Shown in pieces: positions 1-42,424 of a stretch of 42,424 nucleotides of DNA (positions are counted from its first letter, which is position 1; the number at the start of each line of letters is the position of its first letter). The position numbers were made by a program, and so were the translations under genes. Location of the stretch: NCBI GenBank assembly GCA_009921765.1, contig RFXC01000009.1, positions 1 through 42,424 on the forward strand, written 5' to 3'. The notes under the pieces are model-generated. The model saw only the letters and a program-made list of their open reading frames with translations. It did no database searches and was not told the DNA's origin. This stretch comes from Betaproteobacteria bacterium. Lineage in GTDB: Bacteria; Pseudomonadota; Gammaproteobacteria; Burkholderiales; Burkholderiaceae.

Positions 1-92
1 TTGGTGGCATAGAGCCAGCGCCGCCATCCGGTGGGATGGTCGTGGGCATGGTCGTGGGAATGGTCATCGTGGTGACCGATCACTGCGCTCAT
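1..92 (-). CDS. ctaD: Cytochrome c oxidase subunit I (CtaD/CoxA), N-terminal fragment
   Basis: Only the first 30 codons lie in the window; the gene runs off the left edge. The visible peptide is a His/Asp-rich leader followed by GWRRWLYAT, the conserved lead-in to the first helix of aa3-type oxidase subunit I (normally followed by NHKDIG). The ATG is preceded by AGGAG about 9 nt upstream. It lies 60 nt downstream of subunit II on the same strand, the usual coxB-coxA order. The subunit would carry heme a and the heme a3-CuB centre, none of which is visible here. Identification rests on the short N-terminus plus the neighbour. Confidence 0.8.
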   Translation of the reverse strand, partial: MSAVIGHHDDHSHDHAHDHPTGWRRWLYAT

Positions 93-121
93 CGTGTGAC
101 TCCTGCTTGAATCCTTGATCG

Positions 122-152
122 TTGCCGGGAAACGCCTGCTGCTGGCCGGCAA
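122..152 (-). other. Hairpin between ctaC and ctaD
   Basis: Immediately after the ctaC stop a 7-bp perfect inverted repeat, TTGCCGG (122-128) and CCGGCAA (146-152), encloses a 17-nt loop. There is no T-run after it, so it does not look like an intrinsic terminator. In an operon it could protect the 3' end of the ctaC message or mark a processing site; that is inference. Confidence 0.35.
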
Positions 153-1343
153 TTACTTTCGCGCCGCCTTGACGGCCTGTGGCTGCACCAGATTGTCTTC
201 GGCCTTGTTGCCCCACGCGTTGCGGGCATACGTGATGACCGCCGCAAGCTCGGTATCGGACAGCCCCTTGAAGGACGCCATGGCAGTGCCGGCCTTGCCG
301 TTCAGCATGATGGCGATGTGGTCATCGCGCTTGCCGAGCACAAGCTTGGAACCCTCGAGCGCAGGAAACGCCCCAGCTACACCCTTGCCGTTTGCCTGAT
401 GGCAGGCCACACAGTTGGCGGCATACACTTTTTCGCCGCGTGCGGACAAATCGGCGACCGTCCACTCCTTGTTGGGGTCGTCGGCCCGGGCGAGCATTTC
501 CTTTTTCTTTTCTTCGACCCACTTCCGGTAGTCGGCGTCGCTCTTCGCTTCGACCACGATCGGCATGAAGGCGTGGTCCTTGCCGCAGAGCTCGGTGCAG
601 GCACCGCGATAGACCCCGGGTTTGTCCGCCCGGAACCAGGTGTCGCGGATGAAGCCCGGAATTGCATCCTGCTTGATGCCCAGACGAGGCACGTAATAGG
701 AGTGAATCACGTCGTTGGCCGTAATGACGAGCCGTACCTTCTTGTCGGCCGGCACCACGAGCGGATTGTCAACCTCCATCAGATAGGTGGGGTTGGCCTC
801 GCGCTTGGCCCGGGCGTCGGGGTAGTTGCGATCCTCGATCTGCTCGCGCGGCGTGGAAAGGTTGGACAGGAAGGCGATGCCCTCGCCATCTCCCTTCAGA
901 TAGTCATAGCCCCATTTCCACTGGTAACCCGTCACCTTGATGGTGAGGTCGGGATTGGAGGTGTCTTTCTGGGCAATCACCTCACCCGTGGCAGCGATAC
1001 CAAGCCCCACCACAATCAGAAACGGCACCACTGTCCAGACGATTTCAACCGTGGTGCTTTCGTGGAAGTCGGCAGACTTGGCACCCCGCGACTTGCGATG
1101 TGCCCAAATCGAATAGAACATGACCGCAAACACGCCGATGAAGATCAGCACGCAGACCCACATCAGGACTTCGTGAAGCCAGATCTGCCCGCGCGCGATC
1201 GCGTTGGCCGGTTCGGGCAGGTTCCATTGATTGACCATCGGCCCGCCAGGCATGTCCTTGACCGCCCAGGCTGCAGAGGTTGTCATGCACGCAAGCGCGG
1301 CAGCCGCCATGCGGAGCGCGCCCTTCTTGAGTATGTCAGCCAT
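153..1343 (-). CDS. ctaC: Cytochrome c oxidase subunit II with fused cytochrome c domain
   Basis: Subunit II of an aa3-type oxidase takes electrons from cytochrome c through CuA and passes them to subunit I. The 396-residue product has a signal peptide (about 1-27), two membrane helices (about 58-80 and 102-122) and a periplasmic cupredoxin domain. CuA ligands are visible: H214 in VIHSYYVP and C249, C253, H257 and M260 in ACTELCGKDHAFM. A C-terminal class I cytochrome c domain carries CVACH (311-315), making this the long caa3-like form common in betaproteobacteria. The ATG at 1343 was chosen over an in-frame start 24 nt upstream because GGAAGAG lies 8 nt before it and the signal peptide then starts cleanly. 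ctaD follows. Confidence 0.95.
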   Translation of the reverse strand: MADILKKGALRMAAAALACMTTSAAWAVKDMPGGPMVNQWNLPEPANAIARGQIWLHEVLMWVCVLIFIGVFAVMFYSIWAHRKSRGAKSADFHESTTVEIVWTVVPFLIVVGLGIAATGEVIAQKDTSNPDLTIKVTGYQWKWGYDYLKGDGEGIAFLSNLSTPREQIEDRNYPDARAKREANPTYLMEVDNPLVVPADKKVRLVITANDVIHSYYVPRLGIKQDAIPGFIRDTWFRADKPGVYRGACTELCGKDHAFMPIVVEAKSDADYRKWVEEKKKEMLARADDPNKEWTVADLSARGEKVYAANCVACHQANGKGVAGAFPALEGSKLVLGKRDDHIAIMLNGKAGTAMASFKGLSDTELAAVITYARNAWGNKAEDNLVQPQAVKAARK

Positions 1344-1384
1344 TGCTCTCTTCCAAGCTCGAGACACGGAAACCCGTCACCCGC

Positions 1385-1855
1385 CTACCCCTGCGACAGC
1401 GCACCGCGCAATTCCTCAACCAGCGCGGGCTTGCGGTGGTGGGGAACAAACCGCCCCACCGCAATTTTCTGTCGCCCTGCAACGAGCACGATCGGATCGC
1501 TCGATCGCCCTCGGTAATCGACGCGCACCCAGGGTGGACTCACTTCTTCGACGCGAAGATTCGCGCCGTGGCTTGCCTCAACCCGCAGCCAGCCCGGTCC
1601 GGCCTCGATCCGCTCATAGTCGCCTGCATGGCGCGCGTAGCAGAAGAAAGCCAAGCCCAGAACCGAAACCTCGATCAGCGCAAACGGCACCACCATCCAG
1701 GCGCCGACGACTGCAAAGGCGGCTGCAATCCCCAGGGACACCGCTGAGAGGGAGCCGAACCAGATCGCGAGTTGAGAAGGCGACAGTACGCAGTTGCGGC
1801 GCAGCGTCCAGAAATGCTGCTGGCTCCGGACGTGATACTGCCATTCGTACTGCAT
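1385..1855 (-). CDS. DUF2244 family membrane protein
   Basis: A 156-residue protein of the DUF2244 family, of unknown function and often found next to cytochrome oxidase genes in proteobacteria. After a hydrophilic start containing NCVLSPSQLAIWF, two adjacent hydrophobic helices (roughly residues 30-50 and 55-75) are followed by a soluble domain with ERIEAGPGWLRVE and a basic segment ending in ALVEELRGAL. The start MQYEWQYHV at 1855 was preferred over the longer in-frame ORF because the extra 32 residues are hydrophilic and look untranslated; no strong ribosome site helps. It lies 41 nt upstream of ctaC on the same strand, so co-transcription is likely. A role in oxidase assembly is guilt by association only. 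Confidence 0.8.
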   Translation of the reverse strand: MQYEWQYHVRSQQHFWTLRRNCVLSPSQLAIWFGSLSAVSLGIAAAFAVVGAWMVVPFALIEVSVLGLAFFCYARHAGDYERIEAGPGWLRVEASHGANLRVEEVSPPWVRVDYRGRSSDPIVLVAGRQKIAVGRFVPHHRKPALVEELRGALSQG

Positions 1856-1937
1856 GAAACTCGAATCTTTTTTCGAATCAGACCACCGGTGTCGGTGGGG
1901 ATTATAGGCGCTCGTCCAGAGAGGCGGCAAATTGCGC

Positions 1938-2819
1938 TCAACGGCCGCCACGGGGAATCACCCGGATCGGGGCAAGCCCGTCGGGCAAGCGCCGCTCCGG
2001 CGGGCACCAGGCATGACCGTAAATCAATTCGACGCTGACCCGGATCAATCCGTCAGGACCCCGAAGGCCCTCCACGGCTCGCAGCCATTCCTGCCGGTGC
2101 CTGGGCGTGAGAAGTCCCCGGAAGCGATCGGCGAGGGCATTGCCCCCCCACTGCCGTACCTCGTCAAGCAGCGTCGAGCCATCGCGCCAGGTGATGGAGA
2201 GGCGTTCTGTGTCAACCACCGGTTCGGCAAACCCCTGTCGCACCAGGGCATCGCCCAGGTCATGCATGTCCGGGAAGCGCTGAATGCGGGCGCCCAGTGT
2301 CCGCAGCTCGGCGAGCGTGTCGACCCCGAGGCAGGCGAAGGCAGCCAGCCCGCCGGGCGCGAGAACGCGCCGCCATTCGGCCATCTGCGGATCGGGTTCG
2401 GGGACAGCATGAAGATTGAGGACCGACCACACCAGATCGACCGACCCCGACGGAAACGGCAGCCGCGCGGGCTCGGCGACCAGGAAATTTGCGAGCGGGC
2501 GCCCGCGAACGATCCCCAGTCGCGCGAGAAGCCCGCTGCGTGCGGGCGCCACGCGGGCAGCCAGCGCTGCGAGGGCGGCAGGATCATCGTCGGTCGCGAT
2601 GAGCTCGGCCCCGACAAAGCGCTGGGCAAGCGCGAGCAGCGCCCCGGAGCGCGCCGCCTCGGCGAGCAGCACGCGGCCCGGCGCGATCCGCACCGGATCG
2701 AGCCGCTCGAGGAGGCCCCGCTCGACCGCCTGCTGCAGAAAATGAGGCGCGTGCGCCCGGGCGCGTCGGCGCGCCTGAAGACGCGCAGCCGCCGGGTCTA
2801 GACCTGCCGTCGCATTCAT
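1938..2819 (-). CDS. BioC-like SAM-dependent methyltransferase
   Basis: A 293-residue class I methyltransferase. It starts MNATAGLDPAAARLQARRRA, a typical BioC-like opening, followed by a glycine-poor motif I region (RVLLAEAARSGALL), a motif with ELIATDDD for the SAM ribose, and SGSVDLVWSVLNLHAVPEP, the usual motif IV region. BioC methylates malonyl-ACP to start pimelate synthesis; many betaproteobacterial proteins of this kind sit away from other bio genes, as here, so the substrate is not certain. The ATG at 2819 leaves a 38-nt divergent gap to comF. It precedes the DUF2244 gene with an 82-nt gap. Confidence 0.75.
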   Translation of the reverse strand: MNATAGLDPAAARLQARRRARAHAPHFLQQAVERGLLERLDPVRIAPGRVLLAEAARSGALLALAQRFVGAELIATDDDPAALAALAARVAPARSGLLARLGIVRGRPLANFLVAEPARLPFPSGSVDLVWSVLNLHAVPEPDPQMAEWRRVLAPGGLAAFACLGVDTLAELRTLGARIQRFPDMHDLGDALVRQGFAEPVVDTERLSITWRDGSTLLDEVRQWGGNALADRFRGLLTPRHRQEWLRAVEGLRGPDGLIRVSVELIYGHAWCPPERRLPDGLAPIRVIPRGGR

Positions 2820-2857
2820 TGCGGCCGAAGTATAGGCGGACGTGCGCCAATAGCGGG

Positions 2858-3634
2858 ATGCTTGAACACGGTCCAGCGCTCTCGCGCGCCCTCGCCGCAC
2901 TGGCCTTGCATGCCGCCGATGCGCTCCTCCCGCGAGCCTGCGCCGGCTGCGCGCGGGTGCTGCCACGGGGCGCATGCCGGGCGGGTTGGTGCGAACCCTG
3001 TCTGGCGGCCCTTGGCAGCGGGGTCAGTCGTTGCGGGCAATGCGCAATCGAATCCCTCGCCCCGCTCTGTGAAAGCTGCCGAACCACGCCCCCGCCCTTC
3101 GCGCGCACCGTGATGCTCGGTGCCTACGCCCCGCCGCTTGACCGGATCGTACGCGCGCTCAAATTCAACCGGCAGCCGGCACTGGGTGTGGCGCTGGCCG
3201 CCACGCTCGCCCCCATCGTCCAGCGCGAGCTCGCACGCCTGCCCCCGGGGCATCCTCGGCACCGGGTGGTCGCGGTCCCGCTCTCCGATGAACGGCTCGC
3301 CGAACGCGGCTACAACCAGTCGCTTCTCATCGCCCGGCCGCTTGCACGGGCGCTCGGGTTGCCCATCGACCCCGTGGCGCTGCGCCGGCAGCGAGCCGGC
3401 CCGCCCCAATCCCGGCTCTCGCCAGGGGCAAGAGCCAGCAATGTCGACCAGGCATTCATCGCCACACGGCCGCATCACGAACCGGTGCTCCTGGTCGACG
3501 ATGTCATGACCACCGGTGCTACCCTTGCCGCCGCGTCGCATGCGCTGATCCGCGCGGGCGCGCCCTCTGTCACCTGCGTCATCGTCGCTCGAACCGCCCC
3601 GCCCGATGTTTCACGTTGTCCTGGTCCAGCCTGA
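2858..3634 (+). CDS. ComF family phosphoribosyltransferase-like protein
   Basis: A 258-residue ComF-type protein, linked to DNA uptake and single-strand handling in competent bacteria. The N-terminal half carries a four-cysteine zinc-ribbon pattern ([20 protein letters not shown]). The C-terminal half is a type I phosphoribosyltransferase fold with [13 protein letters not shown] as the PRPP-binding loop, preceded by [15 protein letters not shown], the ComF signature. The ATG at 2858 is preferred over a TTG at 2819 that would overlap the divergent methyltransferase start. The 3' end overlaps trmL by 29 nt in another frame. Confidence 0.88.
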
Positions 3635-4070
3635 AATTCCGCCCAACACCGGCAACGTGATCCGGCTGTGCGCCAACACCGGTGCCACGCTTCATCTGGT
3701 GCAGCCGCTGGGCTTTCCGCTTGATTCATCACGCATGCGCCGCGCCGGCCTCGACTACCACGAGTTCGCCACGCTGCGAGTGCACGAAAGCTGGGCGGCC
3801 TTTCTCGAGCGCGAAGCGCCGCGCCGGGCCTGGGCGCTCACCACGCGGGGTGCGCGCGCGCCACACGATGTCGCGTTCGAGGCCGGGGACTATCTGGTGT
3901 TTGGCTCGGAAACCGCGGGCCTGCCGCCCGCCGTACTCGACACGTTCACTGCGGATCACAGGCTACGCCTGCCCATGCGCCCCGATAACCGCAGCCTCAA
4001 TCTGTCCAACGCGGTGGCCGTAACGGTTTATGAAGCCTGGCGGCAGCATGGATTTTCTGGCGCGCGCTAG
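3606..4070 (+). CDS. trmL: tRNA (cytidine/uridine-34-2'-O)-methyltransferase TrmL
   Basis: TrmL is a SPOUT-fold enzyme that 2'-O-methylates the wobble base of tRNA-Leu isoacceptors. The 154 residues match the usual length. Visible family motifs are [18 protein letters not shown] near the N-terminus, the central [12 protein letters not shown], and the C-terminal knot segment [19 protein letters not shown] that binds SAM. The ATG lies inside comF, giving a 29-nt out-of-frame overlap, so translation is probably coupled. The stop overlaps the convergent LOG gene by 4 nt. Confidence 0.93.
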
Positions 4071-4630
4071 GCGCGCAGCGCCCCCAGCCGGTTCAGCAGT
4101 GGGTCAAGCTCGCCATCGTGCATGAGCGCATCGAGGTCGTTGGGTGCAACGAACCCTGCATCGACAAATCCCTGGCAGGTCGCAAGCAGCCGGTCGAAAT
4201 AGCCCCTGTGGTTCAGCAGCGCAATCGGCTTGTTGATGAACCGTACCTGGCGAAGCGTCAGCACCTCGAACAGTTCATCGAGCGTGCCAAGTCCGCCAGG
4301 CAGCGTGAGAAAGGCATCCGACAGCGCGATCATCCGGGTCTTTCGGATCGCCATGTCGGCCACCACCTCCAGGCGCGTGAGCGAGCGATGCCCCTGCTCG
4401 CGGACCAGCATGCCATCGGGAATCACGCCGATCACTTCACCGCCTGCGGCAAGGGCGGCATCCGCCGCAACGCCCATCAATCCGACGCGCCCGCCGCCAT
4501 AGACCATGCGCCAGCCACGCTCGGCAATGGCGCGGCCCGCAGCGCGGGCGACCTGCGCGTATTCCGGATCGAGACCGGGCTTTGCGCCGCAAAACACACA
4601 TACTGAAAAACGTGAATCGATCTCGCTCAT
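4067..4630 (-). CDS. LOG family protein (nucleoside 5'-monophosphate phosphoribohydrolase)
   Basis: A 187-residue Rossmann-like LOG (lysine decarboxylase-like) protein. The family cleaves the base from nucleoside monophosphates, in some cases cytokinin ribotides; the old name 'lysine decarboxylase' is a misannotation. Signatures are CVFCGAKPG at the N-terminus, [11 protein letters not shown], and the [12 protein letters not shown] motif carrying the catalytic Arg/Glu pair with IRKTRMI before it. MSEIDSRF at 4630 was chosen because the 50 upstream residues are Arg-rich and overlap gpsA. It is 76 nt downstream of gpsA. The physiological substrate cannot be read from sequence. Confidence 0.88.
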
Positions 4631-4706
4631 TGCTTCCCCTGCGCCCAGACCGGGCACGACCACCTCTGCGGCGAACGCCGCTCGTCTGCGCACCCGCCGC
4701 GCACGA

Positions 4707-5711
4707 TCAGTTTGCCTCTCTGCGGGGCTCGCGCGACAAGAGCGCAAGCACCGCCTCGGGCGCCCGCGTGCGTCCGGCAAGCACCGCGCAGACCGCCTGC
4801 AGAATCGGCATGTCCACCCCGTGGCGCTCAGCCAGTTCGCGCGCGGCCGGGGCAGTGCTCACCCCTTCGGCCACGTGACCCAGCCCCTCGATGATCGAGG
4901 CAAGCGCCTCGCCGCGGGCGAGCGCGAGGCCCACGCTTCGATTGCGCGACAGCGGGCCGGTGCAGGTGAGCACCAGATCGCCCAGCCCGGTAAGCCCTGA
5001 AAACGTTTCTGCGCGGCCACCCAGCGCCAACCCCAGCCGGGTCATTTCCGCCAGGCCACGAGTGATGAGTGCCGCGCGTGCATTCATGCCCAGTTCAAGG
5101 CCGTCGGCAATACCGGCCGCGATCGCCATCACGTTTTTGAGCGCGCCACCCAGTTCGACGCCCACCGGGTCGTCGGCAACATAAATGCGCGCCGCACCGT
5201 GGTGAAACGCCGCCACCGCCTGCTCAGCAAGCCGCTCACCGCCTCCGGCCACCGTAAGCGCAACCGGCAATCCGGCCGCCACCTCCTGGGCAAAGCTGGG
5301 CCCCGCCAGCACCCCGCCGGCAAACGATGCCAGGCGCTCCGCGGCCATCTGGTGAGGCAGGCGAAGCGTACCTGCCTCCAGACCTTTGCAGAGCCAGACG
5401 ACGCCCGCGCATGCGCCGGGCAGTCGGCTTGCCAGTTGGTCGAGGAGCGCTGCCAGACCGGCGACTGGCGTGGCGACCACAGCAAGCGATGGCTCGGCGG
5501 CCAGCCAGCCGCAAGCGGCATCGATATCGGACGAGATCTCGAGCGCAGGCTCGAAGCTCACCCCGGGCAGATAGCGACGGTTATATCGCTCTTTTGCCAG
5601 CGCGTTGGCCTGCTCGGCATCCCGCGCCCAGAGGAGCACAGCATGTCGACGCGCCGCATGCAGCGCGAGCGCCGTGCCCCACGCACCGGCACCGAAGACT
5701 GCAATTCTCAC
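4707..5711 (-). CDS. gpsA: NAD(P)H-dependent glycerol-3-phosphate dehydrogenase
   Basis: GpsA reduces dihydroxyacetone phosphate to sn-glycerol-3-phosphate, the backbone for phospholipids. The 334-residue product begins with the dinucleotide loop [12 protein letters not shown] and includes KGLE, the substrate-contacting [11 protein letters not shown], the catalytic-lysine segment [13 protein letters not shown], and [10 protein letters not shown], all diagnostic. Length is normal. It follows secB on the same strand with a 50-nt gap, the classic grxC-secB-gpsA order of beta- and gammaproteobacteria. Confidence 0.96.
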
Positions 5712-5761
5712 GGCAGCTTGCGCTCGGCCTGCGCGTGGGCGCCAACCCTTTCGCGCGCCCC

Positions 5762-6235
5762 TTACGCGCGCCCGGGCACGATCAGGCCCGAGGGAGCCGC
5801 CGCGCCCTGCTGCTCGAGGCGCTGCTGATGGATGGCGCCAAAATCGAGGTCGGCGAGATGGATCGGCGGAAAGCCGGTGCGCTGGATGGCGTCGGCCAGG
5901 TTGGCACGCAGATACGGAAACACGATATTGGCGCAGACCACATTCACGAGCACATCCATCTGGTCGGCGGGCACATTGCGGATCTCGAAAATGCCCGCCT
6001 GGGTGGTCTCGATCAGAAACGCCACCTTGTCGCCAACGCGGGTGGTGAGGGTCACCGTGACCGCTGTTTCATGAATGCCCTCGACGATGGTGAGCGAACT
6101 CACGTCAACCGCCACCTCGACCGAGGGCTGCTGGGACTCGAGAAAAATGGCCGGCGCATTGGGCATTTCCAGCGACATGCCTTTCAGATAGACGCGCTGG
6201 ATGGAAAACGCTGGGGCCTGCTCCTGTCCGCTCAT
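5762..6235 (-). CDS. secB: Protein-export chaperone SecB
   Basis: SecB is a homotetrameric cytosolic chaperone that keeps preproteins unfolded and hands them to SecA. The 157-residue product carries the family segments [19 protein letters not shown], a beta-sheet core, and [20 protein letters not shown] followed by [16 protein letters not shown]. The ATG at 6235 was chosen because the preceding 42 residues are Arg/Ser-rich and non-conserved. It lies between grxC (94 nt) and gpsA (50 nt). Confidence 0.96.
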
Positions 6236-6329
6236 TGAATGATCCTGGTGATTGACGGACCGGGTCCGTCGGGGTTGGTGAGACCGGCTGCGCTCGGCAG
6301 GCGCCGATGCAGAAACTCTGTAGAGGGGG

Positions 6330-6593
6330 TCAGCCCGCCGCGAGCAGCGGCGAGAGCTCACCCGCGCGGTCTACTGCATACAGATCGTCACAGCCGCCAA
6401 CGTGCCGGTCGCCAATGAAGATCTGCGGGACGGTGCGTCGGCCGGTGCGCGCGATCATTTCGTCCTTGCGCGCCGGGTCGAGGTCAATGCGGATTTTTTC
6501 GATTTCCGTGACCCCGCGCTGGCGCAGCAGCTGCTCGGCACGTACGCAATAGGGGCAGACCGCCGTGGTGTACATCTGGATTCGAGCAGCCAT
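6330..6593 (-). CDS. grxC: Glutaredoxin 3
   Basis: An 87-residue monomeric dithiol glutaredoxin that reduces disulfides and glutathione mixed disulfides in the cytoplasm. It has the CPYC active site near residues 13-16, the cis-proline TVPQIFI motif and the GGCDDLYA glutathione-binding end. Length is standard. Start MAARIQMYTT at 6593 fits homologues; the longer in-frame extension overlaps the intergenic gap. It lies 19 nt downstream of the rhodanese gene and upstream of secB. Confidence 0.95.
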   Translation of the reverse strand: MAARIQMYTTAVCPYCVRAEQLLRQRGVTEIEKIRIDLDPARKDEMIARTGRRTVPQIFIGDRHVGGCDDLYAVDRAGELSPLLAAG

Positions 6594-6612
6594 GGGCCGT
6601 ATTCCCCTGTGT

Positions 6613-7017
6613 TCAGTTCTTGACGACCGGAAGCCCCGCCTGCCGCCAGGCATTGAGCCCGCCGTCGAGGTTGAAGACCTCCTCGCGGCCGGCCTTGCGA
6701 AGCGCGGCCGCCCCCTTGGCCGAGGTCATGCCGGTGTTGCAACACACGATCACCGGGCGCCCCGCTGGCAGTTCCCCGGCACGTTGGTCGAGTTCCGCAA
6801 GCGGGATGTTGCGGGCGTTGGGCAGGTGCCCGGCATCGAACTCGCCGGTGGCCCGAACGTCAAGCACGATGGCCTGCGTGTCGTTGATCATCCGGGTGGC
6901 GCCAAGCGTGTTGAGCGAGGCGCCGGCTGTGCGTTTCATGATCATCGGCCAGAGCAGCATGGCACCCGAGGCAAACGCAATCGCGATCAGGATGATGTTT
7001 TCGGTGACGAAGGCCAA
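6613..7017 (-). CDS. Membrane-anchored rhodanese-like protein (YibN type)
   Basis: A single N-terminal membrane helix (IILIAIAFASGAMLLWPMI) is followed by one rhodanese domain with the loop VCCNTGMTSAKGAAALRKAG; the catalytic Cys would be C in CCNTG. This is the YibN-like protein usually upstream of grxC-secB. The start is uncertain. GTG (7089) or ATG (7083) would add 22-24 residues without a good ribosome site; TTG at 7017 has GGA about 9 nt upstream, and a TATAAT hexamer on this strand (7049-7054) would lie inside the longer versions. I chose 7017 on those grounds. The stop is unaffected. Sulfur transfer is family knowledge; the partner is unknown. Confidence 0.82.
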   Translation of the reverse strand: MAFVTENIILIAIAFASGAMLLWPMIMKRTAGASLNTLGATRMINDTQAIVLDVRATGEFDAGHLPNARNIPLAELDQRAGELPAGRPVIVCCNTGMTSAKGAAALRKAGREEVFNLDGGLNAWRQAGLPVVKN

Positions 7018-7100
7018 GTTGAATTCCAGCGTTAAAGCCAAACCCGAAATTATAAGATATTGGCTGTCCAACCCGCCATGCATCCCCACACCGAGCTGCC

Positions 7101-7856
7101 ATGAACTTCCAGATCATCATGTTTCGCCACGGCGAGAGCCAGTGGAATCTTGAAAACCGGTTCACCGGTTGGACCGACGTCGACCTGACGCCACATGGGC
7201 TTGACGAGGCGAGGCGCGCCGGCGCGCTCCTGAAGGCCGAGGGGTATGAATTCGATATCGCCTACACCTCGGTGCTCACGCGCGCCATCCGCACGCTGCA
7301 CACCGTGCTCGATGAGATGGCTTGTCTGTGGCTGCCGGTGGTGAAGTCGTGGCGGCTCAATGAGCGGCACTATGGCGCGCTGCAGGGCCTGAACAAGGCC
7401 GAAACCGCCGCGCGCTTTGGCGACGCGCAGGTTCTGATCTGGCGACGCGCGTACGCGATCGCGCCCGATCCGTTGCCCGCGGGCGATCCGCGCGGCGCCG
7501 AGTTCGATCCCCGCTACCGCGATCTGGCAGCCGCCGACATTCCGCGTACCGAATGCCTGAAGGACACGGTTGCCCGCGTCGCGCCTTTTTGGGAGAGCAC
7601 CATCGCCCCGGCGCTCCGCGCCGGTCATCGCCCAGTGATCGCAGCCCACGGCAATTCGCTGCGGGCGCTCATCAAATATCTGGAAAACGTACCCGACGAC
7701 GAGATCGTGAACCTGAACATCCCGACCGCTCGTCCGATGGTCTATGAATTCGACAGCGCGCTCAAACCCATCGGCCGCCGCTATCTGGGCGATGCCGCGG
7801 AGATCGAGGCTGCCATGGCGGCGGTTGCCGCTCAGGGGCGTGCCAAGCCCGGCTGA
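7101..7856 (+). CDS. gpmA: 2,3-bisphosphoglycerate-dependent phosphoglycerate mutase
   Basis: GpmA interconverts 3- and 2-phosphoglycerate in glycolysis and gluconeogenesis. The 251-residue protein has the phosphohistidine loop [36 protein letters not shown], and the second catalytic histidine in [15 protein letters not shown]. Length is as expected. It is divergent from the rhodanese gene, with a short A+T-rich stretch between them (about 7047-7060) where promoters for either strand could sit. ctpA follows 163 nt downstream. Confidence 0.97.
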
Positions 7857-7949
7857 GCCCGCGCCAACAGGCTGCCGACCCCGGTGCGCGCGCAACATCC
7901 GTGCACGCTCCGATAAGCCTCATGCTGGGCGCGGCCCGTTGTGGAGGTT

Positions 7950-7955
7950 TATACT
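7950..7955 (+). promoter_or_regulatory. Possible -10 box (TATACT) upstream of ctpA
   Basis: TATACT stands out in the G+C-rich 163-nt gap between gpmA and ctpA, about 65 nt before the ctpA ATG. No good -35 hexamer sits at normal spacing, so this is a weak call. Confidence 0.25.
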
Positions 7956-8019
7956 CACCAGAGCTATTTCCAGAGCCTGCGCTCGCCTATCCAGATTGCG
8001 GTTCAGCACCGCGCGCCCC

Positions 8020-9450
8020 ATGAAGTTCAAACTCAAGTCTTTAGGTCTCGTTCTCGCTGGTGCCTTTGCAGGCATCCTGGTGAGCGTCGGCTTGTCGGCG
8101 GTGGCGCAACGCAGCCAGCGCGCCGTCCTGCCACTCGAAGAATTACGCCAGTTCTCCGACGTGTTTGGCGCCATCAAGGCCAACTACGTCGAACAGGTCG
8201 AAGACAAAAAGCTCATCACCGAGGCGATCAGCGGCATGATCTCCGGGCTCGATCCGCACTCAGCCTATCTCGATGCCGATGCCTTCCGTGAGCTGCAGGT
8301 GGGCACGCAGGGTGAGTTTGGCGGACTGGGCATCGAAGTCGGCACCGAAGACGGCTTCATCAAGGTGATCTCTCCCATCGAGGACACACCGGCCGCGCGG
8401 GCCGGCGTGCGGGCGGGCGACCTCATCATCCGTATCGATGAAAAGTCCACCAAGGGGCTGGCGCTCAACGATGCGGTCAAGCTCATGCGGGGCAAGCCCA
8501 AAACCTCGATCACGCTCACGCTGTCGAGGAAAGGCGAGGCACGACCCATTGTCGTCACCATCACGCGCGACGTGATCCGCGTCCAGTCGGTACGTTCGAA
8601 AGTGATCGAGCCTGGCATCGGCTATGTCCGCATCACGCAGTTCCAGGAGCACACGGTCGAGGCGCTGGTGCGCCACCTCGAAAATCTTGACCGTCAGGGC
8701 GCGATCGGCAAGGGTCTGGTGCTCGATCTTCGCAACGACCCGGGCGGCCTGCTCCACGGCGCGGTGGGTGTATCGGCCGCATTCCTGCCCGCCAAGGTCA
8801 CGGTGGTCACCACCGAGGGGCGCAACGAAGATGCCCGGCGCAAATACAGCGCCATCCCCGAAGACTACCTGCGCGGCAGTCGGGAAGACTTCGTCGCCCG
8901 TGTGCCGTCGGCCGCGAAAAACGTACCCATGGTCGTGCTGGTGAATGGCGGATCGGCCTCCGCCTCGGAGATCGTGGCAGGCGCCCTGCAGGACTACAAG
9001 CGCGCAGCGGTGCTCGGTACGCAAACCTTTGGCAAAGGATCGGTGCAGTCCATTCTTCCGCTGTCCAACTCCACCGCCATCAAGCTCACCACCGCGCGCT
9101 ACTTCACGCCAAATGGCCGCTCCATTCAAGCGCGCGGCATCGAGCCCGATTTCCTGGTCGAAGAAACCGCCGATGGCGACACCACCAACTTCCGTGTCCG
9201 CGAGGCCGACCTGAACCGGCATCTGTCGAATTCGCGTGAGCAGGAGCGCCCCTCGGGAACGCCCCGGCCCACCACCGAGGCGGAGCGGGCGCGCGAGCGT
9301 AAGCCCGTCGAGTTCGGTTCGGCCGATGACTACCAGCTGCAGCAGGCGCTCAACCATCTCAAGGGCCAGCCGGTCGCCGTAGCACAGCCGCGCACCGGTG
9401 ACGCGGCTGCCGCGCCTGCGGGGGGCAACGCTGCCGGCGCCACACGCTAG
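8020..9450 (+). CDS. ctpA: C-terminal processing peptidase, S41 family (CtpA)
   Basis: A 476-residue periplasmic serine protease that trims or degrades exported proteins. An N-terminal signal or anchor helix (GLVLAGAFAGILVSVGLSAVA, shown in part) is followed by a cap region, a PDZ domain (about 75-160, FGGLGIEVG to SRKGEA) and the protease core. The Ser-Lys dyad lies in GGSASASEIVAG (about 310-321) and TFGKGSVQ about 25 residues later. The Ser/Pro-rich tail is likely disordered. Several in-frame codons lie upstream, but MKFKLKSLG gives a proper signal sequence; no clear Shine-Dalgarno precedes it. The next gene starts 15 nt after the stop. Confidence 0.92.
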   Translation: MKFKLKSLGLVLAGAFAGILVSVGLSAVAQRSQRAVLPLEELRQFSDVFGAIKANYVEQVEDKKLITEAISGMISGLDPHSAYLDADAFRELQVGTQGEFGGLGIEVGTEDGFIKVISPIEDTPAARAGVRAGDLIIRIDEKSTKGLALNDAVKLMRGKPKTSITLTLSRKGEARPIVVTITRDVIRVQSVRSKVIEPGIGYVRITQFQEHTVEALVRHLENLDRQGAIGKGLVLDLRNDPGGLLHGAVGVSAAFLPAKVTVVTTEGRNEDARRKYSAIPEDYLRGSREDFVARVPSAAKNVPMVVLVNGGSASASEIVAGALQDYKRAAVLGTQTFGKGSVQSILPLSNSTAIKLTTARYFTPNGRSIQARGIEPDFLVEETADGDTTNFRVREADLNRHLSNSREQERPSGTPRPTTEAERARERKPVEFGSADDYQLQQALNHLKGQPVAVAQPRTGDAAAAPAGGNAAGATR

Positions 9451-9464
9451 GCAAGCGTCACGCC

Positions 9465-10235
9465 ATGGATGACCGGCAGCTGCTGCGCTACGGCCGGCAC
9501 ATCCTGCTGGAGGACATCGGCGTTGAAGGCCAGGAGCGGCTGCAGGCAGCCACAGCGCTGATCGTGGGGGCCGGTGGGCTCGGGTCGCCTGCCGCCATGT
9601 ACCTGGCAGCGGCGGGCGTGGGCACCCTGCTCATCGCCGACGGCGATACAGTCGATCTCAGCAACCTTCAGCGCCAGATCCTCCATCGCGATGACGCAGT
9701 GGGGCGGCCCAAGGTTGAGTCGGGCGCCCGTACGCTCGCAGCGCTCAACCCCGATGTGCGGGTGGAACCGATTCATGAACGGCTCGCCGGCGCCTCGCTT
9801 GCTGCCGCCGTGGCCCGCAGTCAGGTGGTGCTCGACTGCAGCGACAACTTCGCCACCCGGCACGCCATCAACCGCGCCTGCGTGCATGCCGGCGTGCCAC
9901 TGGTGTCGGGGGCCGCCATCCGCTTTGACGGCCAGCTATCGGTCTTTGACCCGCGGCATGCCGAGTCGCCGTGTTATCACTGCATCTTTCCGCAGACCGA
10001 CAGTCTCGAAGAGGTGCGCTGCGCGGTCATGGGCGTGTTTGCACCCCTCACCGGCATGGTAGGCACCATGCAGGCCGCTGAAGCGCTCAAGATTCTGGGC
10101 GGCTTCGGCAAAACCGCAGTGGGTCGCCTGCTTTTGATCGACTCACGATCGATGCAGATCGACAGCGTGAGCCTGGCTCGAAACCCCGATTGCGAGGTCT
10201 GCGGCACGCATCAACTTGGTCGTCCAAGCGCCTGA
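9465..10235 (+). CDS. moeB: Adenylyltransferase of the MoeB/ThiF/HesA family
   Basis: E1-like enzymes of this family adenylate the C-terminal glycine of a sulfur-carrier protein (MoaD or ThiS). The 256-residue product has ATP-binding GAGGLGSPAAMYLAAAG, DGDTVDLSNLQRQILH, the Mg-binding DCSDNFATR, zinc-binding pairs CYHC and CEVC, and a conserved Cys in EEVRCAVMGVF. MoeB versus ThiF cannot be settled from sequence, because no molybdopterin or thiamine gene is nearby. The 3' end overlaps the convergent MFS gene by 25 nt. Confidence 0.85.
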   Translation: MDDRQLLRYGRHILLEDIGVEGQERLQAATALIVGAGGLGSPAAMYLAAAGVGTLLIADGDTVDLSNLQRQILHRDDAVGRPKVESGARTLAALNPDVRVEPIHERLAGASLAAAVARSQVVLDCSDNFATRHAINRACVHAGVPLVSGAAIRFDGQLSVFDPRHAESPCYHCIFPQTDSLEEVRCAVMGVFAPLTGMVGTMQAAEALKILGGFGKTAVGRLLLIDSRSMQIDSVSLARNPDCEVCGTHQLGRPSA

Positions 10236-11494
10236 ACCCGCCGCATCAGCCCGCTCCCTGACCGGAAAGGCGCAGCGGCAACCATCAACGCGCAGCCGGA
10301 GGCCAGCGCGACCGGCCAGTAAGCCCCGGTCAGGTCATGCAGCAACCCGCCAGCCCAGGCGCCAAGCGCAGCGCCAAGCGCCATCATTCCAAAGATCGTG
10401 CCGTAGATCGTGGCAGCACCGGGTCCGGCAAAGATCCGGTTCGAAAGCGCCGACACGATGGGGCCGCGCGCGCCCTGCGCCACGCCAAAGCATGTGACAT
10501 AGACCGCGAGCCCTGCAAGCGACCCGGTAATGGCAACCGCAAGCAGACCACCCAGCCCCAGCGCAGTAAACGAAAACGACAGGAGCGCCGTGCGCTGGTG
10601 CCCGATGCGGTCGCAGAACCAGCCCGAGCCAACGATCCCGAAAGTGGAGAGCAGCCCGGCGAGCCCATAGGCCGAGGCCGCCATCAGCGGGGCGAACCCC
10701 CCCTCGATCAGGAGCGCCACCACCTGCGGGGTGACCAGGTAGGCCGCGATCGCAGTAAAGGAAAATGCCTGGGCCAGATGCCAGTACGCCGGATCTGACA
10801 GGGCCGCGCGCAACGCCGCCCGAGCCTCGCCCGCCTGCGCGGGCGCAGGCGACGGGCGTCCCGGCGCCGCATCAACAGGCGGGCGCGACAGGCGCGCCCA
10901 GGGCAGAAGCGCACAAACGGGCACCATCGCAAACGCGCCCGCGCCCAGCGTGAGCCAAGCGCCCCGCCAACCGAACGCGTCGATCAGGGCCTGGGAGAGC
11001 GGAACCATCACCAGCACGCCGAAGCCGGAGCCTGCGTAGGCCACGGCAATGGCGGTCGATAACCGGGCCCGGTACCAGCGGGCAACCAGCGATGCAGCGC
11101 AGACCATTCCGGTCGCGGCCGCGCCGGCGCCAACCAGCACGCCGGCACCGGCATAGATCATCGTGAGCGACTCAGCCTGGCTGGACAACAGCCCAGCCAT
11201 CCCCAGTAGCGCAAGCCCGCTGCAGTAGACCACCCGGGGCCCATACCGGTCGAAGAGCCAGCCCGCAATCGGCGCGGCGAGCCCGCTCACCATCATCTGC
11301 GTGGCGACCACGCCGGTGAGGGCACTTCGCGGCCAGCCAAAAGCCTCCTCCAAGGGAAGCACAAACGCCGAAAACGCCTCGACCAGCCCGCGTCCGGCGA
11401 AATTGAGCGAAAACGCGATCCCCAGCACCGCGATCGCCAGACGGCTCGCCCCGTCTGACGCACGGGCTTCAGGACGGAGCACGGGGTCGGTCAT
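10211..11494 (-). CDS. MFS transporter (monocarboxylate/OFA-like)
   Basis: A 427-residue, 12-helix major facilitator. Between helices 2 and 3 is the MFS signature GWLFDRYGPRVV, and the N-terminal WPRSALTG segment resembles the oxalate/formate and monocarboxylate branch; the substrate is unknown. A hydrophilic loop rich in Pro/Ala near the middle (PPVDAAPGRPSPAPAQAGEA) separates the two six-helix halves. MTDPVLRPEA at 11494 is the preferred start; the 52 residues before it are a translated repeat (see 11581-11616). It is divergent from the CoA-hydrolase gene, which might supply a hint of carboxylate transport, but that is inference. Confidence 0.85.
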   Translation of the reverse strand: MTDPVLRPEARASDGASRLAIAVLGIAFSLNFAGRGLVEAFSAFVLPLEEAFGWPRSALTGVVATQMMVSGLAAPIAGWLFDRYGPRVVYCSGLALLGMAGLLSSQAESLTMIYAGAGVLVGAGAAATGMVCAASLVARWYRARLSTAIAVAYAGSGFGVLVMVPLSQALIDAFGWRGAWLTLGAGAFAMVPVCALLPWARLSRPPVDAAPGRPSPAPAQAGEARAALRAALSDPAYWHLAQAFSFTAIAAYLVTPQVVALLIEGGFAPLMAASAYGLAGLLSTFGIVGSGWFCDRIGHQRTALLSFSFTALGLGGLLAVAITGSLAGLAVYVTCFGVAQGARGPIVSALSNRIFAGPGAATIYGTIFGMMALGAALGAWAGGLLHDLTGAYWPVALASGCALMVAAAPFRSGSGLMRRVQALGRPS

Positions 11495-11580
11495 GACAGG
11501 CAAGGTACGCGTGGTAGGCACAACCGGCAAGTCGGCCGAATCGGCCCGCGGCTGGCGGGGGGCGCCGGCACGCGACCGAC

Positions 11581-11616
11581 AGGGTGGCCGGCAGGGCGGC
11601 CGGCAGGGCGGCCACG
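11581..11616. repeat. 12-bp tandem repeat, three copies
   Basis: Three near-identical 12-nt units (pattern AGGGCGGCCGGC) lie in the 206-nt divergent gap between the MFS gene and the CoA hydrolase. GGCCGGC-type palindromes within the units could form small hairpins. This is probably replication slippage. No convincing promoter pair is seen in this gap apart from a TTGACG at 11621-11626 without a matching -10. Confidence 0.7.
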
Positions 11617-11700
11617 CGGTTTGACGCCCCGACTGCGAACATGCCAGCATCGACTGCCTGTTCTTGTGTCACCAACCCTCTTTGCCTCGAGCCCCCTTTC

Positions 11701-12990
11701 ATGCCAGCTGCGCCCATTCTCGATTCCCTGCCCCCGCTTGCCTCGCTGATTCGCGCGGGCGACGCCATCATCATCGGCCAGGCCGGTGCCGAGCCGCTCA
11801 CGCTTACGCGCGCGCTGGTCGAGGAGGCCGACTCCCTGGCCGGTCCGGTGGATGTGTTCCTGGGTGCGGTGCTGTCCGATACCTTCGCGCGCCCGCTATC
11901 GCCAAAACTTCGGCCCGGCGGCTACGGCATCATGGGCGGCGCGGCCAAGGGCTTCGCATCGCAGCCGGGCTCCATTGCCAATGTCACGCCAACGCCGTAT
12001 CGCGAACTCGAACGCTCCTTCAGCACCGGGCGCTTGCGGGCCGATGTCGTAATGCTGCAGCTCGCCCCGTCGGCCGATGGCAGCCGGCTGAGCCTCGGCA
12101 TGGCCAACGACTATGTGATCGCCGCGGCGCGACGGGCGCGATGCGTGATCGCCGAGATCAACCCCCAGGCACCGTTTACGCCCAGCACCGAAGTCGACGC
12201 TGCATCCCTTCGAATCGATGTCGCCGTGCGCGCAGCCACTTCAACCGTCCAGTCCCCCACGATGGCAGCAGAAGAAGCCGAGCGTCGTATCGCGGGCCAT
12301 GTCGCATCGGTCGTGCCCGACCGCGCCACGATCCAGATCGGGCTGGGCGCGCTCCCCGATGCAGTGCTGGGGCTTCTCGCGAGCCATCGGGACCTGGGCC
12401 TGCACAGCGGCCTGATCGGCGACAGCGCCGTGGCACTGATCGAGTCCGGTGCGGTCACCAATGCATACAAGGGGCTCGATAACGGCTTTACCGTCACCAA
12501 CACGCTGGGGGGCACAACACGCGCCCATCGCCACGCCCACGACAATCCCCAGTTCCTCATCCGCCCGGCCACCTACACACACCATCCGGCCACGCTCGCT
12601 GCGCTCTATCGCTTTCACGCGATCAATTCGGCGCTCGAGGTCGATGTCACGGGTCAGGCCAACGCCGAACACGATGGCCGCGCCTGGCGGGGCGGCCTGG
12701 GCGGGCTGGGCGACTTCGTTCGCACCGCCCGGCTGTCCGAAGGCGGTCGTGGCATCGTGGCGCTCGCCTCCACCTCGAGAGACGGCAAACGCAGCCGCAT
12801 CGTGGCAGGCACCTCGCGCGGCCAGGTCACCCTGGGGCGGGGCGATGCCGACCTGGTGATCACCGAGTGGGGGGTGGCCGATCTGCGCGACGCTTCGTTT
12901 GGCGAACGCGCGAGCCGCATGATTGCGATTGCCGACCCGCGATTTCGCGAGCAACTGGAGCGCGATTGGCACGCCCTGCGCGGCGCTTGA
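11701..12990 (+). CDS. Acetyl-CoA hydrolase/transferase family protein
   Basis: A 429-residue class I CoA-transferase-like protein of the acetyl-CoA hydrolase/4-hydroxybutyrate CoA-transferase family. These enzymes form a glutamyl-CoA intermediate; the likely catalytic Glu is in NSALEVDVTGQANAE. Other family segments are GLGALPDAVLG, the GGLGGLGDFVR loop and VITEWGVADLRDASF near the C-terminus. The start at 11701 is chosen because the 39 upstream residues derive from the 12-bp repeat region. It is flanked by two MFS transporters on the opposite strand. Acyl substrate and direction (hydrolysis or transfer) cannot be told. Confidence 0.85.
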   Translation: MPAAPILDSLPPLASLIRAGDAIIIGQAGAEPLTLTRALVEEADSLAGPVDVFLGAVLSDTFARPLSPKLRPGGYGIMGGAAKGFASQPGSIANVTPTPYRELERSFSTGRLRADVVMLQLAPSADGSRLSLGMANDYVIAAARRARCVIAEINPQAPFTPSTEVDAASLRIDVAVRAATSTVQSPTMAAEEAERRIAGHVASVVPDRATIQIGLGALPDAVLGLLASHRDLGLHSGLIGDSAVALIESGAVTNAYKGLDNGFTVTNTLGGTTRAHRHAHDNPQFLIRPATYTHHPATLAALYRFHAINSALEVDVTGQANAEHDGRAWRGGLGGLGDFVRTARLSEGGRGIVALASTSRDGKRSRIVAGTSRGQVTLGRGDADLVITEWGVADLRDASFGERASRMIAIADPRFREQLERDWHALRGA

Positions 12991-13031
12991 ACCCTCGGGG
13001 CAACGCCACCTGGCTCGGTCTGGCGCACGAC

Positions 13032-14402
13032 TCAGCCGTGGCCACCGTGCGGGTTGCTGCCTCGATCCCGATCCTTGCCCGCCGCACCGGCCTGACCAGT
13101 GCCATCTCCCTGACCGGTCCCGTCACCCTGACCGGTGCCATCGGCCTGACCGGCGCCGTCGCCCTGACCGGTGCTGTCTCCCGAACGCCCGGTGCCGGTA
13201 GCAAGCGCTGCTGCAATCGCCGGTTGCCGCCGCCACAGCAGCAGCGCACTCGCGATACTCACCAGCCCGTAAGCGGCGAGCGAGGGCTGCGGCCCGAACT
13301 GCTCGGTGAGCCAGCCCACCACAAAGCCTCCCACCGGCATGGTGCCCAGAAACGCCATCATGTAGAGGGAGATCACCCGGCCGCGCAAACGCTCCGCGAC
13401 CAGGCTCTGGAGCAGCGTGTTGGTGCCAGCGCCGGTGACGATCACGCCGAACCCGACCGCCGTGAGCGCAACGGCGGCAAGCGCAAGCGACGGACTGAGC
13501 GAAAACACGGTGAGCCCGATTCCAGCGGCAAGCGATCCAACGTTGATCACGCGGGCGATCCCGGCGGTGGAACTGCGCGCCGCGAGCATCATCGTGCCCG
13601 CGAGTGCGCCGGCCCCAGCACAGCTCACCAGAAGCCCCTGCAGCAGCGCATCGCCCGCGAACACCTCGCGCGCGAACACCGGCATCATCGTCTGGTAATT
13701 GGGCGCACAGAACGACACCAGCACCAGGTTGATCATGACCAGCCGCGCGGGCAGGTTGGTCCAGACCCAGACAAAACCTTCGGAAAACTCCCGAAAGAGT
13801 GACTGGGTGGGGCGCTCGGCCCGATTCGAAGGCAACCGGGCGAGCGAGGCAATCACTGCGAGATAGCTCACCCCGTTCAGCACGAAGCACCAACCCTCGC
13901 CCATCCACACCAGCAGCACACCTGCAATGGCCGGCCCCGCAAACCGGCCCAGGTTCATCACCAGCGAATTGAGCGCGATCGCGTTGTGCAGATCGCGCGT
14001 GCCGCCCACCATCACCGGCAGGAGCGAATGCCGCGCCGGGCCATCGAAGGTGTTGGCGAGACCCTGGACCAGGGCGAGCCACACCACATGATGCGGCTCG
14101 ACCCAGCCGCCCAACGTGAGCGCGGCGAGCGCAAACGCCTGCAGCATCTGTGCGGTCTGCGTGACCAGCACCATGGTGCGGCGATCCACCCGGTCGGTCA
14201 CGAGCCCTGCAAACGGCGCAGCCACCAGCATGGGGATGAAGGACGCGAAGGTCACCAGACCCAGCATGACGGCCGAGTCGGTCAGCCGATAGACCAGCCA
14301 GGCCTGCGCAATCGATTGCAACCAGAAGCCGATCACCGAGATCGTCTGGCCGAAGAAATAGTGTCGGAACCGGGGGTGCTCGAGGGATCGGAAGATTTTC
14401 AC
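13032..14402 (-). CDS. MFS transporter (MFS_3/EntS-like) with repeat tail
   Basis: A 456-residue major facilitator of the MFS_3 branch, which includes the enterobactin exporter EntS. It opens with RSLEHPRFRHYFFGQTIS, has AGLVTDRVDRRTM between helices 2 and 3, and DGPARHSLLPVMV, all typical of the branch. Twelve helices end near residue 400. The last 55 or so residues are a Gly/Asp/Gln-rich tail built from six-residue repeats (GDGTGQ), encoded by the tandem repeat at 13091-13180, and then a basic His-containing end. Substrate unknown. It lies 27 nt downstream of the broken slmA and may be its co-transcribed neighbour. Confidence 0.85.
   Translation of the reverse strand: MKIFRSLEHPRFRHYFFGQTISVIGFWLQSIAQAWLVYRLTDSAVMLGLVTFASFIPMLVAAPFAGLVTDRVDRRTMVLVTQTAQMLQAFALAALTLGGWVEPHHVVWLALVQGLANTFDGPARHSLLPVMVGGTRDLHNAIALNSLVMNLGRFAGPAIAGVLLVWMGEGWCFVLNGVSYLAVIASLARLPSNRAERPTQSLFREFSEGFVWVWTNLPARLVMINLVLVSFCAPNYQTMMPVFAREVFAGDALLQGLLVSCAGAGALAGTMMLAARSSTAGIARVINVGSLAAGIGLTVFSLSPSLALAAVALTAVGFGVIVTGAGTNTLLQSLVAERLRGRVISLYMMAFLGTMPVGGFVVGWLTEQFGPQPSLAAYGLVSIASALLLWRRQPAIAAALATGTGRSGDSTGQGDGAGQADGTGQGDGTGQGDGTGQAGAAGKDRDRGSNPHGGHG
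13091..13180 (-). repeat. 18-bp tandem repeat, five copies, coding for GDGTGQ
   Basis: Five 18-nt units with core CTGACCGGTGCC encode GDSTGQ, GDGAGQ, ADGTGQ, GDGTGQ and GDGTGQ at the C-terminus of the MFS protein. Because the unit is a multiple of three, copy number can change without frameshift. No CRISPR character: units are contiguous with no spacers. Confidence 0.85.
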
Positions 14403-14429
14403 GGTCGAGGCTCGACCGCCGGCAAGGTC

Positions 14430-14992
14430 TCAGGCGACCAGCGTGGCAATCTGATCCCCGAGACCTTCGGCAGGCAGGCGCCTGAAGCCGCTTTTGGCAA
14501 AGCGCAGCCATCTGCCCTGCACGAAGGCAATCACCACCGCCGCGCGCGCACTGGCGTCGGTTGCGGCGGCGAGCGTGTTCTGCGCCACAGCGAGCCGGAA
14601 CGACTGACGAAGCGAGGCCTCGATGCGGTCGACCAGCTGATTGATGCGCAGTTGCAGCCGGTCGTCTTCGGTGACCAGCGCATCGCCAATCAGCACACGC
14701 GTCATGCCGGGATTGCGCTCGGAAAAATTGAGCAGCATGGCGACGATGTCGCGCAGCTGCCGCTGGCCGTCTTCCTGCGCGGTGGTGATCTGATTGATGA
14801 GCCCGAAGATGGTGGCTTCAATGAACTCGATCAGGCCCTCGAACATCTGGGCCTTGCTCGCGAAGTGGCGGTACAGCCCGGCTCCTGCAGCATGGTGGCG
14901 AGCGCCTGCAGAATTTGCAGCCGCCGCTCGCCTGGCTTGGGGCGGGATCGGCGGGGCGCTGCGGGGGTGTCGGAGTCGGTGGCGGGATCCAT
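14430..14992 (-). pseudogene. slmA: Nucleoid occlusion factor SlmA, broken by internal deletion in the HTH
   Basis: SlmA is a TetR-like DNA-binding protein that blocks FtsZ ring assembly over the nucleoid. Two pieces in different frames together make an SlmA. The N-terminal piece starts at 14992 and ends in PGERRLQILQALATMLQEPG; the C-terminal piece resumes with LYRHFASKAQMFEGLIEFI and runs to 14430. About 20 residues are missing at the junction (near 14876-14882): the stretch that in the family reads like ITTAALA...VSEAA, i.e. the helix-turn-helix. The missing length is 1 modulo 3, so the frame is lost. ATG at 14846 could still yield a 138-residue ligand/dimer domain without DNA-binding. The position after argB and the HAD nucleotidase is the usual one. 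Deletion in the strain versus assembly error is open. Confidence 0.82.
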
Positions 14993-14993
14993 G

Positions 14994-15734
14994 TCAGAAG
15001 GTGGAGCGCGACGGCACGCGACGCGAAAGCTGTGCAACCGATTGTACTTGAAGCTCCACGCGCCGTGACGAACCGGCGCGGGCGCGAGCCGGCGCGGGCT
15101 TGCGCGCCTCCTTGAGCGCGGTTGCAAGCACGGTCCGAAGCCCTGCCGCGCGGGCGCCCGCGAGGTTACCCACCGCGTCGTCGACCAGCACGCACCGGGA
15201 CGGCCGCGTGCGCAGCCGGGCAGCGAGCCTGCGCATCATCGGACGCGAGGGCTTGGGCTGGAAGCGACCGGCAAAGCGCATCGCCTCGATCGGCACGATG
15301 CCCTCGATGCTGCCCGCAATGCCCAGCGCGCGCACCACCGCGCGCGCATAGTGCCAGGGGCCATTGGTGACGATGATGCGACGCCCCGGCAGCTGGCGAA
15401 GCGCCCGCGCAAGCGCGGGGCGCCGGCGCACCAGCCGGTGCATGTCAGGGAAGCGATGGGTCTCGCGCAGGTAATGATGGGGGTCGATGGGATGGTGCGT
15501 GACAAGGCCCAGGAGCGTTGCGCCATAGCGCTTCCAGTAGCCCAGCCTCAGCTCACTTGCCTCGTCGCGGGCGAGCCCCAGGTGCCGCACCACGTAATCC
15601 GTCATCGCCGCATCGATGCGCGGCATGATGACAGGCTGCGCATCGTGCAGCGTGTCATCGAGATCGAGGAGCCAAACCCGCTCCGCCCGACGCGGCGCGG
15701 TGGGCCCGGTGAGCGGCCGGCGCAGCGCCCGCAT
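14994..15734 (-). CDS. HAD-family pyrimidine 5'-nucleotidase
   Basis: A 246-residue haloacid dehalogenase-type phosphatase. Motif I is WLLDLDDTLHD (nucleophile Asp), motif II is VTNGP, and motif III/IV are KPS plus VLVDDAVGNLAGAR. The subfamily beside argB and slmA in Burkholderiales is annotated as pyrimidine 5'-nucleotidase, converting UMP/CMP to nucleosides; substrate is by family only. The last 40 or so residues are basic and Ala/Arg-rich and look disordered. The stop is one base before the slmA ATG, and the start is 4 nt from the argB stop, so the genes form an operon. Confidence 0.8.
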   Translation of the reverse strand: MRALRRPLTGPTAPRRAERVWLLDLDDTLHDAQPVIMPRIDAAMTDYVVRHLGLARDEASELRLGYWKRYGATLLGLVTHHPIDPHHYLRETHRFPDMHRLVRRRPALARALRQLPGRRIIVTNGPWHYARAVVRALGIAGSIEGIVPIEAMRFAGRFQPKPSRPMMRRLAARLRTRPSRCVLVDDAVGNLAGARAAGLRTVLATALKEARKPAPARARAGSSRRVELQVQSVAQLSRRVPSRSTF

Positions 15735-15738
15735 GACC

Positions 15739-16680
<942 letters not shown>

Positions 16681-18078
16681 CTAGAGAATGTAGCGGGCGA
16701 GATCGTCACGGCGAGCGACATCGGCAAGCCTCGCATCCACCAGCGCCGCATCGATCAGCACGGTCTGGCCTGCTTTGCTGTCGGCATCAAACGATATCTC
16801 TTCGAGCAGCCGCTCCATCACGGTGTGAAGCCTGCGCGCACCGATGTTCTCGGTGCGTTCATTGACCTCGAAGGCGATATCGGCAAGCCGCCGGATCCCG
16901 TCGGCTGCGAATTCGAGCGTGACGCCCTCGGTGGCGAGCAGCGCCTGATGCTGACGCACCAGACTCGCATCGGTGTCGCCCAGGATGTGGACGAAATCCT
17001 GCGCGGTGAGCGCCTGCATTTCGACCCGGATCGGCAGACGCCCCTGAAGCTCGGGGATCAGATCGGAGGGCTGCGACAGATGAAACGCGCCCGAGGCGAT
17101 GAACAGGATGTGATCGGTGCGCACCACGCCATAGCGGGTGGTGACGGCGGTGCCTTCGATCAGGGGCAGAAGGTCGCGCTGCACACCCTGGCGTGACACA
17201 TCGGCGCCCTGATGCTCGGCGCGGCTTGCCACCTTGTCGATTTCGTCGATGAAGACGATGCCGCTCTGTTCGGCAAGCTCCACGGCGCGACTGCGGATCT
17301 CTTCCTCATTCACCAGCCGCCCGGCCTCTTCCTGGGCAAGGGTTCGCATGGCCTCGGCCACGGTCATCTTGCGCGTGGCGCGGCGCCCCGGCATCTGGGA
17401 AAAAAGCGACTGCAGCTGCTGGCTGAGATCATCGAGCCCAGGCTGGTTGCCCGCGCCTGCGCCAAGCGGCAGAACCGACGGGGCAGCAAGTGCCACCTCG
17501 ATCTCGATCTCACGCGAATCGAGTTCGCCTTCGCGCAGACGCTTCCGGAATTTCTGGCGGGCCGCAGACTCCGGCGCTGCGGGCTGCGCCGGGGCCGGTG
17601 TTTCGGTGGCGCCGCCAAAAAACGGGAAGGCCGCAGGCTGCGAGGCGGCGCGCGCGGGCGGGATCAGCACATCGAGCACGCGCTCCTCGGCCGCATCGAG
17701 CGCGCGCGCCTGCACGTCGGCCAGCGCACGCTCGCGGACCTGCTTGACCGCGGTCTCGACCAGATCACGAATGATGGTGTCGACATCTCGGCCGACATAG
17801 CCCACCTCGGTGAATTTGGTGGCCTCGACCTTGATGAACGGGGCCTGCGCGAGGCGCGCGAGGCGACGCGCGATTTCGGTCTTGCCCACACCGGTGGGGC
17901 CGATCATGAGAATGTTCTTGGGCGTGATTTCCGCGCGCATCACGCCTTCGACCTGCTGGCGGCGCCAGCGATTGCGAAGCGCAATGGCCACCGCGCGCTT
18001 GGCCTGAGCCTGCCCGACGATGTGCTTGTCGAGCTCGGCCACGATGTTTGCCGGCGTGAGCGGCGTCGGCTCAGCCAC
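16681..18078 (-). CDS. hslU: ATP-dependent protease ATPase subunit HslU
   Basis: HslU is the AAA+ unfoldase that feeds the HslV peptidase. The 465-residue product has the N-domain ([15 protein letters not shown]), Walker A GPTGVGKT (60-67), the pore loop GYVGRDV, an Ala/Pro-rich I-domain insertion, Walker [10 protein letters not shown], and ends in DDLARYIL, the tail that docks in HslV. It starts with GTG at 18078, overlapping the hslV stop by 8 nt; GGGAG lies about 8 nt upstream inside hslV. Upstream in-frame codons lie within hslV and are not used. The I-domain spacer is somewhat longer than in E. coli. Confidence 0.96.
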
Positions 18079-18622
18079 GGCTGTCGGCTCCCAGCGTCTC
18101 CACGGTGTGATGCTGATTGGTGTAGATGCAGAGCTCGCCCGCGATGGCAAGCGAGCGTCGCACGATGGCCTCGGCATCCAGCGTTGAATGCGAAAGCAGC
18201 GCAAGCGCTGCCGCCTGCGCATAGGGCCCGCCGCTCCCGATCGCAATCAGCCCGTGTTCGGGTTCAAGCACATCGCCATTGCCGGTGATGATGAGCGAGG
18301 CCTCGGCGTCAGCCACCGCGAGCATGGCCTCGAGTCGGCGCAGCATGCGGTCGGTACGCCAGTCTTTGGCAAGCTCGACCGCGGAACGGACCAGATGGCC
18401 GGCGTGCTTTTGCAGCTTTGCCTCAAATCGCTCGAAGAGTGTGAACGCATCGGCCGTGCCGCCAGCGAACCCGGCGAGCACCTTGCCATCGTGCAGACGG
18501 CGGACCTTGCGCGCGCTCGCCTTGATCACGATGTTGCCGAGCGTGACCTGGCCGTCACCGCCCAGCGCAACGCTGCCGTTGCGACGGACCGAGACGATCG
18601 TCGTGCCGTGGAACTGTTCCAA
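18071..18622 (-). CDS. hslV: ATP-dependent protease subunit HslV
   Basis: HslV is the proteasome-like N-terminal threonine peptidase of the HslUV complex. The 183-residue product begins MEQFHG, a short propeptide, then TTIVSVRR; cleavage exposes the catalytic Thr at position 7. Other family segments are [45 protein letters not shown] and [15 protein letters not shown]. The start codon is TTG and sits immediately after the dksA stop, so initiation is probably coupled to dksA. hslU overlaps the 3' end. Confidence 0.96.
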
Positions 18623-19051
18623 TCAGTCGCCGTAGAGCTTCTGACGCAGCTCGCGCCGCTGCTGGGCTTCGAGCGAAAGCGTGGCGGTGGGCCGAGCAAG
18701 GAGACGCGGCAGGCCGATCGGTTCGCCAGTTTCCTCGCAGAAACCGTAGTCGCCCGCATCGATGCTCGCAATGGCCTGCTGGATTTTCTTCAGCAGCTTT
18801 CGCTCGCGGTCGCGCGTACGCAGTTCGAGCGCGTGTTCTTCCTCGATCGTGGCACGGTCTGCCGGATCGGGGACGATGACGGTCTCACGCAGATGCTCGG
18901 TGGTTTCACCCGCGTTGTGGAGGATCTCGCGCTCCATCTGCTGGAGCCGCTCGCGAAAGAACGCGCGCTGTGCTTCATTCATGTAGTCCGCTTCGGGCAT
19001 GCGCAGAAGCGCCTCCTCGGTGAGCGGTTTTTTTTCTTTCGTGGCTGCCAT
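18623..19051 (-). CDS. dksA: RNA polymerase-binding transcription factor DksA, cysteine-poor type
   Basis: DksA inserts a coiled coil into the RNA polymerase secondary channel and works with ppGpp to reset rRNA and amino-acid promoters. The 142-residue product has the coiled coil from about 30 to 105, with the tip DPADRAT carrying the DxxDxA motif. The C-terminal globular part keeps only one of the four zinc-finger cysteines: GFCEETGEPIG and ATLSLEAQ replace the two CxxC pairs. This is the zinc-independent arrangement known from DksA2-like proteins and is common in this group. AGGA lies 7 nt before the ATG. An A8 run lies within codons 5-9 (19026-19035 region). The gene is 25 nt after the COG0523 GTPase. 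Confidence 0.93.
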   Translation of the reverse strand: MAATKEKKPLTEEALLRMPEADYMNEAQRAFFRERLQQMEREILHNAGETTEHLRETVIVPDPADRATIEEEHALELRTRDRERKLLKKIQQAIASIDAGDYGFCEETGEPIGLPRLLARPTATLSLEAQQRRELRQKLYGD

Positions 19052-19076
19052 GTCAAATCCTGCCTGATTGATCAGC

Positions 19077-20054
19077 CTACGCGAGGCACTGTTCGAGGCC
19101 TTTGATGAACATGTCCTTCGGCAGATTGCGGCCGATGAACACCATTTTGCTGGAGGGCTTTTCGCCGGGTTGCCAGCGCCTGCCCAGATCGGCGCCCATC
19201 ATCATGTGGACGCCCTGAAAGACGGTCTGACGATCCGACCCCTTCATGAAAAGCACGCCTTTATACCTTAACAGGTCCGGACCGTAAACCTGTACCAGCC
19301 CTGATAAAAAATCTTCCAGCTTGCCCGGATCAAACGCACGGTTGGAGCGAAACACGAACGACTGCACGCTGTCGTCGTGCTCGTGCTCGTCGCTGTCGAG
19401 GAATTCGGGATCGATCTCGAGGATGGCATTCAGATTGAAGCCCCGGATATCGAGGATCTCGTCGATGGGGGCATCGCCGAAGTGAACGGCCCGGATCGGC
19501 GCACGCGGATTCATCTGGCGAAGCCGCGTTTTCAAAGCCGTCTGTTCTTCTTCGGTAACCAGGTCAACCTTGGAGAGCAGGATGCGGTCGGCGAAGCCCA
19601 CCTGCTCCTGCGCCTCGCGGCGCTCGGCAAGCTGCTGCGGCGCGTGCTTGGCATCGACCACGGTGATGATGGCATCGAGCAGATAGCGGTCGGCGATGTC
19701 GTCATCGACGAAGAAGGTTTGCGCAACCGGCCCCGGGTCGGCCATGCCGGTGGTTTCAATGATGACCCGTTCAAAGGCGATCTCGCCCTTGGCGCGGCGC
19801 TGTTGCAGATCACCAAGAATGCGGATCAGGTCTCCACGAACGGTGCAGCAGATGCAGCCATTGTTCATTTCGACGATCTGCTCATCGCGCTCCTGGAGCA
19901 GCAGGTCGTTGTCAACGCCCTCCTCACCGAATTCATTTTCGATCACCGCGATGCGATGCCCGTGCTGCTCGCTGAGGATGCGCTTCAAAAGCGTGGTCTT
20001 ACCACTGCCGAGAAACCCGGTCAGGATGGTGACCGGTATATGTGTACTGGACAT
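19077..20054 (-). CDS. COG0523 (CobW/YjiA/ZNG-like) GTP-binding metallochaperone
   Basis: A 325-residue G3E-family GTPase. Features: P-loop GFLGSGKTT (13-21), the metal-binding CxCC motif GCICC (66-70), SKVD as the base-specificity loop, and a C-terminal domain with a short acidic/His stretch DEHEHDD and a final LEQCLA. The family delivers zinc, cobalt or other metals to client proteins; the metal here is not readable, but the subgroup beside dksA is usually tied to zinc. ATG at 20054 was chosen over a TTG 9 nt upstream; AAGG lies about 10 nt before it. No Zur-like palindrome is obvious in the 129 nt upstream. Confidence 0.88.
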   Translation of the reverse strand: MSSTHIPVTILTGFLGSGKTTLLKRILSEQHGHRIAVIENEFGEEGVDNDLLLQERDEQIVEMNNGCICCTVRGDLIRILGDLQQRRAKGEIAFERVIIETTGMADPGPVAQTFFVDDDIADRYLLDAIITVVDAKHAPQQLAERREAQEQVGFADRILLSKVDLVTEEEQTALKTRLRQMNPRAPIRAVHFGDAPIDEILDIRGFNLNAILEIDPEFLDSDEHEHDDSVQSFVFRSNRAFDPGKLEDFLSGLVQVYGPDLLRYKGVLFMKGSDRQTVFQGVHMMMGADLGRRWQPGEKPSSKMVFIGRNLPKDMFIKGLEQCLA

Positions 20055-20108
20055 GAACTGCAACCTTGTATGTCTGTCGGGCCGGGCCGGCCGGCTTCAG
20101 GGCGCGAG

Positions 20109-20114
20109 ATTCTA
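20109..20114 (-). promoter_or_regulatory. Possible -10 box (TAGAAT) for the cobW-like/dksA/hslVU run
   Basis: TAGAAT lies about 55 nt before the GTPase ATG in the 129-nt gap after rlmI. The -35 region is poor and G+C-rich. A GCGCGC-CGA-GCGCGC palindrome lies just beside it (about 20116-20130). This is the only A+T-leaning hexamer in the gap. Confidence 0.25.
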
Positions 20115-20183
20115 CGCGCGCCGAGCGCGCTTGGGCATGCCGCCTGACGGGTTTGTGTGATCGGCTGCAACCGGCGCACGCCA

Positions 20184-21371
20184 TCACAGCCGGCCGAGCA
20201 TCAACCCCTTCAGGTACTCGCCTTCGGGATGGGTCATGGACACCGGATGGTCTTCGCCCGCCGCCAGCCGCGCGAGCATCTGGGCATCCACCCGTGCATC
20301 GATCACCGCCCCCGCCACCACTTTCTGAAACAGATCCACCGACACCGCACCCGAGCATGAGAACGTGAACAGTCGCCCGCCGGGAGCCAGCAGACGGAGC
20401 GCCGCGAGGCTCAGCTGCTTGTACGCCCGGGTGGCGCGATCAAGGTGCTGCACCGACGGCGCGAACTTGGGCGGGTCGAGCACGATCAGGTCGAACTGCC
20501 GACGCTCGGATGCAAACTGCTTGAGCGCATCGAAGACGTCCGCCTGAAGCCAATGTGCGGGCGATTCGATCTGATTCAATGACTGTTGCGTGCGCGCAAC
20601 TTCCAGCGCGTCCGCGCTCGAGTCGATCGACCAGGCCTCGGCGGCACCGGCCCGCAGCGCTGCGAGCGAAAACCCGCCCGTATAGCAAAAGCAGTTGAGC
20701 ACGCGCCTGCCGGCGGCAAGCGACGCAAGGAGCCGCCGGTTGTCGCGCTGGTCGATGTAGAAGCCCGTCTTGTGGCCTCGGAGCACATCAACCTGATAGG
20801 TCACCCCGTCCTCGCGGATGACCACCGGCCCGCTGGGCGCTGCCCCACGGAGGGTGCCCTCGCGACTCGGCAGACCCTCGCGCTGGCGCGAAGCGGCGTC
20901 CGAGCGCTCATAGAGCCGGCTGATCCCCGTGGCGGCGGTGAGCGCATCCGCGATTGCCTCGCGGCGCGCGTCGACGCCGGCCGCCATCAGCTGGACCACC
21001 AGCTGGTCGGCGTACTGATCGACGATCAGCCCAGGCAGGCCATCGGCCTCGCCGAACACCAGCCGGCGCGCGTCGGTCCGCGCAAGCAGGGTCGCGCGAC
21101 GGGTGACTGCGGCCGCAATGCGTTCCTGCAGCCAGGCATCGTCGGGCATCTCGGTCTCGGCAAACGACCAGGCACGGGCCCGGATACTCGAGGCCGGGCT
21201 GAATGCCGCCCAGGCCAGAAAGCGCTGATCGGCGCCCACCACGCGCACCAGGTCGCCCGGCGCAGGGCGACCCGCCATCCGCGCCACCGCCCCCGCATAG
21301 ATCCAGGGATGACGGCGCAACAGCGACCGTTCTTTTCCGGGGTGAAGTTCCAGCGTGGCAGGGGCGCTCAT
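20184..21371 (-). CDS. rlmI: 23S rRNA (cytosine-5)-methyltransferase, RlmI type
   Basis: A 395-residue class I methyltransferase with an N-terminal PUA domain (ELHPGKERSLLRRHPWIYAGAV) and a C-terminal Rossmann domain (LNCFCYTGGFSLAALRAGA as motif I; LIVLDPPKFAPS as motif IV; FTFSCSGAVS with the catalytic Cys). RlmI makes m5C1962 in 23S rRNA. A Gly/Arg-rich insert (about 160-185) separates the central domain strands and is longer than usual. Its ATG overlaps the xerC stop by 4 nt (ATGA), so the two are translationally coupled. Confidence 0.9.
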   Translation of the reverse strand: MSAPATLELHPGKERSLLRRHPWIYAGAVARMAGRPAPGDLVRVVGADQRFLAWAAFSPASSIRARAWSFAETEMPDDAWLQERIAAAVTRRATLLARTDARRLVFGEADGLPGLIVDQYADQLVVQLMAAGVDARREAIADALTAATGISRLYERSDAASRQREGLPSREGTLRGAAPSGPVVIREDGVTYQVDVLRGHKTGFYIDQRDNRRLLASLAAGRRVLNCFCYTGGFSLAALRAGAAEAWSIDSSADALEVARTQQSLNQIESPAHWLQADVFDALKQFASERRQFDLIVLDPPKFAPSVQHLDRATRAYKQLSLAALRLLAPGGRLFTFSCSGAVSVDLFQKVVAGAVIDARVDAQMLARLAAGEDHPVSMTHPEGEYLKGLMLGRL

Positions 21372-22516
21372 GACGGGTTCCGGTCGGTGGGGCGGGGGGC
21401 ACGGCCGGGCCGCACGGGTAGCGCGACCCCGCGCGAGGATGCTGCGCCCTGCCCGCTTCGGGTCGAGCTCGCACTGACGTCTGCGTCGGCGCCCGAAACC
21501 GGCGTGGCCGGCAACGGATCGGGTCGTCGCGCGCGGGGATGCGCTGCGTCATACACCGCTGCAAGACGTTGGAAATCGAGGGCCGTGTACACCTGGGTGC
21601 TGGCAATGCTCGCGTGTCCCAGCAACTCCTGTACCGCGCGCAGATCGCCGCTTGACTGAAGCAGATGGCTGGCAAACGAGTGGCGCAGCATGTGGGGATG
21701 GACGCTCGCCGCCACCCCCTGGGCGATGCCGCGCCGCTTCAGACGCAGCTGAACCGACCTCGCGGACAGACGCTGGCCACGTCGAGACAGAAACAAGGCG
21801 CGCTCTTCGGGCAATGATTTCAGCGTAAGGAAGCGCTCACGTTCAGACAGCCAGGCACGCAGCGCGGTCAGCGCATCGCGGCCCACCGGCACGCTTCGCC
21901 GCTTGGCGCCTTTGCCGGTGACGATCACCTCGGCCTCGGTCAGGCTCAGCCAGCTCGCCGAGCGTGGCCGCCCGGACGCAGGCTCGAAATACCGGATGTC
22001 CAGGCTGATCAGTTCGGAGAGCCGCAGACCCGAGGAATAAAGAAGCTCGGCGATCGCGCGGTCGCGCACCGCATCAAATCCCTGGGCCTGGGGGTCGGCC
22101 ACCAGCCGCACCGCCTGATCGGGGGCCAGCGCCGAAGGCAGCCGCTTCGGTAGCCGTGGCGCCCTGACGCCGCGCGCCGGATTGCCCGCGCCACCCCGGT
22201 GCTCGGCCAGCCAGTCGAAAAACCCGCGCCAGGCAGAAAGCCGGCGGGCAATGCTGCGGGGCGAGGCCCCATCCCGGCTGGCCCGCGCCACCCAGCTGCG
22301 CACTGCGCGCTCATCAATGCGGCCCCAGTCGAACGCTGACCCCGCGCCACCGCGTTCGCAGGCAAGGCCGGCAAGCGGGTCGAGGTCGGCGTGATAGGCG
22401 GCGATCGTCCTTGGGGAGTAGCCCCGCTCGATCCGCAGCTGCTCAAGAAACGATGCGATGTCGGCCGCGCCCGCGTGCCGTGGCGCATCGGGCTGGCCGG
22501 CGCAGACGCCGGTCAT
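21368..22516 (-). CDS. xerC: Tyrosine recombinase XerC
   Basis: XerC acts with XerD at dif to resolve chromosome dimers. The 382-residue protein has the SAM-like core-binding domain (about 18-110) and a catalytic domain with the full set R165 (SGLRLSEL), K202 (GKGAK), H275 and R278 (HPHMLRHSF), H301 (LLGHAS) and nucleophile Y310 (TQVYTAL). Beyond the usual end (DAAHPRA, about 330) is a 52-residue low-complexity Ser/Arg/Pro-rich extension that runs into the rlmI start. Placement after dapF and DUF484 is the conserved dapF-xerC order and supports chromosomal XerC rather than a phage integrase. No good ribosome site precedes the ATG. Confidence 0.93.
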   Translation of the reverse strand: MTGVCAGQPDAPRHAGAADIASFLEQLRIERGYSPRTIAAYHADLDPLAGLACERGGAGSAFDWGRIDERAVRSWVARASRDGASPRSIARRLSAWRGFFDWLAEHRGGAGNPARGVRAPRLPKRLPSALAPDQAVRLVADPQAQGFDAVRDRAIAELLYSSGLRLSELISLDIRYFEPASGRPRSASWLSLTEAEVIVTGKGAKRRSVPVGRDALTALRAWLSERERFLTLKSLPEERALFLSRRGQRLSARSVQLRLKRRGIAQGVAASVHPHMLRHSFASHLLQSSGDLRAVQELLGHASIASTQVYTALDFQRLAAVYDAAHPRARRPDPLPATPVSGADADVSASSTRSGQGAASSRGVALPVRPGRAPRPTDRNPS

Positions 22517-22577
22517 TGGGAGGCGCTGACGTGGCGGGCCATGACGAGGCAGCCCATGACGCGGCAGGCCGCGCGAC

Positions 22578-23258
22578 TCAACCCGGCTCGCTCAGCCGGC
22601 CAAGCGCCGCGCTGGCCAGTTCGGCGATCCGCTCGAGAAACGACACCCCCATGCCGGCATGGAAGCGGTCTGCGTCACCCGAGCCCAGCACCAGCAGACC
22701 AAAGCTCTGCGGGCTGGCCCCATGGCGAAGCGGCAGGAGCGCAATGGAGCGCGCATCCGCGCCCGCGCTCGGCAGCCAGCCGGCAAAGCGCAGATCGCCC
22801 CGCGGACCGCAGTACGGGATCCGCATGGCGTCGACCTGATCGATCCACTCGGGAGGCGTGGCGCGGACCCACTCGGGCGACAGCGCACCTGTCTTCACCC
22901 GCCAGAGCCGCAGCGCAACGAGCGGCACCGAAAAGCCACTGCGCATGCCGTCCACCACAATGCCGGGCACCCGCTCGGGCGACTCGGCAAGCAGCAGATC
23001 CCGCGTCCAGCGCTGCAGACGCTCGCCGATCGCATCGTTTTCCTTGCCGGTGTGGACCAGATCGGCAAAGCGCCGCTCGATCAGTCGCAGTTTGTCGCGC
23101 AGCACCTCAAGCTGACGCTCGTGCAGCGAGATGGCGCGATTGCCATGCGCCGGGGCAAACCGCATGCTCGCGAGGAGATCGGGGCGGGTTTCGAAAAAAT
23201 CCGGGTGATCGCCGAGATAGGCGGCAACCTGTTCGTCTTGGATCGGGGTCTCGCTCAT
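22578..23258 (-). CDS. DUF484 family (GAF-like) protein
   Basis: A 226-residue DUF484 protein, the conserved companion between dapF and xerC. N-terminal VAAYLGDHPDFFETRPDLLASM is the family hallmark, then ISLHERQLEVLRDKLRLIERR, a predicted coiled coil (about 42-75), and a GAF-like domain ending in FGLLVLGSGDADRFHAGMGVSFLERIAELA. Function unknown; a signalling or regulatory role is suggested only by the fold. It starts 17 nt after the dapF stop. Confidence 0.9.
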   Translation of the reverse strand: MSETPIQDEQVAAYLGDHPDFFETRPDLLASMRFAPAHGNRAISLHERQLEVLRDKLRLIERRFADLVHTGKENDAIGERLQRWTRDLLLAESPERVPGIVVDGMRSGFSVPLVALRLWRVKTGALSPEWVRATPPEWIDQVDAMRIPYCGPRGDLRFAGWLPSAGADARSIALLPLRHGASPQSFGLLVLGSGDADRFHAGMGVSFLERIAELASAALGRLSEPG

Positions 23259-23275
23259 TGGGGGGAAGGCTCCGT

Positions 23276-24175
23276 TTAACCGGGCATGACGGGGGTGGAC
23301 GAGGAATGACCGGCCGATGCATCGTCGGCAAGCTCGACCTCGCCTTCGAAGACGGTCTCGGCGGGGCCGGTCATGCGCACCGTCTGTCCGGGTTGCCAGG
23401 CGATCGTAACCTCGCCGCCGCGCATCCGGACCCGAACCGGCGAGGACACCCGCTCTTGCCGAATCGCCGAGACGGCGGCCGCGCAGGCGCCCGTGCCGCA
23501 GGCCAGGGTCTCGCCCGCTCCGCGCTCCCAGACCCGAAGCGCGATCGACTGCGGGCCGGTGACCTGCATGAAGCCGACGTTGACCCGGCGCGAGAACCGG
23601 CGGTGATGTTCGATCCGCGGGCCCTCGGTGGTCACCGGCGCACGGTCCAGATCGTCGACCTGAAGCACGGCATGCGGGTTACCCATGGAGAGCACCGAGG
23701 CCCAGCGAAGCGAGTCGTCCAGATCGATGGGCCACTGCGTGTCGGCGCCCGCCGACCGCAGGGTGAGCCCCGCGGAATCGAAGGGCACACGCTCGGGTTC
23801 GAAAATGGGTGCGCCCATGTCGACGCTCACCTGGCCATCGGCGCCAAGCGACAGTTCGAGCATGCCCGAAAGCGTCTGCACCCTGATCGGGTCTCGCGCG
23901 GACAGGCCCTGCTCGCGCACGAAGCGCACGAAGCAACGCGCGCCGTTGCCGCAGTGCTCGACCTCGTCGCCATCGGCATTGAAGATGCGGTAGCGGAAAT
24001 CGACACCCGGGTCGCTGGCGGGCTCGACCAGCAGCACCTGATCGGCGCCGATACCAAAATGGCGGTCGGCGAGCCAGCGCACCTGGGCTTGCGAGAGCGC
24101 GAGCGTCTGCCGAACGCCATCGATCACGACAAAGTCGTTGCCAGCGCCCTGCATCTTGGTGAACCGCAGCTTCAT
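23276..24175 (-). CDS. dapF: Diaminopimelate epimerase
   Basis: DapF converts LL- to meso-diaminopimelate for lysine and peptidoglycan. The 299 residues include [13 protein letters not shown] at the start, first catalytic Cys C75 in [10 protein letters not shown], and the second in [14 protein letters not shown] near residue 220. The two cysteines act as base and acid. A C-terminal extension of about 15 residues past the normal end ([10 protein letters not shown]...) is non-conserved. The gene is 8 nt after the acyltransferase ATG side, i.e. it lies between lpxL and DUF484 in one run. Confidence 0.96.
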
Positions 24176-24183
24176 GACCGCGA

Positions 24184-25107
24184 TTATCGCCGATCGTAAG
24201 GCGATGCTTCGCCTGGCGGGCGGGTCTTGAACCGGCGGTGCGTCCAGAGATATTGCTCGGGCATGTCGAGCACCCGCGCTTCGATGAAGGCGTTCATCTG
24301 CCGGGTGGCCGCTTCCAGGTCGTCAACCGGGTAGTCGGTCCAGCCCGGGTGGAACACGCCCACATAGCCGCGATCGGTCATCCGCGTCACCAGCGGAACC
24401 ACCACCGCCCCGGTCAGTCGGGCAAGCCGCGCCACCGACGTGACCGTGGCAGCCGATACTCCGAAAAATGGCACGAAGAGCGCGTCTCGGGCGCCCAGAT
24501 CCATGTCCGGCAGGAAATAGAAAGCCCCGCCGTCGCGCAGCCACCGAACCGCCGGCCGCAGGCCCTCGTTACGAAGCAGCATGGTGCCCTGAAACCGGCT
24601 GCGGCCGCGAGTCATCGCATCGTTGAGGACGGCGCTTTTTTGCCGGGCGTACATGGATGCGAGCCGCGGGTGCTCCAGCAGAAGCCGGATGCCCCCCGCA
24701 TCGATTCCCACGAAATGCGGCGCGAGCACAATCACCGGGCGACCCGCATTGACCGGCTCAAGAAAGTGTTGCAGACCCTCGAGACGACAGAGTTCGACAA
24801 TTCGCTCCCTCGGCGCGTACCAGAGAATGAACCGGTCGAGAAAGCTCCGCGTAAACGCCTGGAAGTGGGCGCGCGCAATGCGGCGCCGCTCAGCCTCGCT
24901 CCAGTGCGGAAAACAGAGGGCGAGGTTCACCTGCGCGATCCGCCGGCGCGGCCACGCGAGGCCATAGAGGAGCGTTCCGAGCGCATGACCCAGTCGCACC
25001 AGCCAGCCGTAGGGGAGCAGGGCGAGGCCGCGCAGCACCACGATGCCAACCCGCATCAGCGCCTCGCCGGCGCGTGCCCGGATGGAGGTGGCAAGCGGCT
25101 CGCTCAT
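24184..25107 (-). CDS. LpxL/HtrB-type lysophospholipid (lipid A) acyltransferase, HX4D copy
   Basis: A 307-residue inner-membrane acyltransferase. It has an N-terminal hydrophobic helix ([21 protein letters not shown]), [14 protein letters not shown] (family signature), the catalytic HX4D motif in [11 protein letters not shown], and the C-terminal [17 protein letters not shown]. The family adds a secondary acyl chain to lipid A. LpxL versus LpxM cannot be told from sequence. The ATG overlaps the upstream paralogue's stop by 4 nt, so the two are coupled. dapF follows 8 nt downstream. Confidence 0.9.
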
Positions 25108-26162
25108 CGAGGTGTCACGGGCGCGGCAGGCGCCCCGTCCGGCCGCTTGTAGCGGTTGTAGCCCCAGAGATACTGATGGGGAGCAAGGCGAACCAGTTCC
25201 TCCATCTGGGCGTTGAGCGCTTCCGGCGTCGGCAAGGACTCGAAGGCCTGGAGCCGGATCCGCCAGCCGCCCCGGACCCGCTCACCCACTGCGATCACCA
25301 CCGAAGCGCCCGTTGCCTGCGCAAGTTTCATGGGGAGCGTCATGGTGAAGGCGGGCTCGCCGAAAAATCTGGCCCAGCGGCCTTCGCCGGCGCCTGGAAC
25401 CTGATCGGGGAGCACGCCCACCGCGGCGCCCGCGCGCAAGGCCCGCAGCATCGCCCGCACGCCCGAGAGCGCGGCCGGTACGGGATGAAGCCCCTCCCCG
25501 CCCCGGGCCCGCGCAAGAAGCGCCCCCAGTGCGGGCTTGCGCGGCGGGCGAAACATCACCGTGATGGGTGCGCGCAGCGCATACCACCGCGCGGTGACCT
25601 CAAACGCACCAAGATGCGGGGTGAGAAAGAGAATGCCGCGGCCAGCTCGCTCGGCCGCCTCGAGCACCGCGAGATCATCACAGCGAACACGGCGGGCGAT
25701 CGCCGCAGACGGCCGCATCCAGATAAAAGGGAGTTCGCCCGCCATCCGGCCCGCCTCGATCGCGGCTCGCAACATGAGCGCCACGCCCCGATAGCCCGCG
25801 CGGCCGAGATTGGCGCGCAACTTCCCCCGGTAGCTCGCGGACAGGGCGAGCGCAGCAAGCCCCGCCGTGGCGCCCAGCCCCCGCGCCGCGCCAAGCGGCA
25901 AACGGGCGAGCGCACTGGCGAGCCCGACCAGCCAGCGTCCGGTCGCCTCGGGTGGAGGCGCCTGCTCTTGACGCGCCGGCGCGGCCGGTGACGAAGCGGC
26001 GCCCGAGCCCGGTCCGGGCGGGGAGGCAGATGACGGTGCACGCGGTGGCACCACAGGGTCGGCGGACATGACGGGTGGAGCTGGATGGGGCATCGGACCG
26101 GGGTCGGTCGGCGCAAACCCGAAAGCGTACGCTTCCTGCGCGATCATGGTGGAGTAGGCCAT
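25104..26162 (-). CDS. LpxL/HtrB-type acyltransferase, HX4E copy with Pro-rich N-terminus
   Basis: A second acyltransferase, paralogous to its neighbour. HX4E occurs in [14 protein letters not shown], still within the accepted HX4(D/E) motif; the end is [15 protein letters not shown]. The first 75 or so residues before the conserved [14 protein letters not shown] are Pro/Ala/Ser-rich and not seen in the family, so the start is doubtful: ATGs at 26162, 26147, 26093 and 26069 all lack a good ribosome site. I keep the longest. It is divergent from metK with 259 nt between. The pair suggests two successive secondary acylations, which is inference. Confidence 0.82.
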
Positions 26163-26228
26163 ACGGTGCCGCGCAGTCTATGCGAAGCGAGGCGACCTGC
26201 ACGACGCTTTCGCACACGCGAAGCCGGC

Positions 26229-26234
26229 TATAAT
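26229..26234 (+). promoter_or_regulatory. -10 box (TATAAT) of the metK promoter
   Basis: A perfect TATAAT in otherwise G+C-rich sequence, about 190 nt before the metK GTG. The -35 at 17-nt spacing (GCTTTC) is weak. Predicted transcription would begin near 26241, just before the structured leader. Confidence 0.5.
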
Positions 26235-26243
26235 TCGCGTTGC

Positions 26244-26325
26244 CGAGTTAAGGACAACTTGCGGGGCAGGGGCCGATCAGGTCCGAAATACCGCTAAAGC
26301 GTCGCCGCTTCTCCAAAGATCGGCC
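26244..26325 (+). ncRNA. Candidate structured 5' leader (possible riboswitch) of metK
   Basis: Two mutually exclusive folds can be drawn by hand. Fold A: CTTGCGG (26258-26264) pairs with CCGC plus AAG (26291-26294, 26297-26299, TA bulged), enclosing an internal loop and a nested hairpin GGGCC (26270-26274) with GGTCC (26280-26284), loop GATCA. Fold B: GGCCGATC (26271-26278) pairs perfectly with GATCGGCC (26318-26325), and AAGCG (26297-26301) pairs with CGCTT (26306-26310) over loop TCGC. Fold B uses bases of both helices of fold A. A further GGAC (26252-26255)/GTCC (26281-26284) pairing would make a pseudoknot with the CTTGCGG helix. I do not recognise a SAM-I, SAM-II or SAH core here. Function as a SAM sensor is inferred from the gene downstream. 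Confidence 0.45.
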
Positions 26326-26340
26326 ACGCCGAAGGCAAGC

Positions 26341-26374
26341 CCGCGGCGCAGGTGCCTGTCACCGTCCGCCGCGG
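26341..26374 (+). other. Long hairpin in metK leader
   Basis: CCGCGGCG (26341-26348) pairs perfectly with CGCCGCGG (26367-26374); inside, GGTG (26351-26354) pairs with CACC (26360-26363) over loop CCTGT. There is no T-run after it, so it is not a standard intrinsic terminator. It ends about 37 nt before the ribosome site. It may form the expression platform of the leader or a Rho-related pause element; that is inference. Confidence 0.5.
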
Positions 26375-26421
26375 ATGCCGTCCAGTCGAACCGTTCCGAC
26401 GACATTTCAGAGGAGAAAGCT

Positions 26422-27582
26422 GTGGCCAACGATTATCTGTTTACTTCCGAATCCGTCTCCGAGGGTCACCCCGACAAGGTGGCTGACCAGATCTCGGACG
26501 CAATCCTCGACGCCATCCTTGCGCAGGACAAGACCTCGCGCGTGGCGGCCGAAACCCTTTGCAATACCGGTCTGGTGGTGCTCGCGGGCGAAATCACCAC
26601 ACGGGCCAACGTCGACTACATCCAGGTCGCGCGCGACACGCTGAAGTCGATCGGCTATGACAACACCGATTACGGCATCGACTACAAAGGCTGCGCCGTC
26701 CTGGTCGCCTACGACAAGCAGTCGCCCGACATCAAGCAGGGCGTGGACGCCGCACACGACGACAACCTCGAGCAGGGTGCGGGCGATCAAGGCCTGATGT
26801 TTGGCTACGCCTGTGACGAAACGCCGGAGCTCATGCCCTCGGCCATCTACTACTCGCATCGCCTGGTCGAGCGCCAGTCGCAGGTGCGTCGCAGCGGCAA
26901 GCTCGGCTGGCTTCGCCCTGATGCCAAATCACAGGTGACCTTGCGCTACGCCGATGGCCGCCCGGTCTCGGTCGACACCGTGGTGCTGTCAACCCAGCAC
27001 GCACCCGACGTCTCCATGGAAACCATTCGCGAAGGCGTGATCGAGGAGATCATCAAACCAGTGATCCCGGCCTCGCTCATCAAGGGCAACATCAATTACC
27101 TGATCAACCCGACCGGCCGGTTTGTGGTGGGCGGCCCGCAGGGTGACTGCGGTCTCACAGGCCGCAAGATCATTGTCGACACCTATGGCGGTGCGGCCCC
27201 GCACGGTGGCGGCGCGTTCTCGGGCAAGGACCCCTCCAAGGTCGACCGGTCGGCCGCTTACGCCGCGCGCTATGTGGCGAAAAACATCGTCGCAGCCGGG
27301 CTGGCCAGCCGCTGCCTGGTGCAGGTGTCCTACGCCATCGGGGTCGCGCGGCCCACGTCGGTATGGGTCACCACCCAGGGCACGGGCAAGGTGAGCGACG
27401 CGCGCATCGCGGAACTGGTGCAGCAGCACTTCGATCTGCGTCCGAAGGGCATCGTCAAGATGCTGGACCTCCTTCGCCCCATCTATCGCAAGACCGCCGC
27501 TTACGGACATTTCGGGCGCGACGAGCCGGAATTCAGCTGGGAGCGCACCGATCGCGCCGAGGCCCTCAAAGCGTCGGCATGA
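26422..27582 (+). CDS. metK: S-adenosylmethionine synthetase
   Basis: MetK makes SAM from methionine and ATP. The 386-residue product has [20 protein letters not shown] at the N-terminus (shown in part), the hexapeptide-type [12 protein letters not shown], and the glycine-rich phosphate loop [16 protein letters not shown]. The start is GTG, with GGAG 8 nt before it. Preceded by a roughly 180-nt structured leader; followed by the ahcY-metF genes of the same cycle. No frame problem seen. Confidence 0.97.
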
Positions 27583-27618
27583 TCGCCGTCAAGGTGTGAC
27601 GCTGGAGAATTTGAGTTA

Positions 27619-28095
27619 ATGCAGTCCATGGCTGCTTCGCTCAAACATCTGATCGATTCTCCGGCGTCCATCGACGGCGAAACCGGGTCGCCGTCCATCG
27701 CCTGCTGCCGGGTGATGGACGCGATCGCCGGTGATTGCAGCAGTTCGTTTGGCGAACGCCTGAAGATCGTCGAGGCCGAATGCGGGTTTGGCGAACGCTG
27801 CTCGCGCGGCTGTGCCGGGCTGCCCCCAGCCGACTGCAGCTTGATTGGCGCCGGGCGGTCAAGCATCGGCCGGGTGGCGCTATCGTCGGACACGGTCGCA
27901 AGCGGAAACGCGCCGTGCTTTGATGCGGCCGGGAGTGCGGGCGGTTCGGCCAGAGGTTCAGGCGGCTCGACCGGGAGCGCGGGCGGTTTCTGGGAACCGC
28001 GGACTGCTCCGCCGTCAGCCCCGCCGCAAGCCGTTTGCGCCTCCACCGTCGTTGCTCGCCCCGCTTTTGTTTCCCCCATCCCGCGCAAGGTCTGA
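27619..28095 (+). CDS. Doubtful Cys-rich hypothetical ORF between metK and ahcY
   Basis: A 158-residue open frame 36 nt after metK. A GAG-containing sequence precedes the ATG. It contains about ten cysteines, mostly in the first two-thirds, and a repeated FGER (SSFGERLKIVEAECGFGERCSRG) encoded by a 12-13 nt direct repeat. The second half is Gly/Ser/Pro low complexity. Third codon positions are mostly G/C, but an antisense ORF shares those positions and has the same bias, so this is weak evidence. I recognise no family. It may be non-coding leader sequence of ahcY. Confidence 0.3.
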   Translation: MQSMAASLKHLIDSPASIDGETGSPSIACCRVMDAIAGDCSSSFGERLKIVEAECGFGERCSRGCAGLPPADCSLIGAGRSSIGRVALSSDTVASGNAPCFDAAGSAGGSARGSGGSTGSAGGFWEPRTAPPSAPPQAVCASTVVARPAFVSPIPRKV

Positions 28096-28115
28096 CCCGT
28101 CACCGCAGACTGCGC

Positions 28116-28124
28116 TGCTATCAT
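28116..28124 (+). promoter_or_regulatory. Extended -10 promoter of ahcY
   Basis: TGCTATCAT: a TATCAT -10 box (28119-28124) with an upstream TG, the extended -10 form, which compensates for the lack of a clear -35. Transcription would start near 28131, exactly where the SAH riboswitch begins. Confidence 0.45.
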
Positions 28125-28130
28125 CTTGGT

Positions 28131-28258
28131 CTTGCTTCGAGGAGCGCTGCAACGCGACGTCATCTGTCGCTGCCAGGCTCGAAGCGGCGAACATCCTGCC
28201 GATCATGCCCGTCACACGGGTGTCCTAGCGATCCGCCTCAAGCGGACCAACGCTTCCG
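28131..28258 (+). ncRNA. SAH riboswitch upstream of ahcY
   Basis: The conserved SAH aptamer core is present: CGAGGAGCGCTGCAA (28138-28152) and CCAGGCTCG (28173-28181). P1 is GCTTCGAG (28134-28141) with CTCGAAGC (28178-28185), 8 perfect pairs. P2 is GCGAC/GTCGC over loop GTCATCT (28154-28170). The pseudoknot pairs GAGCG (28142-28146) with CGCTT (28251-28255). Between P1 and the 3' pseudoknot strand lies an enlarged arm with hairpins CCCGT/ACGGG and TCCGC/GCGGA, longer than the minimal class member. The RNA senses S-adenosylhomocysteine and turns on its gene; established for ahcY in betaproteobacteria. Confidence 0.88.
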
Positions 28259-28373
28259 GCAATGAACGGATGGTCGCTGTTGAACGGCGCTCGTTGACCC
28301 GCGGTCTGTCCGAGGTCGGCGAGCACCCGCCACCGTCCCGTGCTGACCGCTTCATCACCGATGGAGTGTGTTC

Positions 28374-29801
28374 ATGTCTGCCGTTCTCAAATCCGCGCCC
28401 GCCGCGCCTGACTACCACGTTGCCGATATCGGGCTCGCCGACTGGGGCCGCAAGGAAATCCGCATCGCCGAAACCGAGATGCCCGGGCTGATGGCGATCC
28501 GCGAAGAATTCGCTGCCCGCCAGCCCCTCAAAGGCGCGCGCATCACCGGGTCGCTTCACATGACGATCCAGACCGCAGTGCTGATCGAGACCCTCGCCGC
28601 CCTGGGCGCGCAGGTGCGCTGGGCGTCCTGCAACATCTTCTCCACGCAGGATCACGCGGCCGCAGCCATCGCTGCCGCCGGCATTCCGGTATTCGCCTAC
28701 AAGGGCGAGAACCTGGTCGAATACTGGGAATTCACGCACCGCATCTTCGAGTGGGCCGATGGCCAGCCGAGCAACATGATCCTGGACGACGGCGGCGATG
28801 CCACGTTGCTCCTGCATCTGGGCACGCGTGCGGCGAGCGACCCCTCGGTGATCACCAATCCGCAGAGCGAAGAAGAAACCGCGCTGTTCGATTCCATCCG
28901 CAAGCGCCTCGCCACCGATCCGGGCTGGTACGAGCGGCAGCTGAAGTCGATCGTGGGCGTGACCGAAGAAACCACCACCGGCGTCAAACGCCTCTACCAG
29001 ATGGCCGCCAATGGCGAACTCGCCTTCCGCGCCATCAACGTGAATGATTCGGTCACCAAGAGCAAATTCGACAACCTCTATGGTTGCCGCGAATCGCTGG
29101 TTGACGGCATCAAGCGCGCCACCGATGTGATGGTGGCGGGCAAGGTGGCGGTGGTGGCAGGCTATGGCGACGTGGGCAAGGGCTCGGCGCAGGCGCTGCG
29201 CGCGCTCTCCGCCCAGGTCTGGGTCACCGAGATCGACCCGATCTGCGCGCTGCAGGCTGCGATGGAAGGCTACCGCGTGGTGACCATGGAATACGCCGCC
29301 GACAAGGCCGACATTTTCGTGACCGCCACCGGCAACCGCGACGTGATCACCTTCGAGCACATGAAGCGCATGAAGGACCAGGCGATCGTCTGCAATATCG
29401 GACACTTCGACAACGAAATCGACATCGCATCCGTCAAGGACCATTGCCGCTGGGAAAACATCAAGCCCCAGGTCGACCACATCATCTTCCCCGACGGCAA
29501 GCGCATCATCATGCTGGCCGAGGGCAGGCTGGTGAACCTGGGCTGCGGCACTGGCCATCCGTCTTTCGTCATGTCGTCATCGTTTGCCAACCAGACCATC
29601 GCGCAGATCGAGCTCTGGACGCACCGCGACGACTACGAGTCCGGCAAGGTCTATGTGCTGCCCAAGCACCTCGACGAGAAAGTGGCGCGTCTGCATCTGA
29701 AGAAAATCGGCGCCATGCTGACCGAGCTGTCGCCCGGGCAGGCAAGCTACATTGGCGTAGCGGTCGACGGCCCTTACAAGCCCGACACCTACCGCTACTA
29801 A
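28374..29801 (+). CDS. ahcY: Adenosylhomocysteinase
   Basis: AhcY hydrolyses S-adenosylhomocysteine to adenosine and homocysteine, removing the product inhibitor of methyltransferases. The 475-residue protein has [18 protein letters not shown] near the start, the substrate segment [37 protein letters not shown]-binding [16 protein letters not shown] and the end [10 protein letters not shown]. The ATG has GGAG 8 nt upstream; a GTG 6 nt earlier is not needed. Controlled by the SAH riboswitch just upstream (115 nt of unassigned leader between). metF follows 12 nt after the stop. Confidence 0.97.
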
Positions 29802-29813
29802 GGCCTCGATCCA

Positions 29814-30641
29814 ATGAGGCCGCCGGTCAGTTTCGAGTTTTTTCCGCCGAACACGACCGAGGGTGAAGCACGGCTGCGCGGGGTGCATGAGCGCCTCGCG
29901 CGGGCCGCGCCCGAGTACTTCAGCGTCACCTACGGCGCGGGTGGCGCCACCCGCGACAAGACGCTCCGTACGGTGCTCGAGATCGCAGCCGCCGGGTCGG
30001 CGGTGGCGCCTCACCTGTCGTGCATTGGCGCCACGCGCGAATCGGTTGACGAGTTGCTCGCGCTCTACCGCAGTCACGGCATCCGCAGGCTGGTGGCGCT
30101 GCGCGGTGATCTTCCCTCGGGCATGGTCGACACGGGCGATTTTCGCTACGCCGCCGATCTGGTGCGGCATGTGCGTGCGGCAGGCGGCGACTGGTTCGAG
30201 ATCGCGGTGGCCGCGTATCCTGAGGTGCACCCGCAGGCTGCCTCGGCGCAATCCGATCTCGACGCGCTGGTGGCCAAGATGGCCGCTGGGGCGAACACCG
30301 CGATCACACAGTACTTCTACAACGTCGACGCCTTTCTGTGGTTCAGGGACGCAGCGGTCGCAGCCGGAGTTAACGCGCCGATCGTCCCCGGCATCATGCC
30401 GATTACCAACTACCGTCAACTTGCGCGGTTCTCGGATGCATGCGGCGCCGAGATTCCGCGCTGGATCCGGCAGCGGCTGATGCAGTTCGGCGACGATCTG
30501 CCTGCCATCCGCGCGTTCGGTCAGGAGGTGGTCGCAGCGCAGTGTCGACGTCTGATCGCCGAAGGGGTGGATGCGCTTCACTTCTACACCATGAACCAGG
30601 CCGAGCCCACGCTCGAACTGCTCGCGGCAGCGGGGGCCTAG
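29814..30641 (+). CDS. metF: 5,10-methylenetetrahydrofolate reductase
   Basis: MetF reduces methylene-THF to methyl-THF, the methyl donor for methionine synthesis, using FAD. The 275-residue TIM-barrel protein starts with VSFEFFPPNT (catalytic Glu), then FSVTYGAGGATRDKT, HLSCIGATRESV, RRLVALRGDLPSG, and GANTAITQYFYN. Length is normal. It is in one run with ahcY, completing the methyl cycle together with metK. The stop overlaps the convergent cyclo-ligase by 4 nt. Confidence 0.96.
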   Translation: MRPPVSFEFFPPNTTEGEARLRGVHERLARAAPEYFSVTYGAGGATRDKTLRTVLEIAAAGSAVAPHLSCIGATRESVDELLALYRSHGIRRLVALRGDLPSGMVDTGDFRYAADLVRHVRAAGGDWFEIAVAAYPEVHPQAASAQSDLDALVAKMAAGANTAITQYFYNVDAFLWFRDAAVAAGVNAPIVPGIMPITNYRQLARFSDACGAEIPRWIRQRLMQFGDDLPAIRAFGQEVVAAQCRRLIAEGVDALHFYTMNQAEPTLELLAAAGA

Positions 30642-31249
30642 GTTGTTGAGGGCGGGCTGATCAGACGGGTCTCGGTCAGCACGCAGTCGAGCGGCCGGTC
30701 ATGGGTTTGCGCCTCGAAGCGCATCACCTCGCAGCCGTCGTAGGCCACGCCGATCGCGGTCACCGGTCGCGCCGCGAACGCTGCATCGCCGAGTGTCCGG
30801 TCATAAAAGCCTGCGCCATAGCCCAACCGGAAACAGCGCCGGTCAAAGCCCACGCACGGAATCACCAGGACATCGGGCATGACCGCCTCAAACGGTTCGG
30901 GCAGCATCAGCCCATAACCGACCTTGCGCATCGGCTGCCCGGGTTGCCAGCCACCGAAATCGAGCGGTTGACTGCGTCCGATCACCCGCGGCAGCGCAAA
31001 CCGCCAGCCGGCTCGCGCGAGACGGTCAAGGCTGCCCGAGAGGTCGGGCTCGCCACGGATCGGCCAGTAAAGCGCGAGCACCCCGGGCGGTCGAGGCGAA
31101 AGCACGGCAGCCAGGCGCTCGCCGATCGCCTGGTCGGCCACGCGGCGGGTCTGTGCGTCGATCGACTCGCGCCATCCGACCAGCCGCCTGCGTTCGAGAT
31201 CGCGCAGCGTCGGCGACGGAGCGCGTGGTATCCTCGGCTCGCTTTCCAT
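30638..31249 (-). CDS. 5-formyltetrahydrofolate cyclo-ligase
   Basis: Converts 5-formyl-THF to 5,10-methenyl-THF with ATP, salvaging a folate dead end. The 203-residue product has an N-terminal helix RDLERRRLVGWRESI, VLALYWPIRGEPDL, and the signature LVIPCVGFDRRCFRLGYGAGFYDR. Start at 31249 (MESEPRIPR) gives the family length; a longer in-frame ORF extends into slt and is ignored. It is a folate gene next to metF. In many proteobacteria the 6S RNA gene precedes it; here only 27 nt separate it from the divergent slt, so 6S is not in the window. Confidence 0.92.
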   Translation of the reverse strand: MESEPRIPRAPSPTLRDLERRRLVGWRESIDAQTRRVADQAIGERLAAVLSPRPPGVLALYWPIRGEPDLSGSLDRLARAGWRFALPRVIGRSQPLDFGGWQPGQPMRKVGYGLMLPEPFEAVMPDVLVIPCVGFDRRCFRLGYGAGFYDRTLGDAAFAARPVTAIGVAYDGCEVMRFEAQTHDRPLDCVLTETRLISPPSTT

Positions 31250-31276
31250 CTGTCTGTCATCCAGCTCGGTATCGAC

Positions 31277-33253
31277 ATGATCCGTACGATTGCCTTCGGA
31301 TCGATTGTAGGCGTCGCGGTGCTGGTGTCGGCCTTCGCGGCTCAGGCCGAACGGCGGCAACCGGCTTCTGCGCCACAATCGGCTCCCGCACCCAGCCCCG
31401 ACGATGCGTTGATCAACGCCCGCAAGGCGTGGTCGCAGAGCGACCTCAAGCAGCTCGATCTCGCCGCCCGGCACATCCCGCGCGACCATCCTCTCGCCGA
31501 TTATCCCGCCTACTGGCGCCTGAACCTGCGACTGCGGGGGCCTGCCTCGGCACCACAGGCCGAGGAGCTCGATGCGGAGGTTGGCCGCGCGCTCGCTCGC
31601 CACGAAGGAAGCGCCCTGGGTGATCTGCTGCGGCGTGACTGGCTGCTCAACCTCGGTCGGCGCGGCGAGTGGCAGCAGTTCGACGCCCAGCTCGCGCGCT
31701 ACCCTCGTCGCGACGACGCACAGGTCAACTGTTTTGCCTGGAGCGCTCCAACGCCCCGCGCGGAGCCCTCCCGTACCGAACTCGAGCAGGTACTGATGGC
31801 ACCACGCGATCTGCCTGACAGCTGCAATCTGCTGCTCGAGCAGGTCGTGCGACAGAAGCAGCTGGGACCGGATGCGGCCATCCGTCGGCTCCATCGGGCA
31901 CTCGAAGCGGGGTCGGTTGCTGCCATCCGGGTGGCGGCTGATCTGCTCGCGATCGAGCCAGCTGCGCTCCAGGGCGCGCTTGCCAAACCGCCTGCCGAAG
32001 CTGCCTACAAAGGCCGGCGCGAGGTCGCACTGATCGCCTTGTCCCAGCTTGCACGAACCGATCCGCAGGCCGCGGCCCAGCGGCTTGAGGCAGGGGTGCC
32101 CTCACTCACGCCGGGTGACCAGCTCTTCGCATGGTCCCAGGTGGCAGCCGGCGGCATGCGGCGCCTTGCTCCGGAGTCACTTGGCTGGACCCAGCGCGCG
32201 GCCAAGGCGCCGGTCAGCGATGACACGCTCAACTGGATGACCCGCGCCGCGCTGCGGGCGCAGAACTGGCCGCTGGTAGCCTCGCTGATCGACCGGATGA
32301 GCGACGAAGGCCGGCGCGACCCCGCCTGGGTTTACTGGCGCGCGCGCGCGCTGCGGGCAGAAGGCCGGGTCGCCGACTCCGACTGGCTGTTGCGCCGCAT
32401 TGCCGATGAATTCCATTTCTACGGGCAGCTTGCCGCCGAGGACCTTGGCCGGCTCACCATCGTGCCGCCGCAGGCGGCTGCGCCGTCTGACGCCGACATC
32501 GCCGTCCATTCACGCAATGCCGGTTTTCGACGGGCACTCAAGTTCTACGAGCTGGGTCTGCGCGTAGAGGGCAATCGCGAGTGGAACCATCAACTGCAGC
32601 CCATGAGCGACCGCGAGTTGCTCGCCGCCGCCGCCTGGGCCTGCAGCATCAATGTGCTCGACCGCTGCGTGAACACCGCCGACCGGACCCAGCGCGAACA
32701 TGATTTCGCGCTCCGCTTCGTCACGCCCTTTCGCGAACAGGTCAAGCGCGCATCGGGTGAGCGCGGCATCGACCCGGCCTGGGTATACGGCCTCATCCGG
32801 CAGGAGTCCCGATTCATCATGGACGCGCGCTCAAGCGCCGGCGCGCAAGGCCTGATGCAGATCATGCCGGCAACCGGGCGCTGGATCGCGAAAAAGCTCG
32901 ACGTGCCCGATTTTCGGGTTGAGTTGCTCTCTGACCGCGACACCAATATCCGTTTCGGCACCTTCTACCTGAAGAACGTGCTCGACGATCTCGATGGTTC
33001 GCCCGTGCTTGCGTCGGCGGGCTACAACGCCGGCCCGGGCCGACCCCGCAACTGGCGCGCAACGCTGGCCGGTCCGGTAGAAGGCGCGATCTTCGCCGAG
33101 ATCATTCCTTTTCACGAAACCCGCGACTATGTGAAAAAAGTGCTCTCCAATGCCACCTTCTACGCGTCGCTCTTCACCGGGCAGCCGCAATCCCTCCGAA
33201 GCTGGCTCGGTCAGGTGAATCCCCAGCCGGCCAGCACCACCGCTCTTCCCTGA
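31277..33253 (+). CDS. slt: Soluble lytic murein transglycosylase (Slt)
   Basis: A periplasmic enzyme that cleaves the MurNAc-GlcNAc bond with formation of 1,6-anhydro-MurNAc. The 658-residue product has a signal peptide (MIRTIAFGSIVGVAVLVSAF, then AAQA), a long superhelical U-domain of helical repeats (about 50-470), and the C-terminal SLT domain with catalytic Glu510 in LIRQESRF, then GAQGLMQIMPATG and SAGYNAGPGR. Length fits Slt70. Start chosen at the signal peptide. The NDUFA9-like gene follows after 7 nt. Confidence 0.93.
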   Translation: MIRTIAFGSIVGVAVLVSAFAAQAERRQPASAPQSAPAPSPDDALINARKAWSQSDLKQLDLAARHIPRDHPLADYPAYWRLNLRLRGPASAPQAEELDAEVGRALARHEGSALGDLLRRDWLLNLGRRGEWQQFDAQLARYPRRDDAQVNCFAWSAPTPRAEPSRTELEQVLMAPRDLPDSCNLLLEQVVRQKQLGPDAAIRRLHRALEAGSVAAIRVAADLLAIEPAALQGALAKPPAEAAYKGRREVALIALSQLARTDPQAAAQRLEAGVPSLTPGDQLFAWSQVAAGGMRRLAPESLGWTQRAAKAPVSDDTLNWMTRAALRAQNWPLVASLIDRMSDEGRRDPAWVYWRARALRAEGRVADSDWLLRRIADEFHFYGQLAAEDLGRLTIVPPQAAAPSDADIAVHSRNAGFRRALKFYELGLRVEGNREWNHQLQPMSDRELLAAAAWACSINVLDRCVNTADRTQREHDFALRFVTPFREQVKRASGERGIDPAWVYGLIRQESRFIMDARSSAGAQGLMQIMPATGRWIAKKLDVPDFRVELLSDRDTNIRFGTFYLKNVLDDLDGSPVLASAGYNAGPGRPRNWRATLAGPVEGAIFAEIIPFHETRDYVKKVLSNATFYASLFTGQPQSLRSWLGQVNPQPASTTALP

Positions 33254-33260
33254 CAACACC

Positions 33261-34217
33261 ATGACCTTCCAACGCATTCTCGTTCTAGGCGCAACCGGCT
33301 TCATCGGTCGCGCCATCGTCGCGCGGCTCGCAGCGCGCGGCCTGCGGGTCACCGCGCCCACCCGCAGACTCGCTCGCGCCCGGCCGCTCATGCCGCTACC
33401 CACGGTCGACATCGTTGAATCGGATATCCATGATGCCCAGGCGCTCGCGTCGCTCGTACGCGGCCATGACGCGGTCATCAATCTGGTTGGCATCCTGCAT
33501 GGCCGCGGCGGAAGCCCCTACGGAGCGGAATTTGCGCGCGCCCACGTCGAACTGCCGCGCAGCCTGGTCGCAGCGTGCGCATCCGCCGGCATCACGCGGC
33601 TCCTGCATATGTCGGCACTTGGGGCCGATGGCCCTTTGCCGCTCCCTTCCATGTATCTGCGCTCCAAAGCCGACGGAGAGCAGGCGGTGATGAGCGCGCC
33701 GCTCGACTGGACGATTTTCCGGCCCTCGGTGGTCTTCGGACCCGATGACCGATTCCTCAACCTCTTCGCCACGCTGCAGCGCTTTGCGCCTGTGATGCCG
33801 CTCGCACGCGCCGACACCCGCTTTCAACCGATCCATGTCGACGATGTGGCCCAGGCCTTCGTGAATGCGCTCGAGCGCCGCGACACCTTCCGTCGCGGCT
33901 ACGAGCTAGCCGGTCCGCGCGTATACACGCTGCGCGAGCTGGTGCGGCTTGCCGGGCGGCGGGCTGGCTGCCCACGCCCGGTCATCGGGCTGCCCGATAT
34001 GGCTGGTCGCTTGCAGGCGATGATTCTCGAGGCGCTACCGGGGCCCACACTGATGTCGCTCGACAACTTCGACTCCATGGCCCGGGACAGCGTCGCGCGC
34101 GCGCCGATTGCGCCGGAGCTCGGCATCGACCCGATTGCCATCGAGGACGCGCCTGGCGATCCGGTCGCCACGCGACAGGAACGGCTCGATCGGAGCCGCG
34201 GGCTCGCCGGGCGCTAG
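33261..34217 (+). CDS. NAD(P)-binding protein, complex I NDUFA9-like family
   Basis: A 318-residue atypical short-chain dehydrogenase. The N-terminal dinucleotide loop is [39 protein letters not shown] and [14 protein letters not shown] follow (a YxxxK-like YLRSK), then [16 protein letters not shown]. This pattern is typical of bacterial homologues of the NDUFA9 accessory subunit. Enzyme activity is not established for the group. The gene sits between slt (7 nt) and cca (43 nt), a usual place in Burkholderiales. Confidence 0.88.
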
Positions 34218-34260
34218 CCAGGCCGTCTACATTTCCTCGTCAAACTCATCCAGCGCCACG

Positions 34261-35472
34261 ATGCAGATCTACTGTGTCGGCGGCGCGGTACGCGATGAAC
34301 TCCTGGGCCGGCCGGTCACAGACCGCGATTGGGTGGTGACCGGCGCCACCCCCGAGCAGATGGCGGCGCTTGGCTTTCGGCCGGTGGGGCGCGACTTCCC
34401 GGTGTTCCTTCATCCCGACACGCACGAGGAATATGCGCTCGCGCGCACCGAGCGCAAGACCGCGCGAGGGTATCGCGGATTCCAGATCCACAGCTCGCCC
34501 GAGGTCACGCTGGAAGACGACCTGCGAAGGCGCGATCTCACGATCAATGCCATTGCACGCACCGCAGACGGCGCGCTCATCGACCCCTGGGGCGGACAGG
34601 ACGACCTGCGCGCGCGACGGCTTCGCCACGTAAGCGATGCGTTTGCCGAAGACCCGGTTCGAATCCTGAGGCTCGCCCGGTTCGCGGCGCGCCTGCCGGA
34701 ATTTTCGGTGGCCCCGGAAACCCTTGCGCTCGCCCGCCGGATGGTGGACGAGGGCGAAGTCGATGCACTGGTACCCGAGCGCGTATGGCAGGAGCTGTCG
34801 CGCGGTCTCATGGAGCCGCAGCCCTCGCGCATGTTTCAGGTACTGCGCGACTGTGGCGCGCTTGAACGACTGCTGCCCGAGCCGGCTGAGATCGACCTCG
34901 CAACGCTGGATGCGGCAGCTCGTTGCGGCGAAGCGCTCGAGATTCGTTATGCGCTTGCCATCGCCCCGCCCGGCGCACCGGGGGTCGCGCGCGCACGAAA
35001 CGAACGGCTGCGCGTACCAGCCGCCTGCGCAGACCTCGCGCTCCTTCTTGCCGAGCAGGGCGCAGACCCATCGCCCGATACACCCTCGCCCGATGGACCC
35101 TCACCCGACGGCAATGCCACGCGCCTGCTGCAACACCTCGAGGCACTCGATGCGCTCCGCCGGCCGGCGCGGGCACTCGCGTTGGTACGGGCGCGTTCGC
35201 ATCGCACCAAAGCGGCAGGCGATCGCTGCGACGCTGTCGATGCGGCCGAGGCCCACTGGCGCGAGCTGATCGAGGTGGTACAGGGCGTGGCAGCCGGACC
35301 GATCGCAGCCAGCGTGCGCGCAGCCGGTGCACATGATCTCGCCCCTCGCATTCAAACCGCGCTGCGCGTGGCGCGTGGCGCGGCACTCGCAGCCTTTCTC
35401 GATGCCCGCGCCCAGCTCGCCCATTCACCCACCGCCCCGCTCACTCACTCCGTTCAGGGATCCTCACCATGA
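34261..35472 (+). CDS. cca: tRNA nucleotidyltransferase (CCA-adding), HD residues lost
   Basis: Adds or repairs the 3' CCA of tRNA. The 403-residue class II enzyme keeps the whole N-terminal catalytic head: [14 protein letters not shown], the DxD metal pair in [29 protein letters not shown] and the [12 protein letters not shown] neck. In the C-terminal half, where E. coli-type proteins carry an HD phosphohydrolase domain (HPEIDTG...HDLGKG), this protein is about 35 residues shorter and reads PAEIDLATL and [12 protein letters not shown], without the metal-binding His/Asp. A 15-bp repeat (35068-35112) lies in the tail. Frame is intact. Its stop overlaps the next ATG (ATGA). Confidence 0.9.
35068..35112 (+). 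repeat. 15-bp tandem repeat in cca, three copies (PSPDG)
   Basis: Three 15-nt units, CCNTCRCCCGAYRSM-like, encode [15 protein letters not shown] within the C-terminal part of Cca, between the [18 protein letters not shown] helix and [15 protein letters not shown]. In frame, so copy number may vary harmlessly. Confidence 0.75.
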
Positions 35473-36213
35473 AAGCGCTCCTCTGCCGCCAGCACGGCTT
35501 ACCCGACACGCTGGTCTACGACGATATCGACGACCCGACGCCGGAGCCCGATGACGTGGTGGTCGATGTCAAGGCGGCGGGCGTCAATTTTCCAGACGTT
35601 CTCATCATCCAGAACAAATATCAGGCCAAGCCTGCGCTGCCATTCGCCCCCGGCGCCGAATTCTCCGGTGTGGTGAGCGCAATCGGGCGCAATGTGACGG
35701 ACCGCCGAGTGGGGGATCGGGTCATCGGTTCGGTCACCTATGGCGCGTTCGCGGAAAAAGTAAAGCTCCCGGCCTCGCGCACCATTCAGATGCCGCCAAG
35801 CCTCGACTTTGAACGCGGCGCGGCCTTTCTGCTCACTTACGGTACCTCGTATCACGCGCTGGTCGATCGCGGCGCGCTCCGGGCTGGCGAGACGCTGCTG
35901 GGAGCCTGCCTTTCGCTCAATTGCCTGGCGGGGCCGCTACCTGGTGATCGGCTTTGCCAACGGCGAGATCCCTAAACTGCCGCTCAACCTCGCGCTCCTG
36001 AAAGGCGCAGCCATCGTGGGCGTGTTCTGGGGTCAGTACACACAACTGGAGCCAGCCCGCTTTCATGCCGATGTGGAACGGATGCTCGGCTGGATCACAG
36101 AGGGAAAGCTGAACCCGCACATTTCGGCACGATTTTCACTGGCCGAGGGCGGGCGCGCGCTCGAGCATCTGCTCGCGCGGCGCGCAACCGGCAAGGTGGT
36201 GGTGCTGCCCTGA
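35469..36213 (+). pseudogene. NADPH:quinone oxidoreductase-like (MDR family), Rossmann core deleted
   Basis: Two frames together make a zinc-less medium-chain dehydrogenase. The N-terminal piece (35469 to about 35900) covers the GroES-like catalytic domain: AAGVNFPDVLIIQNKYQ, PGAEFSGVVSAIGRNV and LTYGTSYHALVDRGALRAGETLL. The C-terminal piece resumes near 35902 with EPAFRSIAWRGRYLVIGFA and ends ATGKVVVLP at 36213. Missing between them are about 75-80 residues of the nucleotide-binding domain including the GAAGGVG-type loop; the lost length is 2 modulo 3, so the frame shifts and the first piece stops at 35975. Neither piece could bind NADPH. Start overlaps the cca stop. Strain deletion or assembly error cannot be told apart here. 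Confidence 0.85.
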
Positions 36214-36228
36214 GCGGGCGCACGGCGC

Positions 36229-36423
36229 TCAGAGCAAATGGGCGATGCCGGCCGCAAGCAGCGACAGCAGCACTGTGGACATGATGGGGAGCGAAATTTC
36301 CCGGCCAAACAGCGTGAAGCTGAAGTCGCCCGGCAGTCGCCCGATGCCGAAGCGACGCAGGAATGGCATCAGCCCGGAAAAGAGGGCGAGCGCAATCACC
36401 GTGGCAATCAGCCATTTGAGCAT
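36229..36423 (-). CDS. DUF2905 family small membrane protein
   Basis: A 64-residue protein with two predicted membrane helices (LIATVIALALFSGLMPFL and IMSTVLLSLLAAGIAHLL) joined by RRFGIGRLPGDFSFTLFGRE, the DUF2905 hallmark. Function unknown. The ATG at 36423 is preferred over a 30-residue longer ORF because the extension is basic and overlaps the divergent gene's leader. It is convergent to the broken oxidoreductase (15-nt gap) and divergent from the DMT gene. Confidence 0.88.
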   Translation of the reverse strand: MLKWLIATVIALALFSGLMPFLRRFGIGRLPGDFSFTLFGREISLPIMSTVLLSLLAAGIAHLL

Positions 36424-36479
36424 CACCCGATTATCGCACCCGGTCGAGCGCAATGGCGCACCGCTCGAGAGGCCCCGCG

Positions 36480-37394
36480 ATGAGCGCTGAGCGCCCGAGC
36501 CCCGAACCCGCACCGACGGCCCGCTTCGACCACACCCATCCGGTGCTGCGGGCGATGCTGTGGGCGACCGCAGGCGGCATCATCCTGTGCCTGCTCAACG
36601 CGGTGTCACGCGGCCTGACCCATGAGATGGATCCGGCGCAGGTCATGTTTCTGCGCTATCTCGCCGGATTCGCGCTGATGGTGCCGCTCGCGCTTCGCGC
36701 CGGGCGCACACGCTGGCGAACCGGTGATCTGCCAGGTCATCTGCTGCGCGGCCTGATCCACACCATCGCACTTACCATGTGGTTCATTGCGCTACCCACG
36801 GTGAGCCTTGCCGATACCACCGCCATCGGCTTTACCACGCCGATTTTCCTGATGCTTGGTGCAGGGCTGTTGCTGGGCGAGACCATGATGGCAGCGCGCT
36901 GGATCGCCGCTGCGATTGGCTTTGCCGGGGTGCTGATCGTGGTCGGGCCTTCGCTGGGCGGCTCATCAGGCGGCGCCATGCTCCTGTTGCTCGCCTCGGC
37001 GCCCATGTTTGCTGCCACCATGCTCATGAGCAAACGCCTTGCGCGACGCGACGGGCCCTCGGTTCTCGTGCTCTGGCAGGCGGCATCGATCACGCTCCTG
37101 TCCGCGCCGCTCGCGATCTATCAGTGGCAACCCGTCACGCTGTCGCAGGCGCTTCTGATTTTGCTGGCAGGCGTACTCGGCAACGTCGGCCAGTATGCAG
37201 TGACACGCTCATTTCATCGCACCGATATCTCGGCCACGCAGTCGGTGCGCTTCCTCGATCTGCTCTGGGCGTCGCTCTTCGGCTGGATGTTCTTCAGCGA
37301 TGTGCCCGCCCACACGACGCTCGCGGGCGGGGCGGTCATTCTCGCCTCATCGCTCTGGATTGCCCGCCGCGAATCCCGGGCCGCCAGACCCTAG
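36480..37394 (+). CDS. DMT-superfamily (EamA) transporter
   Basis: A 304-residue inner-membrane protein with about ten helices in two EamA repeats. Recognisable are MLWATAGGIILCLLNAVSRG, MFLRYLAGFALMVPLALRA, ADTTAIGFTTPIFLMLGAGLLLGE (shown in part) and the second-half ISATQSVRFLDLLWASLFGW. The subgroup resembles RhaT/YdcZ-like metabolite exporters; substrate unknown. ATG at 36480 has GAGAGG 8 nt upstream and was preferred to 36453. Confidence 0.88.
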   Translation: MSAERPSPEPAPTARFDHTHPVLRAMLWATAGGIILCLLNAVSRGLTHEMDPAQVMFLRYLAGFALMVPLALRAGRTRWRTGDLPGHLLRGLIHTIALTMWFIALPTVSLADTTAIGFTTPIFLMLGAGLLLGETMMAARWIAAAIGFAGVLIVVGPSLGGSSGGAMLLLLASAPMFAATMLMSKRLARRDGPSVLVLWQAASITLLSAPLAIYQWQPVTLSQALLILLAGVLGNVGQYAVTRSFHRTDISATQSVRFLDLLWASLFGWMFFSDVPAHTTLAGGAVILASSLWIARRESRAARP

Positions 37395-37422
37395 TACCCG
37401 CTCGCCGCCCGCTCACGCGAGG

Positions 37423-38691
37423 TCAGGCGAGCAGCGCGGCTCGACGATCCCTGCCGTCAAGCAGCAGCGGCTCACAGGCCGGGTCCGACCCCAATGCAAT
37501 CACCTTGAAGAGTTCGCCCATCTCGGCCTCGGACACCAGGAGCTGAAGCGCGTGGGCTGCGCGAATTCGCGCGGCCGGGTCTGCGGCCGACGCCCTTTTC
37601 GAAAACAACTCGGCCAGCCCGCAACCCAGCAGAAAGGCGCTCTGCGCGCCGTAGCCCAGGCAGGTCAGACCGGCGGCGGTGGCCGCATCGTGCACAGCGC
37701 TGAAGTCGACATGCGCAGTGATGTCGCACAAGCCCGGGCGCCAGAGCGGATCGGCGTGCGAGCGGTGCCGGTAGTGACAGTTGAGCGTGCCCGAGGCACG
37801 CGCAGGGTGATAGAACTCGGCGGCGGGAAATCCGTAATCAATCAGCAGCATCACGCCTGCGCCCAGCCGCTCGGCCACGCTAGCTACCCAGGCCGACGCC
37901 TGCTCACCGATCTCGCCGTGATAAGAGCCCAGCGGCGGCGCGTCGGGCCAGCCCGCGCGCGCAAGCCTCGCCCGCACGCGACGAGCGAACGCGGCATCGG
38001 GCGCGCGCGTGCCAAGGCGCAGACCCGACGCAGACGGGGCACCATCCATGCCCGCAAGCTGGCGCGATCCGCGCAGCGATTCATGCGCTGATCCCGGCGC
38101 GAGTTCAACCACCCGCTCGCAGAGCTCGCCGTTTTCCATTGAAAAAAGTTCGACCGGCAAGGCATCGAGCAGCTCATTGGCGAGCACGATGCCGTCGATC
38201 CGATCCGGCAACGCAGCGAGCCATTGCACGCGCTCGAGCGCGCGCGGGTGGCTTGCCGCGAGCGTGGCCTGTTGGCGCGCACGAAGCTCGGCCGACAGCT
38301 CGATGATCCGGTACTCGACCGTGTCATGGCCCAGCGCATCAAGCTCGGACAGCACCTGCGCGGCAAGCGCGCCCGAACCGGCACCGAACTCCCAGATGCA
38401 GGGCGAGAACGCCGGCAACCAGCGTGCGAGCTGCACGGCCACGCAGGCGCCAAAGAGCGAGGAGAGCTCCGGTGCCGTCACAAAGTCGCCGGCCGCGCCA
38501 AATTTACGGCGACCGCCCGCGTAATAGCCCAACCCGGGCTCGTACAGCGCGATCGCCATGTAGTGGTCAAAGCTGATCGCCCCGCCCGCGCTCGCGATGG
38601 CCTCGCGGACACGCGCCTCGACCCGCGCCGAGATCTCCCGCTCGGCGGGGTCGGGGTCGGGAAGCGCAGCATGAGGGTTCACCATGGACAT
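37423..38691 (-). CDS. SAM-dependent methyltransferase, MidA/NDUFAF7 family
   Basis: A 422-residue class I methyltransferase of the DUF185 family. The mitochondrial member, NDUFAF7, dimethylates an arginine in complex I subunit NDUFS2; the bacterial target is not established. Motifs: ISFDHYMAIALYEPGLGYY at the N-terminus, FGAAGDFVTAPELSSLFG, SAM loop IWEFGAGSGALAAQVL, VLANELLDALPV, and LIDYGFPAAEFYHPARASGT (shown in part). Start at ATG 38691; a second ATG 6 nt later is possible. Divergent from the pteridine reductase gene. Confidence 0.9.
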   Translation of the reverse strand: MSMVNPHAALPDPDPAEREISARVEARVREAIASAGGAISFDHYMAIALYEPGLGYYAGGRRKFGAAGDFVTAPELSSLFGACVAVQLARWLPAFSPCIWEFGAGSGALAAQVLSELDALGHDTVEYRIIELSAELRARQQATLAASHPRALERVQWLAALPDRIDGIVLANELLDALPVELFSMENGELCERVVELAPGSAHESLRGSRQLAGMDGAPSASGLRLGTRAPDAAFARRVRARLARAGWPDAPPLGSYHGEIGEQASAWVASVAERLGAGVMLLIDYGFPAAEFYHPARASGTLNCHYRHRSHADPLWRPGLCDITAHVDFSAVHDAATAAGLTCLGYGAQSAFLLGCGLAELFSKRASAADPAARIRAAHALQLLVSEAEMGELFKVIALGSDPACEPLLLDGRDRRAALLA

Positions 38692-38862
38692 GGAGCGGAT
38701 TATCCTCCGCCCTCAATCGCTCGCAGGATCCCGATCGGCCGACTGCCGGGCGCAGCGCGCTGCCCGGATGCTTTAAACTGCCTGCGCGCAGGCGCCGTGG
38801 CTTGAACGCGGGCGCGCGTCACCCCGCGCCGGTTCCTTGAATAACCCACACCACTGCCCCAG

Positions 38863-39606
38863 ATGTCCGCCGCCCCCGTTGTGCTCATCACCGGCGCCGC
38901 CCGCCGTATCGGCGCTGGCATGGCGCGCTTTTTTCATGCACAAGGCTGTCACGTCGTCATCCACTACCGGCAATCGGCCATGCAGGCTGAGGCGCTCTGC
39001 GCCGAGCTTTGCGCGCTTCAGCCACAGTCGGCGCTTGCGGTTGCCGCCGACCTGGCAAGCGCCGAGGGCTGCGCGGCGGCGGTCAATGCCGCCCTGGCCT
39101 GGCAGGGTCGGTTGGACGGTCTGGTGAACAATGCCTCCACCTTCATCCGATCCGATCTCGGCCAGGTTGACGAGGCGCACTGGGCATATCTGCTCGACGG
39201 CAATCTGAAAGCGGCGTTTTTCTGCAGCCAGTACGCGGCGCCAGCGCTGCGTGCCTCGGGTGGTGCGATCGTCAATGTCTGCGATGTGCGAACCGATCGG
39301 CCGTTACCCGGCTTTTCGGTCTACACCGCAGCCAAGGCCGGCATCGTATCGCTCACCCGCTCGCTCGCGCTTGAGCTCGCCCCAAAGGTGCGGGTCAACG
39401 CCATCGCACCGGGATCCCTCACCTGGCCGGAAGACGATACCTTCACCGCCAGCGAGCGCGCGCGAATCGAGGCGGCAATTCCGCTCGCGCGGATCGGTGA
39501 CGGATCGGACATGGGTCGGGTCGCGTTCTTTCTGCTGCGCGAGGCGCACTATGTGACCGGACAGGTGATCGCGGTCGATGGCGGTGCGGGCCTCGCCAGT
39601 CCATGA
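38863..39606 (+). CDS. Short-chain dehydrogenase, pteridine reductase/FolM-like
   Basis: A 247-residue SDR. NADPH-binding ITGAARRIGAGMARFFH with an Arg in place of the last Gly region is the pteridine reductase pattern (TGAARRIG). Further motifs: VNNASTF, catalytic Tyr/Lys in YTAAKAGIVSLTRSLALE, and the end YVTGQVIAVDGG. FolM-type enzymes reduce dihydromonapterin or dihydrofolate. folB follows 15 nt downstream, which supports a pterin role. The 171 nt upstream carries no clear promoter. Confidence 0.88.
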   Translation: MSAAPVVLITGAARRIGAGMARFFHAQGCHVVIHYRQSAMQAEALCAELCALQPQSALAVAADLASAEGCAAAVNAALAWQGRLDGLVNNASTFIRSDLGQVDEAHWAYLLDGNLKAAFFCSQYAAPALRASGGAIVNVCDVRTDRPLPGFSVYTAAKAGIVSLTRSLALELAPKVRVNAIAPGSLTWPEDDTFTASERARIEAAIPLARIGDGSDMGRVAFFLLREAHYVTGQVIAVDGGAGLASP

Positions 39607-39621
39607 AATTTCACTGAACCG

Positions 39622-39999
39622 ATGATGAGCGAACGATTTCCCGATTGCTACCGGATCGTGGTGCAGAGCACCCAGGTGGAATGCCTGCTCGGCGTGTATG
39701 AACACGAGCAGCGGCAGCCGCGCCATATCGGCGTCGAGGTGGAATTGTTTGTGCCGGTCACCGCGCCGGCCGCGCGCGACGATCGGCTCTCAGGCACCGT
39801 CAATTACGAGGCGGTGATGCAGGCGATTCGCCGAACCGCGGCAAGCCGGCGCTTCAAGCTCGTCGAGTCGCTCTGCTCGAGCCTGCTCGATGACATCGCA
39901 CAACTGCCTGGCCTGCGGGCCGTGAAGGTCACCATCATCAAGCCGCACCCGATGCCCGGTCTGGAGTCTGTGCGGATCGAACAATGGAGAGCGCTGTGA
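39622..39999 (+). CDS. folB: Dihydroneopterin aldolase
   Basis: FolB splits dihydroneopterin to 6-hydroxymethyl-dihydropterin in folate synthesis. The 125-residue protein shows [20 protein letters not shown] (first conserved Glu/His region), the [12 protein letters not shown] pair with catalytic Tyr, [14 protein letters not shown] and [11 protein letters not shown], whose Lys is catalytic. A second ATG 3 nt in is equally possible. It overlaps ttcA. Confidence 0.9.
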
Positions 40000-40931
40000 A
40001 CGCCGAACGGCTCGCCCGGGAGCGCAACAAGCTGCACAAGCGGCTGCTTCGCCAGACCGGACAGGCGATTGCGGATTTCGGCATGATCGGCGAGGGCGAT
40101 CGGGTGATGGTATGTCTGTCGGGCGGCAAAGACAGCTATTCGATGCTTGATCTGCTGCTCACGCTGCGCGAACGTTCGCCGGTGAAATTCGAGATCATTG
40201 CGGTCAATCTCGATCAGAAGCAGCCCGGCTTTCCCGAGCATGTGCTGCCCGACTACCTGCGCTCGATCGGTGTCCCCTTCCACATTGAAAACCAGGATAC
40301 CTACTCCATCGTCACGCGGGTGATCCCGGCTGGCAAGACCATGTGCTCGCTCTGCTCGCGGCTGCGGCGCGGCATCCTGTATCGGGTGGCCTCCGAGCTG
40401 GGTGCCACCCGCATCGCGCTGGGCCACCACCGTGACGACATCCTCGCCACCTTCTTTCTCAACCTGTTCTATGGCGGCAAGCTCAAGTCCATGCCGCCCA
40501 AGCTGGTCTCGGACGATGGCAGGCACGTGGTGATCCGTCCGCTTGCCTATGTGCACGAGGACGATCTGGTCGCTTATTCGCAGTGGCGCGAGTTCCCCAT
40601 CATTCCGTGCAACCTGTGCGGCTCGCAGGAGCACCTGAAGCGGCGCGAGGTGGCCGAGATGCTGCGGCAATGGGACAAGCGCCACCCGGGCCGGACCGAG
40701 CATATTTTTTCGGCGCTGGGGTCGATTGCGCCATCGCATCTGCTTGACCGCGCACTGTTCGATTTCCAGTCACTCAAGCCTTCGGGCAAGCCCGAGCCCG
40801 AGGGCGACATCGGCTTCGATGTGGATCCGGTGTTCGAGTCACATGCCGCGCCCGCTTCGCAGGAGGCGCCGGTCACCTTCCTTGAGCGCACGCGGCCGGC
40901 GGCGCCTGCCGATGCCGGACCGGCCGGCTGA
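39996..40931 (+). CDS. ttcA: tRNA 2-thiocytidine(32) synthetase TtcA
   Basis: TtcA thiolates C32 of certain tRNAs using ATP and an iron-sulfur cluster. The 311-residue product has PP-loop SGGKDS (42-47), CSLC (117-120) with a third Cys in IPCNLCGSQ as cluster ligands, [19 protein letters not shown] (family signature) and [16 protein letters not shown] chose GTG at 39996: GGAGAG lies 5 nt before it and it overlaps the folB stop as GTGA. ATG 39984 would add four residues but has no ribosome site. The Ala/Pro-rich C-terminus is non-conserved. Confidence 0.95.
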
Positions 40932-40940
40932 GTCGCAGTG

Positions 40941-42424
40941 ATGGGCACGCTGCGTCTGATCCGTATCCTCTTTGTCGCCTGGCGTTTCGGACTCGATGAA
41001 ATCGCCGCGCAGGGCGCAGCGGCCACGCTCGGATCGCGGTGGCTGCTCGCGTTTGCGCGGCTGCTCAGGCTGGGCCGACAGCTCGATGCGCCGCGCGGCG
41101 AGCGGCTGCGCCGCACGCTCGAAAGCCTGGGGCCCATCTTCGTCAAATTCGGACAGGTGCTCTCGACGCGGCGCGATCTCATGCCTACCGATATCGCAGA
41201 TGAGCTCGCACGCCTGCAGGACCGCGTGCCCCCGTTTCCGGGCGAGCTCGCCGTGCGCGAGATCGAGGCCGGCCTCGGTAAGCCAATCGATGAGCTGTTT
41301 GACGATTTCGACCGCGTGCCGATCGCTTCGGCCTCCATTGCGCAGGTCCATTTCGCGCGACTGAAAGACGGCCGGGCCGTCGCGGTCAAGGTGCTGCGGC
41401 CCGACATGCGGCCGGTGATCGAGCGCGATCTCGCGCTCCTTCGCACGATCGGTCAGCTGCTCGTGAAAATTTCTGCCGACGCGAGGCGGCTGCGCCCGCT
41501 GGAGGTGATCGACGAGTTCGACAACTATCTGCACGACGAGCTCGACCTCATCCGCGAGGCCGCCAACGCAGCCCAGCTGCGGCGAAATTTTGCCGACTCC
41601 AGACTGCTCCGGATCCCCGAAGTGCACTGGGACTGGTGTACCTCGAGCGTGTTCACCATGGACCGGATGCACGGCATTCCGATCGGGCAGATCGACCGGA
41701 TGCGCGAGGCCGGAATCGACCTGAAAAAGCTCTCGCGCGACGGTGTCGAAATCTTCTTCACCCAGGTATTCCGCCACGGCTTCTTTCACGCCGACATGCA
41801 TCCCGGCAATATCCTGGTGGGCGATTCGGGTGATGACTTCAACCGTTATATCGCGCTCGATTTCGGCATCGTCGGCACGCTCTCCGAATTCGACAAGAAC
41901 TATCTCGCGCAGAATTTTCTCGCCTTCTTCCGACGCGATTACCGGCGGGTGGCCGAGCTTCATGTCGAGTCGGGTTGGGTCCCGGCGCAAACCCGCGTCG
42001 AAGAGCTCGAAGGCGCGGTGCGCGCCTGCTGCGAACCGTTCTTTGACCGGCCGCTGCGCGAAATCTCGCTCGGGCTGGTGCTGATGCGCCTGTTCCAGGC
42101 CTCGCGCCGATTCAATGTCGCGATCCAGCCGCAGCTCGTACTGCTTCAGAAGACGCTGCTCAATATCGAGGGCCTCGGTCGCCAGCTCGATCCCGACCTC
42201 GATCTGTGGGTGACCGCCAAGCCGATTCTGGAGCGCTGGATGAATGAGCAGATTGGCTGGGCAGGCTTTGTCGGCAGGCTTCGCACCGAAGCGCCACAGT
42301 GGGCCAACACCTTGCCGCAGCTGCCCCGGTTGGTCCACGCCGCGTTGGCGGCGCAGGTCGACCACGGTCGGGTCGACGGACTTGCCAGTGAGAGGCTCGA
42401 TGCGCTGATGCGCGAGCAGCGGCG
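40941..42424 (+). CDS. ubiB: UbiB family protein kinase-like protein, 3' end outside window
   Basis: UbiB is an atypical kinase/ATPase (ABC1/ADCK family) of the inner membrane needed for ubiquinone synthesis. The open frame runs from ATG 40941 off the right edge, 494 residues so far against a usual length near 520. Family-specific motifs: KxGQ in [11 protein letters not shown] (69-72), the A-rich loop ASASIAQVH (129-137) replacing the Gly-rich loop, catalytic-type Lys150 in [24 protein letters not shown], and LDFGIVG. It starts 10 nt after ttcA. Confidence 0.95.

Follow-up and report, generated by a model that had tools for sequence, protein, structure and literature searches.

Several described RNA elements resemble the DNA segment analysed here. 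For SAM-II riboswitches, Barrick and Breaker predicted a homopurine pair, either G-G or A-A (PMC2258182, 2007), and U10 is a listed contact of the ligand (PMC11508383). In SAM-V, U19:A49, U20:A48, and G21 surround the bulged U47, which holds the SAM adenine, while A50 contacts the amino-acid end of SAM (PMC6061858). The legend of the SAM-II alignment in Corbino 2005 names Bordetella bronchiseptica (PMC1273637), and SAM-II in beta-proteobacteria is already mentioned in PMC2258182, so that, going by these passages of the two papers, the presence of SAM-II in this group has precedent. Tandem arrangements of SAM-II riboswitches whose outputs are mixed have been described as well (PMC9481103). In the portions of Leyn et al. 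2014 (PMC4239095) considered here, beta-proteobacterial metK is under no known regulator, the search for one is reported as unsuccessful, and metK regulation is thought to be unconserved or the gene constitutive. The same paper describes a metXZ element of beta-proteobacteria, with a pseudoknot, a terminator, and metX or metZ downstream. Searches of open-licence PMC papers turned up no description of the metK leader; alignments in their supplements may contain one.

The window, a 42,424-nucleotide stretch of betaproteobacterial DNA, carries metK at positions 26422 to 27582 of the forward strand (SAM synthetase, 386 amino acids, GTG start; Pfam PF00438, PF02772, and PF02773). The metK leader runs from a TATAAT at 26229 to 26234 to the start codon. 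Sequence comparison confirms that this leader exists and is conserved, and the most fitting reading is a diverged riboswitch of the SAM-II type (SAM-II/SAM-V). We put a probability of roughly 0.8 on the reading that 26240 to 26303 form a SAM-II-type aptamer, with SAM-dependent shut-off of metK via a stem, P4, and an anti-Shine-Dalgarno segment. Comparison of related leaders shows conservation, covariation in the stems P1, P2, and P2a, homology to SAM-II, and covariation between the anti-Shine-Dalgarno and Shine-Dalgarno segments.

Architecture and covariation of the metK leader

The perfect TATAAT (26229 to 26234, forward strand, as are all features below), already pointed out in the earlier note, is a putative -10 promoter element shared by metK leaders. 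A site agreeing with TATAAT at 5 or more of its 6 positions directly precedes P1 in 62 of 66 of them, against 7.7 expected from shuffled letters, and its spacing to P1 is 6 to 7 nt in 54 of 66. Placed from this -10 position, transcription would start at or just 5' of P1; a promoter scan found no -35/-10 pair at the metK leader.

The leaders share a stem P1, a pseudoknot P2 (CUUGCGG with CCGC-U-AA-A-G), an extension P2a (GAC/GUC), and an optional hairpin P3. In the window, P1 pairs 26240 to 26244 with 26265 to 26269, the outermost P1 pair of the alignment (26239/26270) being unpaired here. The P1 loop GAGUUAA (26245 to 26251), which includes G26247 and A26250, would provide the third strand of a SAM-II-type triplex. 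There follow the P2a 5' strand GAC (26253 to 26255), the segment 26256 to 26257 with A26257, the putative homopurine partner of A26250 (A-A here), and the P2 5' strand CUUGCGG (26258 to 26264). P3, GGGCC-GAUCA-GGUCC at 26270 to 26284, lies in a linker of variable length and is often missing, the linker being too short for it in leaders such as L041, L049, and L060. The P2 3' strand CCGC-U-AA-A-G (26291 to 26299) and the P2a 3' strand GUC (26301 to 26303, covarying and shared with P4) complete the predicted aptamer.

The earlier note had drawn CTTGCGG (26258 to 26264) against CCGC-AA-G (26291 to 26299), with GGGCC/GGTCC (26270 to 26284) nested inside, as one of two competing folds. Both helices are present and correspond to P2 and P3, and P2 is paired in 45 of 45 aligned leaders, which were picked by a pattern demanding part of this helix. 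The GGAC/GTCC pseudoknot suggested there has the wrong partner: GAC at 26253 to 26255 pairs instead with GTC at 26301 to 26303, and this pairing covaries.

Two alignments bear on these helices. The first (A1) consists of 45 rows chosen by hand from 60 references, which are 60 of 67 finds of a regular expression (the other 7 being near-duplicate or badly cut); the expression demands TTA, CTTGC, and GCTAAAGCGT, and invariance at those bases is partly selection. Changes on both sides occur at 5 of 6 pairs in P1, 2 of 7 in P2, and 1 of 3 in P2a, and the remaining five P2 pairs never vary. P2a is paired in all 45 leaders, its outer pair shifting from G-C to A-U in 4 of them (GAC/GUC to AAC/GUU). 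The second alignment (A2) holds 110 matches at E<=1e-5 (108 distinct) from 98 chosen sources; the model behind it pairs only P1, so that the P2 pairs are absent from it, but was trained on A1, and the P2 and P2a pairs tested were defined by hand from A1. Here 96.9% of cells are paired, compared with 88.4% after shuffling, and 10 of 16 pairs are doubly changed. Sliding the partners by 1 to 3 columns leaves pairing at only 30 to 46%, and on all five measures used 0 of 500 shuffles match the alignment. P2 is paired in 98.4% and P2a in 94.7% of cases; 3 of 7 P2 pairs have changes on both sides, with GCGG/CCGC, GCAG/CUGC, and GCGA/UCGC as compensatory examples. The covariation and conservation across related metK leaders that the earlier note had proposed to look for are thus both strong. 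By energy alone, the fold of 26241 to 26421 does not stand out: its z is -1.48, and 15 of 200 shuffled sequences are equally stable.

Kinship with SAM-II and the ligand pocket

A scan with the Rfam SAM and SAH models, also proposed in the earlier note, gave no SAM family at the metK leader, even at E 10, on 801 or on 116 bases. SAM-I, SAM-III, SAM/SAH, SAM-VI, and SAH models have no match there, nor does SAM-V (RF01826). For SAM-II (RF00521), the cut-off of 36 bits is not reached at the leader, and the window contains no match at E<=10. Sub-threshold matches at the leader to sR36, mir-327, GRIK4, and others were dismissed as chance. On 16 further metK-leader loci, RF00521 scored two in the right place at 19.9 to 20.3 bits and the others not at all at E<=5, so that no metK leader exceeds the cut-off among the 17 tested.

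The kinship becomes visible from the other direction. R1, a covariance model trained on metK leaders only, with rough E-values from a short calibration, also detects metX, metZ, and tandem copies within the same taxonomic order. Forty R1 places were fetched from a sample of this order, and many precede MetZ- or MetX-type genes and have clear terminators of a hairpin and a T run; NCBIfam identifies MetX at L147 and L225 and MetZ at L148, L156, and L191, the other gene calls being by reading only. Among twenty loci searched with RF00521, four metX, metZ, or tandem 5' copies (L143, L147, L157, and L167) pass, at 44.8, 44.0, 42.1, and 38.2 bits, while 11 others score 27.4 to 33.4 bits, below the cut-off, and 5 have no match at E<=3. 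The same four copies match R1 at E 1.4e-8, 2.2e-8, 1.1e-8, and 1.1e-6. Because a model trained on metK leaders finds copies that pass RF00521, we consider the metK leader homologous to SAM-II. This homology, via the metX, metZ, and tandem copies, rules out a new riboswitch class. The undescribed SAM-sensing riboswitch of the earlier note therefore survives as a conserved, covarying leader with two competing states, for which SAM sensing is most likely, but not as a new class.

The divergence is considerable. R1 finds only 6 of the 22 RF00521 loci taken from the phylum's other classes (L200-L220 and L222, presumably mostly alpha-proteobacterial) at E<=1, with 14.2 to 24.2 bits, which sets the metK leaders clearly apart from the sequences underlying Rfam's SAM-II model. 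Across the sample of the order, RF00521 matches 168 of 300 genomes at E<=0.1 and 51 over the cut-off, a tally that includes chance matches, since 2 of 14 control genomes match at E<=0.1 (none over the cut-off). In G001, G011, G022, G023, and G030, the listed RF00521 matches sit elsewhere than the metK leader. Taken together, the comparisons suggest that the metK leader is a variant within SAM-II-type riboswitches that has diverged past Rfam recognition.

The surrounding genes are counted as support for this SAM-II-type reading. The sole gathering-level Rfam match in the whole window is an SAH riboswitch (RF01057, 28133 to 28299, 44.4 bits, cut-off 37), which precedes ahcY (28368 to 29801), with metF (methylenetetrahydrofolate reductase, 29814 to 30641) following. 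SAM and SAH sensors, in the metK and ahcY leaders, would then lie about 2 kb apart within one SAM-cycle cluster.

The core UUGC/GCUAAA is nearly invariant in the 110 copies, as in SAM-II and SAM-V, with GCUAAA invariant in 110 of 110. In the SAM-V register, U26259:A26297 and U26260:A26296 would correspond to the two U:A pairs, G26261 (paired with C26294) to G21, U26295 to U47, and A26298 to A50. The contact bases (third-strand UUU, UUGC, and GCUAAA) are invariant or nearly so except at U10, with the qualification that the search pattern and model favour them. A structured leader bound by a protein rather than a metabolite might also go unmatched by the Rfam SAM models, as the window does; conservation precisely at the SAM-contact bases and homology to SAM-II make this hardly credible. 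Positions 26250 and 26257, which from the wording of PMC2258182 appear to be its homopurine positions, are A-A in 96, G-G in 12, gapped in 2, and mixed in 0 of the 110 copies.

The exception is the U10 position. What we take to be the place of U10 within the SAM-II sequence falls at G26247 of the window, the assignment resting on alignment to the RF00521 consensus, and its counterpart in SAM-V is U8. Of 66 metK leaders, 60 have G at this position and 6 have U (GGUUUAA); among the 110 copies it is G in 75, and U is found in 11 of 12 G-G copies and in 21 A-A copies. This distribution, in which G prevails among the metK leaders and U among the canonical G-G copies, is what would be expected if the same SAM-II-type fold had, through the G for U10, changed its ligand (e.g., to SAH, methionine, or an adenosine compound) or the base triple formed with SAM. 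That alternative is very improbable, as U is restored in six leaders before the same gene and present in 21 A-A copies, the remaining contact bases vary little or not at all, and feedback by SAM would be expected to act on metK. A further reading, tentative and on balance unlikely, treats the metK leaders as a distinct SAM riboswitch subclass, with G in place of the triple-completing U, a re-tuned pocket, and the terminator swapped for a P4/anti-Shine-Dalgarno switch. In that case, the re-tuning would concern either affinity, for a higher SAM range where SAM synthetase should shut off, or the choice of ligand. Under the preferred reading of a SAM-II-type aptamer for SAM, the metK leaders would still provide a naturally altered form of a SAM pocket that has been studied in depth.

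Both kinds of copy occur in the nearest genome, which holds a GAUUUGA/G-G copy before metX (L225) and a GAGUUAA/A-A copy before metK. The metX copy scores 32.1 bits with RF00521, under the cut-off. In another member of the class (L223), a SAM-II-like copy with GAUUUG and G-G precedes metK at 34.1 bits, just below the cut-off, and may be intermediate between canonical SAM-II and the metK type.

Output of the leader

Directly 3' of GCUAAA lies GCGUCGCC, which is complementary to a downstream GGCNACGC and overlaps P2a. The resulting stem, P4, has moderate support and pairs the 5' arm GCGU-C-GCCG (26299 to 26307), which folding places in competition with P2/P2a, with the 3' arm CGGC-C-ACGC (26321 to 26329). 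Between the two arms is the anti-Shine-Dalgarno segment GCUUCUCC (26307 to 26314), which in the minimum-energy fold pairs with the Shine-Dalgarno region GGAGAAAGC (26412 to 26420).

These elements suggest how the leader could act. The aptamer (26240 to 26303), an H-type pseudoknot with a U-rich third-strand loop, would stand at the very 5' start of the metK mRNA. At high SAM, the ligand would bind the P2 triplex and fix P2 and P2a, withdrawing GCGUC (26299 to 26303) from P4; the anti-Shine-Dalgarno segment thus freed would pair with 26412 to 26420 and block translation of metK. At low SAM, P4 would form and sequester the anti-Shine-Dalgarno segment, and metK would be translated. SAM is the probable ligand, and switching probably runs through P4. 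SAM synthetase is usually under feedback by SAM. This feedback, together with the lower openness of the Shine-Dalgarno region when the aptamer is locked, leads us to infer that SAM turns the gene off.

The pairing of the anti-Shine-Dalgarno segment with the ribosome site was compared across 66 of 68 rows, as was P4, by permutations that ignore relatedness. Leaders pair with their own Shine-Dalgarno site at a mean of -17.0 kcal/mol, against -12.9 (sd 0.39) when sites are permuted, a difference reached in 0 of 10000 permutations. The own site beats the mean of the sites of the 8 nearest relatives in 41 of 66 leaders (Wilcoxon p 0.001), and is the best of all 66 sites in only 6, among the top five in 18, and at a median rank of 10. 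Against shuffled sites the mean z is -2.0, with z < -1.5 in 43 of 66, and long complements are found in L045, L049, and L026. The duplex of the window itself is ordinary (z -1.06; 37 of 65 other ribosome sites pair better). For P4, own arms reach -12.6 compared with -11.8 (sd 0.13) for permuted arms (0 of 10000 permutations), the listed 3' arms having been selected with a pattern designed to match them. Comparison with shuffled tails gives a mean z of -1.04, with z < -1.5 in just 20 of 66, and in L036, L041, L079, L034, and L069 P4 fits less well with its own tail than with foreign tails. Locking the aptamer strands lowers the openness of the Shine-Dalgarno region from 0.259 to 0.219 (lower in 46 of the 67 leaders in this test), a small shift; control locks give 0.310 but may partly cover the anti-Shine-Dalgarno segment, which makes the comparison generous.

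Other pairings of the leader fit less well. The second fold of the earlier note joined GGCCGATC (26271 to 26278) to GATCGGCC (26318 to 26325), together with AAGCG (26297 to 26301) and CGCTT (26306 to 26310). The first helix has 8 bp in the window and 7 bp in L003 but is not conserved: L002 and L004, from the same genus, offer complements of at most 4 and 6, and no more than 5 of 66 leaders reach 7 bp. It was therefore rejected as a conserved element. AAGCG/CGCTT is likewise present in the window, but the CGCTT partner follows in only 34 of 66 leaders. A switch made of the P1 3' strand and a second GUCGCC was dropped, the 3' GUCGCC being unchanged where P1 differs (read, uncounted). The 8+4-bp hairpin at 26341 to 26374 (CCGCGGCG/CGCCGCGG plus GGTG/CACC), between the anti-Shine-Dalgarno and Shine-Dalgarno segments, had been proposed as the output; the hairpin is there, but no T run follows it and an output role finds no support, and it is probably only a spacer. 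The pairing of 26307 to 26314 with the Shine-Dalgarno region at 26412 to 26420 is the better-supported output.

A SAM riboswitch could instead end transcription prematurely, by an intrinsic or a Rho-dependent mechanism, and not block the ribosome site. Many related SAM-II copies before metZ or metX have a hairpin and a T run, and a T run of at least 5 precedes the start codon in 9 of 66 metK leaders, in which termination may act. Such a run is absent from the window and from the other 57 leaders, no terminator-like site lies within 25900 to 26700, which counts against intrinsic termination, and the Shine-Dalgarno and anti-Shine-Dalgarno segments covary. We therefore regard early termination as an improbable general output, and retain the ribosome-site mechanism for the metK leader.

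Distribution and comparison with known systems

Searched against 101 relatives, the leader DNA matched strongly within its genus and, in many others, over about the first 105 bases; the search was run at E<=10, which makes its tally of 101 of 101 uninformative. Many metK upstream regions (80 named loci and 30 relatives) show GCCGAGUUAA-N-GACAACUUGCGGGGC followed further on by ACCGCUAAAGCGUC. R1, which scores the window (a member of its training set) at 71.2 bits, has full-length matches at 36 of the 80 named metK loci and one more partial match at a contig edge (L059). Going by record titles, the element is carried by Cupriavidus and others, among them Polynucleobacter, Pandoraea, Burkholderia, Paraburkholderia, Achromobacter, Bordetella (L052), Undibacterium, Oxalobacter, Curvibacter, Inhella, and Accumulibacter. 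At E<=0.1, R1 has no match at the metK loci of Gallionella, Methylotenera, Nitrosomonas, and gamma-proteobacteria, or at some loci titled as betaproteobacteria (L047, Burkholderiales; L048, a bin titled Bordetella parapertussis; and L072). A contig titled Mycobacteriaceae (L032) has the element and a MetK 82% identical, and is probably a mis-binned betaproteobacterial contig.

In whole genomes, R1 matches 65 of 74 members of the family of the window, covering all 16 genera, at E<=1e-5, 210 of 300 genomes in a sample of the order at E<=0.1, and 87 of 274 genomes of the class at E<=0.01, all three tallies pooling every gene context, with matches not all assigned to genes. Several of the weaker class-level matches, when inspected, were metZ-type SAM-II copies. 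The best 30 R1 places of the order (L111-L140) comprise 22 that precede metK, each with a single copy by a pattern-based count, and 8 that are tandem copies before other genes. Such a leader would probably enable many betaproteobacteria to stop making SAM once it is abundant.

Tandem copies were seen in L112, L116-L119, L126, L135, L141-L144, L182, L183, L186, and L230-L234. In these, a SAM-II-type copy, often with a terminator, is followed 100 to 200 nt on by a metK-type copy that lies before small proteins, several of which start MYDC or MFDC by reading; a MATE efflux transporter follows in L143. Seven small proteins, one of them behind the single copy L187 and six behind tandem copies, had no family in Pfam, and they may represent an undescribed family linked to SAM; NCBIfam gave none for the L163 ORF. 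Near two R1 copies other riboswitches appear. In L145, SAM-I/IV and SAM-II elements may be combined: a SAM-I/IV riboswitch (16 to 119, 66.3 bits) lies about 470 nt 5' of an R1 copy, before a 518-aa ORF. In L147, a c-di-GMP-I-GGC match (2855 to 2936, 50.9 bits, cut-off 59) lies near the metX copy on the opposite strand.

The tandems described in PMC9481103 have, in the text available from that paper, the same order of a terminator-type and then a ribosome-site-type copy that we meet before other genes, whereas metK leaders are single-copy (22 of 22 metK loci in L111-L140). SAM-V (RF01826), known from marine bacteria such as Pelagibacter, shares with the metK leader the core, a P3 hairpin between P1 and P2, and, according to the sections of PMC6061858 drawn on here, translational control. 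SAM-V, however, places the Shine-Dalgarno sequence in P2a, while the metK leader has a separate proposed anti-Shine-Dalgarno segment about 100 nt 5' of the Shine-Dalgarno region; its P2a 3' strand ends at 26303, 109 nt 5' of 26412, which differs from the SAM-V arrangement.

The metXZ element of Leyn et al. resembles the MetX and MetZ copies found here, which are SAM-II-like, and is not linked to SAM-II in the parts of PMC4239095 at hand. Its genes, pseudoknot, and terminators suggest that it corresponds to these SAM-II copies. To the missing metK regulator stated in the same paper, the metK leader offers an answer.

The closest relative is SAM-II itself (RF00521, SAM_alpha). The metK leader has the same H-type pseudoknot, P1, CUUGC/GCUAAA core with a bulged U, P2a extension, and homopurine pair, and likewise a promoter just 5' of P1 and methionine or SAM genes 3'. 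Unlike SAM-II, it has A-A for G-G, mostly G at U10, and an optional P3, and in the window it precedes metK, goes undetected by RF00521, and probably uses the ribosome site instead of a terminator as its output. The metK leader thus points to a widespread SAM-II subclass, which in all 17 metK leaders tested stays below the RF00521 cut-off.
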